Source: Moritella yayanosii
Lineage (GTDB): Bacteria > Pseudomonadota > Gammaproteobacteria > Enterobacterales > Moritellaceae
DNA: 64,000 nt
Direction of reading: 5' to 3'
Assembly: GCF_900465055.1 (NCBI RefSeq)
Contig: NZ_LS483250.1
Location: forward strand, 62,001 to 126,000
The notes under the pieces were generated by a model that was not told the origin of the DNA, searched no databases, and saw only the letters and a program-made list of their open reading frames with translations. Both the position numbers and the translations under genes were made by a program. Of this stretch, positions 1 to 64,000 are shown in pieces (the first letter of the stretch is position 1; each line of letters begins with the position of its first letter).

Positions 1-804
1 CGAGTTAATAAACTCGATTAACAAAGGTTCTGTTAATAACGCCTTGCGTGAATTCAGTAGCGTTGAAAATGTATCTATTTCATTCTTAGTTTTGCGTTGT
101 TGTGCGGTGAGGACCTGAGAAAAACGCTGGTAGTCTGAACTTATGTAGCTCGAGAGTAACCCTCGTTCAACTTGTAAGTTATGTGTTAGTGAATTTACTT
201 GTTGCACGATCTGAGTGAGGTTTTCTAATAGCAGCATATTTTTGTATTGTTGGTAATTGTCTTTGACCGCAATAAAGCTGAGCAACAACATACCAATAAT
301 TGGTAATAGCGAGGTAATAAGCACGCGAGTAGAAATGTTGATGCGATAGCTTAGCCATTCAGACGTACGCCGAAATATGGAGGTTAATGATGTCGAATGT
401 TTTTTTTCATTATGAAAAGCCTGCACATAATCCATATCGGATATAAGAATGTGTTCAATAACCCAATCATATAAAAATTGACTGACTTGTTCTGCCGCCT
501 CTACATTATTCGAATTTAACAGTTTATGTTTTAATTCGGGGAGCTGATTTAAAAAAGTTTGATGCTCCTTTTGGTGCTCAATAAAATTGTTGAACGCCAA
601 TGTCTGCATTAAGGCTTCTTCTTGTTTAAAATGAGCGGTAGTACAAGCAGTAAGGTCAGAGAAATATTTTTCGATGGTTGCAGCATTACAGTTAGTATCA
701 ATCGCTTCGATAATAGCTGAAATAACAGAGAAGATCTTTTTATGGTCAGTATCAATCTCATCGATACCGACACTCATCTCTTCATTCCATTCGAGGCTAA
801 TCAT
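1..804 (-). CDS. Bacteriohemerythrin-domain membrane sensor (partial, runs off the window start)
   Basis: The reading frame is open for 268 codons from an ATG at 804 to the window edge, so the C-terminal part is missing. Residues 1-135 carry the full bacteriohemerythrin pattern: an EWNEEMSVG start, D..H (TDHKKIF), HFKQEEALM, H...H (EHQKEHQTF) and WVIEHI..D. These supply the His/Glu/Asp ligands of a di-iron, O2-binding site. A hydrophobic segment follows near residues 160-180 (VLITSLLPIIGMLLLSFIAV), then a helical extracytoplasmic region containing VERGLLSSY, which resembles NIT-type nitrate/nitrite sensing domains. Families with this layout usually end in a chemoreceptor or GGDEF output domain. 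The output here lies outside the window, so the pathway is unknown. The next gene has the same orientation and lies upstream, across a 172-base gap. Confidence 0.8.
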   Translation of the reverse strand, partial: MISLEWNEEMSVGIDEIDTDHKKIFSVISAIIEAIDTNCNAATIEKYFSDLTACTTAHFKQEEALMQTLAFNNFIEHQKEHQTFLNQLPELKHKLLNSNNVEAAEQVSQFLYDWVIEHILISDMDYVQAFHNEKKHSTSLTSIFRRTSEWLSYRINISTRVLITSLLPIIGMLLLSFIAVKDNYQQYKNMLLLENLTQIVQQVNSLTHNLQVERGLLSSYISSDYQRFSQVLTAQQRKTKNEIDTFSTLLNSRKALLTEPLLIEFINS

Positions 805-976
805 TAGTGCGACTACTTACCGTTGATTAAAGAATCTGCAGTATAAAATTTCATTGATTTAAGTCAACTTATTTAGCTAATGTTTTACCCCTAAATGAGT
901 GGTCATTCATGTTTATGGTCATTAACAGGGAATACCTTGATATTCAATGTCAGTTATTTATTATGCTGGAATCAGT

Positions 977-3379
977 TTAGGTATTTGAGGCGGCGTTGTG
1001 ATGGTCTTTTCTGAGATTGGTTAATCGGTGTTGGGTAATGCCAAACACCGAATTGTGTGCGTATTCTCCTTTATTGTTCATTGAACCCGCGATAATGTTG
1101 GTGAGTAACTGAATAGCGTCAGTGACATGGTCAATTGCCCATATATGGAATAAACCTTGCTCAACGGCCTCAATAACATCGTTTCGTAGCATGAGATTAT
1201 GTACATTAGTGCGCGGAATTATCACCCCTTGTGTTGATAATTGTGTAATCGATGAACAAACATCAAAAAAACCTTCAATCTTTTCATTTACCCCGCCGAT
1301 GGGTTGGGCATGACCAAATTGATCCATGGACCCGGTGATGGCGATATCTTGACGTAACGGTACTTGCGAAAATGCAGAAATAATAGCACAGCATTCGGCA
1401 AGCGAAGCGCTGTCACCATCGACTTGACCGTAAGATTGTTCGAACGTCAAACGTGTCGTGAGTGGGATCGTGACAGTTTGGCCAAATACCGATGCAATAT
1501 AAGCGGATAGGATCATCACGCCTTTGGAATGGAGGTTACCACCAAGCTTCACTTTACGTTCAATATCAAAAATTTCCCCTTCGCCAAAGGAGGCTGTTGC
1601 GGTGATACGCCCTGGGATACCAAATTCGCTGTCTGATGTTGCAATCACGGAAAGTGCATTAATTTGTCCTATCACACTACCCTTAATATCAATGAGAGTG
1701 GCACCATTGATAAAGCTTTGCAGTAGATAGTCTTGTAATCTACCGGCTCGTTGCTGTTTGTTTGTCAGCGCTTGTTCAACATGGTGATGACGTATAAGCG
1801 TGGCATTTGCAAGACGTGCACAATAATTACTTTCACGTAATAAGTTGGCGATATCAAGTGAATGCAAAGAGAGCTTATCTTGATCTTCAGCTTGGCGTGA
1901 GCTGTACTCGATGATCCGACTCATGGCTTTACGATCGCAATGTAGCATATTGTTATCGTGTACGATACTCGAAATGAATTGTGCGTAGTGTGCTTCTGCA
2001 ATGTCTGTTCTGGGCATGACATCTTCAAAATCAGCGGTAACCCGAAATAATTCTCTGAACTCAGGATCATATTGTTGCAGCAGTTGATACGTCTGATAAT
2101 CACCAAAGAGAATGATCTTAACGGAGAGTGGTATTGGTTCGGGGTCTAACGAAATGGTACCGGATAAACTGACCTCGCGTTCCAATGAACTTAAGTTTAA
2201 TTTGTTGGCGCGCAAGGCGCGTTTCAAGCCATCCCAAACATAAGGTCGCTCTAGTACTTTGACCGCATCAATCATCAACACCCCGCCATTAGCACGGTGT
2301 AAACTACCAGCTCTGATCAAAGAGGCATCGGTAAACACGGTACCTTTGAAGGTTGCACTTTCGATATAACCAAAAATAGTATGGTAATTAGGGCTGTCCT
2401 CGACCACGATAGGGAAGGAGTTGGTTTCTTGACAAACGAGCACGTTAATTTGATAGCGGCGGGGCATTTTTTTATCTAACGCGGCATAAGCCAAAGAGAT
2501 ATCATCCTCACTGCCTTCAACAAAGATCTCAAGATTGTCTAATATGTCTTTATTCATCGCGATGAGATGCGATTTTACCTCGGCTAAATGATTGTACTTT
2601 TTTTTCAATGGCGTGGTGCAATGTATCAATACGTCCTGTGCGATTTGTTCGTCAAGCTTTTGGATCTTATCGGAGAACTTTTCTTCTAAAATAGTTAATT
2701 GACGGATAATGTCACGTAGCTGTATTTCTAATTCTGCAATTTTAGTTTCAAATCGTTTCTTTTTACTGTCACTTAATGCTTCAAAATCGTTTTCAGAGTA
2801 GGCTTCGTTTTTATCGTTCATGGCGACAAGCTGGTAATCGCCTTGTGCCGTTAATGTTAAGCTAATACTGTGCTGTCGGGCTGACTGGGTCAGATCTTGT
2901 AAAATAGCTTCTTGTTTGCTTTCTAATCGATTTTTTAGTTTCTCAGAGCGAGCGAAGTAGATCTCGTTATCAAAGGCCATCGGTAAAGCTTTGACTAAAC
3001 GATGGATAAGATTATCGATATCTTTTTTAAATTGATGGGCAGAGCCCGCTGGCAATTTTAATACTTTTGGATGACGAGCTTCATCAAAATTAACCGTATA
3101 ACACCAGTCAAAAATAGTATGATTATTACTGCTCGGTTCGTGTCGGTTAAGATAGCGTAATATCATCGTACGCTTGCCCAGACCGTTGTGACCGAGCGCG
3201 TAGATGTTATAACCTTTTTCTTTTATCGACATGGCGAATTCGACCGCTTGTTGTGCCCGGTCTTGGCCGATGATTTGATCGAGTGGCTGTAGATGTTTGG
3301 TTGATTTACAGTCGGCAGCAAGCTTGCTCAGTGTTGAGGTACGATACAACTGGCTACAATCTAGAGGTTTTATCGACAT
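977..3379 (-). CDS. lonH: Lon-like ATP-dependent protease of the YcbZ/LonH type
   Basis: This 800-residue protein belongs to the Lon-like family with an AAA_32-type ATPase region and a C-terminal Lon peptidase domain, a presumed cytoplasmic quality-control protease. A P-loop (GHNGLGKRT, residues 63-71) is present. The Walker B region reads GGVLMIDAVKVL without a clear DE pair, as in other degenerate YcbZ-type ATPases. A coiled-coil segment fills about residues 140-290. The Ser-Lys dyad is visible as S657 (DGDSASLAE) and K700 (GGVNEKIEGFF). The spacing of 43 matches E. coli Lon S679/K722. It is longer than E. coli YcbZ (about 586 residues) and closer to Vibrio-type homologs. It is transcribed alone, divergent from the exonuclease gene. 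Confidence 0.87.
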   Translation of the reverse strand: MSIKPLDCSQLYRTSTLSKLAADCKSTKHLQPLDQIIGQDRAQQAVEFAMSIKEKGYNIYALGHNGLGKRTMILRYLNRHEPSSNNHTIFDWCYTVNFDEARHPKVLKLPAGSAHQFKKDIDNLIHRLVKALPMAFDNEIYFARSEKLKNRLESKQEAILQDLTQSARQHSISLTLTAQGDYQLVAMNDKNEAYSENDFEALSDSKKKRFETKIAELEIQLRDIIRQLTILEEKFSDKIQKLDEQIAQDVLIHCTTPLKKKYNHLAEVKSHLIAMNKDILDNLEIFVEGSEDDISLAYAALDKKMPRRYQINVLVCQETNSFPIVVEDSPNYHTIFGYIESATFKGTVFTDASLIRAGSLHRANGGVLMIDAVKVLERPYVWDGLKRALRANKLNLSSLEREVSLSGTISLDPEPIPLSVKIILFGDYQTYQLLQQYDPEFRELFRVTADFEDVMPRTDIAEAHYAQFISSIVHDNNMLHCDRKAMSRIIEYSSRQAEDQDKLSLHSLDIANLLRESNYCARLANATLIRHHHVEQALTNKQQRAGRLQDYLLQSFINGATLIDIKGSVIGQINALSVIATSDSEFGIPGRITATASFGEGEIFDIERKVKLGGNLHSKGVMILSAYIASVFGQTVTIPLTTRLTFEQSYGQVDGDSASLAECCAIISAFSQVPLRQDIAITGSMDQFGHAQPIGGVNEKIEGFFDVCSSITQLSTQGVIIPRTNVHNLMLRNDVIEAVEQGLFHIWAIDHVTDAIQLLTNIIAGSMNNKGEYAHNSVFGITQHRLTNLRKDHHNAASNT

Positions 3380-3495
3380 ACAGTTCCCTCTTATAAAACA
3401 GCTATACCCCTAGTGTAGACATAGATCGCTTGTGTGAGCATACTGTTTTATACTTCACGGCTAGCTTATAAGCGACCAAAAGAGAGAGAATAGGA

Positions 3496-4116
3496 ATGAT
3501 AGTGAACGCTGACACCCTGATTATATTGGATTTCGAGACAACTGGGTTATCTCCCGATATGGGCGATCGTGCGATTGAGATCGGTGCGGTAAAAATTGAA
3601 GATGGTGAGATCACAGGGCGCTTTCAAGAACTCATGTACCCTGGTCGTCGGGTGAGCAGTTTTATTGCCGATTACACCAGTATAACTAATGATATGTTAG
3701 TCGACGCCGCACCTTGTGAAGAGGTGATGCATCGTTTTGCCGATTTTATCCAAGGTTATAATTTAGTGGCGCATAATGCCTCATTTGATAAGCGTTTTTT
3801 AGATGCTGAATTGACGCGTATTGGTCGCGGCTATGACGGTGAGTTTAGCTGTTCACTGCTGGTGGCAAGACGTATTTTTCAAGATGCACCGAGCCATAAA
3901 TTGGGTGAGTTGATTAAATATGCCAATATCCCGTCGGGTGGTGGTTTTCACCGCGCGTTATTTGATTCGGAAATGACGACTAAACTCTGGTTGGTGATGC
4001 TAGATGAAATAAAATCACGCTATAGCCTAGCCCACATTCCTTTTAAGTTGGTACAAAAGTTGGCTAAAACACCAAAAAAATCAGTGGATAATTTTTTACG
4101 ACGTTATGCTAATTAG
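3496..4116 (+). CDS. DnaQ-family 3'-5' exonuclease (DEDDh)
   Basis: This 206-residue protein has the three exonuclease motifs of the DnaQ/pol III epsilon family: ExoI with D12 and E14 (LDFETTGL), ExoII with D98 (HNASFDKRFL), and ExoIII with H152 and D157 (HRALFDSEM). It should trim single-stranded DNA or RNA 3' ends using two metal ions. It lacks the C-terminal polymerase-binding tail of true DnaQ, so it is more likely a stand-alone proofreading-type or repair nuclease than the replicative epsilon subunit. The ATG at 3496 is preceded by an AGAGAGAATAGGA ribosome-binding region. Whether it is cotranscribed with the following lipoprotein gene (144-base gap) is unclear. Confidence 0.87.
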   Translation: MIVNADTLIILDFETTGLSPDMGDRAIEIGAVKIEDGEITGRFQELMYPGRRVSSFIADYTSITNDMLVDAAPCEEVMHRFADFIQGYNLVAHNASFDKRFLDAELTRIGRGYDGEFSCSLLVARRIFQDAPSHKLGELIKYANIPSGGGFHRALFDSEMTTKLWLVMLDEIKSRYSLAHIPFKLVQKLAKTPKKSVDNFLRRYAN

Positions 4117-4260
4117 CACGCTATAACCAATTGATTTTTTGATGCTTAGAACGTACAGTAACAAGGTATTAGAAAGCCAGAACGCGATGTGTAAATCAGT
4201 ACTCGCAGAACGTCATGGTGTGATTTTATTAGAGTCGGTAGGCAAGATAGGTGACCATTT

Positions 4261-5232
4261 ATGTCAATGATTAAACCATGGAAGTTAATAAGTCTGTTAT
4301 TTATTTTACAGCTATTAGCTGGCTGTGAATCAAAACTTGAACAAACGCAAATGACAATTAACCAGCAAGTTGCTAGTACTGCACAGTCGCTTACTCGACT
4401 TGGGTCGGCAATTGAAACGGGTGCAGTGCGTAATGCAAGATTGTTATCTGAATATGCGCAAGTTTTAAAACAACAAAAACCAGAACTCACTCGTATCGCC
4501 AATTTGATCGCTGAAGATGCCACGCGACAGGGGCCTTTATATCAAAATTTGGCGATGCGATTAAATGATGTTAAAGCGGAAACGGTGACGTTAGACAATG
4601 CGGGCTTATTGCTTGATGAATTGACACGTATTAAGGAAGCGTCTAAACACAGCTTATTTAATGATGCGTTAACCGATCCGATTAATGTGTTGGCGGATAT
4701 GTCCGATGGGCAACTTGCTCGTGTTGGTGCTATTAGTCAGCAGGCAGAACAAAATGGTGGTGGAGCTGATTACGGTGCTGGTAGTCAGATGGTCGGTAAC
4801 CCGAATTACGGTAACTGGCAAAGCGGCAGTAGCGGTACCAGTTTCTGGCAGTGGTACGGTATGTATCGTATGTTGGGTGATTTAACGGGACGTGTTGGCT
4901 ATTCAAATTGGAGCCAAAATCGTCGTTATAGTTACTACAATGACTATGGGCGTTCACGTTATACCAGCCCTAAGCAAAGTGTTCAGCAAGCTGCCGTTGA
5001 AACTAAAACGCGTAAATCATTTCAGCGTAAAGGCCAGACATTTAGCTCTCCTTATGCGAAAAAACGTTCAGGCGCTGCTGGCTTGAGTCGTTCTAGTTAT
5101 ACTCCAACAAAGACGGTGAGTAGCTATTCTAAACCGAAAAAGTCGTTCACTAGCAGTAAAGCGACCAGTAATACGGGATCATTTCGTAATAGTGGCAGCC
5201 GTACCTCACGTGGTGTTCGTCGCGGTAAATAG
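4261..5232 (+). CDS. Lipoprotein with Ser/Arg/Tyr-rich basic tail, in the polyamine-like module
   Basis: The 323-residue product begins with a signal peptide ending in a clear lipobox (LLAGC, Cys at about residue 22), so it should be lipid-anchored in the envelope. Residues 25-160 look helical. From about residue 165 it becomes low complexity, rich in G, S, N, Y and W, then strongly basic and Ser/Thr-rich to the C-terminus (ending SRGVRRGK). I do not recognise a named domain. Its position just upstream of the DUF350, aminopropyltransferase and SpeD genes, on the same strand, suggests it belongs to their module. AGGTGACC lies about 6 bases before the ATG at 4261. A second in-frame ATG at 4267 is possible. 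Confidence 0.75.
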   Translation: MSMIKPWKLISLLFILQLLAGCESKLEQTQMTINQQVASTAQSLTRLGSAIETGAVRNARLLSEYAQVLKQQKPELTRIANLIAEDATRQGPLYQNLAMRLNDVKAETVTLDNAGLLLDELTRIKEASKHSLFNDALTDPINVLADMSDGQLARVGAISQQAEQNGGGADYGAGSQMVGNPNYGNWQSGSSGTSFWQWYGMYRMLGDLTGRVGYSNWSQNRRYSYYNDYGRSRYTSPKQSVQQAAVETKTRKSFQRKGQTFSSPYAKKRSGAAGLSRSSYTPTKTVSSYSKPKKSFTSSKATSNTGSFRNSGSRTSRGVRRGK

Positions 5233-5252
5233 ACAGTCTTGAGCGAATAGCG

Positions 5253-5298
5253 GCCTTGAACAAATAGATAGAACAGCCTTGAGCAAACAGATAGAACA
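5253..5298 (+). repeat. Two tandem 23-bp repeats in an intergenic gap
   Basis: Two adjacent 23-bp units (5253-5275 and 5276-5298) each begin GCCTTGA and end AGATAGAACA. They differ at two positions. A weaker third copy (around 5235-5252) precedes them. They lie between the lipoprotein stop and the ribosome-binding site of the DUF350 gene. No function is evident. Confidence 0.75.
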
Positions 5299-5315
5299 AG
5301 TTATGGAGATTGAGT

Positions 5316-6206
5316 ATGTACGAGTTTGATGGATTGACGATGTGGACGACACAAGCACTGATTATTGATTTTATTATCATCATTGCGTTATTTGTTAGTT
5401 TAAAAATGATCAAAGGCTGGGTTTCAAATTTACATGCCAATGATGAAATTGCCAAGCGTGATAATTTTGCTTTTGGTATTAGTTTTGCCGCAGGATTAGC
5501 CGGTCTGGCAATTGTATTAACTGGCGTCACCAGTGGTGATTTTGCTGATTCATTATTTGAAGAAGCAACACAAATGGCAGGGTATGGCTTATTAGCGATT
5601 GCGTTAATTAAAGCCGGTCATTTTTTCCAAGATAAGGTGGCATTACAAAAAGTCAGTCTGCACGATGAAATCGTAAAAGGTAATGTAACCGCCGCGTTTG
5701 TTGAGTTTGGTCATATTGTCACGGTTGCGATCGTGGTGCGTTCAGCGTTGATCTGGGTATTAACTGAAGGTTGGCATGGCTTACCTGTGGTGATTGCCGC
5801 GTTTGTTGTGGCTAATATCATTATGCTACTGGTGAGTAAGTATCGCGTACATTTATTTAAACGCACAGGAGACTGCTTACAACAACTTATTTTGGACGAT
5901 AACTTGGCTGTTGGTATTCGTTATGCTGGGTTTTTAATTGGTTCGGGTTTAGCTATTACTGCGGCAACCGGTCTGGCACCGTATGCTGCTGATAATATCA
6001 CCCAGAGTCTGATGTACTGGGCATTCTCAGCGATTATCAGTGTGGTTATTTTTGCTGTTTTACAATTAATCACCATTAAAGTGATTTTATCCGGTGTTGA
6101 TATTGCTGATGAAGTCATTCGTCAGAAGAACATTGGTGTTGCGGTTATTTCGGCAGCGGTATCGTTTTCAATTGGTTTAACAATGGCGACGTTACTCGGT
6201 AGCTAA
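5316..6206 (+). CDS. Double DUF350 integral membrane protein
   Basis: The protein is almost entirely hydrophobic, with about eight predicted membrane segments arranged as two similar halves. Each half resembles a DUF350 (YjfL-type) domain; the second begins near the segment LAVGIRYAGFLIG. DUF350 proteins occur in gene clusters with AdoMet decarboxylase, spermidine-synthase-like enzymes and PspA-type proteins, as in the E. coli yjf operon, and the same company is seen here. The biochemical role of the family is not known to me. An in-frame TTG at 5310 is possible, but GGAG at 5305-5308 sits 7 bases before the ATG at 5316, so I chose the ATG (296 residues). Confidence 0.84.
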   Translation: MYEFDGLTMWTTQALIIDFIIIIALFVSLKMIKGWVSNLHANDEIAKRDNFAFGISFAAGLAGLAIVLTGVTSGDFADSLFEEATQMAGYGLLAIALIKAGHFFQDKVALQKVSLHDEIVKGNVTAAFVEFGHIVTVAIVVRSALIWVLTEGWHGLPVVIAAFVVANIIMLLVSKYRVHLFKRTGDCLQQLILDDNLAVGIRYAGFLIGSGLAITAATGLAPYAADNITQSLMYWAFSAIISVVIFAVLQLITIKVILSGVDIADEVIRQKNIGVAVISAAVSFSIGLTMATLLGS

Positions 6207-6375
6207 TTCGCTATTGCGGCGATAATTTTCTAACCATAGTTATTTAAGCATGGTCATTTTAGAATAGTCATAGCTCAGACTCGATACCGATTGGCAGTAA
6301 TAACAATGCTGACGTGTTATTGGGTCTGGGTTTTGTCATTCCTGAACACTCTATCTCAATACAGTAAGGCTCCGT

Positions 6376-8124
6376 GTGGAACACTCAGTTGTAAATAGTG
6401 ATAATGAAGTAAAACAAGCACAGCAGCGTAAACGGTCATTATTGTTTCACGATGCGTTATTAATCTCGGTCATGATCATACTTGCTGGTTGTGGTTTGAT
6501 CTATGAATACTTGCTTTCGCATTATGCAGGCAGGGTGTTAGGCTCGGTCGAAAGTGCGATTTATGCGATGATCGGTACCATGATTGTGGCAATGGGTATC
6601 GGCGCGTTTATGGCGCGTTGGTTTAAAGATGCGTTTACCGCATTCGCTTGGTTAGAAGCCTTGATCGCCTTAATTGGTATGAGCTGTATTTTGATTATTG
6701 CAGCGATAATCGCCGTGAGTTATAGTTTGCCACAGTTATTATCGGCGACGTTCAACTTACCTAGTAATGTGGTGCTCGATGGTTATTTACCGCAACAGTT
6801 AGAAAAAATCGCTAAATTCATGCCCTATGTGTTCGGTTTAATTCTCGGTATTTTGATTGGTATGGAGATCCCACTGATCGCTCGAGTGCGTCAGCAAGTA
6901 TACGGTCGTTTTTTAGAAAATAACGCCGGTACTATCTATGGTGCAGACTATATTGGCGCTGGTATTGGTGCCGCGATTTGGGTTTCTATCATGCTGTCGT
7001 TGCCCATTATGGAAGCGGCGGCCTGGACGGCATTATTCAATGTTATCGCGGGCCTGGCATTCTTGTGGCGTTATCAAAATAAGATCCGTTGGGCGAAATT
7101 ATTATTCCTTTGTCACTTGTTATTAATTGTATTGTTCTCGGTTATTTTAACCTTAGGCACAGGCTGGTTAGTGCAATTAAGCAGTGTATTATACAAAGAT
7201 AAAGTGATCTATTCACAATCGACAAAATATCAGCACGTGGTGGTGACTGAGCGTTATTTGAAAAATAAAGCCGAACCAGTAACAGACTTGTTTATTAATG
7301 GTCATTTACAATTTTCCAGTGTCGATGAGCAGCTATATCACGACTTATTAGTGTATCCGGCAATGCTGGCGTCTAATCGTCATGATAAGGTGTTGATCAT
7401 TGGTGGTGGAGATGGATTAGCACTGCGTAATGTACTGCGCTGGCCAGTGAAAACGGTGACTTTAGTGGATCTCGATGCGGAACTATTAGCACTATTTGGT
7501 GCCAATACAGTAGATTACGCAGCACCTGAAATGATCAAACAACGTATGTTGCGATTAAATGAAGCGTCATTACAAGATCCACGGTTAACCTTGTTTGCTA
7601 CCGATGCATTTTTACAGGTAGAAAAACTACTCGATGAAGGGGCTAAATTTGATACCATAATTATTGATTTACCCGATCCGAATCACCCCGATTTGAATAA
7701 ACTCTATAGTGATTATTTTTATAATCAGGTGCGGCAATTATTAGCCGCAGACGGGGCATTAGCCATACAATCAACCTCACCTTATCATGCCCAAAAAGCA
7801 TTTTTGAGTATCGGTAAAACGGTGAAAGAAGCGGGGTTTTTACACGTTGAACAGTACCAACGTAATATCCCGTCATTTGGTCAATGGGGCTGGACGATAG
7901 CGACAACACGTGGCAAATCGGCAAGCCGACGTATAAAGGATGTCGATACTTTACCTGTGCCATCGAACTGGTTAAACAAAGAATTTTTATTAGCGTCGTT
8001 TGTTTTCCCCGGTAATTTTTATGACCGTATAGACACGATTGAGATTAATCGATTAGGCTCTGGGGTATTGTACGATTATAACCGTGAAGCGTGGCAAACA
8101 GAGTCTGAGCTGTATAAGAATTAG
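6376..8124 (+). CDS. Membrane-fused spermidine-synthase-like aminopropyltransferase
   Basis: This 582-residue protein fuses about seven N-terminal membrane segments (residues 25-260) to a C-terminal aminopropyltransferase domain. The catalytic part shows the nucleotide-binding loop IIGGGDG (about residues 341-347), an acidic end of beta-2 (LVDLD), and the IIIDLPDP motif with D431 and D434, corresponding to the catalytic Asp region of SpeE. The substrate-side motif DEQLYHDLLVYP also matches SpeE. It should transfer an aminopropyl group from decarboxylated AdoMet, made by the SpeD encoded next, to an amine acceptor at the membrane. The acceptor is unknown. The start is a GTG with AAGG six bases upstream. 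Confidence 0.85.
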   Translation: MEHSVVNSDNEVKQAQQRKRSLLFHDALLISVMIILAGCGLIYEYLLSHYAGRVLGSVESAIYAMIGTMIVAMGIGAFMARWFKDAFTAFAWLEALIALIGMSCILIIAAIIAVSYSLPQLLSATFNLPSNVVLDGYLPQQLEKIAKFMPYVFGLILGILIGMEIPLIARVRQQVYGRFLENNAGTIYGADYIGAGIGAAIWVSIMLSLPIMEAAAWTALFNVIAGLAFLWRYQNKIRWAKLLFLCHLLLIVLFSVILTLGTGWLVQLSSVLYKDKVIYSQSTKYQHVVVTERYLKNKAEPVTDLFINGHLQFSSVDEQLYHDLLVYPAMLASNRHDKVLIIGGGDGLALRNVLRWPVKTVTLVDLDAELLALFGANTVDYAAPEMIKQRMLRLNEASLQDPRLTLFATDAFLQVEKLLDEGAKFDTIIIDLPDPNHPDLNKLYSDYFYNQVRQLLAADGALAIQSTSPYHAQKAFLSIGKTVKEAGFLHVEQYQRNIPSFGQWGWTIATTRGKSASRRIKDVDTLPVPSNWLNKEFLLASFVFPGNFYDRIDTIEINRLGSGVLYDYNREAWQTESELYKN

Positions 8125-8193
8125 TTGCTGGGAATAATGATTAATACCCTGTAACTAGGTTATTTATTTTAATGTTAGTAAGTGAAAATAACA

Positions 8194-8505
8194 ATGGAAG
8201 CAAAAATATATAATCAACGCTGGTGGTTAAGTAGTTGCGATAGTGAAGCACTTAAACGGGTGATTTCAGCAGAGCTTAATCGCGCCGGTTTTACGATATT
8301 GAACTTCGTTGAGCATTATTTTCAGCCACAGGGTTATACCGCGTTGTGGCTGCTAGCCGAAAGCCATGCCGCGGTACATACGTTTCCTGAAGAGGGGAAA
8401 TCGTATGTCGAGTTATCCAGTTGTGCTGCTTCTTTATTAGAACATTTTGACCGTTACTTGCGTGATGCGGCGGCTAAACAGCAGTGGCAAGTAACGACGT
8501 CCTAG
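8194..8505 (+). CDS. speD: S-adenosylmethionine decarboxylase proenzyme, short class 1b type
   Basis: The enzyme makes decarboxylated AdoMet, the aminopropyl donor for spermidine-type synthases, after self-cleavage creates a pyruvoyl group. Counting from the ATG at 8194 (103 residues), the cleavage serine is S57 (AESHAAVHTF), with H62 and C77. The S-H and H-C spacings (5 and 15) equal those of the Thermotoga enzyme (S63, H68, C83). It is somewhat shorter than the usual 120-130 residues. A GTG at 8182 would add four residues; neither start has a strong ribosome-binding site. It follows the membrane aminopropyltransferase by 69 bases, and the pair is very likely functionally linked. Confidence 0.84.
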   Translation: MEAKIYNQRWWLSSCDSEALKRVISAELNRAGFTILNFVEHYFQPQGYTALWLLAESHAAVHTFPEEGKSYVELSSCAASLLEHFDRYLRDAAAKQQWQVTTS

Positions 8506-8531
8506 TTTGTATATTACATTCGTATAAAATG

Positions 8532-9299
8532 CTACGAATAGAGTAATTTCAAACTCATCGCGATAGACATGGTGACCATTAATGGTTTAATGATTTTAAC
8601 GCCTTTTGATAATACTAAACGTGAGCCAAGTGTTGCCCCTAGCGCTTGGCCAACTAACATAATGCCCCCCAATGCCCAGAGTACCTTGCCACCTAATGCG
8701 AAAAACAAGAGTGACGCGATATTCGTCGCGAAGTTAAGTACCTTGGCGTGTGCCGTTGCTTTAGCCAATCCAAACCCAGCCAATGATACGAATGCCATGG
8801 CAAAAAAACTGCCAGTGCCTGGACCAAAGAACCCATCATACAAACCAATACCGAAAGCCGCCGTTACTGCAAATAGCGTTGGTGTCAGTAGTTGATGTTT
8901 ATCTTCATCGCCAATTTGTTTGGACAACAAAAAATAACCGCCGATGGCAAGAATAAGAAAAGGTAAGATCACTTCCAGTATACTTGGGTCAATCGATTGG
9001 ATCGCAATACTACCGAGTGCTGAGCCGACGAAAGTACAGGCGATGGCCAATTTCATTTTCTTCACATCGACCATGCCTTTACGAATAAAATAAAAACTGG
9101 CAAAGAAACTACCGCCACAGGCTTGCAGTTTGTTAGTTGCCAGGGCCGTTGCAGGAGGAAGACCCACCCATAATAATGCTGGAATAGTCAGTAGACCACC
9201 ACCGCCAGCGATAGAATCAATAAAACCAGCGACCACAGCCACTAAAAATAATAGCCCAACAATTTCTGCTGATAATTGTAACGACATATCCAAACCCAT
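8532..9299 (-). CDS. yfcA: TSUP (TauE/SafE) family membrane transporter, YfcA-like
   Basis: This 255-residue protein has about eight hydrophobic segments and the glycine-rich signature AGFIDSIAGGGGLLTIPAL near residues 24-42, followed by PPATALATNKLQ, typical of YfcA-type TSUP permeases. The second half repeats a similar pattern (GLYDGFFGPGTGSFF). Family members export or import small sulfur- or carbon-containing anions, but the substrate cannot be told from sequence. An AGGAG lies about 10 bases before the ATG at 9299. It is divergent from the LysR-type gene at 9452, which may control it. Confidence 0.86.
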   Translation of the reverse strand: MGLDMSLQLSAEIVGLLFLVAVVAGFIDSIAGGGGLLTIPALLWVGLPPATALATNKLQACGGSFFASFYFIRKGMVDVKKMKLAIACTFVGSALGSIAIQSIDPSILEVILPFLILAIGGYFLLSKQIGDEDKHQLLTPTLFAVTAAFGIGLYDGFFGPGTGSFFAMAFVSLAGFGLAKATAHAKVLNFATNIASLLFFALGGKVLWALGGIMLVGQALGATLGSRLVLSKGVKIIKPLMVTMSIAMSLKLLYS

Positions 9300-9451
9300 G
9301 ATGTTGTACTCCTGCGTGATTTTAATTGTAATATCTTGAAATAACCTGGGTATATAATCTTATTTGCACGATCAACGCAAAGGAGTTATCTTCTTTATAG
9401 TGTGAGATAAACTCACGCAGCGTGTGTCCGTTATTTTTGATGAGTATTGCT

Positions 9452-10336
9452 ATGTATCCTAATTTACCGCCATTAAATGCCATGCGTGCTTTTGAATCTG
9501 CTGCAAGAAATGTGAGTTTTACGCTAGCAGCCAAGGAATTATTTGTGACGCATGGCGCTGTGAGCAAACAGGTGAAGATATTAGAGCAATACCTTGGTGT
9601 GAGCCTATTCATTCGCCAGCATCGAAAGTTAGTCCTTACTGAAGAAGCCAAGCCTTATTTGCTCAAGGTGCAGAATGCGTTGCAAACAATTAATAGTGCC
9701 ACGCAAGAGCTCATATCCCAGCCACAATTGGCACAACGTATCGCCATTAATGTATTACCGAGTTTAACGATTAGTTGGTTAATCCCGAGTCTGGAAAGCT
9801 TTAAACTCAGCAATCCTAATTTATTTGTTGATTTATCAATTGGCGATTTTACAATTGATTTTACTCAACATCCGTATGACGTTGCGATACGCAGTGCGAA
9901 GACACCACCTCAAGGTTGCAATGTGATCAAGTTGATGGATGAAGATTTGTGCCTGGTGTGTTCGCCACAACTAGCCAAGCAGATGACATCACTGCATGAT
10001 ATCAACAAGATGACCTTACTTGAGCATACTTCGAGACCGGGTTTATGGCGTTATTGGGCAGATGATATTGGTATGGAATTAACCACAGGTAATAAGTTTG
10101 GTATGGAGCATTTTTATATGCTCAGTCAGGCTGCGGTAAGCAGTATGGGGGTGGCATTGATCCCGCGATTTTTTGTTGATCAGCAATTAGCCGATGGCAG
10201 CTTAGTGGTGCCATTTTCAGCCGGATTTGTCAGTCCATATAGTTATTATTTACTGACGCCTACGGCTAATCCATTACCGCTGAAAGTACAAACCTTCGTT
10301 GACTGGTTATTGCCTTTATTTGCACCGTATCGATAA
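9452..10336 (+). CDS. LysR-family transcriptional regulator, GcvA-like
   Basis: The N-terminus starts LPPLNAMRAFESAAR and continues as the winged helix-turn-helix of the LysR family (FTLAAKELFVTHGAVSKQVKILE), very close to the GcvA/AmpR subgroup. The remainder (about residues 90-290) is a periplasmic-binding-like effector domain. Three in-frame starts exist (GTG 9422, ATG 9440, ATG 9452). I chose 9452 because GATGAG lies about 7 bases upstream and the resulting N-terminus matches GcvA homologs. LysR regulators often control a divergent neighbour, which here is the TSUP transporter gene. The effector is unknown. Confidence 0.85.
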   Translation: MYPNLPPLNAMRAFESAARNVSFTLAAKELFVTHGAVSKQVKILEQYLGVSLFIRQHRKLVLTEEAKPYLLKVQNALQTINSATQELISQPQLAQRIAINVLPSLTISWLIPSLESFKLSNPNLFVDLSIGDFTIDFTQHPYDVAIRSAKTPPQGCNVIKLMDEDLCLVCSPQLAKQMTSLHDINKMTLLEHTSRPGLWRYWADDIGMELTTGNKFGMEHFYMLSQAAVSSMGVALIPRFFVDQQLADGSLVVPFSAGFVSPYSYYLLTPTANPLPLKVQTFVDWLLPLFAPYR

Positions 10337-10362
10337 TCATATTTGCGCGTGACTTAGTTATA

Positions 10363-11346
10363 TTAACGACGGATGATCTTTCGAGATACGACTTCAACAC
10401 CCGGTTGATTGCGGCCATTCACGGCATTTAACGCCATTTTAAGTGCGTGTTCGGCAATTAATTCAAATTGCTGCGGTAATGATTGAATTTTGCTGGGTAA
10501 AAAATCTAATAAACGGTTATCACCAAAAGTAGCCAGCTTGGTTGTTGCCATTAAACTTGGGTTGAGTATCAAGCAATCTAGTACGCCTTCAAACAGCGTA
10601 TACGAGGTGGCTAAGATGGCATCAGGAACAGTATCGTTATCTATCCATTGTTGCACTTGGGCTTGGCCTTGTTGTTGACTAAAGTGATCACCATAAGCGG
10701 TTAATTTTTTAACCGGGATACCATGCTGCTCAATCGCGGCTAAGAACCCTTGCTCACGCTCTTTCGATATACACAGGTCTGGTACTGCGCCAACTAAGCC
10801 GATAGAACAAATATCTTGTTGTAATAAGGCTTGGGTTAACTCATAAGCCCCGTCTAAGTCTTCGCTGATCACGCACGCAAAAATTTCATCATCCATGGCG
10901 CGATCTAATCCGATAACCGGCACACCATTGGCTTGAACAGTGCGGTAATAGCTGTGATCTGCAGGCAGGGCACTTGCCACTAATAACGCATCAATACGAC
11001 GACTTAATAAGGTTTCTGCGACTTTAATTTCGGTATCCACATCATCATCAGAGCAAGAAATAATGAGCTGGTATCCGGCTTTACGCGCATCACGTTCAAG
11101 TAATTTGGCTAATTTAGCATAACTGCTGTTTTCTAAATCGGGAATGATTAAACCAAGCGAACGATTACTGCCACCGCGTAATGATTGTGCGGCATGATCG
11201 GGGCGGTAATTATGTTCATTAACGACAGCCATTACTTTCTTTTGGGTTTTTTCACTAATGCGGTATTTACCGGCTTTCCCGTTGATCACATAACTGGCTG
11301 TGGTACGTGATACACCGGCTAGTTTGGCTATTTCATCTAATGTCAT
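10363..11346 (-). CDS. cra: Fructose repressor/activator Cra (FruR)
   Basis: A LacI-family regulator of 327 residues. The DNA-binding domain starts MTLDEIAKLAGVSRTTASYV and keeps the FruR-type extended hinge (KYRISEKTQ). A periplasmic-binding-like core for fructose phosphates follows. E. coli Cra is 334 residues and represses fruBKA while modulating central carbon genes. The gene is divergent from fruB. Two good Cra-like palindromes sit in the 308-base shared upstream region, supporting both control of fru and possible self-control. An AGGGATGA lies upstream of the ATG. Confidence 0.93.
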   Translation of the reverse strand: MTLDEIAKLAGVSRTTASYVINGKAGKYRISEKTQKKVMAVVNEHNYRPDHAAQSLRGGSNRSLGLIIPDLENSSYAKLAKLLERDARKAGYQLIISCSDDDVDTEIKVAETLLSRRIDALLVASALPADHSYYRTVQANGVPVIGLDRAMDDEIFACVISEDLDGAYELTQALLQQDICSIGLVGAVPDLCISKEREQGFLAAIEQHGIPVKKLTAYGDHFSQQQGQAQVQQWIDNDTVPDAILATSYTLFEGVLDCLILNPSLMATTKLATFGDNRLLDFLPSKIQSLPQQFELIAEHALKMALNAVNGRNQPGVEVVSRKIIRR

Positions 11347-11442
11347 GGTTGTTTCATCCCTAATCTGTGCGCTCGCTCATAGTTTCTGACATGATTTGTT
11401 ATTGAACAATTGTAATCAGCCCAGAAACACTTCAGTATATTA

Positions 11443-11458
11443 GCTGAAAGGTTTCAGC
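11443..11458. promoter_or_regulatory. Cra (FruR) operator-like palindrome 1
   Basis: GCTGAAAGGTTTCAGC is a perfect 7-bp inverted repeat around a central GG. It matches the Cra half-site pattern (TGAAA/TTTCA) and lies in the cra-fruB divergent region. A weaker CAGAAACACTTCAG is seen 21 bases upstream. Confidence 0.75.
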
Positions 11459-11511
11459 AATGCCATTTATAATCATTTTGTCATCACTGAAGCCTTTTTA
11501 ACGGCCTGGTT

Positions 11512-11527
11512 GCTGAAACGATTCAGC
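11512..11527. promoter_or_regulatory. Cra (FruR) operator-like palindrome 2
   Basis: GCTGAAACGATTCAGC is very close to the E. coli Cra consensus (TGAAACGNTTCA) and is the best match in the region. It lies about 125 bases before fruB and 69 bases from site 1, compatible with cooperative binding. Confidence 0.82.
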
Positions 11528-11654
11528 TGTCGTTTTTACGTATATTGAAAGCACAGAGTAAGTAAAAGAATAAATAAAGAGTAAGCAAATATTTAAACAA
11601 AGAGTAGTCGCACTATTACCGACGGTATTATTTACAGAAGTATGGAGAAAAGTT

Positions 11655-12770
11655 ATGTTGTCACTGTCTTCGAATGACATTCAGTTAAATCAATCGGCGC
11701 CGAGCAAACAGCACGCCATTAAAGCCCTTGCGCAAAGCTTGGCGAACAAAACATACGTTGAAGCAAGTTATGTCGACGGTATGTTAGCGCGTGAAGCGCA
11801 GCACTCTACGTACTTAGGTAATGGTATCGCCATCCCGCATGGCACCGTTGATACACGTGACTTAGTCAATAAAACCGGAGTGCAGTTACATCATTATCCA
11901 CAAGGTGTTGATTGGGGCGAGGGGCAAACTGTTTACCTCGCCATTGCGATCGCGGCTAAGTCAGATGAACATCTTGCTATTTTAAAGCAACTCACGCATG
12001 TGCTCAGTGCTGACGGCATCGAACAGCAACTACAGCAATGTGACAGTGCTGAATCGGTGATTACCTTGCTCGAAGGTAATCATCAGCAATCAGTCACACT
12101 ATTAACTACTGACCTAGTGCAACTTGCTTTCCCTGCGCAAGACCTATCGCAACTTATTGCCGTGGCTGCGGGGTTACTTAAGCATCACCACTGTATTGAT
12201 AATACCGGTGTCGCCGATGCGATTACATCACCTGCAACGTATCTTGGTCAGGGTTTATGGTTAGCGAAAACAACGAAGTCAGTAACCACTACTGCGATCT
12301 CATTTGTGACACCAGCACAGAAATTACAGCAAGGAAGTTTTGCCGTGGAAGGCATTATCATGCTGGCAAGTGCTAACCATTTACATCGAGATAATATGCA
12401 ATGCGTGATTGATTTGATTTATAAACAACAGGTCAGTCAATTGTTTGATGCGGATGCCGAGGCCATTATCCGTTTATTAACAGCAGTAAAACCGAGCGGC
12501 ATCACGGCCACATTCACTATCCATAACAGTCATGGCTTACATGCAAGACCAAGTGCAATACTGGTGAGCATCGCCAAGCAGTTTCAGGCCGATATTCAAG
12601 TTACCAATGCGGCGGGTAAATCAACCAATGCGAAAAGCTTAATGAAATTAATGTCTTTAGGCGTGCGTTGTGATGAAGCATTAACATTTACGGCGAATGG
12701 TGATGATGCGGAGCTAGCCCTAAAAGCCATAAGTGAAGGTATTGAAGCTGGATTAGGTGAAAGTAAATAA
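11655..12770 (+). CDS. fruB: Fructose PTS EIIA-HPr fusion protein (FPr)
   Basis: The 371-residue diphosphoryl transfer protein passes phosphate from enzyme I to the fructose permease. The N-terminal EIIA domain has its phosphorylated His at H62 (GIAIPHGT). A less conserved middle domain spans about residues 150-280. The C-terminal HPr domain has the active His at H296 (SHGLHARPS), and a conserved serine region ([11 protein letters not shown]) follows. Length agrees with E. coli FruB (376). It begins the fruBKA operon; the TAA stop overlaps the fruK ATG by one base. Control by Cra is likely from the operator-like sites upstream. Confidence 0.95.
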
Positions 12771-13717
12771 TGACCATGCAATTAGCAAAATTAAAAGTAG
12801 TCACGGTAACGTTAAACCCCGCATTAGATTTAACCGGGCATTTACACACGCTGACGAAAGGCGCGGTAAACCAAGTTCAACACTGCGTATTAGCGCCTGC
12901 GGGTAAAGGCGTGAATGTGGCTAAAGTACTGGCGGAACTTGGTGCCGAGGTGACTGCTACTGGTTTTTTAGGCATTGAAAATGAAGCTGCTTTTTGTCAG
13001 TTATTTGAACGTATTAAGGTCACAGATAGGTTTATCCGCGTACAAGGTGCCACGCGCATCAACGTTAAATTAGTCGAAGCCAGCAGCCAGGTCAGTGATA
13101 TTAATTTTCCGGGGGTGAGCGTCACGGCTGCCGCGATTGCGGAATTTGAAACCATGCTATTTAACCTATCCCTTGATCATGATGTATTTGTCATTGCGGG
13201 TAGTTTGCCTATTGGCGTGACACCTGAGCAATGTGCGCATTGGATCGCACAGTTACAGCAGGCAGGTAAGAAAGTATTTTTTGATAGCAGTAATGCCGCG
13301 CTGACTGCGGGTATTGCGGTTCAACCTTGGTTAATCAAACCGAACGATGAAGAATTGCTGCATTGGGCGAAAGGTGGCCCACTGGCCGATCAGTCTTTGG
13401 CAGAAATAGCTGAGCAGTTATCAAGTACAGGTATTGCCAACGTGGTGGTATCACTGGGTGCTGAAGGGGTGATGTGGTTAAACAAAGAGGGATGGTTACA
13501 GGCACAACCACCCACCATGGATGTGGTCAGTACTGTCGGCGCGGGTGATACTTTGGTCGCGGGTATGTGCTGGGGTCATCTCAATAACTGGGATAAAAAA
13601 CAAACATTAAGTTTTGCGACGGCGTTATCTGCATTAGCAGTAACACAAGTGGGTGTTGGCGTTAAAGATTTAAATGAAGTGATCACCTTGAGTGAACGCA
13701 TCACTATTTGCGAATAA
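12770..13717 (+). CDS. fruK: 1-phosphofructokinase
   Basis: A PfkB-family sugar kinase of 315 residues that phosphorylates fructose 1-phosphate to fructose 1,6-bisphosphate in the cytoplasm. It has the N-terminal substrate motif (TLNPALDLTG), the GKGVNVA motif and the C-terminal signature with the catalytic Asp (STVGAGDTLVAGM). The ATG at 12770 overlaps the fruB stop (TAATG), which implies translational coupling. An ATG at 12776 is an alternative. fruA follows after 13 bases. Confidence 0.95.
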   Translation: MTMQLAKLKVVTVTLNPALDLTGHLHTLTKGAVNQVQHCVLAPAGKGVNVAKVLAELGAEVTATGFLGIENEAAFCQLFERIKVTDRFIRVQGATRINVKLVEASSQVSDINFPGVSVTAAAIAEFETMLFNLSLDHDVFVIAGSLPIGVTPEQCAHWIAQLQQAGKKVFFDSSNAALTAGIAVQPWLIKPNDEELLHWAKGGPLADQSLAEIAEQLSSTGIANVVVSLGAEGVMWLNKEGWLQAQPPTMDVVSTVGAGDTLVAGMCWGHLNNWDKKQTLSFATALSALAVTQVGVGVKDLNEVITLSERITICE

Positions 13718-13730
13718 AGGGATATTAATA

Positions 13731-15476
13731 ATGAAAATTGCAATCGTAACGGCATGCCCAAGTGGCATCGCAAGCAGCCTCATCGCTGCAGGTTTATTAG
13801 AAAAAGCAGTAGCAGAATTAAATTGGCAAGCAGATATTGAGTGTCATTCATCTGTGGCGCCTGTGACGTCTTTAACACAGCAACAGATCGCAGCGGCGGA
13901 GTGTATTGTTATTGCCGCTAATGCTAATGTCAATGACGGCCGTTTTATGGGTAAAAAAGTCTATCGCTCAGCAGTTGATGCGGTATTTACGGATGCTAAA
14001 GATTATTTAGAGCAAGCGATTGAAAATGCGGTTGAGCTTGTTAGCAGTAATGAGTCAACAGTTGCAAGTGCAGATACGACTGTTGATGCCGCAACGAGCA
14101 GTAAAACGATTGTGGCGATCACGGCTTGTCCAACAGGCGTTGCCCATACCTTTATGGCTGCGGAAGCGTTAGAGCAAGAAGGTAAACGCTTAGGGCATAC
14201 CATTAAAGTCGAAACTCGCGGTTCTGTTGGCGCTAAAAATCAATTGAGTAGTGCTGAAATTGCCGCTGCGGATATTGTTATTATTGCTGCAGATATTGAT
14301 ATCGATTTAGCCCGTTTTGATGGTAAGAAAGTATATAAAACCAGTACCGGTTTAGCATTGAAGAAAACCACACAGACAATGGATAATGCCTTTAATGACG
14401 CGCAAGTTTATCATCATGGTAAAGCGGCGACAAACGAGCAAGCAAATACAGGCTTAACCGGCGCTTATAAACACTTGATGACAGGTGTTTCACACATGCT
14501 GCCGTTAGTCGTTGCGGGTGGTTTGGCTATCGCATTGTCATTTGTATTTGGTATCGAAGCATTTAAAGAAGAGGGCACATTAGCGGCCGCGTTAATGACG
14601 ATTGGTGGTGGTTCGGCCTTTGCGTTAATGATCCCGGTACTTGCGGGCTTTATTGCTTTCTCGATTGCGGATCGCCCAGGCCTTGCGCCTGGTTTGATTG
14701 GCGGTATGTTAGCAAGTTCAACTGGCGCGGGTTTCTTAGGTGGTATTGTGGCCGGTTTCCTGGCCGGTTATACCGCTAAGTTAATTGCCGAAAAAGTCCA
14801 GTTGCCACAATCAATGGAAGCATTGAAACCTATCTTAATTATTCCACTTCTAGCCTCATTGATCACTGGTCTAGTGATGATCTATGTGGTTGGTGGTCCG
14901 GTTTCTGCGGCAATGAATGCATTAACTGAATTCTTGAATAATATGGGCTCGGCGAACGCAGTATTGCTGGGTATCATTCTTGGCGGCATGATGTGTTTTG
15001 ACCTTGGTGGTCCCGTTAACAAAACCGCATATACCTTTGGTGTCGGTCTGTTAGCCTCGCAAACCTATGCGCCGATGGCTGCTGTTATGGCAGCGGGTAT
15101 GGTACCTGCGTTAGGTATGGGGCTGGCGACCTTCCTTGCGAAACGTAAATTCAACAATAGCGAACAAGAAGCCGGTAAAGCGTCATTCGTCTTAGGTTTA
15201 TGCTTTATCTCGGAAGGTGCAATTCCGTTTGCTGCGCGCGATCCAATGCGAGTGATCCCGAGCTGTATTGCTGGTGGCGCATTAACGGGCGCGTTATCTA
15301 TGCTGTTTGGCGCTGAATTAATGGCACCACATGGCGGTCTATTTGTACTGTTAATTCCCAATGCGATCACCCCTGTATGGATGTATTTAGTCGCGATTGT
15401 TGCGGGTACACTGGTGACGGGTATCAGCTATGCAGTACTTAAGAAGTCAGATAACACTGAGGCGGTGACAGCTTAA
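13731..15476 (+). CDS. fruA: Fructose PTS permease EIIB'BC
   Basis: The 581-residue inner-membrane permease imports fructose and phosphorylates it at C1. The order is a degenerate B' domain (residues 1-100), the active EIIB domain with phospho-Cys C133 (ITACPTGVAHTFMAAEAL), and a large EIIC membrane domain (about residues 240-575) with motifs such as IADRPGLAPGLIGGM and FISEGAIPFAARDP. Unusually, the B' domain keeps a complete Cys motif (VTACPSG, C9), which E. coli FruA lacks. I chose ATG 13731, preceded by AAAGGGA, over an upstream ATG at 13692 that lies inside fruK. A hairpin terminator follows. Confidence 0.95.
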   Translation: MKIAIVTACPSGIASSLIAAGLLEKAVAELNWQADIECHSSVAPVTSLTQQQIAAAECIVIAANANVNDGRFMGKKVYRSAVDAVFTDAKDYLEQAIENAVELVSSNESTVASADTTVDAATSSKTIVAITACPTGVAHTFMAAEALEQEGKRLGHTIKVETRGSVGAKNQLSSAEIAAADIVIIAADIDIDLARFDGKKVYKTSTGLALKKTTQTMDNAFNDAQVYHHGKAATNEQANTGLTGAYKHLMTGVSHMLPLVVAGGLAIALSFVFGIEAFKEEGTLAAALMTIGGGSAFALMIPVLAGFIAFSIADRPGLAPGLIGGMLASSTGAGFLGGIVAGFLAGYTAKLIAEKVQLPQSMEALKPILIIPLLASLITGLVMIYVVGGPVSAAMNALTEFLNNMGSANAVLLGIILGGMMCFDLGGPVNKTAYTFGVGLLASQTYAPMAAVMAAGMVPALGMGLATFLAKRKFNNSEQEAGKASFVLGLCFISEGAIPFAARDPMRVIPSCIAGGALTGALSMLFGAELMAPHGGLFVLLIPNAITPVWMYLVAIVAGTLVTGISYAVLKKSDNTEAVTA

Positions 15477-15499
15477 TTAATTTGCCGTGGTGTTAATTC

Positions 15500-15535
15500 A
15501 AAGCCAGTTGAAGTTAATGCTTGAGCTGGCTTTTT
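15500..15535 (+). terminator. Intrinsic terminator after fruA
   Basis: An 8-bp stem (AAAGCCAG, 15500-15507, paired with CTGGCTTT, 15526-15533) with an 18-base loop ends in a T run, 24 bases after the fruA stop. Confidence 0.7.
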
Positions 15536-15632
15536 GCATAAACGATAGAGACATATGATTTATCGGTAATAGCGGGTATATTAGTGACTACTGTTTACAT
15601 TCAGTATGAGCGCATTTTGACACGGAGCAAGT

Positions 15633-16046
15633 ATGCCATCACATTTACCCAAAAAGTTTAGTCACATTTTCTTAAAAATATTTAGTTATATCGAAGCTGT
15701 GTTGCTTGTTTTAATTACTATTGCAACAATTTTCGCGATGGCAAATGACTTTTTTCATGTTTATGAAGAACAAACGGTAAAATTAACGGATATCTTGTTA
15801 ATGTTTATCTACCTCGAAGTACTCGCCATGATCCAGCAATTTGTTGTTAACGGTAAGATCCCGGTTCGTTATCCTATCTATATCGCAATCATGGCAATTG
15901 CTCGTTATGTCACGTTAGGGATGAAAGAGCTACAGAGTGTGGATGTCGTTTGGTTATCGGTTGCGGCATTAGTATTAGCAATATCGACCGTTATTATCCG
16001 TGCAGGTCATTTCTATTGGCCTTACAAACCATTGAGTGACGATTAA
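15633..16046 (+). CDS. psiE: PsiE-family membrane protein
   Basis: The 137-residue protein has four hydrophobic segments. The central part (YLEVLAMIQQFVVNGKIPVRYPIYIAIMAIARY, read in pieces) is characteristic of the phosphate-starvation-inducible PsiE family. E. coli PsiE is 136 residues and of unknown molecular function. I looked for a Pho box in the 86 bases upstream and did not see a convincing one. The gene stands alone between the fru operon and a small lipoprotein gene. Confidence 0.86.
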   Translation: MPSHLPKKFSHIFLKIFSYIEAVLLVLITIATIFAMANDFFHVYEEQTVKLTDILLMFIYLEVLAMIQQFVVNGKIPVRYPIYIAIMAIARYVTLGMKELQSVDVVWLSVAALVLAISTVIIRAGHFYWPYKPLSDD

Positions 16047-16126
16047 TAGCTGTGTTTCTGTTGACCATTTATTGAATGCACTTGGTATTAGATATTGTGG
16101 TGTTGATGAAAAATAAGGATATATGA

Positions 16127-16435
16127 ATGCATAAAATAATCGCAATAGCATTATTTACAGGACTACTCACTGGTTGTGAAACATCATCTCAGGCTTATAA
16201 TATGGTGCAACAAGGTGCTGATGCTTTTTCGTGTACCGAAATCAGTAAAGCATTTTTGGCATATGAAGCGGATCGGCAGTCGGCATTGGCGTTAACTGTG
16301 CTAGCACCGCTGATTTCTGCAGATATAGGCACTATGACTCAAAGTGCAGCAACAACGACTGACACTTATTATGCCCAAGCTAAATCGAGTGCGAATATGG
16401 CGCTACTGTTGAAAGGTTGTACGCCTATTATGTAA
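16127..16435 (+). CDS. Small lipoprotein of unknown function
   Basis: The 102-residue product begins MHKIIAIALFTGLLTGCETS, a signal peptide with a lipobox (LLTGC) and Cys17. The mature part is helical and Ala/Ser/Thr-rich, with two further cysteines (near residues 36 and 98) that could form a disulfide. I recognise no domain. AAGGATAT lies upstream of the ATG. The gene ends 6 bases from the convergent RNase HI gene. Confidence 0.7.
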   Translation: MHKIIAIALFTGLLTGCETSSQAYNMVQQGADAFSCTEISKAFLAYEADRQSALALTVLAPLISADIGTMTQSAATTTDTYYAQAKSSANMALLLKGCTPIM

Positions 16436-16441
16436 GCGTTA

Positions 16442-17236
16442 CTAGCCTGATGGCATGGCTAGAATGTCGGCAACGTTAATACTGTTAGTATATTGCACCA
16501 ACTTAGGTTCTTGCTGGCTGCGTGCTAATACCGCCATACGGTCTGATAGCTCATTGCCTTCAATATTCGCATGACCTTTTACGTGATTAATAATTAAATT
16601 GGATTTTAATTGCTCATACAAACTAAAACATTGTTGAATAATGGCCAGATTTTTAATTTCTTCATTCTTACCACGTTTCCAACCTTTATTTTTCCAACCT
16701 TTTGCCCACTTAGTGATGCAATCAATAGAGTATCTAGAGTCCGATAGCACTTGCACCGTTTTACCTTGTTCTATGTGAGAGGCTGCAAAGCGGAAGGCGA
16801 CTAATAACCCATTTAATTCTGCTGAATTGTTGGTCCCGTTCGCTTCGTATAAGCCGTACCATAATTGTGCCAGTTTATCTTTTTCATAAACGGCCATGCC
16901 TGTACCCGATTTACCCGGATTAGGAGAACAAGCACCATCACAATAAATGTTGAGATCGGCAACTTGTGGTGGTGTCGATAGAATTGACTTAGATGCACCT
17001 GCAGGACGTGTTGCTTTAGGTTTAACACCTGAACCAGTTGGACCTTCTTTTGCTAATGAGCGTTTCATTAATGCGCGAGTATAGGTTGAGGCGAATGCTT
17101 GGTTAGCTTCTTCTTTTGATGGGAACCCCATATATTGCGCATCACTGCGGCCATCAATCTGTGCTTTAGTTTCAGACCAGTTATCAAATACCCCAGTCTT
17201 CACACCGTTCCATACTACGTAATGTTTTTTACTCAT
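16442..17236 (-). CDS. Ribonuclease HI with N-terminal viroplasmin-like RNA/DNA-hybrid-binding domain
   Basis: At 264 residues it is much longer than E. coli RnhA (155). Residues 1-55 (KHYVVWNGVKTGVF... GFPSKEEANQAF) form the small domain, also found in caulimovirus viroplasmin and eukaryotic RNase H1, that binds RNA/DNA hybrids. After a linker, about residues 95-245 are RNase HI with the acidic residues in place: D in IYCDGAC, E in NNSAELNG, D in LSDSRYSI and D in ELSDRMA. It should cleave RNA in hybrids such as R-loops and Okazaki primers. It is probably transcribed alone. Confidence 0.92.
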   Translation of the reverse strand: MSKKHYVVWNGVKTGVFDNWSETKAQIDGRSDAQYMGFPSKEEANQAFASTYTRALMKRSLAKEGPTGSGVKPKATRPAGASKSILSTPPQVADLNIYCDGACSPNPGKSGTGMAVYEKDKLAQLWYGLYEANGTNNSAELNGLLVAFRFAASHIEQGKTVQVLSDSRYSIDCITKWAKGWKNKGWKRGKNEEIKNLAIIQQCFSLYEQLKSNLIINHVKGHANIEGNELSDRMAVLARSQQEPKLVQYTNSINVADILAMPSG

Positions 17237-17289
17237 AACTTAATTTAATACTCTTAAAGTTTAATGATTAAATCATAAATGTGTTACCT

Positions 17290-17319
17290 ACAAAACACCA
17301 ATGATAACCAGTGTCTTGT
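17290..17319 (-). terminator. Weak hairpin downstream of the alpha/beta hydrolase gene
   Basis: ACAAAACAC (17290-17298) pairs with GTGTCTTGT (17311-17319) with one mismatch. Read on the minus strand it lies about 45 bases after the hydrolase stop. There is no good U tract, so a terminator role is uncertain. Confidence 0.3.
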
Positions 17320-17362
17320 ACATAAATCAGGCGCTATACTGTTATATCGCGGTAAACAGCCG

Positions 17363-18301
17363 TTATAGCTTTTCGCTTTCGATAAAGGTTTTAATTAAAC
17401 GTACGACCATCTCGGGTTGTTCATTTGTGACGCCATGGCCTGTGTTGGGAATGACGACCAGGGGCGCTTGGATTTTTTTACTGAGGTAAATACCGTGTTC
17501 AACGGGGAAAATACGATCTTGTTCACCCCATATTAGGAGTGTCGGTGTGGTAGCGATAGGTGCTGTTAATAGGGTGTCGCGGTCTGCGGATAATGATTGG
17601 ATCATGGCAACTTTTTGTTTATGCCAAGCGGCAAAGTAAGTTTGATAAATTTGGTCGGCAATAAAGTCAGGCATCATTTTCGGTGCAACGAAAATACCCT
17701 CAAATAACCGGCGTAATTCATCACTGTTCTTCGGTATAAAGAAGTCCTCTGGATTATCGACTGCAAAGCGTTCGGTTAATGCCGTTAGATCATCATCACT
17801 GAAGTAGGGACCCGGACTGGCAATAATAATGGCTTTATTAATGCGGTTATGTTGGTTAGCATTGTTGAGTATGTTGAAAGTGACAAATCCACCATATGAA
17901 ATACCGGCGATGTTGATATTATTAAGTTCTAATGCATCAATGAGTTGGATAATGGCATTGGTTTCTGTGGTTAAGTTGGCTTCACCAGCACTAAAAGAAT
18001 CACCGAACCAAGCAAGATCCGGTGCAATAACATCATAATCTGCACTTAAGGCAAGCATTTCATCTTTCCACGTGGTGACGGCACTGCCACCAAAGCCATG
18101 GATTAATAATAAGGGTTGGCCTTGGCCACCACGCCAATAACTCAGTGTTCCACCTTCAGCTAAGCTAATATCGAGTTGTGTAAAACCAACTGATTTAAGG
18201 CTGCTCTCATCATTGTCTATTTTCCATCGAACCAGTGAGCAACCGCTTAAAAATGAGAAACATATACAGACAATAATTAATTTTAGCTTGTTTGAAATCA
18301 T
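17363..18301 (-). CDS. Alpha/beta-hydrolase fold lipoprotein
   Basis: A signal peptide with lipobox (FLSGCS) anchors this hydrolase to the envelope. The catalytic set is visible: the oxyanion motif LLIHGFGG, the nucleophile elbow GISYGG, an acid in WGEQDRIFP and the histidine in PNTGHGVTN. Homologs are carboxylesterases or lipases, but the substrate cannot be inferred. The longest frame starts at 18340. The ATG at 18301 gives a standard lipoprotein signal sequence (MISNKLKLIIVCICF...), so I prefer it (312 residues). It is a single gene between RNase HI and a DUF2750 gene. Confidence 0.82.
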   Translation of the reverse strand: MISNKLKLIIVCICFSFLSGCSLVRWKIDNDESSLKSVGFTQLDISLAEGGTLSYWRGGQGQPLLLIHGFGGSAVTTWKDEMLALSADYDVIAPDLAWFGDSFSAGEANLTTETNAIIQLIDALELNNINIAGISYGGFVTFNILNNANQHNRINKAIIIASPGPYFSDDDLTALTERFAVDNPEDFFIPKNSDELRRLFEGIFVAPKMMPDFIADQIYQTYFAAWHKQKVAMIQSLSADRDTLLTAPIATTPTLLIWGEQDRIFPVEHGIYLSKKIQAPLVVIPNTGHGVTNEQPEMVVRLIKTFIESEKL

Positions 18302-18455
18302 ATCGTTAGGCCAATTGCGCAGGATAAAGAAACCATACATGAGATTGATGATAAATAAAATAACATTTCGTTAACTTAGTGATATTGGTAGCACTAGTTT
18401 TTTAGAAATTGGAATGAGGAGTTAAGTGGCGGGACGGGAAGTAAACGTTAAAATA

Positions 18456-18494
18456 AAAAGCCTGCCGCTATCATCTGATAACAGGCAGGCTTTT
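18456..18494 (-). terminator. Intrinsic terminator after the DUF2750 gene
   Basis: An 11-bp perfect stem, AAAAGCCTGCC (18456-18466) with GGCAGGCTTTT (18484-18494), with A and T runs on its flanks. It lies just after the stop of the minus-strand DUF2750 gene and would work in either direction. Confidence 0.88.
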
Positions 18495-18512
18495 AGAATT
18501 GTTATTTGGCGA

Positions 18513-18905
18513 TTAGCGCTTCTTTTTCGCCTGTTTCTGCAGTGCTATATCAAATTCGTCAGGGAACATGATAAGCCCTTCGTCATCCAGGTTTGGAAAT
18601 ATAACCAGTGCTAAATCATCATCCATTAGACCTGATGTCCAACGACTATGCCATTTCGCTAACGAGATAGATTCTGTTTTACAGTGTTTCCATTCGCCTG
18701 TTGCCCAAGATTGTGCAAACTCTGCGTTAGGCCATACTGGCACACAATCTTCGTCATCGTTATTTAGCATGACACAACCGTGTTCATCCGTTAAGATCCA
18801 GATTTTACGTTCGCTTGTCACTTCTTTTAATAAATAGCTAAGGCGCTTGTCTTCATCGTAAGCTTGAATTGTTGCTATTTGGTTCTCGTCGAGCGTGTTT
18901 GACAT
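18513..18905 (-). CDS. DUF2750 protein (copy 1)
   Basis: A 130-residue soluble, acidic protein. It has the DUF2750 pattern: a helical start, KIWILTDEHGCVML, PVWPNAEFAQSWATGEW, then WHSRWTSGLMDDDLALVIFPN and a short C-terminal helix with a Lys-rich end. The family is of unknown function and often present in several copies. A second copy in this window (43099) keeps the same landmarks (VWPxAEFA, W..GL..D). It stands alone with its own terminator. Confidence 0.8.
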   Translation of the reverse strand: MSNTLDENQIATIQAYDEDKRLSYLLKEVTSERKIWILTDEHGCVMLNNDDEDCVPVWPNAEFAQSWATGEWKHCKTESISLAKWHSRWTSGLMDDDLALVIFPNLDDEGLIMFPDEFDIALQKQAKKKR

Positions 18906-18968
18906 GTAATCTGTTCCTAATTTGTACTAATTTGACGGCAATACTCATTCCCGACAGGTAATTATTTA

Positions 18969-19376
18969 TTAACCAAAGATGAGCTGCCAAATGCTAGGCT
19001 TACTTTTCTTGTGATATTCTTTTCTTAAGCTATCAACGTCTTCTAATTTAGCTTGCGCAACAGTGAGGTTTTCGTTGGTGATATCGGCTTGTTGAAGGCT
19101 GTTTAGTATGGATTCTACTTTATCTAAACCTTGATTTGACATCTCTGCACGTTCAGGTGAAAAATTATAGCTTTGTGCTACGGCAAGCATTTTACTCATT
19201 TTATCAATGCGAGTAGAAAATTCATCCGCTGATGTTGCTTTCATTGCTTGAGTGTACGCTAATCTCATCTCTTTCATGGTGACTTTAAGATCTATACTGT
19301 CGATGTCTGCGCTGTTTACCAAGGTAGAAAACAGTAAACTGATGATAAGTCCTAGTTGAGCAATACGATTCTTCAT
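18969..19376 (-). CDS. Cytochrome b562-like periplasmic protein
   Basis: The 135-residue protein has a signal peptide ending near residue 23 (LVNSA) and a four-helix-bundle-like mature part. Both axial heme ligands of E. coli cytochrome b562 (Met7 and His102) have counterparts here: M34 in DLKVTMKEM and H122 in RKEYHKKSK. That suggests it may bind heme b in the periplasm. Its C-terminus is longer (PSIWQLIFG). Overall similarity outside these motifs is modest, so apo-type family members without heme remain possible. Confidence 0.7.
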   Translation of the reverse strand: MKNRIAQLGLIISLLFSTLVNSADIDSIDLKVTMKEMRLAYTQAMKATSADEFSTRIDKMSKMLAVAQSYNFSPERAEMSNQGLDKVESILNSLQQADITNENLTVAQAKLEDVDSLRKEYHKKSKPSIWQLIFG

Positions 19377-19454
19377 GATTTATATCCATAGGTAATGATT
19401 AAATGTTGCTGTTAATAACACCGAGCGTAATAACAGTCAGGTCTGTGCGCGAGA

Positions 19455-19682
19455 TTAATCGCGATACATATTTTCGAATGATTTAATTGAGAAACCACGC
19501 AGTACTTGGTCACCAATTTTAAGGGTTGGTACCCCACGGCCACCGATAGCGGCTAATTCTTTACTGCCGCGTGGTTCATTCACACTGCATAAACGGTAAG
19601 GTATTTTCTTTTCATCTAAGTAGCGCTTTGCCGAATCGCAATTTGGACACTTTTTCTGCGTATATAATACAACTCTTTTCAT
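19455..19682 (-). CDS. Glutaredoxin-like thiol-disulfide protein
   Basis: This 75-residue thioredoxin-fold protein has an active site CPNC at C12 and C15 (TQKKCPNCDSAKRYL), the cis-proline motif GVPT and a C-terminal glycine region (LRGFS). It is the size of NrdH/GrxC-type glutaredoxins and should reduce protein disulfides. It is divergent from ruvC across a 257-base gap. Confidence 0.86.
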   Translation of the reverse strand: MKRVVLYTQKKCPNCDSAKRYLDEKKIPYRLCSVNEPRGSKELAAIGGRGVPTLKIGDQVLRGFSIKSFENMYRD

Positions 19683-19939
19683 TTTGGCCCCACAAGGTTG
19701 ATTATAAAAACGCGCATTATAGCAAGCTAACGTTTATTCACAATGTATCAATATGAGCAAATGATTTGAAATACACTTCTTTACACTATGGTGGAATAAT
19801 CAGGTCAAGGAGTGCGGTTTTAACTGTTTAATTTATACGCGTTATTTCAATGGAATATGGATTAGGTAGTGGATTTAGGTTTCAAGCTTAGGTGCAGGTA
19901 TACTGTAATTATAAACATGATAATTGAAGATAATAAACT

Positions 19940-20461
19940 ATGAGTATTATTCTTGGCATTGATCCCGGATCGCGGATCACTGGATATGGCGTGATCCAGC
20001 ATATACACGGTAAATTCCAATATTTGGGCAGTGGTTGTATTCGTACCTCGGGTGATACGTTACCCGAGCGTTTAAAGCAAATTCATGCCGGGGTGTGTGA
20101 AATTATTATCCAATTCCAACCGGATAAATTTGCCATTGAAGATGTATTTATGGGTAAGAACGCCGCATCAGCATTAAAACTGGGTCAAGCTCGTGGTGCC
20201 GCGATTGTTGCTGCAGTATCGAATGATCTTGAGGTCGGAGAATATACCGCTCGTCAGATCAAGCAAGCCGTGGTCGGTCACGGTGGCGCAGATAAAGAAC
20301 AAGTCCAGCAAATGGTGGTGAATTTACTCAAGTTGCCAGGAACGCCGCAAGCCGATGCTGCCGATGGACTCGCCGTGGCATTATGTCATGCGCAGAGTTT
20401 ACGCACCTTGATTAATATGGCGGGTAAAGTTAAAGGCATTGCGCGTGGACGTTACAATTAA
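19940..20461 (+). CDS. ruvC: Holliday junction resolvase RuvC
   Basis: The endonuclease that cuts four-way junctions bound by RuvAB. At 173 residues it equals the E. coli length. The metal-binding acidic residues are seen in [18 protein letters not shown] and [26 protein letters not shown]. It is followed by ruvA after 90 bases. The usual upstream neighbour yebC is absent. Confidence 0.97.
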
Positions 20462-20551
20462 CCGAAAAAAGAAATTGATCTGGATATTTAACCAGTATTT
20501 TATTATGCTACTCAGCATTATATTTGTATTTAAAAATGTTGGAAAATAATT

Positions 20552-21172
20552 GTGATTGGACGTTTACGTGGCACTTTATTAGAAAAGCAACCGCCCGAAA
20601 TTTTACTTGAAGTGAATGGTGTCGGTTATGAAATTAAACTGCCGATGAGCTGCTTCTATGAGCTTGGCGATGTGGATAAAGAAGTGATCATTTACACCCA
20701 CTTTGTGGTTCGAGAAGATGCACAATTACTTTACGGCTTTAATAATAAAATGGAACGTTTAATGTTCCGAGAGTTGATTAAAGTGAATGGTGTTGGCCCT
20801 AAACTGGGATTAGCGATTCTATCTGGTATGACCGCAAACCAGTTTGCACACTGTGTCGAACACGATGATATCAACAGTTTAATTAAGTTACCGGGTGTGG
20901 GTAAAAAGACCGCCGAACGTTTATTAGTGGAAATGCGTGACCGCCTTAAAAACTGGGTGACACAAGATTTATTTACCCCTGAAGCAGATAAAGCCCAATT
21001 ACAAGGTTATGGTAATACGGCATCGAATGCGATTGAAGAAGCAGAAGAAGCCTTGGTTGGTTTAGGCTATAAACCGGCGCAAGTCGCGAAGATGATCAAG
21101 CAAGTTGCACAGCCAAGTATGAGTTGTGAAGAGATCATTCGGCTGTCATTACGTGCCACCTTACAGAACTAA
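20552..21172 (+). CDS. ruvA: Holliday junction branch migration subunit RuvA
   Basis: This 206-residue tetrameric protein holds the Holliday junction and loads RuvB. It has the N-terminal OB fold ([12 protein letters not shown]), two helix-hairpin-helix motifs ([35 protein letters not shown]) and the C-terminal RuvB-binding domain ([14 protein letters not shown]). The start is GTG with GGAA upstream. It is 16 bases from ruvB. Confidence 0.97.
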
Positions 21173-21188
21173 TTAGGAAGTTACTTTA

Positions 21189-22196
21189 GTGATTGAAGCT
21201 GATCGATTAATTTCTAGCGGTACCGTCCGCGAAGAAGAAGTCATAGACCGTGCTATTCGACCAAAAATGCTGTCTGATTATCAAGGGCAGGACCATGTAC
21301 GTGGTCAAATGGAAATTTTTATTGAAGCCAGTAGGCGACGTGATGATGCACTGGATCATTTATTAATTTTTGGTCCGCCTGGATTAGGTAAAACCACATT
21401 AGCGAATATTGTCGCTAATGAAATGGGCGTAAACATTAAAACCACATCGGGACCGATATTAGAGAAAGCAGGGGATCTTGCCGCGCTACTGACTAACCTT
21501 GAACCGAATGACGTATTATTTATTGACGAAATTCATCGCTTGAACCCGGCAATTGAAGAAATTTTATATCCAGCAATGGAAGATTACCAATTAGATATTA
21601 TGATTGGTGAAGGCCCGTCGGCCCGTTCAATTAAACTTGATTTGCCGCCTTTTACTCTCATCGGTGCGACGACGCGTGCGGGTTCGTTAACATCGCCATT
21701 ACGCGACCGTTTTGGTATTGTCCAGCGCTTGGAGTTTTATAAAGTTGAAGATTTACAAGATATCGTATTACGCTCGGCAAAGTGTTTAGGCTTGAAGATG
21801 GATCGTGCTGGTGCGTTAGAAATAGCCAGACGTGCACGCGGTACCCCACGTATTGCCAATCGTTTATTACGTCGTGTACGTGATTATGCCGAAGTAAAAC
21901 ATAATGGCGATATAGATGCCGAGATCTCGTCAGCGGCGTTAAGCATGATGGATGTGGATACTTGCGGGTTTGATTACATGGACCGTAAATTGTTAATCGC
22001 TATTATTGATACTTTCTCGGGTGGACCCGTTGGAGTAGATAACGTTGCTGCGGCCATCGGTGAAGAACGTGAAACCATCGAAGATGTACTTGAACCGTAT
22101 CTCATTCAGCAAGGTTTCTTACAGCGTACACCGCGTGGGCGTATCGCGACAGCACGTGCTTATTTGCATTTGGGCTTTGACTATCCAGAGAAATAA
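21189..22196 (+). CDS. ruvB: Holliday junction branch migration ATPase RuvB
   Basis: A hexameric AAA+ motor of 335 residues. Walker A is GPPGLGKTT (about residue 61), Walker B is LFIDEIH, sensor 1 is GATTRAG, and the arginine finger lies in LRDRFG. A winged-helix C-terminal domain follows (CGFDYMDRK... [13 protein letters not shown]). The start is GTG with AGGAAG upstream. It is the last ruv gene before the Tol-Pal operon. Confidence 0.97.
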
Positions 22197-22350
22197 TAGC
22201 CGAAAAATAGCCACAGAAACGTAACCTTCATATTAAATCAATGTCATATCTTATTTTTGTCAGGTATATTAATAAGCTTATAACGTTAAATCATTTGATT
22301 ATTGCGGTATAAATTCGAGTTGTAGCGTGAGAGATGTAGGCTTTAAAATA

Positions 22351-22770
22351 ATGCAAAATGAAATAATACGAAGTGAGTTTATGGCTCGCGTTTATTTTGA
22401 AGATACCGATGCTGGTGGCGTGGTATACCACAGTAATTATTTGAACTACGCAGAGCGCGCAAGAACCGAAATGTTACGTGATAAAGGCTTTTCACAAGCG
22501 TTATTACTGCAACAAGATCTTGCATTTGTGGTGCGTAGAATAGATATCGATTATCGCTTTCCGGCATACCTTGATGATTTATTAATTATAAAATCACATA
22601 TTAAGGAACTTAAACGCGCATCTTTGGTCTTTTCTCAGAGTATTTATCATGAAAATGGTAAATTATTGTCAGAATTAACAGTTAAAGTGGCGTGCATTCA
22701 ATTGTCTCATAAGAAACCTTGTGCGATGCCGACAGAAATTATAAGGAAACTAACCAGTGGAAGCTGCTGA
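22351..22770 (+). CDS. ybgC: Acyl-CoA thioesterase YbgC
   Basis: A hotdog-fold thioesterase and first gene of the Tol-Pal operon. The family motif [19 protein letters not shown] with its catalytic Asp is near residues 13-31 counting from ATG 22351. YbgC hydrolyses short acyl-CoA and acyl-ACP and associates with phospholipid synthesis enzymes. The longest frame starts at a GTG at 22327, but ATG 22351 gives an N-terminus of the same length as E. coli YbgC, so I prefer it (139 residues). Its end overlaps the tolQ start by 14 bases. Confidence 0.92.
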
Positions 22771-23449
22771 TATTTCATTTTTTGAACTTTTTTGGGAAGC
22801 TAGCCTATTGGTTAAAGCAGTAATGTTAATACTACTTTCCATGTCCATAGCATCATGGGCAATGATTTTTCATCGCTCAAAAGCATTGAGGCAAGCCAAT
22901 GAAGCGTCGAAACGATTTGAAGATAGATTTTGGTCTGGTATCGATTTATCTAAATTGTATAAAGAAAGCGAAGCGCGGAAGAATAATATTCAGGGTATGG
23001 AGTTGATTTTCTACGCTGGTTTTAAAGAATATGTACGTATTCATAATGCCGTTCAAGACAATACCGATGCGATCATGGATGGCAGTTACCGTACGATGCG
23101 TGTTGCTTTATCCCGTGAAGTTGACGAGCTCGAGGTTCACTTAAATAATCTAGCGACAATTGGCTCAATTAGTCCTTATATCGGCCTGTTTGGGACGGTA
23201 TGGGGCATCATGAGCTCATTTATTGCGTTAGGTGCTGTCCAGCAAGCTACTTTAGCGATGGTTGCACCAGGTATTGCCGAAGCCTTGATTGCCACCGCAA
23301 TGGGTCTATTTGCCGCGATTCCAGCGGTTATTGCCTATAACCGATTTTCTGATCAAGTGATGAGAATTGAAAATAATTACGCAAATTTCATGGAAGAATT
23401 TTCTAGTATTTTACATCGCCAGACCTTGGCTAATAACACTCAGGATTAA
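22757..23449 (+). CDS. tolQ: Tol-Pal motor protein TolQ
   Basis: An ExbB/MotA-like inner-membrane proton-channel subunit of 230 residues with three membrane segments: near residue 20, and two in the conserved region [21 protein letters not shown]...[20 protein letters not shown]. It forms a pentamer around TolR and energises TolA. The start is a GTG that overlaps ybgC; AAGGA lies about 10 bases upstream. tolR follows after 3 bases. Confidence 0.96.
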
Positions 23450-23452
23450 GCG

Positions 23453-23878
23453 ATGCAGCCTTATCGACGTAAACGCAGAAAACCTGTAGCGGAAATTAAC
23501 GTAGTACCGTATATCGATGTGATGTTGGTGTTACTTATTATTTTTATGGTGACCGCCCCGTTAGTAACGCAAGGTGTGATTGTGGATCTACCATACGCTC
23601 AAGCCGAGGCGTTATCACAAGACAGTAAACCACCCATTGTCGCTTCTGTTGATAAAGACGGTTTATATTATCTGGATGTGGGTGACGGTGATAAGTCGCC
23701 AATGTCGCCCGATGATTTAGCGACGTTAGTTGCAGCCCATTTAAAACTACAACCAGATACACCCGTTATCATAAAGGGTGATGGCTCTGTGGCGTATGCA
23801 CAAGTGATCCGTTTAATGGTTGTTCTACAACAGGCTGGCGTATCTTCTGTTGGTTTGATGACAGACCCAGTCGAATAG
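23453..23878 (+). CDS. tolR: Tol-Pal motor protein TolR
   Basis: The 141-residue ExbD-like partner of TolQ. It has a single membrane helix with the protonatable Asp in NVVPYIDVMLVLLIIFMVTAP, and a periplasmic domain that binds peptidoglycan. It is in an operon with tolQ and tolA. A 49-base gap with AGAGTAGAGTAG repeats precedes tolA. Confidence 0.96.
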   Translation: MQPYRRKRRKPVAEINVVPYIDVMLVLLIIFMVTAPLVTQGVIVDLPYAQAEALSQDSKPPIVASVDKDGLYYLDVGDGDKSPMSPDDLATLVAAHLKLQPDTPVIIKGDGSVAYAQVIRLMVVLQQAGVSSVGLMTDPVE

Positions 23879-23927
23879 CATTAAGTTAAGAGTCGTTAAG
23901 AGTAGAGTAGAGTAGGGTATATAAAAG

Positions 23928-24920
23928 ATGAAGGATAATCAGGCTAAGTACTCGGTTGCTATTATTATTTCGGTTGGATTACATGTGGTTCTACTCGTAT
24001 TACTTGGTTTAAGTGCCACATCTGCACCATTAAAACCACAGCCAAAGATGAAAACGATCCAAGCTGTGGTGGTGAGTGAACAAGCTGTAAAGCAGCATGC
24101 TGACCGAATCAAACGTACGGCACAAGAAAAACGCCGAAAAGAACAGCAACGTTTACAACAAGCTGAAGATCGTATTAACAAGCTGAATGAAGAACGCAGG
24201 CAGAAAGAAGCTGCCATTGTAAAAGCAAAAAATGATCATCGAAAAGCAGAACAAGCAGCAAAACGTGCTGAAACTAAGCGTGCAGAAAAAGAAGTTGAAC
24301 GTAAACTAGCCGAAGCCGCTGTGCTTAAAGCTGAACAGCAACGCTTGAAGAAGGTTGAAGAACGGAAAAAAGCCGAAGCAGCAACCAAAAAAGCCAAACA
24401 AGCCGCTGTCGCTGCCGATAAAAAACGTAAAGTAGCAGAAGAAAAAGAACGTAAGCGTCAGGAAACTGAAAAGAAACGTGTTGTTGAGAAAAAACGTAAA
24501 GCCGCCGAAAAAGAACGCCAACGTTTAGCTGAAATTGAACGTGATAGGCAGGAACACTTGATGCAAGAACAAATTGAAGCCGAGTTTGCATCTGGACTTG
24601 CAAGTGAGATCCAGCAACTTGATGCCGTGCGTCAACAGGAAGTACTGAGTGAAGTTGATAAGTACCGAGCTCGAATACAAAGCTCTATCCAACGTAATAT
24701 GTTAACCAGTGATGCGATGAAAGGTAAGTCATGTGCGCTTAATATTCGTTTGTCCAATTCCGGTCTGGTATTAAGTGTAACCAGTGGCAAAGGTGATAGC
24801 ATCGTTTGTCGAGCTGGCGTTAACGCAGTGAATAAAGTTGGGAGCTTGCCTATGTCAACAGACCCTGACGTTGCTAGCAAACTTAAAAATATTAATTTGA
24901 TTTTTAGACCAGAGATTTAA
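23928..24920 (+). CDS. tolA: Tol-Pal envelope-spanning protein TolA
   Basis: A 330-residue inner-membrane anchored protein that spans the periplasm to contact Pal and TolB. An N-terminal membrane helix (residues 8-27, with the SVGLHVVLLVLL motif used by TolQR) is followed by a long Lys/Glu/Ala-rich helix (about residues 45-215), then a globular C-terminal domain with two cysteines (GKSCALNIRL, GDSIVCRAGV). It is shorter than E. coli TolA (421), mostly because the helical rod is shorter. Confidence 0.95.
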   Translation: MKDNQAKYSVAIIISVGLHVVLLVLLGLSATSAPLKPQPKMKTIQAVVVSEQAVKQHADRIKRTAQEKRRKEQQRLQQAEDRINKLNEERRQKEAAIVKAKNDHRKAEQAAKRAETKRAEKEVERKLAEAAVLKAEQQRLKKVEERKKAEAATKKAKQAAVAADKKRKVAEEKERKRQETEKKRVVEKKRKAAEKERQRLAEIERDRQEHLMQEQIEAEFASGLASEIQQLDAVRQQEVLSEVDKYRARIQSSIQRNMLTSDAMKGKSCALNIRLSNSGLVLSVTSGKGDSIVCRAGVNAVNKVGSLPMSTDPDVASKLKNINLIFRPEI

Positions 24921-24921
24921 T

Positions 24922-26292
24922 ATGAGCATAATTAAACGATTTTTATCTGTCTTTATTGTGTGTCTCATGCAAATACAAATTGCGCATGCGGCATTAGAAA
25001 TTGTCATTACCGAAGGCACCAACAGTGCGAGACCTGTCGCTGTGGTACCGTTTAAGTGGTTAGGCGTCCAGCCTAAACCAAAAGACATGACTGATTTCGC
25101 TAGTGTTATCGCAGACGATTTACGTAATAGCGGTCGTTTTTCACCATTAGAACGTAGCTTAATGCCACAAACACCAGCAACAGAAAGTGCCGTTGATTAT
25201 GCAGCATGGAAAGAAACCGGTGTCGAAGCAATTGTAATAGGTACCATAAAACCACTACAAGATGGCCGTTTGCAGATCCATTTTCAACTCATTAATGTGT
25301 TATCTGGTTTTAAAAATCAAACGCCACAAAAAATTGATGAACAGTTAGTTAAAAACAACGATCATATAAAACTGAATTTGAAAGGTGATTTTTCGACCCG
25401 CCGCCCTCGCCATATTTCACACCGTTTAAGCGATTATATTTTTGAGAACCTAACAGGTACTCGGGGTGCATTTTTAACGCGGATTGCTTATGTTGCTATT
25501 AATTATGATGACAAATACCCATATAAGTTATTAATCTCTGATTACGATGGTATGAATCAGCATATATTATTCCGCTCAACAGAGCCGGTGATGTCACCGT
25601 CATGGGATCCAACGGGTAAAAAGCTTGCTTACATGAGTATGGAAGACAAAAAACATGAGATCTGGATTTATGACCTGATTACACAAAAACGTGAGCTAAT
25701 CGAACCGTATAAAGGCAGTAATATTTTTCCGGTATTTTCACCAGATGGCTCGAAACTGTCGATGGTACTGTCTAAATCAGGCCAGGCAGATGTATATGTT
25801 TACGATTTGAAGACTAAAAAACTTGACCGCTTGACTAAAAATCGCGGTATTGATACCGAAGCAACCTGGGCACCTGATGGTAAGTCGATAGTATTTACCT
25901 CTGAACGCGGCGGTCGTCCGCAGATCTATCAGATTAATTTAGAAAGTAAGAAAATTAAACGACTTACGTTTGAGGGAAATGCAAACTTAAACCCTTCAAT
26001 TAGTCCTGATGGTAAGAATTTAGTGATGGTCAGTTTGCAAAAAGGCAAGTATAGTATAACCAAGCAGGATTTGTCAGATGGATATGTTCAAAAACTGACT
26101 AACGGTCGTCTTGATAAATCACCAAGCATTGCGCCAAATGGCAGTATGGTGATTTATAGTACGGTTGTTAAGGGAAAACAGGTATTGTCGCTAGTCTCAA
26201 TGGATGGACGTTTTAAAGCGGTGTTGCCGGCAAGTGATGGAGAAGTAAAAGCACCAGCTTGGTCACCTTTCTTGACATCTAAAAAGAATTAA
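24922..26292 (+). CDS. tolB: Tol-Pal periplasmic beta-propeller protein TolB
   Basis: A 456-residue periplasmic protein with a cleavable signal (QIQIAHAALEI), an N-terminal alpha/beta domain and a six-bladed propeller with repeated PSWDPTGKKLAY / PVFSPDGSKLSM / ATWAPDGKSIVF / PSISPDGKNLVM elements. TolB binds Pal and TolA at cell constriction. It starts 1 base after the tolA stop. Confidence 0.96.
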   Translation: MSIIKRFLSVFIVCLMQIQIAHAALEIVITEGTNSARPVAVVPFKWLGVQPKPKDMTDFASVIADDLRNSGRFSPLERSLMPQTPATESAVDYAAWKETGVEAIVIGTIKPLQDGRLQIHFQLINVLSGFKNQTPQKIDEQLVKNNDHIKLNLKGDFSTRRPRHISHRLSDYIFENLTGTRGAFLTRIAYVAINYDDKYPYKLLISDYDGMNQHILFRSTEPVMSPSWDPTGKKLAYMSMEDKKHEIWIYDLITQKRELIEPYKGSNIFPVFSPDGSKLSMVLSKSGQADVYVYDLKTKKLDRLTKNRGIDTEATWAPDGKSIVFTSERGGRPQIYQINLESKKIKRLTFEGNANLNPSISPDGKNLVMVSLQKGKYSITKQDLSDGYVQKLTNGRLDKSPSIAPNGSMVIYSTVVKGKQVLSLVSMDGRFKAVLPASDGEVKAPAWSPFLTSKKN

Positions 26293-26311
26293 TTATTGAT
26301 AGGAAAAAGAA

Positions 26312-26896
26312 ATGCAACTAAATAAAATTTTAAAAAGTTTAGTCATTGCGTTACCAATGCTGACATTGGCAGCATGTAGCTCAACAACCGATTCAACTAC
26401 AAATGATGGCGTTGAAAGTTCTGCACAACAAACAGTAAGTAATACAACTGCTAATGGTAATACTGGTTCTGGTTCGAATGTTATTGTTGGTAGTGGTACT
26501 GACGTAAGTATTGATCCAGTTGAAAACTTGACCGCAGAAGAAGTTAAAAAGCAGGTAATTGATGAACTACGTAAACGCCATGTTGTTTACTTTGGTTTTG
26601 ATCAACAAGCGGTTACTGCAGAATATGGTGAGTTATTACAAGATCACGCTAACTTCTTAATTGATAACGCTGCGGTTAAAGTTTTAATTGAAGGTCATGC
26701 TGATGAACGTGGTACGCCAGGTTATAACATTGCACTAGGCGAACGCCGTGCTAACGCGGTGGTTACATATCTAAACAATCTAGGTGTTTCTTCAAATCAG
26801 ATCTCAACAGTGAGTTATGGTGAAGAAAAACCGGTAGATACTTCTCATACTGATGCTGCATTCACTCAAAATCGACGTGCAGTGCTAGTTTACTAA
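26312..26896 (+). CDS. pal: Peptidoglycan-associated lipoprotein Pal
   Basis: An outer-membrane lipoprotein of 194 residues with lipobox LAACS (Cys near residue 22). A Ser/Thr/Asn-rich linker leads to an OmpA-like peptidoglycan-binding domain (GHADERGTPGYNIALGERRA). It is a little longer than E. coli Pal (173) because of the linker. It is in an operon between tolB and cpoB. Confidence 0.96.
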   Translation: MQLNKILKSLVIALPMLTLAACSSTTDSTTNDGVESSAQQTVSNTTANGNTGSGSNVIVGSGTDVSIDPVENLTAEEVKKQVIDELRKRHVVYFGFDQQAVTAEYGELLQDHANFLIDNAAVKVLIEGHADERGTPGYNIALGERRANAVVTYLNNLGVSSNQISTVSYGEEKPVDTSHTDAAFTQNRRAVLVY

Positions 26897-26908
26897 GGAT
26901 TAGTCACC

Positions 26909-27694
26909 TTGATTCGAATTAATACTAAAACGGCCATGATTATGGCCGTTATTTATAGTGGTTTAGGGCATGCTGCACCCGCTACAGTAGTTGATGCAAC
27001 CGCAAATACTCAGCAGGTGGTAACGAACAAAACAATTCGTTCCGTTGAACAACGCCTTACCCGTATAGAGAATATCCTCCAAGCTCGCACTCGATCGCAA
27101 TTAGAAACTCAACAAAGACTTGATCAATTATCGATTGAATTAATGAACTTGCAGGGTGCTATCGAAGAAAGCAATCTAGAACAGAGCAAAATCACACAAC
27201 GTCAACGTGATATTCTCAATGATATTGAGCGTATACGTATTACGCTTGTCGCTAAACCGGTAACGCCAGTTACAATTAATGCGAGTATTCTGCATGCTGT
27301 AAATCAGCCGTTAAATTTAACGGGTAAAGATTCTTATAATTACGCCATAAAATTGATCAAAAATGAGCGTAAGTATGATGAAGCGATTCCTGCGCTACAA
27401 AGTTTTATTTCAACGTATCCAGAATCTGAGTTAGCCGCGAATGCACATTATTGGTTAGGTCTATTGTTACGTAAAGATAATAAGAATGATGAAGCAAAAG
27501 TTGAATTTGAAAAGATCGTTTCTCAGTATCCAGCATCCAATAAACGTGCAGACTCATTACAGAAACTTGGTCAGCTTGCTAAGATAACTGGTTCGAATAG
27601 TGAAGCGAAACGTTATTTTGAATTGGTGATTAAAGATTACCCTAATAATTCGGTCGCTAAGCTTGCGAAGCAAGAACTGGCAGCATTAAAGTAA
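26909..27694 (+). CDS. cpoB: Cell division coordinator CpoB (YbgF)
   Basis: A 261-residue periplasmic protein that links Tol-Pal to PBP1B-LpoB. It has a signal peptide (YSGLGHAAPA), a trimerising coiled coil (about residues 35-95) and C-terminal TPR repeats beginning KDSYNYAIKLIKNERKYDEA. The start is an unusual TTG at 26909, supported by AAGGATT about 9 bases upstream; the next in-frame ATG (26936) would shorten the signal peptide. It ends the operon. Confidence 0.93.
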   Translation: MIRINTKTAMIMAVIYSGLGHAAPATVVDATANTQQVVTNKTIRSVEQRLTRIENILQARTRSQLETQQRLDQLSIELMNLQGAIEESNLEQSKITQRQRDILNDIERIRITLVAKPVTPVTINASILHAVNQPLNLTGKDSYNYAIKLIKNERKYDEAIPALQSFISTYPESELAANAHYWLGLLLRKDNKNDEAKVEFEKIVSQYPASNKRADSLQKLGQLAKITGSNSEAKRYFELVIKDYPNNSVAKLAKQELAALK

Positions 27695-27813
27695 TGTTTT
27701 AGAGAGTTCAACATTAACTCACTATTGATTTGTGTTATTTGTCATCGTATTGACGTTAAACTGAACGAAATTTAGGATTTCATCATTGAATTGTGATTCT
27801 AAGCAGATTTTAC

Positions 27814-27841
27814 TTGCAGAGTTTTCGGAAAAAAGTATTAT
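27814..27841 (+). promoter_or_regulatory. Predicted tRNA-array promoter
   Basis: TTGCAG (27814-27819) and TATTAT (27836-27841) with a 16-base spacer are followed by a GC-rich stretch (AGCCGCC), typical of stringently controlled stable-RNA promoters. It lies about 80 bases before the first tRNA. It overlaps a possible short open frame (27786-27899). Confidence 0.55.
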
Positions 27842-27922
27842 AGCCGCCATCGAGAAGGGCATTAGCGAAACAACATGTGATGTTGATAAGTTAAATTAGA
27901 TACTTCTTGATTATAGAATTGT

Positions 27923-27999
<77 letters not shown>

Positions 28000-28028
28000 T
28001 TTCTATTACCAATTAATTTGGTATATGT

Positions 28029-28104
28029 GGGTCCTTAGCTCAGTTGGGAGAGCATCGCCCTTACAAGGCGAGGGTCACTGGTTCAAGCCCAGTAGGACCC
28101 ACCA
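28029..28104 (+). tRNA. tRNA-Val (TAC), copy 1
   Basis: A 76-base cloverleaf with GGGTCCT/AGGACCC acceptor, anticodon loop CTTACAA and encoded CCA. Confidence 0.97.
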
Positions 28105-28149
28105 CATTTAATTACGTACCCTAACGTAAACTAAATGAAAACATATTGT

Positions 28150-28226
<77 letters not shown>

Positions 28227-28255
28227 TTTCTATTACCAATTAATTTGGTATATGT

Positions 28256-28331
28256 GGGTCCTTAGCTCAGTTGGGAGAGCATCGCCCTTACAAGGCGAGG
28301 GTCACTGGTTCAAGCCCAGTAGGACCCACCA
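28256..28331 (+). tRNA. tRNA-Val (TAC), copy 2
   Basis: Same 76-base sequence as copy 1, with encoded CCA. Confidence 0.97.
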
Positions 28332-28410
28332 CAAGTTATTAAGTTTGGTTAACTATTTTATAATACATTTTGTAATATAAGTAACGAGACTTTATAAAGA
28401 AAGAATACGG

Positions 28411-28486
28411 GGGCTGTTAGCTCAGTTGGTAGAGCAGTTGACTTTTAATCAATTGGTCGAAGGTTCAAATCCTTCACAGCCCACCA
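28411..28486 (+). tRNA. tRNA-Lys (TTT), copy 1
   Basis: A 76-base cloverleaf with GGGCTGT/ACAGCCC acceptor, anticodon loop CTTTTAA and encoded CCA. Confidence 0.97.
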
Positions 28487-28526
28487 CTTTCTTTATTATT
28501 TACTTTTAAAGTAAACTCAGCATTGT

Positions 28527-28603
<77 letters not shown>

Positions 28604-28643
28604 GTTAAAACGATAGATACCACTATCGCTAAATAAATAACGT

Positions 28644-28719
28644 GGGTCCTTAGCTCAGTTGGGAGAGCATCGCCCTTACAAGGCGAGGGTCACTGGTTCA
28701 AGCCCAGTAGGACCCACCA
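28644..28719 (+). tRNA. tRNA-Val (TAC), copy 3
   Basis: Same 76-base sequence as the other Val copies, with encoded CCA. Confidence 0.97.
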
Positions 28720-28785
28720 CAAGTTATTAAGTTTGATTATATTTTTTATAAGATAAGTAATCAGACTTTATAAAGAAAGAATTTG

Positions 28786-28861
28786 GGGCTGTTAGCTCAG
28801 TTGGTAGAGCAGTTGACTTTTAATCAATTGGTCGAAGGTTCAAATCCTTCACAGCCCACCA
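28786..28861 (+). tRNA. tRNA-Lys (TTT), copy 2
   Basis: Identical to Lys copy 1. The flanks (TTTATAAAGAAAGAAT upstream, CACTTTCTTTATTATT downstream) are also repeated. Confidence 0.97.
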
Positions 28862-28901
28862 CTTTCTTTATTATTTACTTTTAAAGTAAACTCAGCATTG
28901 T

Positions 28902-28978
<77 letters not shown>

Positions 28979-29018
28979 GTTAAAATGATAGATACAACTA
29001 TCGCTAAATAAATGACGT

Positions 29019-29051
29019 GGGTCACTGGTTCAAGCCCAGTAGGATCCACCA
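29019..29051 (+). pseudogene. tRNA-Val remnant with 43-base internal deletion
   Basis: Only 33 of 76 bases remain: GGGTC joined straight to the T arm (ACTGGTTCAAGC) and acceptor 3' strand, with GGATCC instead of GGACCC. The intact gene has GGGTC at positions 1-5 and again at 44-48, so the deletion is explained by a 5-bp direct repeat. It cannot form a cloverleaf. Confidence 0.93.
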
Positions 29052-29104
29052 CTAATATTCAGTTTGATTATAGAGATAATGTGACTTTATAAAGAAAGAA
29101 TTTG

Positions 29105-29180
29105 GGGCTGTTAGCTCAGTTGGTAGAGCAGTTGACTTTTAATTAATTGGTCGAAGGTTCAAATCCTTCACAGCCCACCA
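29105..29180 (+). tRNA. tRNA-Lys (TTT), copy 3 (variant)
   Basis: Differs from the other Lys copies at position 40 (C to T), turning the G30-C40 pair of the anticodon stem into G-U. Otherwise intact, with encoded CCA. Confidence 0.95.
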
Positions 29181-29216
29181 CTTTCTTTCATTCTGATACA
29201 GAACATACAGTATTGT

Positions 29217-29293
<77 letters not shown>

Positions 29294-29329
29294 GTTAAAA
29301 CGATAGATAACACTATTGTAAGAATAAAC

Positions 29330-29360
29330 AAAAAAGCCTCGCTATTAGCGGGGCTTTTTT
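29330..29360 (+). terminator. Intrinsic terminator of the tRNA array
   Basis: A 13-bp stem with one G-U pair, AAAAAAGCCTCGC (29330-29342) with GCGGGGCTTTTTT (29348-29360), loop TATTA and a T run. Confidence 0.93.
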
Positions 29361-29456
29361 GTTGGCGTTGAAAAAAAGTCACGCTAAATTACGTATTCAT
29401 GACAATGCCATGTATAATGCGCGAAGATATATTTTTTGAGTACTGAGTAATTAGCT

Positions 29457-30485
29457 ATGATCCCCAATGTAGTAGAAATGGAATATCTATTCCCAAAAAA
29501 ACCAGTTCCGTTATCGGCACAGCAAAAATTGGAATATAAAGCCCGTATTAAACAGCTTTTAAAAGAAAAAGATGCAGTATTAATTGCACACTATTATACA
29601 GATCCTGAAATTCAAGCACTTGCTGAAGAGACGGGCGGTTGTGTTGCGGATTCTTTGGAAATGGCTCGCTTTGGGAATAATCATCCAGCTAAAACGCTAA
29701 TCATTGCCGGTGTTCGTTTTATGGGTGAAACGGCAAAGATCTTAGCGCCAAGCAAACGCATTATCATGCCAGCATTAGATGCAACTTGTTCATTGGATCT
29801 AGGCTGTCCTGTTGAAGCGTTCTCAGCATTCTGTGATGCGCATCCAGATCATACCGTTGTGGTATATGCAAATACATCGGCAGCCGTTAAAGCGCGCGCT
29901 GACTGGATTGTAACATCAAGTATAGCACTGGATGTGGTCGAGCACCTGGATAGTGATGGTCAAAAAATAATTTGGGGTCCAGATCGCCATTTAGGTGCTT
30001 GGATTGAAAAGCAAACTGGCGCGAAAATGGTTCGTTGGCAGGGTGCTTGTATCGTCCATGATGAATTTAAAGCATCAGCATTAAAACGCTTGAAAGAAGA
30101 AAACCCTGACGCAGCTATTTTGGTTCACCCAGAGTCACCTGCCGATGTAATCGAGCTTGCCGATGCGGTAGGTTCAACGAGCCAATTGATTAAAGCGGCA
30201 AAAGAACTACCCCAACAAAAACTGATTGTGGCTACGGATAAAGGTATCTTCTTTAAGATGCAACAAGCGTGTCCTGAAAAAGAAATGATTGCGGCTCCAA
30301 CCGGTGGCAATGGCGCAAGTTGTCGCAGTTGTGCTATGTGTCCTTGGATGGGCATGAATGGCTTGCAAACGATTGAAGATTCATTGGTTAATGATGAAGG
30401 GCATGAAATTTTTGTTGATGAAGAAATTCGTCTTAAAGCACTTATTCCATTAGAACGTATGTTGAATTTTAACGTATCAAACTAA
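29457..30485 (+). CDS. nadA: Quinolinate synthase NadA
   Basis: An iron-sulfur enzyme of 342 residues that condenses iminoaspartate with dihydroxyacetone phosphate to quinolinate in NAD synthesis. Conserved elements are [28 protein letters not shown] (seen in pieces near residue 40-65) and the cluster cysteines in the [19 protein letters not shown] and [10 protein letters not shown] regions. The length is close to E. coli NadA (347). It stands alone after the tRNA terminator and has its own terminator. Confidence 0.96.
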
Positions 30486-30509
30486 GCGTTTAACGTTAAT
30501 AAATTAATT

Positions 30510-30538
30510 AAGCCTGAATGCCTTTGCTTCAGGCTTTT
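30510..30538 (+). terminator. Intrinsic terminator after nadA
   Basis: A 9-bp stem, AAGCCTGAA (30510-30518) with TTCAGGCTT (30528-30536), followed by a T run. Confidence 0.92.
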
Positions 30539-30579
30539 TTTATCGTTACGCATCGCTCAGAGCCAATTTTATAGCCACA

Positions 30580-30969
30580 CTATAAGTCGGTTACAGTAAT
30601 TCTCCCTGCCAACTTAGTGATAGTCGCTTTTCCTATTCCCTTTACGTTAACTAAATCTGTTGTTGTGACGAATTCACCATTATGATCACGCCATTGTATT
30701 ATTTGGGCGGCTTTATATGTGCCAATACCTGGTAAGGCGGTAAGCTCTAATTTAGTGGCGGTATTAATATTTAATGGCATGAATAGCGCATCTGCTGATG
30801 TAGTGGAGTGGCTGAGATCAAATGCGGTTGTTTCGGTTGTCGCAATAGCATCAAGGTTTATTGATGTCAGTTCTGATATGGCGGCTTGTTCTGCATTCGC
30901 CTGTGATAATAAAAGTAACGGTGCGGTAACGGCAATATACAGGGCTAAGCGATTCATTTTTTTTAGCAT
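30580..30969 (-). CDS. ComEA-like helix-hairpin-helix protein
   Basis: The 129-residue protein has a signal peptide (LLLLSQANAEQ) and a C-terminal double helix-hairpin-helix of the ComEA family (NINTATKLELTALPGIGTYKA, VNVKGIGKATITKLAGRI). Periplasmic ComEA binds incoming DNA during natural transformation. The central region (residues 30-65) is Thr/Ser-rich and unassigned. It is monocistronic; no other uptake genes are nearby. Confidence 0.85.
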   Translation of the reverse strand: MLKKMNRLALYIAVTAPLLLLSQANAEQAAISELTSINLDAIATTETTAFDLSHSTTSADALFMPLNINTATKLELTALPGIGTYKAAQIIQWRDHNGEFVTTTDLVNVKGIGKATITKLAGRITVTDL

Positions 30970-31238
30970 TTCAATTCCTTTATAGTGATAACAATGAGTT
31001 ATTCTTTCAGAATCAAACTGTAGTAATAATAAATATTTTTGTTATCAACAATAGCCTCGCTGTGGGCGCTATCACATCTTTGAGTTAGGAATTTCATGGA
31101 TGCTCAAATTTTGAGTATTAAGAAAGTATTAGCTGTTACCTGAAGGGAGAGTTTAGGTGAAGTACTACATTCAATGAACTAATCATAGTGCAATTAAATG
31201 CAGTACTCAAATAGGGCATAGCCAGTGATTATGGAGCC

Positions 31239-31784
31239 TTATTTATTATCACTGTTTTCTTTTGGCATGTAGCGATAAAGATAAACGACCGTTAATATTG
31301 TGAAAGCTAACATGATACCGAGTACACCGAACACTTTAAAATCAACCCATAGCTCTTCTGACATGTTAAAAGCGATGTAATGATTTAAGCCAGCGAGGGC
31401 GAGGAAGAATATTGCCCACGCTGTGTTGACACGCGCCCAAACAAACTCAGGTAAAACCATTTCTTTACCCAGCATTTTTTTGATCAGATTGTGTTTGAAG
31501 GCATATTGGCTAACCAATAAAACAATTGAAAATAGACAGTAAATAATCGTTACTTTCCATTTTATGAAGCTTGAATCTTGAGTGAATAAGGTAATGCCAC
31601 CAAATACAGAGACCATTGCAAAGGTGATTAATTGCATTTTTTCAACTTTACGGTATTTAAACCAGCTAAAGATTAATGTACATGCTGTTACTGCGATTAA
31701 TGCTGCTGTTGCGGAATAAATATCGTACATTTTATAAATAATGAAAAATACGATCAGGGGAAGAAATTCAGTAAATTGTTTCAT
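31239..31784 (-). CDS. yciB: Inner membrane septation protein A (YciB)
   Basis: The 181-residue protein has five hydrophobic segments and the YciB signature (FLPLIVFFIIYKMYDIYSATA near the N-terminus; LPEFVWARVNTAWAIFFLALAGLNHYIAF near residues 112-140, read in pieces). YciB takes part in envelope synthesis and interacts with elongation and division proteins. The 269-base gap between it and the ComEA gene contains no clear gene. Confidence 0.93.
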   Translation of the reverse strand: MKQFTEFLPLIVFFIIYKMYDIYSATAALIAVTACTLIFSWFKYRKVEKMQLITFAMVSVFGGITLFTQDSSFIKWKVTIIYCLFSIVLLVSQYAFKHNLIKKMLGKEMVLPEFVWARVNTAWAIFFLALAGLNHYIAFNMSEELWVDFKVFGVLGIMLAFTILTVVYLYRYMPKENSDNK

Positions 31785-31844
31785 AAAGTTTTTGACTCAA
31801 GGCTAACGATGCCATCTAGTTTATCATGAAAATCGCAGATATAA

Positions 31845-31873
31845 AAAAACAGCCTCATGATGAGGCTGTTTTT
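31845..31873 (-). terminator. Intrinsic terminator after the POT transporter gene
   Basis: A 13-bp perfect stem, AAAAACAGCCTCA (31845-31857) with TGAGGCTGTTTTT (31861-31873), with a 3-base loop, just after the minus-strand transporter stop. Confidence 0.92.
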
Positions 31874-31899
31874 ACATTTCTTAAAATCAGTTGTCAGTA

Positions 31900-33348
31900 T
31901 TAAGCTGTTGTTGTCACTGGTTTTTGATTCGTTGTATCGTCTTTTGTAATCACTTTACCTTCTGCTCCGTGCATCCAGTAAATTAGTTTGTGTGCTGATG
32001 CAAATAGGATCAGTGATGAAATCACCGCGGCTATGGCAATACCACCAAAGATAGCCATTGGGCCTGCTTCACCGATTTGTGCACCGATCATACCAGCCAC
32101 TTTATTCGCAATCGCGTTAAAGCCAAACCATGCGCCCATCATCAGAGATGCTAAGCGTAGTGGTGCTAACTTAGTGATCATGGATAGACCGATTGGAGAA
32201 AGACATAATTCACCCATAGTATGGAAGAAGTACGCACCGACTAACCAGTACATGCTTGTTTTAGCGGTTAAGTCACCACCTTGTTCTAATGTTGCAAAGA
32301 TCATGAATACAAAACCAATTGCTAACATCAATAGTGCCATTGCAAATTTAACTGGTGATGTTGGCTCTTTAGGACCCATTTTAATCCAAATCATGCTCAC
32401 GATAGGTGCACAGGTAATAATGAAGAATGGATTGAGTGATTGGAACCAAGCAACAGGTACCTCAAAACTACCAATCATACGGTCGGTATAATCATTTGCG
32501 TAAAGATTCATTAGACCACCGGCTTGTTCGAAGCCAGCCCAGAAGATGATAACAAATAGACCTAAAATTAAGATAACTTTAATACGATCAACTTCAATCG
32601 CGGTTAGTGTTTGCTTTTTACCTTTATTTTCAGCACGTGCTTTTTTAGCTGCGGCTTCGATACCAATGTTACCTAAGTATTTGTTAGCAAATAGTTTCTG
32701 CAATACAACACTCAGTACCATGGCGATACCAGACATTAAGAAACCATATTTGTAATCGCCCGTGTAAACAACAACTGCGCCAACCAGAATACCGGAAAAG
32801 AAAGCGCCAATGTTAATACCCATATAGAAGATAGTAAACGCGCCATCACGACGGTTATCACCCTCTTCATATAGATCACCAACCATGGTTGAGATGTTCG
32901 GTTTGAACATACCGTTACCAGCTATTAGGAAAGCAAGACCTAAGTAAAGACTTGCTGTCGTGCTGAGTGCTAATACTTCTAATGGTGCAAACAAAAGGAA
33001 TTGACCAATGGCCATTAAGATACCACCAAAGATCACACTTTTGCGTTGTCCTAGGAAGTTATCAGCTAACCAGCCACCAATAAGCGGGGTGATATAAACT
33101 AAACCTGTGTATGTTCCATAGAGAGAAAGCGCATCTGCTTGAGTCCAACCTAAACCTGGAATACCTGCTTGGTAGTTAGGGTCGGTTAATAATGCCGCGG
33201 CTTGCTGATCTTGAGTTACAGACACAAGAAAAAGAACCAGAATTGCACGCATGCCATAATAGCTAAAGCGTTCCATCATTTCTGTACTGAATAAAAGGAA
33301 TAATCCTTTTGGATGACCCATAAATGTATCTGAATTATTAGGATTCAT
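31900..33348 (-). CDS. POT-family proton-coupled di/tripeptide transporter
   Basis: This 482-residue permease has 12-14 membrane helices. The POT motif ExxERFxYYG is visible at FSTEMMERFSYYGMRAIL (about residues 21-38), as is the second signature (FTIFYMGINIGAFFSGIL). It imports small peptides with protons, as Dtp proteins do; which Dtp subgroup cannot be decided. It is a single gene with its own terminator, divergent from rfaH. Confidence 0.94.
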   Translation of the reverse strand: MNPNNSDTFMGHPKGLFLLFSTEMMERFSYYGMRAILVLFLVSVTQDQQAAALLTDPNYQAGIPGLGWTQADALSLYGTYTGLVYITPLIGGWLADNFLGQRKSVIFGGILMAIGQFLLFAPLEVLALSTTASLYLGLAFLIAGNGMFKPNISTMVGDLYEEGDNRRDGAFTIFYMGINIGAFFSGILVGAVVVYTGDYKYGFLMSGIAMVLSVVLQKLFANKYLGNIGIEAAAKKARAENKGKKQTLTAIEVDRIKVILILGLFVIIFWAGFEQAGGLMNLYANDYTDRMIGSFEVPVAWFQSLNPFFIITCAPIVSMIWIKMGPKEPTSPVKFAMALLMLAIGFVFMIFATLEQGGDLTAKTSMYWLVGAYFFHTMGELCLSPIGLSMITKLAPLRLASLMMGAWFGFNAIANKVAGMIGAQIGEAGPMAIFGGIAIAAVISSLILFASAHKLIYWMHGAEGKVITKDDTTNQKPVTTTA

Positions 33349-33668
33349 AATATCGCCTGTTTTGTATTTTTGTATTTGTTTTTATGTTTATAATTTTATG
33401 CTGATAATTGATCTGTTATCAGTCGATTCATTCTTTTATATCCCTTTTGTTAGAGACTGACAAGCGTAGATATCAATTTTAAGAGCTTCATCACCCTAAA
33501 TTGAGTCTATGTTCTATTGTTGAATCTTCAATGTTGCGCCAGTGTTGTATTTATGATTATTTATGGTTGATATATATACATTTAAAAGTAATTTTCATTT
33601 AGACTTTAATTTCGTCGAAGTTGACGTAAAATTAAAAGTGAGATCATGATTAGGATAATCAAGTCAAA
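33349..33668. other. Divergent intergenic region, POT transporter / rfaH
   Basis: 320 AT-rich bases hold the promoters of both genes. A TTGACG near 33620 could be the rfaH -35 element, but no good -10 at proper spacing is visible. I see no gene or hairpin here. Confidence 0.5.
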
Positions 33669-34193
33669 ATGGCGGACGATAAAAAAGACTGGTACTTACT
33701 TTACTGTAAAGGAAAAGAAGAACCTAGGGCATTAACAAACCTAAAAAATCAAGGGATTGACAGTTTTTACCCTACGATGACCGTTGAAAAGAGACTGCGC
33801 AACAAGTTGATTTTAAAAGATATTGCTATTTTCCCCAATTATTTGTTTGTTGAAATAGATAAGAATACGGCAAATTTTAATAGTATTCGCTCTACCCGTG
33901 GCGTCATTGATTTTGTTAAATTTGGGGCAAATTACACGAAAGTGCCTGCTGCATTGGTTGCGGAGTTAAGAGCAACACAACGATGCCGAGATAAATCGGA
34001 AAACGCAGTGACCGTATTTAGCGCCGGAGAAAAAGTGATCATTCAAGATGGTGCTTTTAAAGGCATAGAGGCTATTTATCAATGTAAAGATGGACTAGAA
34101 CGTTCGGTGTTACTGATTAATTTGATCAATAACACCACCACAATGAGTGTCGCTAACGGTGAGATAAAAAGTAAATCAGAGAGTGAATATTAA
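33669..34193 (+). CDS. rfaH: Transcription antiterminator RfaH
   Basis: This 174-residue NusG paralog has the N-terminal NGN domain (WYLLYCKGKEEPRALTNLKNQG, FPNYLFVEID) that binds RNA polymerase and ops sites, and a C-terminal KOW-like domain (about residues 115-165) that can switch between folds. It raises expression of long surface-polysaccharide and virulence operons. The length is near E. coli RfaH (162). It is convergent with the pilin gene. Confidence 0.93.
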   Translation: MADDKKDWYLLYCKGKEEPRALTNLKNQGIDSFYPTMTVEKRLRNKLILKDIAIFPNYLFVEIDKNTANFNSIRSTRGVIDFVKFGANYTKVPAALVAELRATQRCRDKSENAVTVFSAGEKVIIQDGAFKGIEAIYQCKDGLERSVLLINLINNTTTMSVANGEIKSKSESEY

Positions 34194-34254
34194 GTATTTG
34201 GTCTACATTATGGCATCTCTTCAGAACATCCGTTTAAATTACACCGCTTTTTTT

Positions 34255-34277
34255 GTTACCAGCAGATTGCTGGTAAC
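34255..34277. other. Perfect 9-bp hairpin spanning the pilin stop codon
   Basis: GTTACCAGC (34255-34263) and GCTGGTAAC (34269-34277) surround a 5-base loop. The pilin stop codon lies in one arm. T or A runs are on the wrong side for a standard terminator on either strand. Confidence 0.55.
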
Positions 34278-34636
34278 CGCGTTAAATTATGATCTAAACT
34301 CAATTCTCGACACTCACTATCATTGCGTTGTTCATTTATCGCTGTTGCGAGTACCCGGTACTGATTATTGGCTGCGATGATTATGCGGTACTGGTATTTA
34401 CTGCTGCTGAGGTCAACCGCTAAATTACTCAACTCAGCGTATTGTTGCTGCCGACTAAAATGATCCGTTTGTAATAAGCTGATCGTGGCCAACTTCATTT
34501 TAGCTTGATCGCGATATGTGGTTAATATGTTGTGGTGATAATTTGGTACTGCTATACCCACTAAAATACTCATGATGGCGAGTGCGATTAACAATTCAAT
34601 GAGCGTAAATCCTGATGATCTAAACAATTTTAGCAT
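34256..34636 (-). CDS. Type IV pilin-like protein (prepilin)
   Basis: The 126-residue protein has the prepilin peptidase signature SSGFTLIELLIALAIMSILVG (Gly before Phe at about residue 9), so it is processed and exported through the type IV pilus or a related system. The C-terminus has two cysteines about 18 residues apart (SECREL, PAICW), resembling the pilin disulfide loop. Length and N-terminus fit PilE-type minor pilins. It is isolated from any other pilus genes here. Confidence 0.82.
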   Translation of the reverse strand: MLKLFRSSGFTLIELLIALAIMSILVGIAVPNYHHNILTTYRDQAKMKLATISLLQTDHFSRQQQYAELSNLAVDLSSSKYQYRIIIAANNQYRVLATAINEQRNDSECRELSLDHNLTRLPAICW

Positions 34637-34856
34637 TATGTTTCCCGTTATTGTTAAATTGGCTTGAGTCTAGGTAATAAATACTCTGTTGATGATGTTT
34701 TAAACAGTGTTGTGATCGTAATTAAGTTCAGGTGAAGATTAATGGCGCTGGAACAAGGTTAACTGGCTCGCATTAGCATTTAGTTGTTGTGTCTGACGTC
34801 TTTTTGTTAGATCATTGCTCACTATTTTATTAAAAATTTACTGTTTGAGGTAAGGC

Positions 34857-36500
34857 ATGAGTCAGGCTGAAGTACGCCCAACGAACTTTATTCGTCAGAT
34901 TATTGATGGAGATTTAAATTCCGGCAAACACACTAATGTGCATACGCGTTTTCCGCCAGAGCCGAATGGCTTTTTGCATATAGGTCATGCCAAGTCTATT
35001 TGTTTGAACTTTGGTATTGCTGACGATTACCAGGGACAGTGTAATCTACGTTTTGATGATACTAATCCAGAGAAAGAAGACATTAATTACGTTCATGCCA
35101 TTCAAGAAGACGTAAAGTGGTTAGGGTTTAACTGGGATGGCGAAGTGCGCTATTCATCAAATTACTTCGATAAGTTATTCGAGTATGCAGTTGAACTTAT
35201 TCAAGCGGGTAAAGCGTACGTTTGTTTCTTAAATGCAGAAGAAACCCGTGAATATCGTGGAACCTTGAATAAGCCAGGTAAAAACAGCCCTTACCGTGAC
35301 ACTAGCATTGAAGAAAATTTAGCGCTATTCAATAAAATGCGTGATGCTGGGTTTGCTGATGGTGAATGTTGTTTACGTGCAAAAATTGACATGACTTCAT
35401 CATTCATGTGTATGCGTGATCCTATTATCTACCGAATTAAACGTGTACATCATCACCAGACTGGCGATAAATGGTGCATTTACCCAATGTACGATTTCAC
35501 CCATTGTATTTCTGATGCGATAGAAGGAATTTCACATTCTATCTGTACATTAGAATTCCAAGATAATCGTCGTGTTTATGATTGGGTATTAGATAATATT
35601 TCAATCGATTGTCGTCCGCGTCAGTATGAATTTTCACGTTTAAATCTGGAATATACGATGATGTCTAAGCGTAAGCTTAACGCATTAGTGACAGAAAACC
35701 ATGTAACTGGTTGGGATGATCCTCGTATGCCAACAATTGCTGGCTTACGTCGTCGTGGTTATACCGCTGCGTCAATTCGTGAATTTTGCAAACGTATTGG
35801 TGTGACTAAACAAATCAATACCATCGAAATGGGTATGCTAGAAGCCTGTATCCGTGAAGATCTTGAAGATTCAGCACCACGTGCAATGGCGGTTCTTGAT
35901 CCAGTTAAATTAGTCATTACTAATTATCCAGCAGATCAAACTGAGCAATTAATTGCACCAGCACATCCTAAACTAGATATGGGTACCCGTACTCTGCCCT
36001 TTAGCCGTGAACTATTTATTGATCGTGCGGATTTCCGTGAAGAAGCGAACAAGAAATATAAACGTTTAGTATTAGGCAAAGAAGTGCGCTTACGTAATGC
36101 GTACATTGTTAGAGCTGATGACGTTGTCAAAGATGACGCGGGTAATATCATTGAAATTCACTGTACTTACGATGATGAAACACTGGGTAAGAACCCAAGT
36201 GATGGTCGTAAAGCGAAAGGCGTTATTCATTGGGTATCAGCTGCTGACGCTGTTGATGCGGAAATACGTGTTTATGATCGCCTATTTAAAATAGCAGATC
36301 CTGCCAGTGTTGAAACATTAGAAGAAGCATTGAATGAACAATCATTAGTTGTGATTAAAACAGCTAAAGTTGAACCGGGTCTTGTTGCAGCGCAAGCCGA
36401 AAGCGCATACCAGTTTGAACGTGAAGGTTACTTCTGTGCCGACAAAGATTCAACAGCGGATAAACTGGTGTTTAACCGTACCGTCTCTTTACGTGGTTAA
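34857..36500 (+). CDS. glnS: Glutaminyl-tRNA synthetase
   Basis: A class I aminoacyl-tRNA synthetase of 547 residues. The HIGH motif is [14 protein letters not shown] (about residues 33-46) and the KMSKS-like motif is MMSKRKL (about residue 269). A C-terminal anticodon-binding beta-barrel region follows (from about residue 340). It is monocistronic, followed by two hairpins. Confidence 0.97.
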
Positions 36501-36520
36501 GCATGCTTATAAGTTAGCAA

Positions 36521-36560
36521 TATAACCCCAAGACATAATATTTTGTTTCTTGGGGTTATA
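36521..36560. other. 12-bp perfect inverted repeat after glnS
   Basis: TATAACCCCAAG (36521-36532) and CTTGGGGTTATA (36549-36560) form a strong stem with no U tract. It precedes the terminator at 36583. Confidence 0.7.
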
Positions 36561-36582
36561 TCTACGTAAAAAAGACATATAA

Positions 36583-36607
36583 AAAAAGGAGCTATAGGCT
36601 CCTTTTT
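36583..36607. terminator. Bidirectional terminator between glnS and fur
   Basis: A 10-bp stem, AAAAAGGAGC (36583-36592) with GCTCCTTTTT (36598-36607), with A and T runs on both sides, between convergent genes. Confidence 0.9.
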
Positions 36608-36631
36608 ATTTATCTGGTGTTTAGAGTGCGA

Positions 36632-37057
36632 CTATTTGTGGTTACACTTGCCATCTAATGAACGGCCATACAGGTATAAACTGTGGGCTTGCAATGACAT
36701 TCCATTGTCGGCCGCAATGTCACGTTGACGATCTTCGATCAAGTCATCATGAAATTCAATTACGTGGCCACAATCAAGGCATACAAGATGGTCGTGGTGT
36801 TCTTGAGTTGCCAATTCAAAAACAGATTTACCGCCTTCAAAATAATGACGTGTCACAATTCCGGCATCATCAAACTGGTTAAGTACTCGATATACTGTCG
36901 CTAGACCAATTTCTTCGCCTTTGCTAAGCAGTTGTTTGTATAAGTCTTCGGCACTAGTATGCTGACTGCTAGGGAGTTGTAATAATTCTAAAATTTTAAT
37001 TCGTGGCAGTGTTATTTTTAACCCTGCTTTTTTTAATGCGCTTTTTCTATCAGTCAT
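36632..37057 (-). CDS. fur: Ferric uptake regulator Fur
   Basis: A 141-residue Fe2+-dependent repressor with the winged helix (TLPRIKILELLQ, GLATVYRVLNQF) and the metal site region HHDHLVCLDCGHVIEF with one CxxC pair. A second CxxC typical of E. coli Fur is not visible; the C-terminus ends LDGKCNHK. It represses iron uptake genes when iron is plentiful. The same orientation as fldA is a conserved pairing (fldA-fur). Confidence 0.95.
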   Translation of the reverse strand: MTDRKSALKKAGLKITLPRIKILELLQLPSSQHTSAEDLYKQLLSKGEEIGLATVYRVLNQFDDAGIVTRHYFEGGKSVFELATQEHHDHLVCLDCGHVIEFHDDLIEDRQRDIAADNGMSLQAHSLYLYGRSLDGKCNHK

Positions 37058-37468
37058 AACGTACTCATTTTAAAATAGAGAAGAGTATTATTTCTTTATA
37101 TTGTTGACCATTATATGACGAGACGCAAAAACAATAAACCTCATATTTGTTAAAGCGGGATTTAAATACATAAATTTAAGTAAATATAATGGAAATGGAC
37201 ATGTTTCTGGATAGGAAAAGGTGGCTGGTTAAGTTTGAATTAAGCCTTTAATTGAAGTCGTAAATATTATATTTGTCAAATAGATAAATGTGTTTAGCAG
37301 AAATAGAGTTGGGTAATGACGTTTTAGTAGCTTAAGGATCTGGAGGGAGGAGAGTGCAATAAAAGATAAATAATGTATGAGCACGTTATTTACCTTTTAT
37401 TTTCTATACCCAAGCTGCTTAGGTTTGCTGATCGCGACCTTGAAGTAGTTTGAGTATGAACTAAAACA
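37058..37468. other. Intergenic region between fldA and fur
   Basis: The 411 bases hold the fur promoter region (no Fur box seen), a 16-bp AT-rich inverted repeat with one mismatch (37358-37373 with 37386-37401), and a divergent palindromic repeat (37405-37460). I see no gene. Confidence 0.55.
37405..37460. repeat. Divergent copy of the intergenic palindrome family
   Basis: The left arm, TATACCCAAGCTGCTTAGGT, and a right arm ending in CCTTGAAGTAGTTTGAGTAT are related to the palindromes at 54331 and 61418 but have many differences. It lies directly after fldA and might help end its transcript. Confidence 0.5.
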
Positions 37469-37996
37469 TTAGTCTTCTAGTTCAGCAAGGCACATTTCGC
37501 TGTGGATCTGTTTTACCCAAGCTTCAACACGTTCTGCTGTTAATTCTGGTTGACGGTCTTCATCGATACCTAAACCAACAAAGTGGTTGTCATCAGTGAG
37601 TGCTTTTGACGCTTCGAAATCATAACCTTCAGTTGACCATTCACCGATTAATGTACCACCTTTTGCTTCAATAACGTCACGTAGTGTGCCCATTGCATCG
37701 AGGAAGTACTCAGCGTAATCTTCTTGGTCTCCACAACCAAAGATTGCAACGAGCTTGTCAGAAAAATCAATTTCTTCGAGTGATGGCATAAAGTCATCCC
37801 AATCACATTGAGATTCGCCATAATACCAAGTCGGAATACCTAAAATTAATAGGCTAAATTCGTTAATATCTGCAGTTGTTGATTTTGCAATATCTTTAAC
37901 ATCAACAAGCTGTTTACCCAGTTGTTTCTGGATCATTTTAGCAATTACTTCAGTGTTACCTGTGTCACTACCAAAAAATAAGCCTACGCTAGCCAT
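37469..37996 (-). CDS. fldA: Flavodoxin 1
   Basis: A 175-residue FMN-binding electron carrier. The phosphate-binding loop is FGSDTGNTE (residues 8-16), and the isoalloxazine-contact loops around PTWYYGESQCDW and GCGDQEDYAEYF are present. It donates electrons to enzymes such as biotin synthase, MetH reactivation and IspG/H. E. coli FldA is 176 residues. Confidence 0.96.
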   Translation of the reverse strand: MASVGLFFGSDTGNTEVIAKMIQKQLGKQLVDVKDIAKSTTADINEFSLLILGIPTWYYGESQCDWDDFMPSLEEIDFSDKLVAIFGCGDQEDYAEYFLDAMGTLRDVIEAKGGTLIGEWSTEGYDFEASKALTDDNHFVGLGIDEDRQPELTAERVEAWVKQIHSEMCLAELED

Positions 37997-38055
37997 TTTT
38001 AAATTATCCTAATAGTTTTAATTTAAACTTATCTTACTACATGAGTGTGCAATAA

Positions 38056-38218
38056 TTATTGTATATATTCACTGCGTATCATATTAGCACTTTTTGCTTT
38101 CATATTTAACATATCAAATAAGTCTTGTTCGACTTTTAATTCAATACGTTTTAATCCATTAGCCTTATCTCGGCTCAATTGATTACGTTTAGTATGTGTC
38201 AACTGCTCTTTGCGCCAT
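38056..38218 (-). pseudogene. ybfE: Decayed ybfE (LexA-regulated protein) remnant
   Basis: A frame on the minus strand reads KRNQLSRDKANGLKRIELKV and ends MIRSEYIQ. The first part matches E. coli YbfE (KRNQLKRDKVRGLKRVELKL), and the location between fldA and ybfF is the expected ybfE locus. The upstream frame reaches a stop before any ATG. An ATG (38218) in the next frame reads MAQRA, and removing one C would give MAKEQL, matching the E. coli start MAKEQ. About 30 N-terminal residues and the C-terminus are missing. A 48-residue product from TTG 38202 is possible, but a decayed gene is more likely. Confidence 0.6.
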
Positions 38219-38239
38219 TGCAGTTAATAGTATTAGTAA

Positions 38240-38455
38240 TTAAATCTGGGTTTCCCAGACAGTGATCAATATTTCTTTAAACACAAAACCAGCCATGCCA
38301 AAACAGAGTACAAACCAAACCGATATACGTCCGAATCGAGGTACGTTACCTTTTTTTAGTACGTCGTGAATGGCCATCCCGATCAAGAAAAATAGCACGA
38401 CAAAGAATAGTTTAATGCCCACAGTTTCAATTAAGTCAGTGTATTCATACAACAT
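38240..38455 (-). CDS. DUF2788 small membrane protein
   Basis: A 71-residue protein with two membrane helices (KLFFVVLFFLIGMAIHDVL and ISVWFVLCFGMAGFVF) and a basic connecting loop (KKGNVPRFGR). It matches the DUF2788 family, which is found in this neighbourhood in related marine bacteria; the function is unknown. The longest frame starts at a GTG (38467). I chose the ATG at 38455 because TTTAGGTGA lies 8 bases upstream of it. Confidence 0.7.
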   Translation of the reverse strand: MLYEYTDLIETVGIKLFFVVLFFLIGMAIHDVLKKGNVPRFGRISVWFVLCFGMAGFVFKEILITVWETQI

Positions 38456-38502
38456 ATCAATTTTCACCTAAAGTACGAATGGGCAAATATATCACAATGT
38501 GA

Positions 38503-39270
38503 CTAATGACTAAATAAAAAGTCGACTATTATTTTATTAAATATCACTGGTTTTTCGGCATGTAACCAGTGCCCTGTACCTGGTACTAATTTTGCTTTTG
38601 CCTGTGGGAAGTACTTGGCGATCGCCAATTTATGCGCATTAGTAATATAATCTGAATTCATCCCTTTGATAAATAACACGGGTTTATCATATTGTTTATT
38701 TACTTCTGGCCAATCAGAAATAGCATCGTATTGGGCTATGATGGTGTCTAACGCATAGTAAAAATCAAACTGGCCTTGGCTATTTTTATATAAACCTTTG
38801 AGCAAAAATTGTTGCACGCCAGCGTCTTCAACATACTCAGCCAGTTTTGCTTGCGCTTCACTGCGGCTGCTGATGTCTGCTAACGGTATATTTTTTAAAC
38901 CGGCAAAGACATTATTATGTCGAGGTGGGTAATTCACTGGTGCAATATCGGCTACCGCCAAACTCGTCACGCGAGTCGGGAAGTTTAGTGCGGTACGCAT
39001 TGCAATTTTACCGCCCATGGAATGGCCGACAATGTGTGCTTGTTCAATGGTTAAATGATCCATCAACTGAATAATATCATTTGCCATATCATCATAATGC
39101 ATACTATCATGGCGCATGGATAAGCCATGGTTTCTGACATCAACTGCGATGACTTGATAGTCAGTTTTTAGTTGTTTAATTAACATGCCTAAGTTAGTGG
39201 CGCTGCCAAATAAACCATGGATAACGATAACAGGCACACCCTGACCGTATATTTTGTGACTAAGTAACAT
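38503..39270 (-). CDS. ybfF: Alpha/beta-hydrolase esterase YbfF
   Basis: A 255-residue serine esterase with the oxyanion region VIHGLFGSATNLG, nucleophile elbow GHSMGGKIA and histidine GTGHWLHAEKP. The family cleaves palmitoyl-CoA and short esters in vitro. It lies next to seqA as in E. coli, but here the two genes are divergent, with seqA on the plus strand. Confidence 0.93.
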   Translation of the reverse strand: MLLSHKIYGQGVPVIVIHGLFGSATNLGMLIKQLKTDYQVIAVDVRNHGLSMRHDSMHYDDMANDIIQLMDHLTIEQAHIVGHSMGGKIAMRTALNFPTRVTSLAVADIAPVNYPPRHNNVFAGLKNIPLADISSRSEAQAKLAEYVEDAGVQQFLLKGLYKNSQGQFDFYYALDTIIAQYDAISDWPEVNKQYDKPVLFIKGMNSDYITNAHKLAIAKYFPQAKAKLVPGTGHWLHAEKPVIFNKIIVDFLFSH

Positions 39271-39440
39271 ATATCTCTCCGTTATTGTGACTGATTCTAC
39301 CGCAATAATTAGCTTAATGTCGTGTATGGATCGTCGATAAATGCATCACAGAGGTAATATTTTTCTTATAACCATAGAGAGTAATCTATTCTCAAGGTAT
39401 AATTAAACCAAATTTATAAGCAAGGATTTACTAGTTAAAT

Positions 39441-40061
39441 ATGAAAACGATTGAGCTTGAAGACGACCTATATCGTTATATTGCTAGTCAAACGAAAGAT
39501 ATTGGCGAAAGTGCATCAGATATTTTACGTCGCTTACTTGATGTATCAACAGATGTTTCTGCAGATTTGACTAATGTTGAAGCATTGCAGCAGCATGTAG
39601 TGGACACCAACAGTGAGACTAAGCAAACGGTAACTAAATCACCGGTAATAGTAGAACCTACACCTGTATCTGCACCTATTGTGGTAGATACAGAAGTCGA
39701 GGTAGTTAGCCATTCTACATTGCCAACCAGTATCGCTAAGCTTATTAAAAATAAGAAATTCAAAGAAACGACGGTTTCGGTGACTAAGTTTATTCAGATT
39801 TTATCTGTGCTTTATGCTGAAAACCCGAAAGAGTTCGATAGTGCGACTGATATTAAAGGCCGTAAACGTATTTACTTTGCAAAATCTGAAAGTGAATTGT
39901 TAAGTGCTGGTAATACCACGAAGCCGCGTCATATTGAGCATACGCCATATTGGGTTATTACTAATACCAATACGGGACGCAAACGTAATATAATTACGCA
40001 ACTGATGGCTGAAATAGGCTATACCCATGCGTTAATTGATGCTGTAAGCCAATCTATTTAA
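39441..40061 (+). CDS. seqA: Negative regulator of replication initiation SeqA
   Basis: A 206-residue protein that binds hemimethylated GATC DNA and sequesters oriC. The N-terminal oligomerisation domain (MKTIELEDDLYRYIASQTKDIGESASDILRRLL, seen in pieces) and the C-terminal DNA-binding domain (SIAKLIKNKKF, GRKRIYFAKSE, TNTGRKRNI) are both present. They are joined by a Thr/Val-rich linker (about residues 40-90). Its presence implies Dam methylation in this organism. Confidence 0.95.
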   Translation: MKTIELEDDLYRYIASQTKDIGESASDILRRLLDVSTDVSADLTNVEALQQHVVDTNSETKQTVTKSPVIVEPTPVSAPIVVDTEVEVVSHSTLPTSIAKLIKNKKFKETTVSVTKFIQILSVLYAENPKEFDSATDIKGRKRIYFAKSESELLSAGNTTKPRHIEHTPYWVITNTNTGRKRNIITQLMAEIGYTHALIDAVSQSI

Positions 40062-40159
40062 TTACAGCCTGCTGACAAGGTATTTGAAATGTGCTTAAGC
40101 GTGATGCTGACATCATTTGAACTGCCTTGTCTGCTTCTTTTAGATCCCCCACTTAAATT

Positions 40160-41179
40160 ATGATCGACCTACTTAAATTACAGCGTGCTAGTACGAAAAA
40201 AAGTCGAACTACCCTTATTTCATTATCTATGTTCCTTGTTGCTGTTACTTTTATTTCACTCGCGTCGGGTAATTTTAGTATTGGTGTCGATGATCTTGTT
40301 AATGGTTTATCGCCTTTGCAACAACAGGTATTATTTGAATTACGCTTGCCACGCATTGTTACCGCTATTTTAGTCGGTGCTGCTTTAGCTGTTGCGGGCT
40401 GTATTTTACAAGTCTTGCTGGCCAATTCACTCGCCGAGCCCGGTGTTATCGGCATCTCATCTTTTGCCAGTTTGTTTGCGGTGTTATCGATTGTTTTTCT
40501 TGATACTTTGTTTCCACAGTGGGCGGGTCTACAGCATTATATTTTACCATTATCGGCATTTATTGGGGCCAGTTTAGTCACGTATGTACTGTATCAAGTG
40601 ACCAAAAATAACTTGCCCACGACAAAAATCTTATTACTTGGCGTGGCGATCGGCATCTTTTCTGGTGCTATTATGACCTGGCTGTTGTATTTTTCCGATG
40701 ACAGTAGCATGCGTCAAATGCTGTACTGGATGATGGGTAATTTAGCTTATGGCGCAGACCTGATTTATATTGCAGTGATCCCCTTAAGTTTGAGTTTTAT
40801 ATGGATAATGGGTCGTATTGATGCACTAAATCTTTTACAGTTTGGTGAACAGGGCGCTTTCCAATCGGGTATTGATGTGCCTAAGTTACGTATTCAGCTT
40901 ATTTTATGCGTTGCGGTATTAACAGGGATATCTGTTTCAATGGCGGGGGTAATTAGTTTTATCGGTTTAGTTATTCCGCATATACTCCGCATATTAGTGA
41001 CCAGTCAATTACGCTTTTTGGTGCCTGCTTCGGCATTACTTGGGGCGAGTTTTTTATTATTGGCAGACCTGATTGCCCGCAGTGCATTTGCTACCGCAGA
41101 GTTACCTGTTGGGGCCATTACTGCCAGTCTCGGCGCCCCCTTTTTTATCTATTTGCTATTACGTAAGCAAGTAGCTTAA
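40160..41179 (+). CDS. btuC: Vitamin B12 ABC transporter permease BtuC
   Basis: A FecCD-family permease of 339 residues with about ten membrane helices. BtuC-like elements include FELRLPRIVTAILVGAALAVAG, MTWLLYFSDDSSMRQMLYWMMG and FIGLVIPHILR. It should form the B12 importer with BtuD encoded next. The partner binding protein BtuF and the receptor BtuB are not in the window. I saw no cobalamin riboswitch in the 98 bases upstream. Confidence 0.88.
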   Translation: MIDLLKLQRASTKKSRTTLISLSMFLVAVTFISLASGNFSIGVDDLVNGLSPLQQQVLFELRLPRIVTAILVGAALAVAGCILQVLLANSLAEPGVIGISSFASLFAVLSIVFLDTLFPQWAGLQHYILPLSAFIGASLVTYVLYQVTKNNLPTTKILLLGVAIGIFSGAIMTWLLYFSDDSSMRQMLYWMMGNLAYGADLIYIAVIPLSLSFIWIMGRIDALNLLQFGEQGAFQSGIDVPKLRIQLILCVAVLTGISVSMAGVISFIGLVIPHILRILVTSQLRFLVPASALLGASFLLLADLIARSAFATAELPVGAITASLGAPFFIYLLLRKQVA

Positions 41180-42000
41180 TGCACATTAGTATGGATAAAA
41201 ATACGATGAATAAACCGGCAATATTAACGCTTGTCGACGTTAACTATCAACAACGCTTGTTTGATATCAACATCTCAATTGATGACGGTGGTTGTTTATT
41301 TTTATTGGGGCCTAACGGCAGTGGTAAAAGCACGTTATTAGCATTGCTTGCAGGTCATACGCAAGCTTGCGATGGCGAATATCGATTGGCGGAACGTAGC
41401 GTCACGGATTACCCTATTGCCGAATTAGCGCTTCAGCGTGCTTGGTTACCACAAGCATCACCGCCACCGTTTGCGATCCCAGTATACCAATTCATCGCGT
41501 TAGGCTTACATCCATTGGGTATAAGCTTGGAAGATGAACAAGCTTGTCAGGTAATTAATCAGTTATTATCGCGTTTGGATATAGCCAAATTAGTTGAGCG
41601 TAATTGCGATCAATTATCCGGTGGTGAATGGCAACGCGTATTGATTGCCCGTACCTTAGTACAAGTATCACCAATATTAAATCCACAATCAATTTTGTGC
41701 TTGTTAGATGAACCTCTAACAGGACTTGATTTAAAACATCAAATTGAAGTACTGCAAATATTAACAGAACTTTCTGAGTCTGGTATTACGGTGATCGCCT
41801 CTATTCATGATCTTAACCTTGCCCTTAATCATGCCTCTGAAGTGTTATTGTTAAAGGCGGGGCGTGTGGTTGGGCAAGGTGATGCAGCTCAAGTATTAAC
41901 GGTTGATACCATTAAACAAGTCTATGATGTTGATACCGAGTTGCTGGCTGTTAATGGCCGCCAATTTATTGTATCTGCAGCGCTACCTGTGTCTGTTTAG
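41179..42000 (+). CDS. btuD: Vitamin B12 ABC transporter ATPase BtuD
   Basis: A 273-residue ATP-binding subunit. Walker A is GPNGSGKST, the Q-loop region is WLPQASPPPFAIPVYQF, the signature is LSGGEWQRVLIA and Walker B is LCLLDEPLTGLD. The ATG overlaps the btuC stop by one base; ATGs at 41191 and 41206 are alternatives. It forms a transport unit with BtuC. Confidence 0.88.
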   Translation: MHISMDKNTMNKPAILTLVDVNYQQRLFDINISIDDGGCLFLLGPNGSGKSTLLALLAGHTQACDGEYRLAERSVTDYPIAELALQRAWLPQASPPPFAIPVYQFIALGLHPLGISLEDEQACQVINQLLSRLDIAKLVERNCDQLSGGEWQRVLIARTLVQVSPILNPQSILCLLDEPLTGLDLKHQIEVLQILTELSESGITVIASIHDLNLALNHASEVLLLKAGRVVGQGDAAQVLTVDTIKQVYDVDTELLAVNGRQFIVSAALPVSV

Positions 42001-42013
42001 TTAGGAAAGCTCT

Positions 42014-42955
42014 ATGCAACTCCGTAATACCCCTGTGGATGAGATCGAATTTTTAGGCCATCAAGTTTACGTTAAGCGCGATGATTTATTGGACGTGGCT
42101 TTTACCGGTAATAAAGCCAGAAAGTTTTATCACTTTTTACAACAAGATCTATCCCAGGTCGATATCCTGGTTGGTCATGGCTCTGCTCAAGCGAACTCGC
42201 TGTATTCCTTGTCTGTATTAGCTAAATTAAAGCAATGCCAGCTGCATTATTATGTTGATCACCTGCCACAATATCTTACTGATAACCCCCAAGGCAATTA
42301 TCGCGCTGCGTTAGAGCAAGGCGCTAAGATCATCGTGGTTGATTCTGAACTTACTGTCATTGAGCATATACAACAGCAAGTATTACCGGCGTTAGTTGCG
42401 CAAAGTCTGCGCGCGGTGTTCATTCCTGAGGGTGGACGCTGTCAATATGCTGAAACGGGATTGAAAATACTTGCCGATGAAATTATGGCGTGGGCGGAAG
42501 CAAAAGCGTACTCGGACATTCGCGTGGTATTACCTGCTGGCACCGGCACTACCGCCTTATTTTTGCAAAAACATTTACCCTTTGAAGTGCAAGCCTGTGC
42601 GTGTGTTGGCGGCGATGGTTATTTAAAACAGCAGTTCTTGGAATTGTGCGCGGATGAATCTTTACATCCAACGATTATCGCAACAGAGAAAAAGTATCAC
42701 TTTGGTAAACTTTACCTGCCTTTTTATCACATCTGGACTGAGTTAAAACAAACCACCAATATTGAGTTTGATTTACTCTACGATCCGCTCGCTTGGTTGT
42801 GCTTACAGCGGGAGTTTATTGCCGATAATACCAATATAGCAGCAGGGCTTGAAAGTACCGATAAACGCCCCATTCTGTACATACACCAAGGTGGATTGCA
42901 GGGTAATGAAACCATGATACCGCGTTATTTACGCAAGCTGGCATTGGTAAGATAA
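42014..42955 (+). CDS. PLP-dependent D-cysteine desulfhydrase/ACC deaminase-family enzyme
   Basis: A 313-residue fold-type II PLP enzyme. The Schiff-base Lys lies in VAFTGNKARKF (about residue 39), a phosphate-binding loop in LPAGTGTTALF, and C-terminal motifs such as YIHQGGLQGN. Relatives deaminate D-cysteine or 1-aminocyclopropane-1-carboxylate, but substrate residues cannot be judged here. It lies 13 bases after btuD, so it is probably cotranscribed with the B12 importer. GGAAAGC is upstream. Confidence 0.82.
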   Translation: MQLRNTPVDEIEFLGHQVYVKRDDLLDVAFTGNKARKFYHFLQQDLSQVDILVGHGSAQANSLYSLSVLAKLKQCQLHYYVDHLPQYLTDNPQGNYRAALEQGAKIIVVDSELTVIEHIQQQVLPALVAQSLRAVFIPEGGRCQYAETGLKILADEIMAWAEAKAYSDIRVVLPAGTGTTALFLQKHLPFEVQACACVGGDGYLKQQFLELCADESLHPTIIATEKKYHFGKLYLPFYHIWTELKQTTNIEFDLLYDPLAWLCLQREFIADNTNIAAGLESTDKRPILYIHQGGLQGNETMIPRYLRKLALVR

Positions 42956-42987
42956 GATCACGTTGGTTTAACTTTTACTATTTACTC

Positions 42988-43022
42988 TTATTATTGGTAT
43001 TTATTATTGGTATTTATTATTG
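42988..43022 (+). repeat. 13-bp AT-rich tandem repeat upstream of the DUF2750 gene
   Basis: The unit TTATTATTGGTAT occurs twice in full (42988-43000, 43001-43013) and once in part (43014-43022). Confidence 0.8.
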
Positions 43023-43098
43023 TGCAGCGTACAATCCGCTGCTGCTTTATTATAAACATTATTTGAAACTGCAAACGGCGGTTTCTTGAGAGAAGAAT

Positions 43099-43491
43099 AT
43101 GACATTTAAAATTCATGACAAGCAAACTGCTGAAGCAGTTGAAAAATCACCAGAAGCGCGTTTCAACTATTTCATATTTCGTGCGGTTAAGTCTGAAGAA
43201 GTATGGACATTAGCGGATGAAAACGGTTTTGTTGTTAGCGAAGCGGATGGTGAGAGAAGTATTCCCGTTTGGCCACATGCTGAGTTTGCTAGTGAATGGA
43301 TCCAAGGCGATTGGTCTGCGTGTCAGCCGCTTAAAATTGAAATGGGTGCTTGGCGTAATAACTGGTTACCAGGTCTTGCTGCAGATGGGGTGGTTATCTC
43401 AGTATTTCCAAAAGCAGACCAAGAAGTAGTTGTTGTTGATAGTGAAGAGCTTATCGCTTCATTTAAAGATGAATACGACGCTCAAAAATAG
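43099..43491 (+). CDS. DUF2750 protein (copy 2)
   Basis: A 130-residue acidic protein with the same layout as the copy at 18513: VWTLADENGFVVSE, PVWPHAEFASEWIQGDW, then WRNNWLPGLAADGVVISVFPK and a helical tail. Its function is unknown. The ATG is preceded by GAGAGAAG. The two copies are clear paralogs but differ at most positions, so the duplication is not recent. Confidence 0.82.
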   Translation: MTFKIHDKQTAEAVEKSPEARFNYFIFRAVKSEEVWTLADENGFVVSEADGERSIPVWPHAEFASEWIQGDWSACQPLKIEMGAWRNNWLPGLAADGVVISVFPKADQEVVVVDSEELIASFKDEYDAQK

Positions 43492-43556
43492 TACCAATAA
43501 ATAGTACCAGCCCAACAGCTTTACCCATTTTAGTTAGCATAAAGGACATAATTTAG

Positions 43557-44429
43557 ATGAAATTATTCGTCAAAGATCTTACTGTTATTGATTCGTCAGT
43601 ATTGGATTATTCACGTGGCATTATTGGCCAGAGTTGGTTAGTGGATATCGTTCTGCATGGCGACTTAAATGAACAAAGCATGATCCTTGACTTTGGTATT
43701 GTTAAAAAGTTAATTAAGTCAACGGTTGATGAACTCATTGATCATAAATTGATCGTACCGGCACATGCCAAATTTTGTGATGTGATGAGTGATGGTGCAT
43801 TTACCTACGTTGATGCTTGGCGCGAACACAGTGAATCAATTCACTTAGCTTGCCCTGACCAAGCGTTTGCACTTATCCCTGCAGAGGAAATCACCTTAGC
43901 AAGTTTAGAAACGTATTTGACTGAGCAGTTAATGTTACGCCTACCAAATAACGTTAAACAGTTAGATGTGAAATTACGTGAAGAAAAAATTGATGGTGCC
44001 GATTACTGTTACAGTCATGGTTTACGTCAACATTTAGGTAATTGCCAGCGTATTGCCCATGGTCATCGCTCGACGATTGAAATTCTGCGTAATGATGAGC
44101 GTGATACTGCCCTTGAATTTAGTTGGGCTGAGCGTTGGAGAGACATCTACCTTGCTGAGCATTGCGACATGGTCTCAGCATCTGAATTATCACTTTCACG
44201 TGCCGGTATGGCTGCATTAACGCCTGAGCATTACTGCTTTAAATATCAAGCACCACAAGGTGAGTTCCAACTTGCGCTGAGTAAATCAATTGTTGAAATT
44301 ATGCCAACCGAAACAACGGTTGAGAACATTGCCCAGTTTATTGCCGATACATTAGCAAAAGACTGCAATGATTCACTGACTGTGTTTGCTTATGAAGGTG
44401 TTGGTAAAGGTGCGATTGCTTCTGCTTGA
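43557..44429 (+). CDS. Double-domain 6-carboxytetrahydropterin synthase (QueD/PTPS)-like protein
   Basis: The 290-residue protein looks like two joined QueD/PTPS-like units. The first (about residues 1-145) keeps the LDFGIVKKLIKSTVDELIDHKL segment in the style of QueD but has IGQSW where HGHSF would be. The second (about residues 150-285) keeps CQRIAHGHRSTIEI, the Cys and zinc-binding His motif. In ordinary QueD one domain carries both. The reaction and pathway (queuosine or other pterin chemistry) are uncertain. A terminator follows. Confidence 0.8.
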   Translation: MKLFVKDLTVIDSSVLDYSRGIIGQSWLVDIVLHGDLNEQSMILDFGIVKKLIKSTVDELIDHKLIVPAHAKFCDVMSDGAFTYVDAWREHSESIHLACPDQAFALIPAEEITLASLETYLTEQLMLRLPNNVKQLDVKLREEKIDGADYCYSHGLRQHLGNCQRIAHGHRSTIEILRNDERDTALEFSWAERWRDIYLAEHCDMVSASELSLSRAGMAALTPEHYCFKYQAPQGEFQLALSKSIVEIMPTETTVENIAQFIADTLAKDCNDSLTVFAYEGVGKGAIASA

Positions 44430-44472
44430 TCGTCCTTAGCGGAGACGTCATTTAAACTTAAAATTAATTAAT

Positions 44473-44521
44473 AAGCCCGTTAGCCACTACACTCATATTG
44501 TAGCGGTTAGCGGGTTTTTTT
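44473..44521 (+). terminator. Intrinsic terminator after the QueD-like gene
   Basis: A long hairpin (AAGCCCGTTAGCC with GGTTAGCGGGTT, including wobble pairs, plus an inner CTACA/TGTAG stem) ends in a seven-T run. Confidence 0.85.
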
Positions 44522-44633
44522 GTTGCGCTTATCACTGAATCAGGCGTAGATAATGAGCGATTGCGGATAACAGGTGTATTTGTATTTGTTTTCACTTATT
44601 ATTGAGTCACTTAATTTTGAAATGGAGTTGAAA

Positions 44634-44987
44634 ATGGCAGAAGAAACGATTTTTCGCAAGATCATTGATAAAGAGATCCCAGCCGATATTCTCTACCAAG
44701 ATGAGTTAGTTACTGCATTTCGTGATATTAATCCAAAAGCATCAACACATGTATTAATTATCCCTAATAAGCTGATCCCGACGACGAATGACGTATGCGA
44801 AGCAGACGAATTAGTACTAGGGCGTTTGTTTACTGTGGCACGGAAAATTGCCGAGCAGGAAGGTATCGCTGAAAATGGCTACCGTCTTATCGTTAATTGC
44901 AACAAGCATGGTGGACAAGAGGTTTACCACTTACATATGCACCTGGTTGGTGGCGAACAGCTCGGTGCTATGGTGACGATAAAATAG
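44634..44987 (+). CDS. hinT: HIT-family purine nucleoside phosphoramidase HinT
   Basis: A 117-residue histidine-triad hydrolase that cleaves adenosine phosphoramidates. The HIT motif is HLHMHL near residue 98; other conserved parts are [10 protein letters not shown] and [11 protein letters not shown]. The longest frame starts at 44574. I chose ATG 44634, where GGAG lies 6 bases upstream, giving the E. coli length (119). It begins the hinT-lipoprotein-kinase-nagZ group. Confidence 0.94.
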
Positions 44988-45118
44988 TACGGATCAAAAA
45001 TAGCAAATAATGCCTGTTTATTGACAGTTCGGCACACAGCATAACGATGACCGCTTATCTCATGACACTTTTGATCGGTCATCTTATTCACTATCAGTAA
45101 CGTTGGAGGGGAGTGTAC

Positions 45119-45634
45119 ATGAAATGGATTCTCACATTAATGTCTCTGCTGAGTGCATTATTCGTTACCGCTTGTACATCACCAGCTACACCGGTTCAAC
45201 AAGTGATGACAATTCAGCTGGAGACGATGCAAGAACACCCGTTAACCACACAAGTGCGAGCGCTAAACTGGGTATTGTTGCAGCAAGCTTTCTTTGTGCA
45301 AGGCACTTTTGAGCATGGCCAACGCCTTTATATTACTTATCCTAATAGTGCGGTTACGCTGCCAATTACTTATCAAGAACTACAACGTGCCAGTGCTGAA
45401 ACACTCGCGCAACTCAACTGGTTTGATATTCAGATTGTCACTGCGCAACAACGTCTGCGTAGCCACAATACTTATTTTACAGAAAGTACAGAGAGTACAG
45501 AAAGTAGTTATTCATTAGTGATTCATATTGTAAAAGTTGAAAATACCATCAATAAGCACACGCTAATTATTAAATTGATTAATAACCGTTTTAACACGGT
45601 TGAAGCGCAAGTTAGCCGGGTGATCTCATTGTGA
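45119..45634 (+). CDS. Lipoprotein at the LpoB/YcfL position
   Basis: A 171-residue envelope lipoprotein with lipobox VTAC (Cys near residue 18). I do not recognise the mature domain. In E. coli, ycfL and lpoB, the latter an activator of PBP1B, lie between hinT and thiK, so this gene occupies their place. There is a low-complexity TESTESTES stretch near residue 125 (codon-level 12-bp repeat). Strong GGAGGGGAG precedes the ATG at 45119; a GTG at 45113 is an alternative. It overlaps the next gene by 4 bases. Confidence 0.7.
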   Translation: MKWILTLMSLLSALFVTACTSPATPVQQVMTIQLETMQEHPLTTQVRALNWVLLQQAFFVQGTFEHGQRLYITYPNSAVTLPITYQELQRASAETLAQLNWFDIQIVTAQQRLRSHNTYFTESTESTESSYSLVIHIVKVENTINKHTLIIKLINNRFNTVEAQVSRVISL

Positions 45635-46533
45635 CCCATAAATTTATGATGAAAAAAACACCTGAATTTGTCGTGCAATTTAGCCCCGAATCATTTTCTT
45701 TAACGCCGGTACTAGGTGGTTTAAGCAATCATAATTATCGATTGCAGTTTCAACAAAATGGTCTGAACAACAGCTACTTTGTCCGCCAGTTTGCTGCGAC
45801 TTATCTTGGTATGGATAATGATGTTGAGCTCGAATACGCCGCGCAAATTCAAGCCGCAAATATTGGTTTAGCGCCGAATGTTATTGTTAAGCATAAACAG
45901 GGGATGATTTGTGATTGGGTTACTGGTGAGCATTGGGATCAAACCGCGCAAGTTCGAGATGAAAACATTGAAAAATTAGCGCAATTAGTCGCCATGCTTC
46001 ATCAACAACCTATGCCTAGCCATCACCTTGATATGGTCGAGCGCCTCCAGCATTATTATCAGACACTTAATACTGAACTTAAAACGGTGCAACTCGCACA
46101 GCAGCTGACACTTGTTATTGATTTAATTGAGCAACATTTACCTGCGAATAGATTGGGTTTTTGTCATCATGATATGAATCCATTGAATTTTATTGAAGAT
46201 GAGCAGGCTAAGTTATATTTGTTGGATTGGGAATTTGCCGCTGCGGGTCATTGTGATTTTGATATCGTCACCTTGTTTCAGACATTCGCGTGGCAAAACG
46301 CACAACAGGCGCTGTTTTTAAGGTATTACAATCAGTATTATCCTGCCGCGCAAGTGACATTAGCGCAATTAGATGTGATGGCTGTAGTAGTGGAAATGAT
46401 GACTTTGTTGTGGTGTATAGTTATGTATCAGCAGGATAAAGATGCCACCTATTTAAGATTATGGCAGCAATCTGAATATGCCATAACAGATAAAATTAAC
46501 CGATTGAGTAAGGAATTGCAGTGGGACCAGTAA
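45631..46533 (+). CDS. thiK: APH-family small-molecule kinase, probable thiamine kinase
   Basis: A 300-residue choline/thiamine-kinase-type protein. The catalytic loop is FCHHDMNPLNFI (Asp at about residue 188) and the metal-binding DFG-like motif is LLDWEFAAAGHCDFDI. The N-terminus contains GGLSNHNYRL. The synteny (hinT-lipoprotein-kinase-nagZ) equals that of E. coli thiK, so thiamine phosphorylation is the best guess; LicA-type choline kinases look alike. The GTG start overlaps the lipoprotein stop (GTGA), implying coupling. It overlaps nagZ by 13 bases. Confidence 0.78.
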   Translation: MTHKFMMKKTPEFVVQFSPESFSLTPVLGGLSNHNYRLQFQQNGLNNSYFVRQFAATYLGMDNDVELEYAAQIQAANIGLAPNVIVKHKQGMICDWVTGEHWDQTAQVRDENIEKLAQLVAMLHQQPMPSHHLDMVERLQHYYQTLNTELKTVQLAQQLTLVIDLIEQHLPANRLGFCHHDMNPLNFIEDEQAKLYLLDWEFAAAGHCDFDIVTLFQTFAWQNAQQALFLRYYNQYYPAAQVTLAQLDVMAVVVEMMTLLWCIVMYQQDKDATYLRLWQQSEYAITDKINRLSKELQWDQ

Positions 46534-47537
46534 TAGTAGATGTTAACGGTTATGAATTAACGCCTGAAGATAAAGAGATCTTAGCGCATCCATTAACGGG
46601 CGGGTTGATCCTGTTTAGTCGGAACTATGGTGATCATGCTCAGTTAACCGCGTTAATTAAATCAATTCGTAACGCCGCTAATGCTCCGATTGTGATCTCG
46701 GTTGATCACGAAGGTGGCCGCGTGCAACGTTTTCGTGAGCAGTTTACCCGGATCCCAGCAATGGGAAACATAGCGGAATTATATGCGGATGATCGTGAGA
46801 CAGCGAAACAGTTTACCCAGCAATGTGGTTGGATGTTAGCCGCTGAGCTATTAGCGTTTGATATTGATTTAAGCTTCGCCCCTGTGCTTGATTTAGAGCG
46901 TGGGAGTCAAGTTATTGGCGACCGCTCATTCCATGCCGACCCAAGCTGGGTAACAGACCTGTCAACACAGCTTTGTATTGGTATGCATAAAGCCGGTATG
47001 AAAACCACAGGTAAGCATTTTCCTGGTCATGGCAGTGTGTTAGCCGATTCACATATTGCCTTACCGATTGATGAACGCAGCTTCGCAGACATCACCGCAA
47101 CGGATCTATTGCCATTTAAATCCCTCATTGCTAATGCGCAACTTGATGCCATTATGCCTGCGCATGTTATTTATCAGCAAGTAGATAGTAATGCGGCTGG
47201 TTTTTCTCAATACTGGTTACAAACAGTGCTAAGACAACAGTTGGGCTTTAAAGGTGCGATTTTTTCTGATGATTTATCTATGCACGGTGCCAGTGTTGCG
47301 GGTAATTATTTAGCGCGTGCGGAGCAGGCGATGTGGGCTGGCTGTAATTTATTGCTGGCCTGTAATGATCGCAAGGGTGTTGAAGCATTACTCGATGGTT
47401 TAGATAATAATTTAACCACCGATGATTTTGGCCTTAAGCATACCAGTAATTTTTCATTATCGGAGCTTAAAAATAGCCGTTTGTGGCAAGATACGGCGAC
47501 GTCGCTAGCCAAGTTTAATATTCAATTTAACCAATGA
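46521..47537 (+). CDS. nagZ: Beta-N-acetylhexosaminidase NagZ
   Basis: A 338-residue family 3 glycoside hydrolase that removes GlcNAc from cytoplasmic muropeptides during peptidoglycan recycling. The signature KTTGKHFPGHGSVLADSHIALP contains the conserved His-Asp pair, and the nucleophile Asp lies in FSDDLSMHGA. The start is a GTG overlapping the kinase gene. Its end overlaps the convergent kinase-sensor gene by 16 bases. Confidence 0.95.
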   Translation: MGPVIVDVNGYELTPEDKEILAHPLTGGLILFSRNYGDHAQLTALIKSIRNAANAPIVISVDHEGGRVQRFREQFTRIPAMGNIAELYADDRETAKQFTQQCGWMLAAELLAFDIDLSFAPVLDLERGSQVIGDRSFHADPSWVTDLSTQLCIGMHKAGMKTTGKHFPGHGSVLADSHIALPIDERSFADITATDLLPFKSLIANAQLDAIMPAHVIYQQVDSNAAGFSQYWLQTVLRQQLGFKGAIFSDDLSMHGASVAGNYLARAEQAMWAGCNLLLACNDRKGVEALLDGLDNNLTTDDFGLKHTSNFSLSELKNSRLWQDTATSLAKFNIQFNQ

Positions 47538-49354
47538 TGTATTTTTTTCATTAATTGGTCTTCACTTGCAGGCTTCATTAAAAAGTCATTCATACCAACA
47601 GCAAGGGTATTTTCTCGGTCTTCGGTCGTGGCGTTGGCTGTCATTGCGATAATCGGTGTGTTTATATTAAGATTAGACATTTGACGTATCCCTTTTGTCG
47701 CGTCAAAGCCATCCATTTCGGGCATTTGTAAATCCATTAATATTAATTGATAACGCTGATTCTCACAGGCTGCAATAGCAAGTAACCCATTACCGGCAAC
47801 ATCCACAGTATAACCCGCCCGTTGTAAAATAGTTTTGGTAATAAATTGATTGGCCTTATTGTCTTCAACGAGAAGCAGCCGAGGGGGAGGGCCTTTTCTG
47901 ACGACTTGAGCTTGTGATGCCGGTTGCTCAGTAACTGGAGCCATGGTATTTTTTAGTTTTAGTTTAACCCTGAACTCACTGCCCTTATTTAATTGGCTGG
48001 TGACTGTGATGGTTCCTTTCATTAAAGTAATCAACTGTTTTGAGATAGCAAGACCTAAGCCTGAACCTCCGTATTCTCGTGAAAAAGAACTATCAGATTG
48101 AACAAAATCATCAAAAATATGGCTTAGTTTATGTTCTGGTATACCAATGCCGCTATCTTTGATAGTGAAACAAATTTGCGTATAGTTTGGCTCTTTTACC
48201 ACGTTCATCATCATATTGACTTGACCTTGCTGGGTGAATTTAATGGCATTATTGGCCAGATTGATGAGTATTTGTGTTAAGCGATTATCATCACCGAGCA
48301 ACCATAAAGGTGCATTTATATTGCTGGTATGATTTAAGATGATGTGTTTTTGCTGCGCGAGTGGTTCAAGGACACTCGTGATGCTTTGCAAGATCTCTTG
48401 AATATTAAAAGGGCGATGTTCGAGCTGTAATTTTCCGGCTTCGATTTTTGACATATCGAGGATGTTGTTTAATAAACTCAGTAATATATGCGCTGACTTT
48501 AGGCTAGTATCGATAAAGTGCTGCTGCTCTGTATTCATTTCACTTTTGTCAATTAGCGACAATGCTCCTAAGATCGCATGCATTGGATTTCTTATTTCAT
48601 GGCTCATGGTGGCGAGAAAAGTCGATTTTGTGGTATTCGCATTAATGGCCTGTTCTTTTGCTGCGTGTAATTGTTGCTCACGTTGTTTTTGCTTATGGGT
48701 AAACGCTTGAATAAGGTCGACAGATTCATTTAAACGGTCTAATTCGTTGGTTGATATTAATATGATTTGTTCATCACTATGATGGAGTTGTGATAAGTGT
48801 AATAGGCGCTTGTTGATATTGGTTATTGGTTTTAGTACTGACGAATGCAGAAATAACGAGATCGAGAGCGCTAAACATAATAATATTAAGGCGATGAGTA
48901 GGCGAATTAAGTTTACGTGTGTCGTTATATCATCTTGCAAACGCGCAGTGCTGACGGCTATTTTCATATAGCCAAAGGTTTCACCACCAAAAATAACAGG
49001 CTGTTGAAATACTTGGTGCTGCAAACTATCTTCTGCTGGTAGCGTCCCCCAAGTGACTAACACTGTCTGCAGCTCATTATAAATTGCGAAGAACTCGATA
49101 CCGGGATAATTCGATGATATTTGTAACATGATGGTTTCAAGTAACGGGATATCTTCGGTGATCAGACTATCAATGGTTGTTGCAGATAAAAGATTGAATG
49201 TTTGTTGTAGTTGTAAGGTTAGGTTATTGGTTAGGTAATTGTATTCAAAGCGCCGAGCCAATTCCCCGGCGGCTAAACTTGTGACAATGGTAATACACAA
49301 GGTGGCAAAAAGGACCTTGGACCAGAGTGGGAAATGTTTAACAAACTTGGTCAT
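47522..49354 (-). CDS. Hybrid sensor histidine kinase with receiver domain
   Basis: A 610-residue membrane kinase. One helix near residues 12-30 and another near 155-175 flank a periplasmic sensor region, followed by a HAMP-like linker (LKPITNINKRLLHLSQL). HisKA has the phospho-His H252 (ATMSHEIRNP). The ATPase boxes are NNAIKFT, GIGIPE and GGSGLGLAISKQ. A receiver domain (about residues 487-610) has the phospho-Asp D541 (LILMDLQMPEMDG). No Hpt or output protein is nearby. It overlaps the upstream binding-protein gene by 4 bases (ATGA), so the two are surely one unit, and the periplasmic domain likely reads the binding protein. Confidence 0.92.
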   Translation of the reverse strand: MTKFVKHFPLWSKVLFATLCITIVTSLAAGELARRFEYNYLTNNLTLQLQQTFNLLSATTIDSLITEDIPLLETIMLQISSNYPGIEFFAIYNELQTVLVTWGTLPAEDSLQHQVFQQPVIFGGETFGYMKIAVSTARLQDDITTHVNLIRLLIALILLCLALSISLFLHSSVLKPITNINKRLLHLSQLHHSDEQIILISTNELDRLNESVDLIQAFTHKQKQREQQLHAAKEQAINANTTKSTFLATMSHEIRNPMHAILGALSLIDKSEMNTEQQHFIDTSLKSAHILLSLLNNILDMSKIEAGKLQLEHRPFNIQEILQSITSVLEPLAQQKHIILNHTSNINAPLWLLGDDNRLTQILINLANNAIKFTQQGQVNMMMNVVKEPNYTQICFTIKDSGIGIPEHKLSHIFDDFVQSDSSFSREYGGSGLGLAISKQLITLMKGTITVTSQLNKGSEFRVKLKLKNTMAPVTEQPASQAQVVRKGPPPRLLLVEDNKANQFITKTILQRAGYTVDVAGNGLLAIAACENQRYQLILMDLQMPEMDGFDATKGIRQMSNLNINTPIIAMTANATTEDRENTLAVGMNDFLMKPASEDQLMKKIHHWLN

Positions 49355-50250
49355 TTAATCGCGTTGGTTGAGAAAAACCGATTATCATTCATGGATTTAC
49401 GTATGATGTCATAGTCACTATCATCACCGGCGAGAAAGCCATTTTTACTCAGTGAGTTTTTGTATAGTGCATTGGACTCATTACTTGCGATTAACAATGC
49501 AGATAAAGCTTGGACAATTTTTTCGTCTAATCCCGCTTTTGCCACCCAAGGTTTAGTGACATTGGGGAACCTTGCTATTTCACGTAATAATACCCCTTTG
49601 CTACGCAGTTTATTAAAGGTGCCTTCTTTTAATGCGCCCGCATCATAGCGTCCCGCTGCAACAGCGGCACCCACAGCATCATGTCTGCCTAAATAGTCAA
49701 ACTTGGCCAAATCTGTGGAAAATATATGATGGTCGGCAAGATAAGATTGTGACAGGTAGCGGCCTATTGTGGATTGTTCAGAGCCAAATGCAAATCGCTT
49801 ACCTGCTAATTGCTCAGGCTTTGTTATTGGGCTATCAGTTTGGACTGCAATCACACCATGAAAGCGTTTTTTACCTTTTTTAGCTTCGATAGCAAGCAAT
49901 TGTAAGTCGGCGTTGGCATTTTTAGCGGTGATATATGAGGCTGGACCGAGACGAGAAAAATCAACTTCACCACTGGTAAGGGCTTCGACTCCATCATTAT
50001 AATTACTCGATATATGCATTTTAATATGGACTGGCTGCTGTAACTTATGCGTTAACTGTGCTTCGAGCGTATTAATAAAAGGGCGAAATTTAGTGACCAT
50101 AGTGGTTGGTTTATCTGAAGTATATAGACCAAAAATAAGATTGATCTCGGCACTGATTGGAAAACTAAACAGTAGCGTAATCAACAATAGTAGTGGGCGA
50201 AAGTGTATAACACGCATACTCGGTAAATGAGTAAATCCTTGTCTGGTCAT
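49351..50250 (-). CDS. PhnD-like periplasmic substrate-binding protein paired with the kinase
   Basis: A 299-residue periplasmic binding protein of the phosphate/phosphonate (PhnD) type: a signal peptide (LLLLITLLFSFPISA), then FGLYTSDKPTTMVTKFRPF, the domain centre GEVDFSRLGPASYIT and GKRFAFGSEQSTIGRY. There is no ABC transporter in the window, and it is translationally coupled (ATGA) to a hybrid kinase, so it likely works as a sensor subunit like TorT with TorS. Three Met starts are possible; AAGGAG lies 6 bases before the ATG at 50250, so I chose that. Confidence 0.82.
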   Translation of the reverse strand: MTRQGFTHLPSMRVIHFRPLLLLITLLFSFPISAEINLIFGLYTSDKPTTMVTKFRPFINTLEAQLTHKLQQPVHIKMHISSNYNDGVEALTSGEVDFSRLGPASYITAKNANADLQLLAIEAKKGKKRFHGVIAVQTDSPITKPEQLAGKRFAFGSEQSTIGRYLSQSYLADHHIFSTDLAKFDYLGRHDAVGAAVAAGRYDAGALKEGTFNKLRSKGVLLREIARFPNVTKPWVAKAGLDEKIVQALSALLIASNESNALYKNSLSKNGFLAGDDSDYDIIRKSMNDNRFFSTNAIK

Positions 50251-50302
50251 ATCCGACTCCTTAGACATTATCTGTTAAATTGATGTTATGGGGTTCACAA
50301 CT

Positions 50303-50331
50303 ATCATTAATAAAGTGTGATTATTAATGAT
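50303..50331. promoter_or_regulatory. Operator-like 11-bp perfect inverted repeat upstream of the binding protein gene
   Basis: ATCATTAATAA (50303-50313) and TTATTAATGAT (50321-50331) flank a 7-base spacer about 53 bases before the binding-protein start. It is AT-rich but perfectly symmetric over 22 positions. The binding protein is unknown. Confidence 0.55.
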
Positions 50332-50503
50332 TGTTTACATTGACTTAAATTGCCAACTTTGCTTGTTGTTAGCGCCATTTAAGAGTTGTTATGGTTGTTT
50401 TATCAGCAAAAGGAACAATAATTGCAGATGATTTGATCACACGCAATCTTTAGGCGGTGACAATTATTGATAGCAATGGGATACTGGTTAATAATCACTT
50501 TGC

Positions 50504-50509
50504 TATAAT
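50504..50509 (+). promoter_or_regulatory. Probable fabB -10 element
   Basis: TATAAT, a perfect -10, lies about 190 bases before fabB. The -35 is weak (ATACTGG region at 50481). A nearby ACTGGTTAATAATCACT resembles a FadR half-site, but not convincingly. Confidence 0.4.
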
Positions 50510-50701
50510 GAAGTTAGATAGAATCACGAGTCTAGTCGGGCTTCTGTTAAGGGCAAGCGATGTTTTTGGATTGAAAATAATTAATCCTTAGGCGAAAAAT
50601 TAATAAAACGGTCATAATCTTATCCGATTATAGGGAAAGCAGACCAGATGACGTTAAAAAATAAGTAAGAATGACGTAATAATTTTATATTAGGGAATAT
50701 C

Positions 50702-51919
50702 ATGAAAAGAGCGGTTATAACAGGTATCGGTATTGTATCAAGTATCGGTAACAACAAAGCTGAAGTATGTGAGTCACTGAAAGCTGGCAACAGTGGTATT
50801 GAATTTTCACCACAATTTGCTGAACAAAACTTACGTAGCCACGTCTGCGGTTCTGTTAATCTTGATCCTAAGGAAATCATTGATCGTAAAGCAATGCGTT
50901 TCATGGGTGATGCAGCCGCTTTTAGTTATATTGCTATGCAAGAAGCGATTGATGATTCAGGTTTAACAGCAGAGCAAGTATCTAACGTACGTACTGGTCT
51001 AATTGCTGGTTCAGGTGGTGCATCATCAAAGAACGTTGTGGATTCTGTTGATATCGCTCGTAATAAAAGCGTGAAGCGTGTGGGTCCATATATGGTGACC
51101 CGGACTATGTCGAGCACAATTTCTGCTTGTCTTGCTACACCATTCAAAATTAAAGGCCCAAGCTATTCAATTACGTCTGCATGTGCGACAAGTGCGCATT
51201 GTATTGGCCATGCCGTAGAACAAATCCAATTGGGTAAACTAGACGTGGTATTTGCTGGTGGCGGTGAAGAGATTGATTGGACATTAGCATTAGAGTTCGA
51301 TGCGATGGGCGCATTATCAACCAAGTATAACGATACACCACAACAAGCATCACGTACCTATGACAAAAACCGCGATGGTTTTGTGATCTCTGGTGGCGGC
51401 GGTATGGTTGTCGTCGAAGAACTTGAGCATGCACTTGCTCGTGGCGCAACTATCTATGCTGAAATCACCGGTTACGGTGCGACATCAGATGGCTACGATA
51501 TGGTCGCGCCATCGGGTGAAGGTGCTATTCGTTGTATGCTACAAGCATTAGAAACAGTAGACGGTGACATTGATTACCTAAATACACACGGTACATCGAC
51601 ACCTGTAGGTGATACCAAAGAACTTGAAGCGATTCAAGCGGTATTTGGTCATAAGTCTCCAAAAATCAGTGCAACAAAATCACTGACTGGCCATGCATTA
51701 GGTGCGGCAGGCGTACATGAAGCGATTTACTCATTGATCATGATGGAAAATAGCTTTATCGCAGCCAGTGCCAACATTGACGACCTTGATGAAAAAGCCG
51801 ACGGTCTAGACATCGTGTCAGGTCAGGCAATTGATGCCGAACTAACGAACGTAATGTCGAACAGCTTTGGTTTTGGCGGTACGAATGCGACGCTAGTATT
51901 TAGTAAATTCACTAAATAA
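50702..51919 (+). CDS. fabB: Beta-ketoacyl-ACP synthase I
   Basis: A 405-residue condensing enzyme of fatty acid elongation, needed for unsaturated fatty acids. The Cys-His-His triad is C161 (TSACATS), H296 (LNTHGTSTP) and H331 (SLTGHALGA), and the glycine-rich C-terminal end [15 protein letters not shown] is present. AGGGA lies upstream of the ATG. It is monocistronic with a strong terminator. Confidence 0.97.
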
Positions 51920-51987
51920 TTGAGCATTAAAACGCTTAAATAACCAGGTTTCAGTGACGGTACACACTACCGTGATTCAGACAATGT

Positions 51988-52027
51988 AAGCCCATTTCTC
52001 AGATTATTGATAAATGGGCTTTTTTTT
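51988..52027 (+). terminator. Intrinsic terminator after fabB
   Basis: A 10-bp stem, AAGCCCATTT (51988-51997) with AAATGGGCTT (52012-52021), followed by a long T run. Confidence 0.93.
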
Positions 52028-52080
52028 TATCTGCACAACCCGCAAAATGGCTTTAGTCGTATTATTAAGAGAATACTTAA

Positions 52081-53199
52081 ATGAAGATCCTAGTTGATGA
52101 GAATATGCCTTATGCAACCGAACTGTTTTCTCAGTTTGGTGAAGTAGTGCTTTTATCTGGCCGTACAATTCAAGCCGAGGATTTACACGATGTAAATGCC
52201 TTGATGGTACGTTCTGTCACCCAAGTGAACGACGAATTACTTGCTCAAGCCAATAAATTAGCGTTCGTGGGGACCGCGACGATTGGTATCGACCATTTAG
52301 ACCTAGTTTGCTTACAGCAACGAAATATTGCATACACCAATGCGCCAGGTTGTAATGCAGTATCCGTTGGCGATTATGTTTGTAGCGCATTATTAGTATT
52401 AGCTGAGCAGCAACTTTTTACATTAGCAGATAAATCGATTGCGGTTATAGGTGTTGGTAATACCGGTTCACAAACGGTCAGCAGACTAACGGCTTTAGGT
52501 GCACAAGTGATGTTATGCGATCCACCTCGCGTTGAAAAAGAAGACCTGACGGGGTTTGTTAGTTTAGAGCAAGCATTACAAGCGGATATCATTTGTTTAC
52601 ACGTGCCATTAGTTAAAACCGGCAGTCATCAAACCAAGCATTTATTAACCGCTGAATTACTGACGGGTATAGGGCAAGACGCGATCCTGGTTAATAGTGG
52701 TCGTGGTGATGTGATTGATAATCAGGCGCTGCTGGCATTAAAACAAATGGGACATGCAATGACGTTAGTACTGGACGTGTGGGAAAACGAACCCACGCCA
52801 TTACTTGAGCTGATCCCTTATGTTGCTATTGCTACACCGCATATTGCGGGCTATAGCCTTGAAGGAAAAGCGCGTGGTACGGAAATGATTTATCAGGCGT
52901 ACGCACAATTTCTAGGGCTGCAAGCGGACCGTAGTATCAGTGATATCCTACCTGTGCCTGCGATCAGTCGCATTGATATCAACCAAAGTGCTGATCAAAC
53001 ATTCGCTAAAAAATTGGTTCATTTGGTATACGATGTGCGCCGAGATGACGCTATTTTTAGAAAAAGCATAATGAAAGCTGGTGGTTTTGATGAAATGCGT
53101 AAAAATTACTTAGAAAGAAGGGAGTTTTCCTCATTGAGGCTAGTAAATGAGTCACATTATGCGGTAGAGTCGTTGTATCAACTTGGGTTTGCCAAATAA
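52081..53199 (+). CDS. pdxB: Erythronate-4-phosphate dehydrogenase
   Basis: A D-isomer-specific 2-hydroxyacid dehydrogenase of 372 residues, the second step of pyridoxal phosphate synthesis (DXP-independent E. coli route). NAD-binding motif VIGVGNTGSQTVSRL, catalytic HVPLVKTGSHQTKHLL and NSGRGDVID, and the PdxB-specific C-terminal dimer domain (from about residue 290) are present. asd follows closely. Confidence 0.95.
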   Translation: MKILVDENMPYATELFSQFGEVVLLSGRTIQAEDLHDVNALMVRSVTQVNDELLAQANKLAFVGTATIGIDHLDLVCLQQRNIAYTNAPGCNAVSVGDYVCSALLVLAEQQLFTLADKSIAVIGVGNTGSQTVSRLTALGAQVMLCDPPRVEKEDLTGFVSLEQALQADIICLHVPLVKTGSHQTKHLLTAELLTGIGQDAILVNSGRGDVIDNQALLALKQMGHAMTLVLDVWENEPTPLLELIPYVAIATPHIAGYSLEGKARGTEMIYQAYAQFLGLQADRSISDILPVPAISRIDINQSADQTFAKKLVHLVYDVRRDDAIFRKSIMKAGGFDEMRKNYLERREFSSLRLVNESHYAVESLYQLGFAK

Positions 53200-53216
53200 T
53201 TTTTTAGGAGTTGTTG

Positions 53217-54233
53217 ATGAGTCAACTATATGATGTTGCAGTATTAGGCGCAACAGGTGCTGTAGGAAAAATGATGTTGGAAATTTTACAAGAACGTAAA
53301 TTTCCAATCGGTAATATTTATCCATTAGCCAGTAGCCGTAGTGCTGGTGGCGAAATTACCTTTAATAATAAACAAGTTACAGTATTAGATGTTGAAGAAT
53401 TCGATTGGACCCAAGTTCAAATTGGTTTGTTTTCTGCAGGTGGTTCGGTATCCGAAAAATGGGCACCAATCGCAGTCGATGCGGGTGTCGTCGTTATTGA
53501 TAACACCTCACATTTCCGTTATGACGATGATATTCCTCTGGTTGTGCCAGAAGTAAACCCAGAAGCCATCGCGCAATATACCAATCGTGGCATTATCGCC
53601 AATCCCAATTGCTCTACAATTCAAATGTTAGTTGCATTGAAACCTATCTATGATGAAGTGGGTATTTCACGTATTAACGTAGCCACATATCAAGCGGTAT
53701 CGGGTTCTGGTCAAAGTGCAATTGATGAATTAGCAGGTCAAACTGCCGCATTATTAAATGCGCGTGAAGTTGAAACCAAAGTATATCCAAAGCAAATTGC
53801 ATTTAACGTGATCCCACAAATTGATGTGTTCATGGATAATGGCTATACCAAAGAAGAAATGAAAATGGTGTGGGAAACGCAAAAGATTTTTGCTGATGAC
53901 AGTATTATGGTGAATCCAACTGCGGTACGTGTACCGGTATTCTATGGTCATTCAGAAGCGATCCATTTAGAAACACGCACACCAATCAGTGCTGAAGAAG
54001 TGCGTTCACTGATGCGTCATGCGCCAGGTGTTAAACTGATTGAAAATGAAGAAGACTATCCTACCCCTGTGTCTGACTCTGCGGGTCATGATGACGTGTT
54101 TGTTGGCCGTATTCGTGAAGATATCTCACACGCTAACGGTATCAACATGTGGGTTGTAGGCGATAACATCCGTAAGGGTGCTGCCACGAATAGTGTGCAA
54201 ATTGCAGAGCTATTAATTCGCGATTACCTGTAA
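53217..54233 (+). CDS. asd: Aspartate-semialdehyde dehydrogenase
   Basis: A 338-residue NADP enzyme making aspartate semialdehyde for Lys, Met, Thr and diaminopimelate. The nucleotide motif is LGATGAVGKMML, and the catalytic Cys is C132 (ANPNCSTIQM), with conserved RVPVFYGHSEAIHLE. It is the Gram-positive-like/Usg-type Asd, here with the catalytic Cys intact. AGGAG (53206-53210) lies 6 bases before ATG 53217, so I chose it over the longer TTG frame. A terminator follows. Confidence 0.94.
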   Translation: MSQLYDVAVLGATGAVGKMMLEILQERKFPIGNIYPLASSRSAGGEITFNNKQVTVLDVEEFDWTQVQIGLFSAGGSVSEKWAPIAVDAGVVVIDNTSHFRYDDDIPLVVPEVNPEAIAQYTNRGIIANPNCSTIQMLVALKPIYDEVGISRINVATYQAVSGSGQSAIDELAGQTAALLNAREVETKVYPKQIAFNVIPQIDVFMDNGYTKEEMKMVWETQKIFADDSIMVNPTAVRVPVFYGHSEAIHLETRTPISAEEVRSLMRHAPGVKLIENEEDYPTPVSDSAGHDDVFVGRIREDISHANGINMWVVGDNIRKGAATNSVQIAELLIRDYL

Positions 54234-54278
54234 GAGTAAATGTAGCCTTTGGCTAGGAATTTATTTTAATTGCATGTT

Positions 54279-54306
54279 TAGCACCCAATATGGGTGCTAT
54301 TTTTTA
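54279..54306 (+). terminator. Intrinsic terminator after asd
   Basis: A 9-bp perfect stem, TAGCACCCA (54279-54287) with TGGGTGCTA (54291-54299), 3-base loop, T run. Confidence 0.9.
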
Positions 54307-54330
54307 TTGAAATTAGCCATTAGAATAGTT

Positions 54331-54374
54331 ATATCCAAGTTACTTCAAGATGCATCTTGAAGTAACTTGGGTAT
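54331..54374. repeat. 44-bp near-perfect intergenic palindrome, copy A
   Basis: Left arm (54331-54352), starting ATATCCAAGTTACTTC, and right arm (54353-54374), ending AGTAACTTGGGTAT, pair with one mismatch around ATGCAT. Related copies lie at 61418-61471 and 37405-37460. Confidence 0.88.
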
Positions 54375-54471
54375 ATATGAAGATACCAGTGAATTCATGT
54401 GTATACTGGGATTTTGAATATGTTATATTAATTTTAAGTGTGTTGGTGTTGTTTCATAGTAAGGGTTAACA

Positions 54472-56619
54472 ATGATATCGGGTTTATCTAAGTTAAAATG
54501 GGTTGTTTTATTTCTGCTGATGCCTATGGCGAGTATTGCAGCTAATTCAAATGGATTTGTGCTTCAATTAAAAGGTCCTGAAGTTCATACTCCGTCATCT
54601 CCTGGACGCTATGGCCCTGTTGTCAAAGCCGATACATTATGGTCTGTTGCAACTGCGACAAGGCCCAATAACAGCTTGAGTTTATATAAAACCATGGCTG
54701 CAATCTTAGCGCTTAACCCACATGCATTTTTAGGCGGTGACATTAACAAGATGATTGATGGCAGCATACTGAAGATCCCAAGTGCAGCTGAAATACAAGC
54801 CACAGACGGTTCGAAGCTAAAGCGCTTACTGACAAAAAAAGCAAACTCGACTGCCGCAAATAAGCCTGCAAGCTCAAATTCGAAGACTATCCCTAAAAAT
54901 AAACCCGACCGAAATAAACTGACTTTACTGCAAGGTGAGTTATCAGCAAGTAATGAACACCTCCTATTATCAAGTGAAACTAATCGTCGCCTTAAGTTAC
55001 AGCTTGAAAGTATCCGGATGGAACTCGCTGAACTGAAAGAGCAAATGGTGATGGATAATCAATTAAAAGCAGATTTGAAAGCCTTAATTGAGCAACAAAA
55101 CGCACAGATTAGTGAGCAACAAGTGACGATTGATGAAGCGAAACAACAAGCGGCGTTGGAAGCTGAATCCCAGAATAACGGGTGGCTAATCGGCGGTGTA
55201 TCGGGGTTATTCTCGTTGTTATCTCTTATTTGGTTAGCTTTATGGTTAAAAAACCGACATGATCAGAAGCATAACATTGAAGATAATGCGATGTTTGATA
55301 CGGACAACACGGTTGACGAGCTCCGTGATTATCTTAATGCCGACAACTATTCTTCTGATCCAGCTGTTGATAGTGCGATGCCTAAAGAGGCGCAAGTAGC
55401 AGAAGATAAACCCAATAACGAGATAAATACGTTGGCGGAACCAAATTTCAATTTACAGATGCAACAGGAAGCAACTTCATTTACCGAGGCGCCTGATAAC
55501 TCGTCGGCTGAGCATATTGTCACCCAATCTGCAGCGCCGATTGTGGCAGACGTGATTGAACAAGCGCCTATTATGCCAGAGTTAAATGTGAACGATAACG
55601 ATTTTAGTGATATTGACTTAACATTAGATGATGAAAGTACCAGCTTTGAAAATGACAGTGTAACACCCGATTTAAGCTGGCGTGAAGAGCTTGACGAACC
55701 AAGTCTAATTCCAGAGCAACCGAAAAATAAGACCCAAACGTTAGATGAAGACTTAGCTGAAGTTGATTCAATGTTAGAGCAATTTAAGTTAAGTAAAGCA
55801 CAAGCTCCAGATGTAGATTCTAACTCGCTGGACGATGTTGACGTGATGGCTACGAGCTCATCTGAAGCCGCGCCTGAATCACCGCCTGTAGTCGATGATG
55901 AATTTGTGAACATGGATGATATTGAGAGCATCCTCGCAGAAGCTGAGCTAGAAGCAGACGTTCAAGCGGGAGCTGAGGAAGTCTCAAATAATGAGCCGCA
56001 GGTTCCGGCGCAGAACGAAGCTGTTGCGATGGATGATATCGATAGTCTATTGGCCAGTGCAGGGGCTGATGCGCCTGCGAAGGATACAGCGGCAGATAAC
56101 GATGAACAGCCTCAAGCGCATGGCCAGACTGTCGATGAAATGCTAGCTGAACTTGACGGCACTGCGAATAAAGCGCCTGAAGTAGCAAAACCACCTGCAT
56201 CTAATGATGAACCAGTAGATGCTATTGAAGCGATGTTGGCGGAGTACAGCCCTAACGCATTTAGCGAAGCACCAAGCGAACAAGCGCCTATTGATGTTGC
56301 CGCGGCACAAGCTGAAGAGTTTATTGATATTGATAAATTGTTAAATGAAGCTTCTCAACAACCCGCCTCTATTGCCGATGAACCTTACGATAAAGTAAAA
56401 TTAGACGTAGGGCTTGATGAGTACAGTAATACACTGCTGGATAGTAATACGGTTGTTATTGATGATGAGACTAATCGCGTTAGTGCGCAATTAGATCTTG
56501 CCCGTGCTTATCTTGAAATTGAAGATAAAGACGGCGCGAAGTCAATTTTAGAGCCATTAGCCGGTGCTGGTGATGCTTCTCAGCAAGCAGAAGTGAATAC
56601 GCTGCTGAGCCGATTATGA
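54472..56619 (+). CDS. fimV: FimV/HubP-type polar organising protein
   Basis: A 715-residue inner-membrane protein that recruits polar and pilus components. A signal peptide, a LysM-like peptidoglycan-binding region (about residues 40-115), a coiled coil (about 155-225), a membrane helix (about 237-257), a long acidic cytoplasmic region (about 270-650) and the C-terminal FimV TPR-like domain (from about residue 670, LDLARAYLEIEDKDGAKSIL) are present. Short motifs (MDDI.S.L, VDEMLAE) recur about six times in the acidic region. The asd-fimV-truA order is conserved. Confidence 0.92.
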   Translation: MISGLSKLKWVVLFLLMPMASIAANSNGFVLQLKGPEVHTPSSPGRYGPVVKADTLWSVATATRPNNSLSLYKTMAAILALNPHAFLGGDINKMIDGSILKIPSAAEIQATDGSKLKRLLTKKANSTAANKPASSNSKTIPKNKPDRNKLTLLQGELSASNEHLLLSSETNRRLKLQLESIRMELAELKEQMVMDNQLKADLKALIEQQNAQISEQQVTIDEAKQQAALEAESQNNGWLIGGVSGLFSLLSLIWLALWLKNRHDQKHNIEDNAMFDTDNTVDELRDYLNADNYSSDPAVDSAMPKEAQVAEDKPNNEINTLAEPNFNLQMQQEATSFTEAPDNSSAEHIVTQSAAPIVADVIEQAPIMPELNVNDNDFSDIDLTLDDESTSFENDSVTPDLSWREELDEPSLIPEQPKNKTQTLDEDLAEVDSMLEQFKLSKAQAPDVDSNSLDDVDVMATSSSEAAPESPPVVDDEFVNMDDIESILAEAELEADVQAGAEEVSNNEPQVPAQNEAVAMDDIDSLLASAGADAPAKDTAADNDEQPQAHGQTVDEMLAELDGTANKAPEVAKPPASNDEPVDAIEAMLAEYSPNAFSEAPSEQAPIDVAAAQAEEFIDIDKLLNEASQQPASIADEPYDKVKLDVGLDEYSNTLLDSNTVVIDDETNRVSAQLDLARAYLEIEDKDGAKSILEPLAGAGDASQQAEVNTLLSRL

Positions 56620-56705
56620 GTATTTAACTATCGAGCGCTAGCTACTTTCAAGTTGTAACTTGAAGCGGTATAATCGGCGAATACAATTATTGTGTAATAT
56701 TTAGT

Positions 56706-56735
56706 AAAGCGGTGACGAGAGTCACCGCTTTTTGT
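56706..56735 (+). terminator. Intrinsic terminator after fimV
   Basis: An 11-bp perfect stem, AAAGCGGTGAC (56706-56716) with GTCACCGCTTT (56721-56731), GAGA loop, then T-rich sequence. Confidence 0.92.
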
Positions 56736-56771
56736 TTTAAGAAATTAATGAAAGTTTAAGTTGGAATAAAA

Positions 56772-57563
56772 ATGCGAATTGCACTCGGTATAGAATATGA
56801 CGGTAGTAAGTATTACGGTTGGCAACGACAAAAAGACGTGATCAGTGTACAAGAAAAATTGGAAGATGCATTGTCACGCGTAGCGAATCACCCCGTGAGA
56901 GTTCATTGCGCTGGACGTACCGACTCTGGTGTTCATGGTACCGGTCAAGTTGTGCATTTTGATACTGACGCTGTACGTCAAGATGTTGCTTGGACGCTGG
57001 GTGTGAATGCTAATCTGCCAGACGATATTGCCGTTCGTTGGGCACTAGAAGTCGATGAAGAGTTTCACGCCCGTTTTAGCGCTACCGCTCGACGTTATCG
57101 TTATATTATCTATAACAGTCAGTTACGCCCTGCAATTTTGAGTGCTGGTGTTAGTCATTACTACGGTGATATTGATGTTGAATTAATGCATGAAGCGGCG
57201 CAGCAATTAGTTGGCGAACATGATTTCACCTCTTTTCGTGCGAAACATTGTCAGGCAAAAAGTCCGATTAAAACCATGCACCATATTAATGTGATACGCC
57301 AAAATTCATACATTATTATTGATGTGAAGGCGAACGCATTTTTACATCATATGGTGAGAAATTTAGCGGGTTCATTAATGGAAGTCGGTAAAGGTAACAA
57401 ACCAGTATCTTGGATTGCTGAGTTATTAGCCGGTAAAGATCGTTCTGTTGCCGCTGCAACAAGTAAAGCAGAAGGTCTGTACATGGTCGAAGTTGATTAC
57501 CCAAGTCAATTTAACCTGCCGAGACCTGCTGTCGGGCCACTGTTTCTACCAGAACAGTTTTAA
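56772..57563 (+). CDS. truA: tRNA pseudouridine(38-40) synthase TruA
   Basis: A 263-residue enzyme that makes pseudouridine in the anticodon arm. The catalytic Asp is D51 ([14 protein letters not shown]); [14 protein letters not shown] and [15 protein letters not shown] are conserved. TTGGAATAA lies upstream. The dedA gene found downstream in E. coli is absent here. Confidence 0.96.
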
Positions 57564-57909
57564 CTACTTGCTTTAATTGCAATTAAGTTGATTAAAATTT
57601 AAAGCACCAAGCATGACCAGCGTGCAGAATAAAGCGATTATAAATCGCTAATATAGATTCTGCGTGATGAGTTTTTATTAAATTTGGATGGGATGTCACA
57701 AGGGTATGACCAGTTTTATATAAACTTATTGGATAATTTGTGATTTAATTGTGCTACACGATAAATGTGGAGTATTGTTAAGTTTGATAATCATCGACTT
57801 AACGCATTAATTTTTGTTAATTGATCTAGGGTTGTTTTTTCTGTTCTTATTAACAACGCATTTAACATCATATACTTCAATTAATTAGAACAAATTATAA
57901 GTAGGGTTC
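57564..57909. other. Intergenic region between truA and accD
   Basis: 346 AT-rich bases. They hold a two-stem hairpin (57624-57663), an inverted repeat (GTTAAGT at 57778 with ACTTAAC near 57800) and presumably the accD promoter. I see no gene. Confidence 0.55.
57624..57663. other. Two-stem hairpin between truA and accD
   Basis: The outer stem is GCAGAAT/ATTCTGC (57624-57630, 57657-57663) and the inner stem is AGCGATT/AATCGCT (57633-57639, 57643-57649) with a 3-base loop. Unpaired bases lie between stems. No U tract follows, so it is not a standard terminator. Confidence 0.6.
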
Positions 57910-58869
57910 ATGAGCTGGATTGAGAAAATACTACCAAAAAGCAAGAGCGCAACTGCGCGCCGTAATATTCCTGAAGGTGTGTGGACCAAGTGTTCCTCTT
58001 GTGATCAGGTGTTATACCATGCAGAACTTGAGCGTAATTTAGGCGTTTGCCCTAAATGCGATCATCATATGCGCGTGAATGCACGTGAACGCCTCAATAA
58101 ATTGCTTGATAAAGATGGCCGAATCGAAATCGGTGCTGAATTTGAGCCAAGTGATAAATTGAAATTCCGTGATACCAAAAAATATAAAGATCGTTTATCT
58201 CACGCGCAAAAAACCACAGGCGAAAAAGATGCGTTGGTCGTAGAAAAAGGAACGGTTAAAGGTATTCCCGTTACCGTTTGTGCATTTGAATTTGCATTTA
58301 TGGGCGGTTCGATGGCAACCGTTGTTGGTTCTCGTTTTGTTGCTGCAATCAATGTATGTATGGCTGAAAATCGTGCGTTAATTTGTTTTTCTGCCAGTGG
58401 CGGTGCGCGTATGCAGGAAGCATTATTCTCATTAATGCAAATGGCGAAGACGAGTGCAGCGTTAGCGAAGCTATCAGCCAAAGGTTTACCTTATATTTCG
58501 GTGCTGACAGACCCTACAATGGGTGGTGTATCTGCAAGTTTAGCCATGCTAGGTGACGTTAATATTGCAGAACCAAAAGCGCTGATTGGTTTTGCTGGAC
58601 CACGTGTTATTGAGCAAACAGTACGCGAGAAATTACCAGAAGGTTTCCAACGCAGTGAATTCTTGCTAGAGAAAGGTGCGATCGATATGATTGTTGATCG
58701 TCGTGAAATGCGTGATAAACTTGCAGGCTTATTAGCGAAAATGATGAACTTGGAAACGTCTGATCACATCACAACTGCAGCAGAAAGTACAGAAATCCCA
58801 TCTGTTATTGTGCCAGTCGCCGATGAAATTAAGACACCAACAAGTGACGCTAAAAACATTAACGAGTAA
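57910..58869 (+). CDS. accD: Acetyl-CoA carboxylase carboxyltransferase subunit beta
   Basis: A 319-residue subunit that, with AccA, transfers the carboxyl group to acetyl-CoA. The zinc ribbon has C28, C31, C47 and C50 (CSSCDQ, CPKCDHH), and the crotonase-fold domain contains [12 protein letters not shown] and [19 protein letters not shown] lies upstream of the ATG. folC follows after 9 bases. Confidence 0.97.
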
Positions 58870-58878
58870 CTATTACCG

Positions 58879-60204
58879 ATGTTGAACAGTATTAATAAAA
58901 GCCAGTCTCTCGCAGATTGGCTTTGCTATTTAGAAAATATTCATCCTGTTAATATTGAAATGGGATTAGGTCGAGTTGGGCGTGTTGCTGAGGATCTCGC
59001 ATTAACGACATTTTCGGCTAAAGTGATTACGGTTGCAGGCACCAACGGTAAAGGCTCTACTTGCGCGTTCTTAGAACGTATTTTACTTGATGCAGGCTTC
59101 AATGTCGGGGTAACAAGTTCTCCACATATTCAAGATTATCGAGAGCGTGTTCGCGTTAATGGTAAAATGCTCACCGCGCAAGCTCACGCTGATTCCTTTG
59201 CGTTTATCGAAGCGGGGCGTGGCGATACCACATTAACGTATTTTGAATTTACGACATTGTCAGCCTTGAAGTTATTTCAAGATGCCACATTAGATGTAGT
59301 GATCCTTGAAGTGGGGTTAGGTGGCCGTTTAGATGCATCGAACATAGTATCTGCAGATGTCGCCGTGGTGACAACGATAGATATTGATCATGCCGATTGG
59401 TTAGGGACAGATAAAGCGGTGATTGCACGGGAAAAATCCGGTATTTTCCGCGCCGGTAAAAAAGCCATTTGTGGCGTCATCAACCCACCCTCAACAATTG
59501 CAGCGTATGCTGAAGAAGTTGGTGCAGAGCTGATTGCCGTTAATCGTGATTATTATTATACGCAGCACGCCGACACTTGGGACTGGCAATCAAATTCAAC
59601 CGAGCAGCAAGATGCTAGTGCATTAATATTTACGGCACTAGAGATCCCGCAGTTGCCATTGCAAAACGCAGCAACGGCGATCGCGGCTATTCAAGCATTA
59701 GGGTTAACAGTGCCAGATACAGCGATCCGTAGTGGTGTTGCTAATGCGAAATTACCGGGTCGACTGCAGCAATTAGGCACATCACCGCAACAGTTTGTAG
59801 ATGTTGCACACAATCCTGAGTCGGCACGTTATTTAGCCACACAGCTTACACGTTTAAAACAACAGGCAAGCTCACCAGTGAAGATCATTGCTGTGGTTGG
59901 TATGCTTAAAGATAAAGATATTGCGGCAAGTTTGGCAGCGTTAACTGACGTTATCGATTGTTGGCACCTGGCGGCATTGCAGGGAGAGCGAGCCGCACCT
60001 TGTCAGCAAATCGAGCAGGGATTAGTTGCAGCAATGCAACAGAATAGTAAAAGCTATGATAGCCTTAGCCAGCAGCCTATGAGTCATGATACAATAGCGA
60101 AAGCTTGGCAATCAGCAAACCAAAGTGCTGATTGCCATGATATTATTATTGGTTTCGGCTCATTTTGCACGGTAGCGGAAATTATCCAACATATAAGTGG
60201 TTAA
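58879..60204 (+). CDS. folC: Bifunctional dihydrofolate/folylpolyglutamate synthase
   Basis: A 441-residue Mur-ligase-type enzyme that adds glutamate to dihydropteroate and folates. The P-loop is VAGTNGKGST (about residue 53), and the second motif is DVVILEVGLGGRLDAS with IDIDHADWLG; the C-terminal Rossmann domain holds VDVAHNPESARYL. The accD-folC-dedD order is conserved. Confidence 0.96.
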   Translation: MLNSINKSQSLADWLCYLENIHPVNIEMGLGRVGRVAEDLALTTFSAKVITVAGTNGKGSTCAFLERILLDAGFNVGVTSSPHIQDYRERVRVNGKMLTAQAHADSFAFIEAGRGDTTLTYFEFTTLSALKLFQDATLDVVILEVGLGGRLDASNIVSADVAVVTTIDIDHADWLGTDKAVIAREKSGIFRAGKKAICGVINPPSTIAAYAEEVGAELIAVNRDYYYTQHADTWDWQSNSTEQQDASALIFTALEIPQLPLQNAATAIAAIQALGLTVPDTAIRSGVANAKLPGRLQQLGTSPQQFVDVAHNPESARYLATQLTRLKQQASSPVKIIAVVGMLKDKDIAASLAALTDVIDCWHLAALQGERAAPCQQIEQGLVAAMQQNSKSYDSLSQQPMSHDTIAKAWQSANQSADCHDIIIGFGSFCTVAEIIQHISG

Positions 60205-60210
60205 ATAAAC

Positions 60211-60792
60211 GTGGCATCGACATTTCAACATCGCTTAGTCGGCACTATCATTTTAGTGGCGATTGGTATTATCTTTTTACCTGACTTACTTGATGGTCAG
60301 AAGATAACGTATCGTGAGAATACCGCGAGTATTCCTTTGCGCCCCGCGCTTGTTGAACTTGCGGATCCAGTTAATTTTGATTCATTCGATAATGAGTTAC
60401 TCGTTGAACCAGCGCCGACAGTCAACTTAACGTCAGTAGATAAAGTTGAAAAAAGGGTTTCAACACCAACGGCTATCGCTAAAATGCAGAAGCTCGCCCC
60501 ATTAGTTAAGCCAGTTAAAACCGTAAAAGTGATACCACCAGTCGGTAATAGTTGGAGTATTCGTTTGGGTACGTTTAACAATTCAACCGCTGTCGATGAA
60601 CTGGTTAAAAAGATCAGGAAGGCTGGATTTAACGCCTACCGATTGCCGCGTTATAAAAAAACGGGTCAATTAAACAGACTTTATGTGGGCCCCAATGTTG
60701 ACAAGAATGAGTTAAAACGTTTATTGCCAAAATTACAAAAAATCACTAGCTTGAACGGTGTCATTGAAAAGTTTGACCCACGAGACAAGTAA
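60211..60792 (+). CDS. dedD: SPOR-domain cell division protein DedD
   Basis: A 193-residue inner-membrane protein with one helix (HRLVGTIILVAIGIIFLPDLLDG) and a C-terminal SPOR domain (about residues 112-190, SWSIRLGTFNNSTAVDELV) that binds denuded peptidoglycan at the septum. The start is a GTG six bases after folC. Confidence 0.92.
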   Translation: MASTFQHRLVGTIILVAIGIIFLPDLLDGQKITYRENTASIPLRPALVELADPVNFDSFDNELLVEPAPTVNLTSVDKVEKRVSTPTAIAKMQKLAPLVKPVKTVKVIPPVGNSWSIRLGTFNNSTAVDELVKKIRKAGFNAYRLPRYKKTGQLNRLYVGPNVDKNELKRLLPKLQKITSLNGVIEKFDPRDK

Positions 60793-60794
60793 TT

Positions 60795-60823
60795 AAAAAG
60801 CCGACATTTATGTCGGTTTTTTT
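60795..60823 (+). terminator. Intrinsic terminator after dedD
   Basis: The CCGACA (60801-60806)/TGTCGG (60811-60816) stem, extended by A-T pairs, TTTA loop, long T run. Confidence 0.88.
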
Positions 60824-60894
60824 GGTTTTAACTATTATCAATCTTGTATTTTAGTTGTTACAATGGCGCCAATTTTAAATGAGCGGAACAAAAC

Positions 60895-61404
60895 ATGGCA
60901 TGGATTGATTACCTTATCTTAGGTGTTATTGGTTTATCTTCAGTGATAAGTTTAGTGCGTGGTTTTGTCAAGGAAGCGTTCTCTCTTTGCACTTGGTTTT
61001 GTGCTTTCTTTATATCTCGCTTTTATTATCAAGATATAGCGGCTTACTTAGAAAATTTCGATGCGTTTAGTGCAGCGTTCGGTGAACAGTTAGTTAAAAA
61101 TGGCGTGGCGATAGCGCTATTATTTATTTCGACCCTTATGTTAGGGGCTTTGCTAAATTACATACTTGGCCAGTTAGTCGATAAAACGGGCTTGTCAGGT
61201 ACGGATAGATTACTCGGTGTATGCTTTGGTATTGCCCGAGGAGTATTAGTGGTGTGCGTGTTACTGTTATTTTTACAGTTATTCACCAGTTTCCCGGAAA
61301 CGGCTTGGTGGCAGGGCTCGCCACTAATAGCTGAGTTAAAACCACTCATTAAATGGTTTTTTGAACATCAAGCTTCTGCATGGGACAACATGCAGGGTTT
61401 ATGA
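60895..61404 (+). CDS. cvpA: Colicin V production family protein CvpA
   Basis: A 169-residue inner-membrane protein with four hydrophobic segments and the CvpA pattern (WIDYLILGVIGLSSVISLVRGFVKEAF, seen in pieces; GTDRLLGVCFGIARGVL). Its molecular role is unclear; it is conserved upstream of purF. A palindromic repeat separates it from purF. Confidence 0.93.
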   Translation: MAWIDYLILGVIGLSSVISLVRGFVKEAFSLCTWFCAFFISRFYYQDIAAYLENFDAFSAAFGEQLVKNGVAIALLFISTLMLGALLNYILGQLVDKTGLSGTDRLLGVCFGIARGVLVVCVLLLFLQLFTSFPETAWWQGSPLIAELKPLIKWFFEHQASAWDNMQGL

Positions 61405-61417
61405 CAAGTGAAACGTA

Positions 61418-61471
61418 TATACCCAAGCTATCTCAAGATGCAATATAGTATCTTGAAGTAACTTGGGTATA
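61418..61471. repeat. Intergenic palindrome family, copy B
   Basis: Left arm starting TATACCCAAGCTATCTC (61418-61439) and right arm ending AGTAACTTGGGTATA (61450-61471), with a 10-base centre. The right arm agrees closely with copy A at 54331. It lies between cvpA and purF. Confidence 0.85.
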
Positions 61472-61514
61472 ACTAGCATTTTATCGAAAGCACAGTAAAC
61501 GAGGAAGTTAGGTT

Positions 61515-63026
61515 ATGTGTGGAATTGTTGGCATTGTTTCTACAACCCCTGTTAATCAGTCTATCTATGACGCATTAACAGTACTACAGCATCGTGGACA
61601 GGATGCTGCAGGGATTGTAACCTTAAGTGATGGAAACTTTAGGCAGCGCAAAGCAAATGGTTTAGTGAGAGATGTATTCGAAGCTAAACATATGCAGCGT
61701 TTGAAAGGTAATATTGGTATCGGCCATGTTCGATACCCTACAGCAGGAAGCTCGAGTGCCGCAGAGGCTCAACCTTTCTATGTTAACTCTCCGTTCGGTA
61801 TTTCCCTTGCTCATAACGGAAATCTAACCAACGCCGCCCAATTAAAAGAAGATCAATTTCATAAAGCCCGTCGTCACATTAATACCACGTCTGATTCAGA
61901 AGTATTACTTAATGTGATGGCGCATGAATTAGATAAATGCCCAAGTTTACATTTGACGGCAGAAGAGATTTTTACTGCAATTACAGCTGTACACAAGCAA
62001 GTACGCGGTGCTTATGCTGTGGTATCACTGATTATTAACCATGGTCTCGTTGCTTTTCGTGATCCTAACGGTATTCGTCCGTTAGTATTAGGTATGCGTA
62101 ACGAAGGCGATCAAAAAGAATATATGGTTGCTTCTGAATCTGTTGCACTGGATGCCGTAGGTTTTAACTTTGTACGTGATATTGAACCAGGTGAAGCGGT
62201 TTATATTACTGACAAAGGTGAGTTATTTAGCGCGCACTGTGCTAAAGACGCAAAGCATAACCCATGTATCTTTGAATTTGTTTATTTTGCACGTCCAGAC
62301 TCAACCATTGATAAGATATCGGTTTACGAATCACGCCTTGCAATGGGTGAGAAACTGGGTCAAAAAATTAAGCGCGAATGGGTTGATATTGACATTGATG
62401 TGGTGATCCCAATCCCTGAAACGTCATGTGATAGTGCCTTAGAAATTGCAAAAGTGCTGGAATTACCATACCGCCAAGGTTTTGTTAAAAACCGTTATAT
62501 TGGCCGTACGTTTATCATGCCAGGACAAACGTTACGTCGTAAGTCTGTACGCCGTAAATTAAATGCAATTTCATCAGAATTTGTAGGTAAAAATGTACTA
62601 TTAGTCGATGACTCAATTGTACGTGGTACTACATCAGAGCAGATTATCGAAATGGCTCGTGAAGCGGGTGCTAAAAATGTTTATTTAGCTTCAGCTGCAC
62701 CAGAAGTGCGCTATCCGAACGTTTACGGTATTGATATGCCTAGCACGGACGAGCTAATCGCCCATGGTAGAAACGTCGATGAGATTGCAACGATGATCGG
62801 TGCAGATGCACTTATTTTCCAAGATCTAGATGATTTAATCGCTGCTGTTTCAAAATTTAACCCTGAGATTAAAAAATTCGAAACCTCAGTGTTTAGCGGT
62901 GAATACGTGACGGGTGATATTGATGCGGATTATTTACAGCGTCTTAACGATCTTCGTAACGATGGTGCTAAAATAATCAAAGAACAAGAAGAAATTGCTA
63001 ATTTAGAAATTCATAACGAAGGCTAA
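61515..63026 (+). CDS. purF: Amidophosphoribosyltransferase
   Basis: A 503-residue enzyme that commits PRPP to purine synthesis. The N-terminal glutaminase nucleophile Cys2 (MCGIVGIVS) is exposed after Met removal. The PRPP-binding motif is [12 protein letters not shown] (about residues 362-373). I saw no PurR operator upstream of cvpA-purF. A terminator follows. Confidence 0.97.
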
Positions 63027-63081
63027 TAAGCTTAGTGTGAATTGAATTATGTAGTTTTTGCTTTAGTCATAAATAGATCGT

Positions 63082-63107
63082 AAAAGGAGCGTAATGCTCC
63101 TTTTTTT
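63082..63107 (+). terminator. Intrinsic terminator after purF
   Basis: AAAAGGAGC (63082-63090) with GCTCCTTTT (63096-63104), GTAAT loop and a seven-T run. Confidence 0.92.
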
Positions 63108-63139
63108 GATCTGTAATTCATCAGACCTATGTTAGTTTT

Positions 63140-63877
63140 TTATACGTCTTTTAAAAATGCACGTTGCTGGAGGTCATATTGACCGTCACGCCAAATAAGC
63201 ACGCTGCCTTGGTCAAACCAATCACCGAGTACAATCCGTTTTCCGAGCTTATCTGCTGACAATTGAACATCATGGATATTCGGTTTGTGAGTATGACCGT
63301 GAATTAAAATATCACAGTGATATTCTTGCATCTTGTTGACCACTTCAGACTCGGTCACGTCCATGATGGCCATGCTTTTTTGTTGATTACCTTGTTGGCT
63401 TTTTCCGCGTATTTTATCGGCAATCGCTTCGCGTACGAAGATCGGCAAACAGGTGAATAATTTTTGACGCCATGGGATGTTTACTGCGGTACGAAATGCT
63501 TGGTATTTTTCATCAAGCGTACAGAAGGTATCACCATGTGCTATTAATACTTGTTGGCCATCAAGGTCAATTGCCGTGTAATCTCCAAGTATCGTCACAC
63601 CCGTTTCTTTAGCAAAACGTTTACTGATCAGAAAATCACGATTACCTTTTACTAAAAAGCATTTGATACCATCATCGGTTAAGGCTTTAAGTCCATTTTT
63701 AACACTATTGTTAAGGGTATTGCGAATATCATCACCTGACCAAAATTCAAATAGGTCGCCTAAAATGTAGAGTGCGTCAGCTTCGCGCGCTTCGGTCGCA
63801 AGAAAATGTAAAAATAATTCGGTAATTTGCGGATGGCGTTCATCAAGGTGCAGATCTGAAATAAACAAAGTAGTCAT
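63140..63877 (-). CDS. lpxH: UDP-2,3-diacylglucosamine diphosphatase LpxH
   Basis: A 245-residue calcineurin-like phosphoesterase that makes lipid X in lipid A synthesis. Metal-binding motifs are ISDLHLDERHP, GDLFEFWSGDD, KGNRDFLI, AHGDTFCT and HGHTHKPN. Size matches E. coli (240). It is paired with ppiB upstream, as in E. coli. Confidence 0.95.
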   Translation of the reverse strand: MTTLFISDLHLDERHPQITELFLHFLATEAREADALYILGDLFEFWSGDDIRNTLNNSVKNGLKALTDDGIKCFLVKGNRDFLISKRFAKETGVTILGDYTAIDLDGQQVLIAHGDTFCTLDEKYQAFRTAVNIPWRQKLFTCLPIFVREAIADKIRGKSQQGNQQKSMAIMDVTESEVVNKMQEYHCDILIHGHTHKPNIHDVQLSADKLGKRIVLGDWFDQGSVLIWRDGQYDLQQRAFLKDV

Positions 63878-63905
63878 GTGCTGGTATCATCCTTGTCGGG
63901 AATAA

Positions 63906-63931
63906 AAATACACTACCTAAGCAGTGTATTT
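63906..63931 (-). terminator. Probable terminator after ppiB
   Basis: AAATACACT (63906-63914) pairs with AGTGTATTT (63923-63931). Read on the minus strand a T-rich run follows. It lies between the ppiB stop and lpxH. Confidence 0.65.
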
Positions 63932-63955
63932 ATTTTTCAGAAACTGAGTGCGCTA

Positions 63956-64000
63956 TTAAGCTTCTTCTACAGTTACTTTAGTAATGATGATGTCTTCTAA
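63956..64000 (-). CDS. ppiB: Peptidyl-prolyl isomerase PpiB, C-terminal fragment
   Basis: Only the last 14 codons and stop are inside the window, reading LEDIIITKVTVEEA. This resembles the end of E. coli PpiB (KEDVIIESVTVSE), and PpiB is the usual neighbour of lpxH. The rest lies beyond the right edge, so the call is mostly from position. Confidence 0.65.
   Translation of the reverse strand, partial: LEDIIITKVTVEEA

Follow-up and report, generated by a model that had tools for sequence, protein, structure and literature searches.

A four-gene cluster of Moritella yayanosii, divided from a PspA-linked operon, joins a short SpeD to a putative membrane-fused aminopropyltransferase and to a lipoprotein with an invariant lysine end

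Four genes lie on the forward strand between positions 4261 and 8505 of the window, the 64,000-nucleotide stretch of Moritella yayanosii DNA analysed here. They follow one another in the order LIPO, DUF350, APT and SpeD, and all the open reading frames on which the original prediction was built were confirmed in the window. The features are as follows:

4261..5232, + strand: LIPO, a lipoprotein of 323 aa with lipobox Cys22
4963..5229, + strand: basic Ser/Arg/Lys-rich tail of LIPO; its C-terminal Lys (last codon, 5227-5229) is invariant
5316..6206, + strand: double DUF350 membrane protein of 296 aa (PF03994)
6376..8124, + strand: APT, seven-TM region plus spermidine-synthase-like domain, 582 aa (PF01564, PRK03612, AlphaFold2 model)
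6445..7191, + strand: seven-TM domain of APT, residues ~24-272 (hydropathy, model, positive-inside balance)
7201..8121, + strand: spermidine-synthase-like catalytic domain of APT, residues 276-582, predicted periplasmic
8194..8505, + strand: SpeD, a short class 1b AdoMet decarboxylase (PF02675; S57/H62/C77), with an alternative GTG start at 8182

Promoter and terminator scans gave no clear excess over shuffled sequences. As had been expected, no ATP-grasp protein was found among the seven genes scanned around the locus (window 977-9299). The double DUF350 assignment was also correct, PF03994 matching the protein in two stretches (123.7 bits), with about eight hydrophobic segments; a second DUF350-family protein is encoded in the genome at G000:C1:3489173-3490027.

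Homology identifies SpeD as a putative AdoMet decarboxylase (AdoMetDC). It scored 56.6 bits with PF02675, above the cut-off of that family, and 48.3 bits with NCBIfam TIGR03330, below the cut-off of 75.65. The S57/H62/C77 numbering proposed earlier is right when the protein starts at ATG 8194, and the GTG start at 8182 shifts it by 4. SpeD displays the residues of class 1b enzymes, namely the pyruvoyl serine S57, a histidine at S+5, a cysteine at S+20, and P65. A proline separates AdoMetDC from arginine decarboxylase (PMC10407285), and we took this discriminating residue to be the proline of the HT[WF]PE motif, P65 in SpeD. Over 94 aa, SpeD is 54% identical to its Croceibacter phage P2559S homologue, a bona fide AdoMetDC that restored spermidine in E. 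coli. An ornithine or arginine decarboxylase function is disfavoured by Pro65 and by this phage relative.

APT proved to be, as predicted, an aminopropyltransferase-type protein with its own membrane domain, a seven-TM region being fused to the spermidine-synthase domain. It matched PF01564 with 108.7 bits over residues 318-514 and NCBIfam PRK03612 with 605 bits (cut-off 472), while its score against TIGR00417, the SpeE equivalog, was 123.1 bits, below the cut-off of 249.55. The seven-TM domain was evident from hydropathy and from seven long helices in the AlphaFold2 model. Conservation was assessed on 108 APT rows, which include some repeats and leave aside two pieces of the cut L071 APT and five shorter relatives. 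Residues Q312, D317, E318, Y321, H322 and the GGGDG motif including D346 are present in all 108, and D367, D410, D431, D434 and Q465 are likewise invariant. Alignment with solved synthases revealed that APT retains the catalytic and decarboxylated AdoMet (dcAdoMet)-binding residues of spermidine synthases, also on the acceptor side; for the residues other than GGGDG, we take the roles to be those known in spermidine synthases. Another PF01564 gene in this genome (C1:987527; 126 bits of 304 with PRK04457) was rejected as a partner of SpeD, as inspection by eye found neither GGGDG nor the catalytic Asp pair.

The catalytic domain of APT is predicted to face the periplasm, an orientation proposed here for the first time. 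The positive-inside balance was consistent in 108/108 rows, and no cysteine occurs beyond residue 265 in 107 of them. Cytosolic PspA is nearly Cys-free as well, and the equivalent domain of two seven-TM paralogues holds one Cys, so that Cys depletion is weak evidence of topology. A periplasmic catalytic domain would need dcAdoMet outside the cytoplasm, and we know of no carrier for this compound.

In named genomes, 65 of 68 relatives have the LIPO-DUF350-APT trio in this order and on one strand, hence the arrangement is more than chance. The exceptions are L068, a 4.4-kb contig on which the LIPO end is missing, and the MAGs L074 and L075, in which APT occurs without LIPO, DUF350 or PspA within the fetched stretch; eight short overlapping loci (L084-L091) belong to genomes counted already and were left out. 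The full four-gene order, which the original prediction expected in other genomes, was present in all Moritella genomes seen, with SpeD after APT in 10/10 (own one included), but not beyond them: the AdoMetDC gene lies away from APT in the 32 non-Moritella APT genomes, and a BLAST search with Moritella SpeD gave no match in the 64 non-Moritella named loci.

An AdoMetDC gene was found in each of the 42 APT genomes (17 with PF02675, 25 with PF01536, none with both), whereas among 20 genomes without APT that were examined (of 106) only 4 had one. This constant presence of one of two Pfam families is, to our knowledge, described here for the first time, and the AdoMetDC class varies between genomes inside families f6 and f16. 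In f16, SpeD adjoins a second seven-TM paralogue in 2/3 loci fetched, and the class 2 AdoMetDC is located beside a soluble synthase in 3/10 loci returned (two of these belong to APT genomes); the decarboxylase may therefore serve other enzymes there.

This co-occurrence bears on a different function for APT. The fungal N-terminal histidine methyltransferase NHMT, a seven-TM enzyme of the ER that modifies secreted proteins (PMC10349129), combines, like APT, a seven-TM domain with a spermidine-synthase fold. On the strength of this common architecture APT could be a methyltransferase, SpeD then belonging to another pathway. However, NHMT, which transfers a methyl and not an aminopropyl group, lacks the acidic residue of GxG(D/E)G, with Ile at the Asp/Glu site where APT has Asp (D346) in every row. 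We consider a methyltransferase very improbable and rejected it given the GGGDG aspartate together with the AdoMetDC co-occurrence. The BLAST searches of the NHMT authors matched its seven-TM domain only in fungi (PMC10349129).

The module itself is not new: the operon is known and is divided in Moritella. Passages of Ravi et al. 2024 (PMC11237479) describe an operon of six to seven genes, for example AAN56744.1-AAN56747.1, comprising a lipoprotein with a Ctha_1186 domain, DUF350, a 7TM-spermine-synthase fusion (APT), a CesT/Tir-PspA pair and others. Its lipoprotein, 8-TM DUF350 and 7-TM APT are all in the Moritella trio, DUF2170 (in the CesT/Tir place) and PspA are encoded in the Moritella genome, and the 106-aa last gene of Moritella also corresponds. 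The DUF4178 place is occupied, at the PspA locus, by a 230-aa protein with no Pfam match, PF13785 (DUF4178) having 0 matches in the whole genome. Moritella differs by the division of the operon, the CesT/Tir (DUF2170)-PspA dyad lying apart from the trio, by the joining of SpeD to the trio and by the second DUF350. Since the known operon includes a lipoprotein, the idea that LIPO was an addition does not hold. Li et al. are said to have described in 2019 (Biochem J) an AdoMetDC with a membrane-SpdSyn fusion and DUF350, and the Moritella cluster has the same association of a class 1b AdoMetDC with both.

PspA, which had been noted as missing, is indeed absent from the four-gene locus, but the genome does encode it, together with DUF2170 and the second DUF350, in an operon half of different ancestry at a coordinate distance of 3.4 Mb (1.0 Mb should the chromosome be circular). 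The DUF2170-PspA dyad is next to the APT trio in 20/42 APT genomes, while in the 22 split-operon genomes (families f1, f11 and f12) LIPO and DUF350 remain with APT without exception (22/22).

The signal sequence of LIPO ends in LLAGC, and none of the 93 distinct mature sequences has Asp immediately after the lipobox Cys, as for outer-membrane-type lipoproteins. LIPO has no family match in Pfam or NCBIfam, and comparison of LIPO and DUF350 profiles with solved structures gave no useful match. Its tail, with a net charge of +14 to +23 (84 distinct tails), terminates in Lys in 93/93 distinct relatives; the LIPO of the window, which is outside this set, also ends in RGK. For the other operon proteins, the commonest last residue reaches ~70% at most, a count in which the seven APT sequences set aside above were retained. 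This fixed lysine end is newly described here. Diatom silaffins bear polyamines, and the composition of the LIPO tail recalls their make-up. C-terminal motifs often serve sorting, and the aromatic core of LIPO is conserved as strongly as the tail end, so that LIPO might be a mere structural or sensory partner whose invariant Lys serves in sorting or recognition and not as an acceptor. We find this improbable, as the end is the sole Lys column conserved at ≥95% in the alignment of 103 rows (93 distinct sequences and 10 repeats) and as the enzyme family encoded alongside acts on amines.

The kinship proposed with yjf-type clusters was retained, except that the E. coli yjf operon has neither AdoMetDC nor spermidine synthase. 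According to RefSeq names, it encodes DUF2170, PspA, DUF2491, DUF350, DUF1190 and a peptide-spermidine ligase, and thus shares DUF350, PspA and DUF2170 with Moritella. The E. coli ygiC and yjfC genes, both named peptide-spermidine ligases, adjoin genes of envelope proteins. Both systems associate a putative polyamine-attaching enzyme with a protein bearing a Ser/Arg-rich tail (DUF1190 in E. coli), but the E. coli tails end in GG whereas those of LIPO end in K, and the ligase involves no dcAdoMet step, in contrast to the AdoMetDC and APT of Moritella. As ATP-grasp ligases need ATP, they should act in the cytosol, which weakens the analogy as to the place of action. Taken with NHMT, the E. coli ligases point to protein modification.

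Alternatively, SpeD and APT could produce a free polyamine (spermidine, norspermidine or longer) at the membrane and so protect the cell surface, a role that has been proposed for PA4773-PA4774 of Pseudomonas aeruginosa. The spermidine-synthase catalytic residues of APT and the name of PRK03612, polyamine aminopropyltransferase, agree with it. The P. aeruginosa APT beside a class 1b SpeD was identified as a thermospermine synthase, and a fungal membrane-APT fusion is reported to make spermine in Magnaporthe, which PMC12803844 disputes. According to the latter, the bacterial fusion proteins have been shown to play no part in making spermidine or spermine. Moreover, the Moritella genome already harbors separate carboxynorspermidine synthase and decarboxylase genes, and a free product leaves LIPO and its fixed end unexplained. 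We hold this role to be rather doubtful; from the PMC12803844 statement and the carboxynorspermidine genes, the acceptor is probably not free putrescine, in agreement with the original prediction.

That prediction favored a lipid or an envelope molecule. Aminopropylation of a phospholipid or lipid A (lipopolysaccharide) would make the envelope less negative, and is suggested by the fusion of the catalytic domain to a membrane domain, by the stabilization of membranes by linked PspA systems and by a mention, in Ravi et al. 2024 (PMC11237479), of aminopropylating other substrates and altering membrane structure. Yet both precedents, NHMT and the peptide-spermidine ligases, act on proteins or peptides, and it is the lipoprotein that accompanies APT when the operon splits. 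We know of no lipid-modifying relative of APT. A lipid acceptor thus appears unlikely, and a protein acceptor is no less likely than a lipid one.

The reading we prefer, with a probability of roughly 40%, is that SpeD and APT act together to aminopropylate an acceptor in the envelope, most likely the tail lysines of LIPO, as the polyamine half of a PspA-linked envelope operon that split off in Moritella and was joined to its own SpeD. The gene order, the split, the catalytic residues, the AdoMetDC co-occurrence and the fixed tail end are read directly from the sequences. We infer from them the activity of APT, its side of the membrane, its acceptor, the transport of dcAdoMet and the stress link. 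SpeD would supply dcAdoMet, from which the seven-TM APT would transfer aminopropyl groups onto an envelope acceptor and not onto free putrescine. The likeliest acceptor would be the co-encoded outer-membrane LIPO, modified on lysines in the basic tail and principally on the invariant one at the C-terminus; the altered side chain would share its skeleton with spermidine. With a probably periplasmic catalytic domain, the seven-TM domain or DUF350 would bring dcAdoMet across the membrane, and the PspA half, now in trans, would provide a probable link to envelope stress. The stricter version, in which dcAdoMet from SpeD crosses via the seven-TM domain or DUF350 and the periplasmic APT domain modifies the LIPO tail, the C-terminal Lys first, yielding spermidine-like side chains, is doubtful as a whole.

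In that stricter version, the cluster would be the counterpart of the E. coli ligase clusters, two chemistries giving an envelope lipoprotein a polyamine end, and both systems would have DUF350 and PspA as partners (the yjf case in E. coli). An aminopropylated tail would constitute a new protein modification and might mean that dcAdoMet is used extracytoplasmically; it would open the role of DUF350 to study and make the family name of APT misleading. Many bacteria have membrane-bound spermidine-synthase fusions of similar kind, reportedly thousands according to Li and colleagues in 2019.

The presence of nspC coincides with the split (22/22 split versus 0/20 others), a coincidence that may reflect ancestry alone, as it follows three families. 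LIPO and DUF350 of Moritella group with Pseudoalteromonas, whereas PspA does not; the kinship of APT was judged by identity. Moritella is nested within Pseudoalteromonas in the DUF350 tree (93/80) but not in the LIPO tree.

All four genes of the original prediction were confirmed in the window, which spans G000:C1:62001-126000 of a 4.43 Mb, single-contig genome: a lipoprotein (LIPO; 323 aa, lipobox LLAGC), a DUF350 protein matching PF03994 in two stretches, an aminopropyltransferase (APT) in which seven TM segments precede the spermidine-synthase domain, and a short AdoMet decarboxylase (AdoMetDC), SpeD, of 103 aa counted from the ATG at 8194. The system is of a known kind, but its split, hybrid layout here is new. 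The genome is a Moritella: the APT shares 93-98% identity with those of four named Moritella genomes, and nine more carriers are assigned to the same genus. SpeD is the genome's one match to PF02675, and PF01564 matches APT and a 262-aa protein which, judged by eye, is without GGGDG; as judged by PF01564, no enzyme besides APT is in sight that would use the SpeD product, decarboxylated AdoMet. Genes for carboxynorspermidine synthase, carboxynorspermidine decarboxylase and diaminobutyrate transaminase, each above its curated cut-off, lie at C1:628000-640000 and point to a likely second route to triamines in the Moritella cell besides SpeD-APT. A diaminobutyrate-decarboxylase-like gene in the same region scores under its cut-off (391.5 of 900 bits).

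APT is followed by DUF2170 in 62 of 68 relatives from named genomes, nearly all in the order LIPO-DUF350-APT-DUF2170-PspA-230-aa-type-RHH-type, a gene set matching the operon described in Ravi 2024 (PMC11237479). The other six are four Moritella and two Pseudomonadales MAGs (L074, L075), whose APT stands alone, LIPO, DUF350 and PspA all being absent from the stretch retrieved around it; a PF10118 hydrolase lies beside it and a cNMP-binding protein nearby. In Pseudoalteromonas lipolytica UCD-48B (L071:3692-5414), APT is broken into two overlapping ORFs, by a sequencing error or because the gene is broken. The missing half of the Moritella operon was located elsewhere on the contig:

G000:C1:3486732-3490060 (L081:6733-10061), minus strand: locus B, the PspA half, with a second double DUF350 protein (DUF350').

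Locus B encodes DUF350', DUF2170, PspA and two further proteins of 230 and 106 aa. In coordinates it lies 3.4 Mb from the window, a distance that would shrink to 1.0 Mb on a circular chromosome. PspA is absent beside the four genes, and its single copy in the genome is the one in locus B.

Across a sample of 148 genomes from the order, APT (counted at E 1e-30 or better) was present in 42, including nine further carriers in the genus Moritella. DUF2170 adjoins APT in 20 of the 42 and is far off in 22, namely all 10 Moritella, 8 genomes of family f11 and 4 of f12. The trio LIPO-DUF350-APT is unbroken in all 22. Among the 14 PspA halves fetched from these split-operon genomes, DUF350' precedes DUF2170 in 10/10 Moritella and is absent from the two f11 and two f12 halves. 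Four of 20 APT-negative genomes matched DUF2170; in the two fetched (G015, G025; L158, L155), profiles found no APT, LIPO or DUF350 within 18 kb, and the DUF2170 half seems able to exist without the polyamine half. In both, an RHH-type gene accompanies DUF2170. Judging from the trio's integrity in 22/22 splits and the lack of LIPO in these two stretches, LIPO travels with APT and not with PspA, L074 and L075 excepted. The gene nspC scored above cut-off in 22/22 split genomes versus 0/20 unsplit ones, a coincidence that may reflect shared ancestry.

The two DUF350 proteins differ in ancestry. The window DUF350 and LIPO cluster with Pseudoalteromonas (support 100/100 in both trees), and DUF350' sits with other families, across the Pseudoalteromonas branch. 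Window APT is 70-76% identical to Pseudoalteromonas sequences and 48-52% to others; Moritella PspA does not group with Pseudoalteromonas PspA, its placement in the tree being otherwise unresolved. On the simplest account, a Pseudoalteromonas-type trio and the native operon would have met, and the native LIPO and APT would have been lost.

By sequence, APT would be a working aminopropyltransferase: all 108 aligned rows keep GGGDG, Q312, D317, E318, Y321, H322, D367, D410, D431, D434 and Q465. Under the seven-TM reading, loops on the N-terminal side carry a mean of 11.0 Lys+Arg versus 2.6 opposite, a bias of the same sign in 108/108 rows. Positively charged loops of membrane proteins tend to stay inside, and by this positive-inside rule the catalytic domain is predicted to face the periplasm. 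An AlphaFold2 model (pLDDT 80, pTM 0.58; domain placement unsure) has seven long helices ahead of that domain. The domain has zero Cys in 107/108 rows versus 4-5 in three soluble relatives, a scarcity not special to APT: PspA is nearly Cys-free, and in two 7-TM paralogues this domain contains a single Cys. According to PMC12803844, the sole non-fungal homologues of the fungal fusion are bacterial proteins that were shown to play no part in spermidine/spermine synthesis, so that the APT acceptor is probably something other than that of this synthesis; the same text cites and disputes a report of a fungal fusion making spermine. The fungal NHMT, as described in PMC10349129, is an ER protein that joins 7 TM segments to a spermidine-synthase fold and methylates secreted LPMOs at their first residue, but has Ile where APT has the Asp of GGGDG.

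LIPO ends in Lys in the window and in 93/93 distinct relatives, whereas among the other operon proteins no single last residue exceeds ~70%. This is the only Lys column at or above 95% across 103 LIPO rows. It closes a tail of 77-98 residues that is 26% Ser, 11% Arg and 11% Lys and carries a net charge of +14 to +23, and the mature protein is without a second Cys in 92/93. A fixed end on such a low-complexity tail should have something that reads or writes it. Two E. coli proteins offer a comparison:

L161:8388-9026: YjfM, Gly-Gly end, beside a peptide-spermidine ligase.
L162:745-1416: YgiB, Gly-Gly end, beside a peptide-spermidine ligase.

The neighbouring genes bear the ligase name in RefSeq; the ligase is reportedly the subject of Pederick 2023. 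The Ser/Arg-rich tails of these two proteins end in HWGG and SMGG, whereas LIPO ends in Lys. An aminopropyl group placed on lysine would create a spermidine skeleton on the alpha carbon, and so both APT and the ligase would give a lipoprotein a spermidine-like end. With the Lys-ended LIPO and a catalytic domain predicted to lie outside, the question of what membrane-bound spermidine-synthase fusions act on becomes directly testable. In searches of open-licence literature, none of the listed titles and abstract openings proposed LIPO aminopropylation or a periplasmic catalytic domain; Ravi 2024 (PMC11237479) refers in general terms to aminopropylation of other substrates.

AdoMetDC goes with APT. 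The 42 APT genomes comprise 17 with PF02675 and 25 with PF01536, none having both or neither, while the 20 searched of 106 APT-negative genomes gave 3 and 1; these genomes are related, and a Fisher value is not a true probability here. The two AdoMetDC classes alternate inside families f6 and f16. Both classes were reportedly linked to the fusion already by Li 2019. For some of these AdoMetDCs the partner may be another enzyme, given that class 2 AdoMetDC adjoins a soluble synthase in 3/10 loci returned and that, in f16, SpeD adjoins a second 7-TM paralogue in 2/3 loci fetched:

L156:8349-9893: 514-aa 7-TM spermidine-synthase paralogue (627 bits for PRK03612), class 1b SpeD gene adjoining on the other strand.
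L159:6638-8182: 514-aa paralogue in a second f16 genome, same arrangement.

SpeD of the window is probably a true AdoMetDC: it keeps the catalytic ones and has the Pro taken to set AdoMetDC apart from arginine decarboxylase. Four solved structures match it, all AdoMetDCs (best E 9.7e-8). Its phage matches are far stronger (phrog_27309, 3.7e-35), the best being the enzyme of the Bacteroidetes phage Croceibacter phage P2559S (54% over 94 aa), and a phage origin of SpeD (8194-8505) is possible. According to PMC9992855, an E. coli speD deletion regained spermidine when given the P2559S enzyme.
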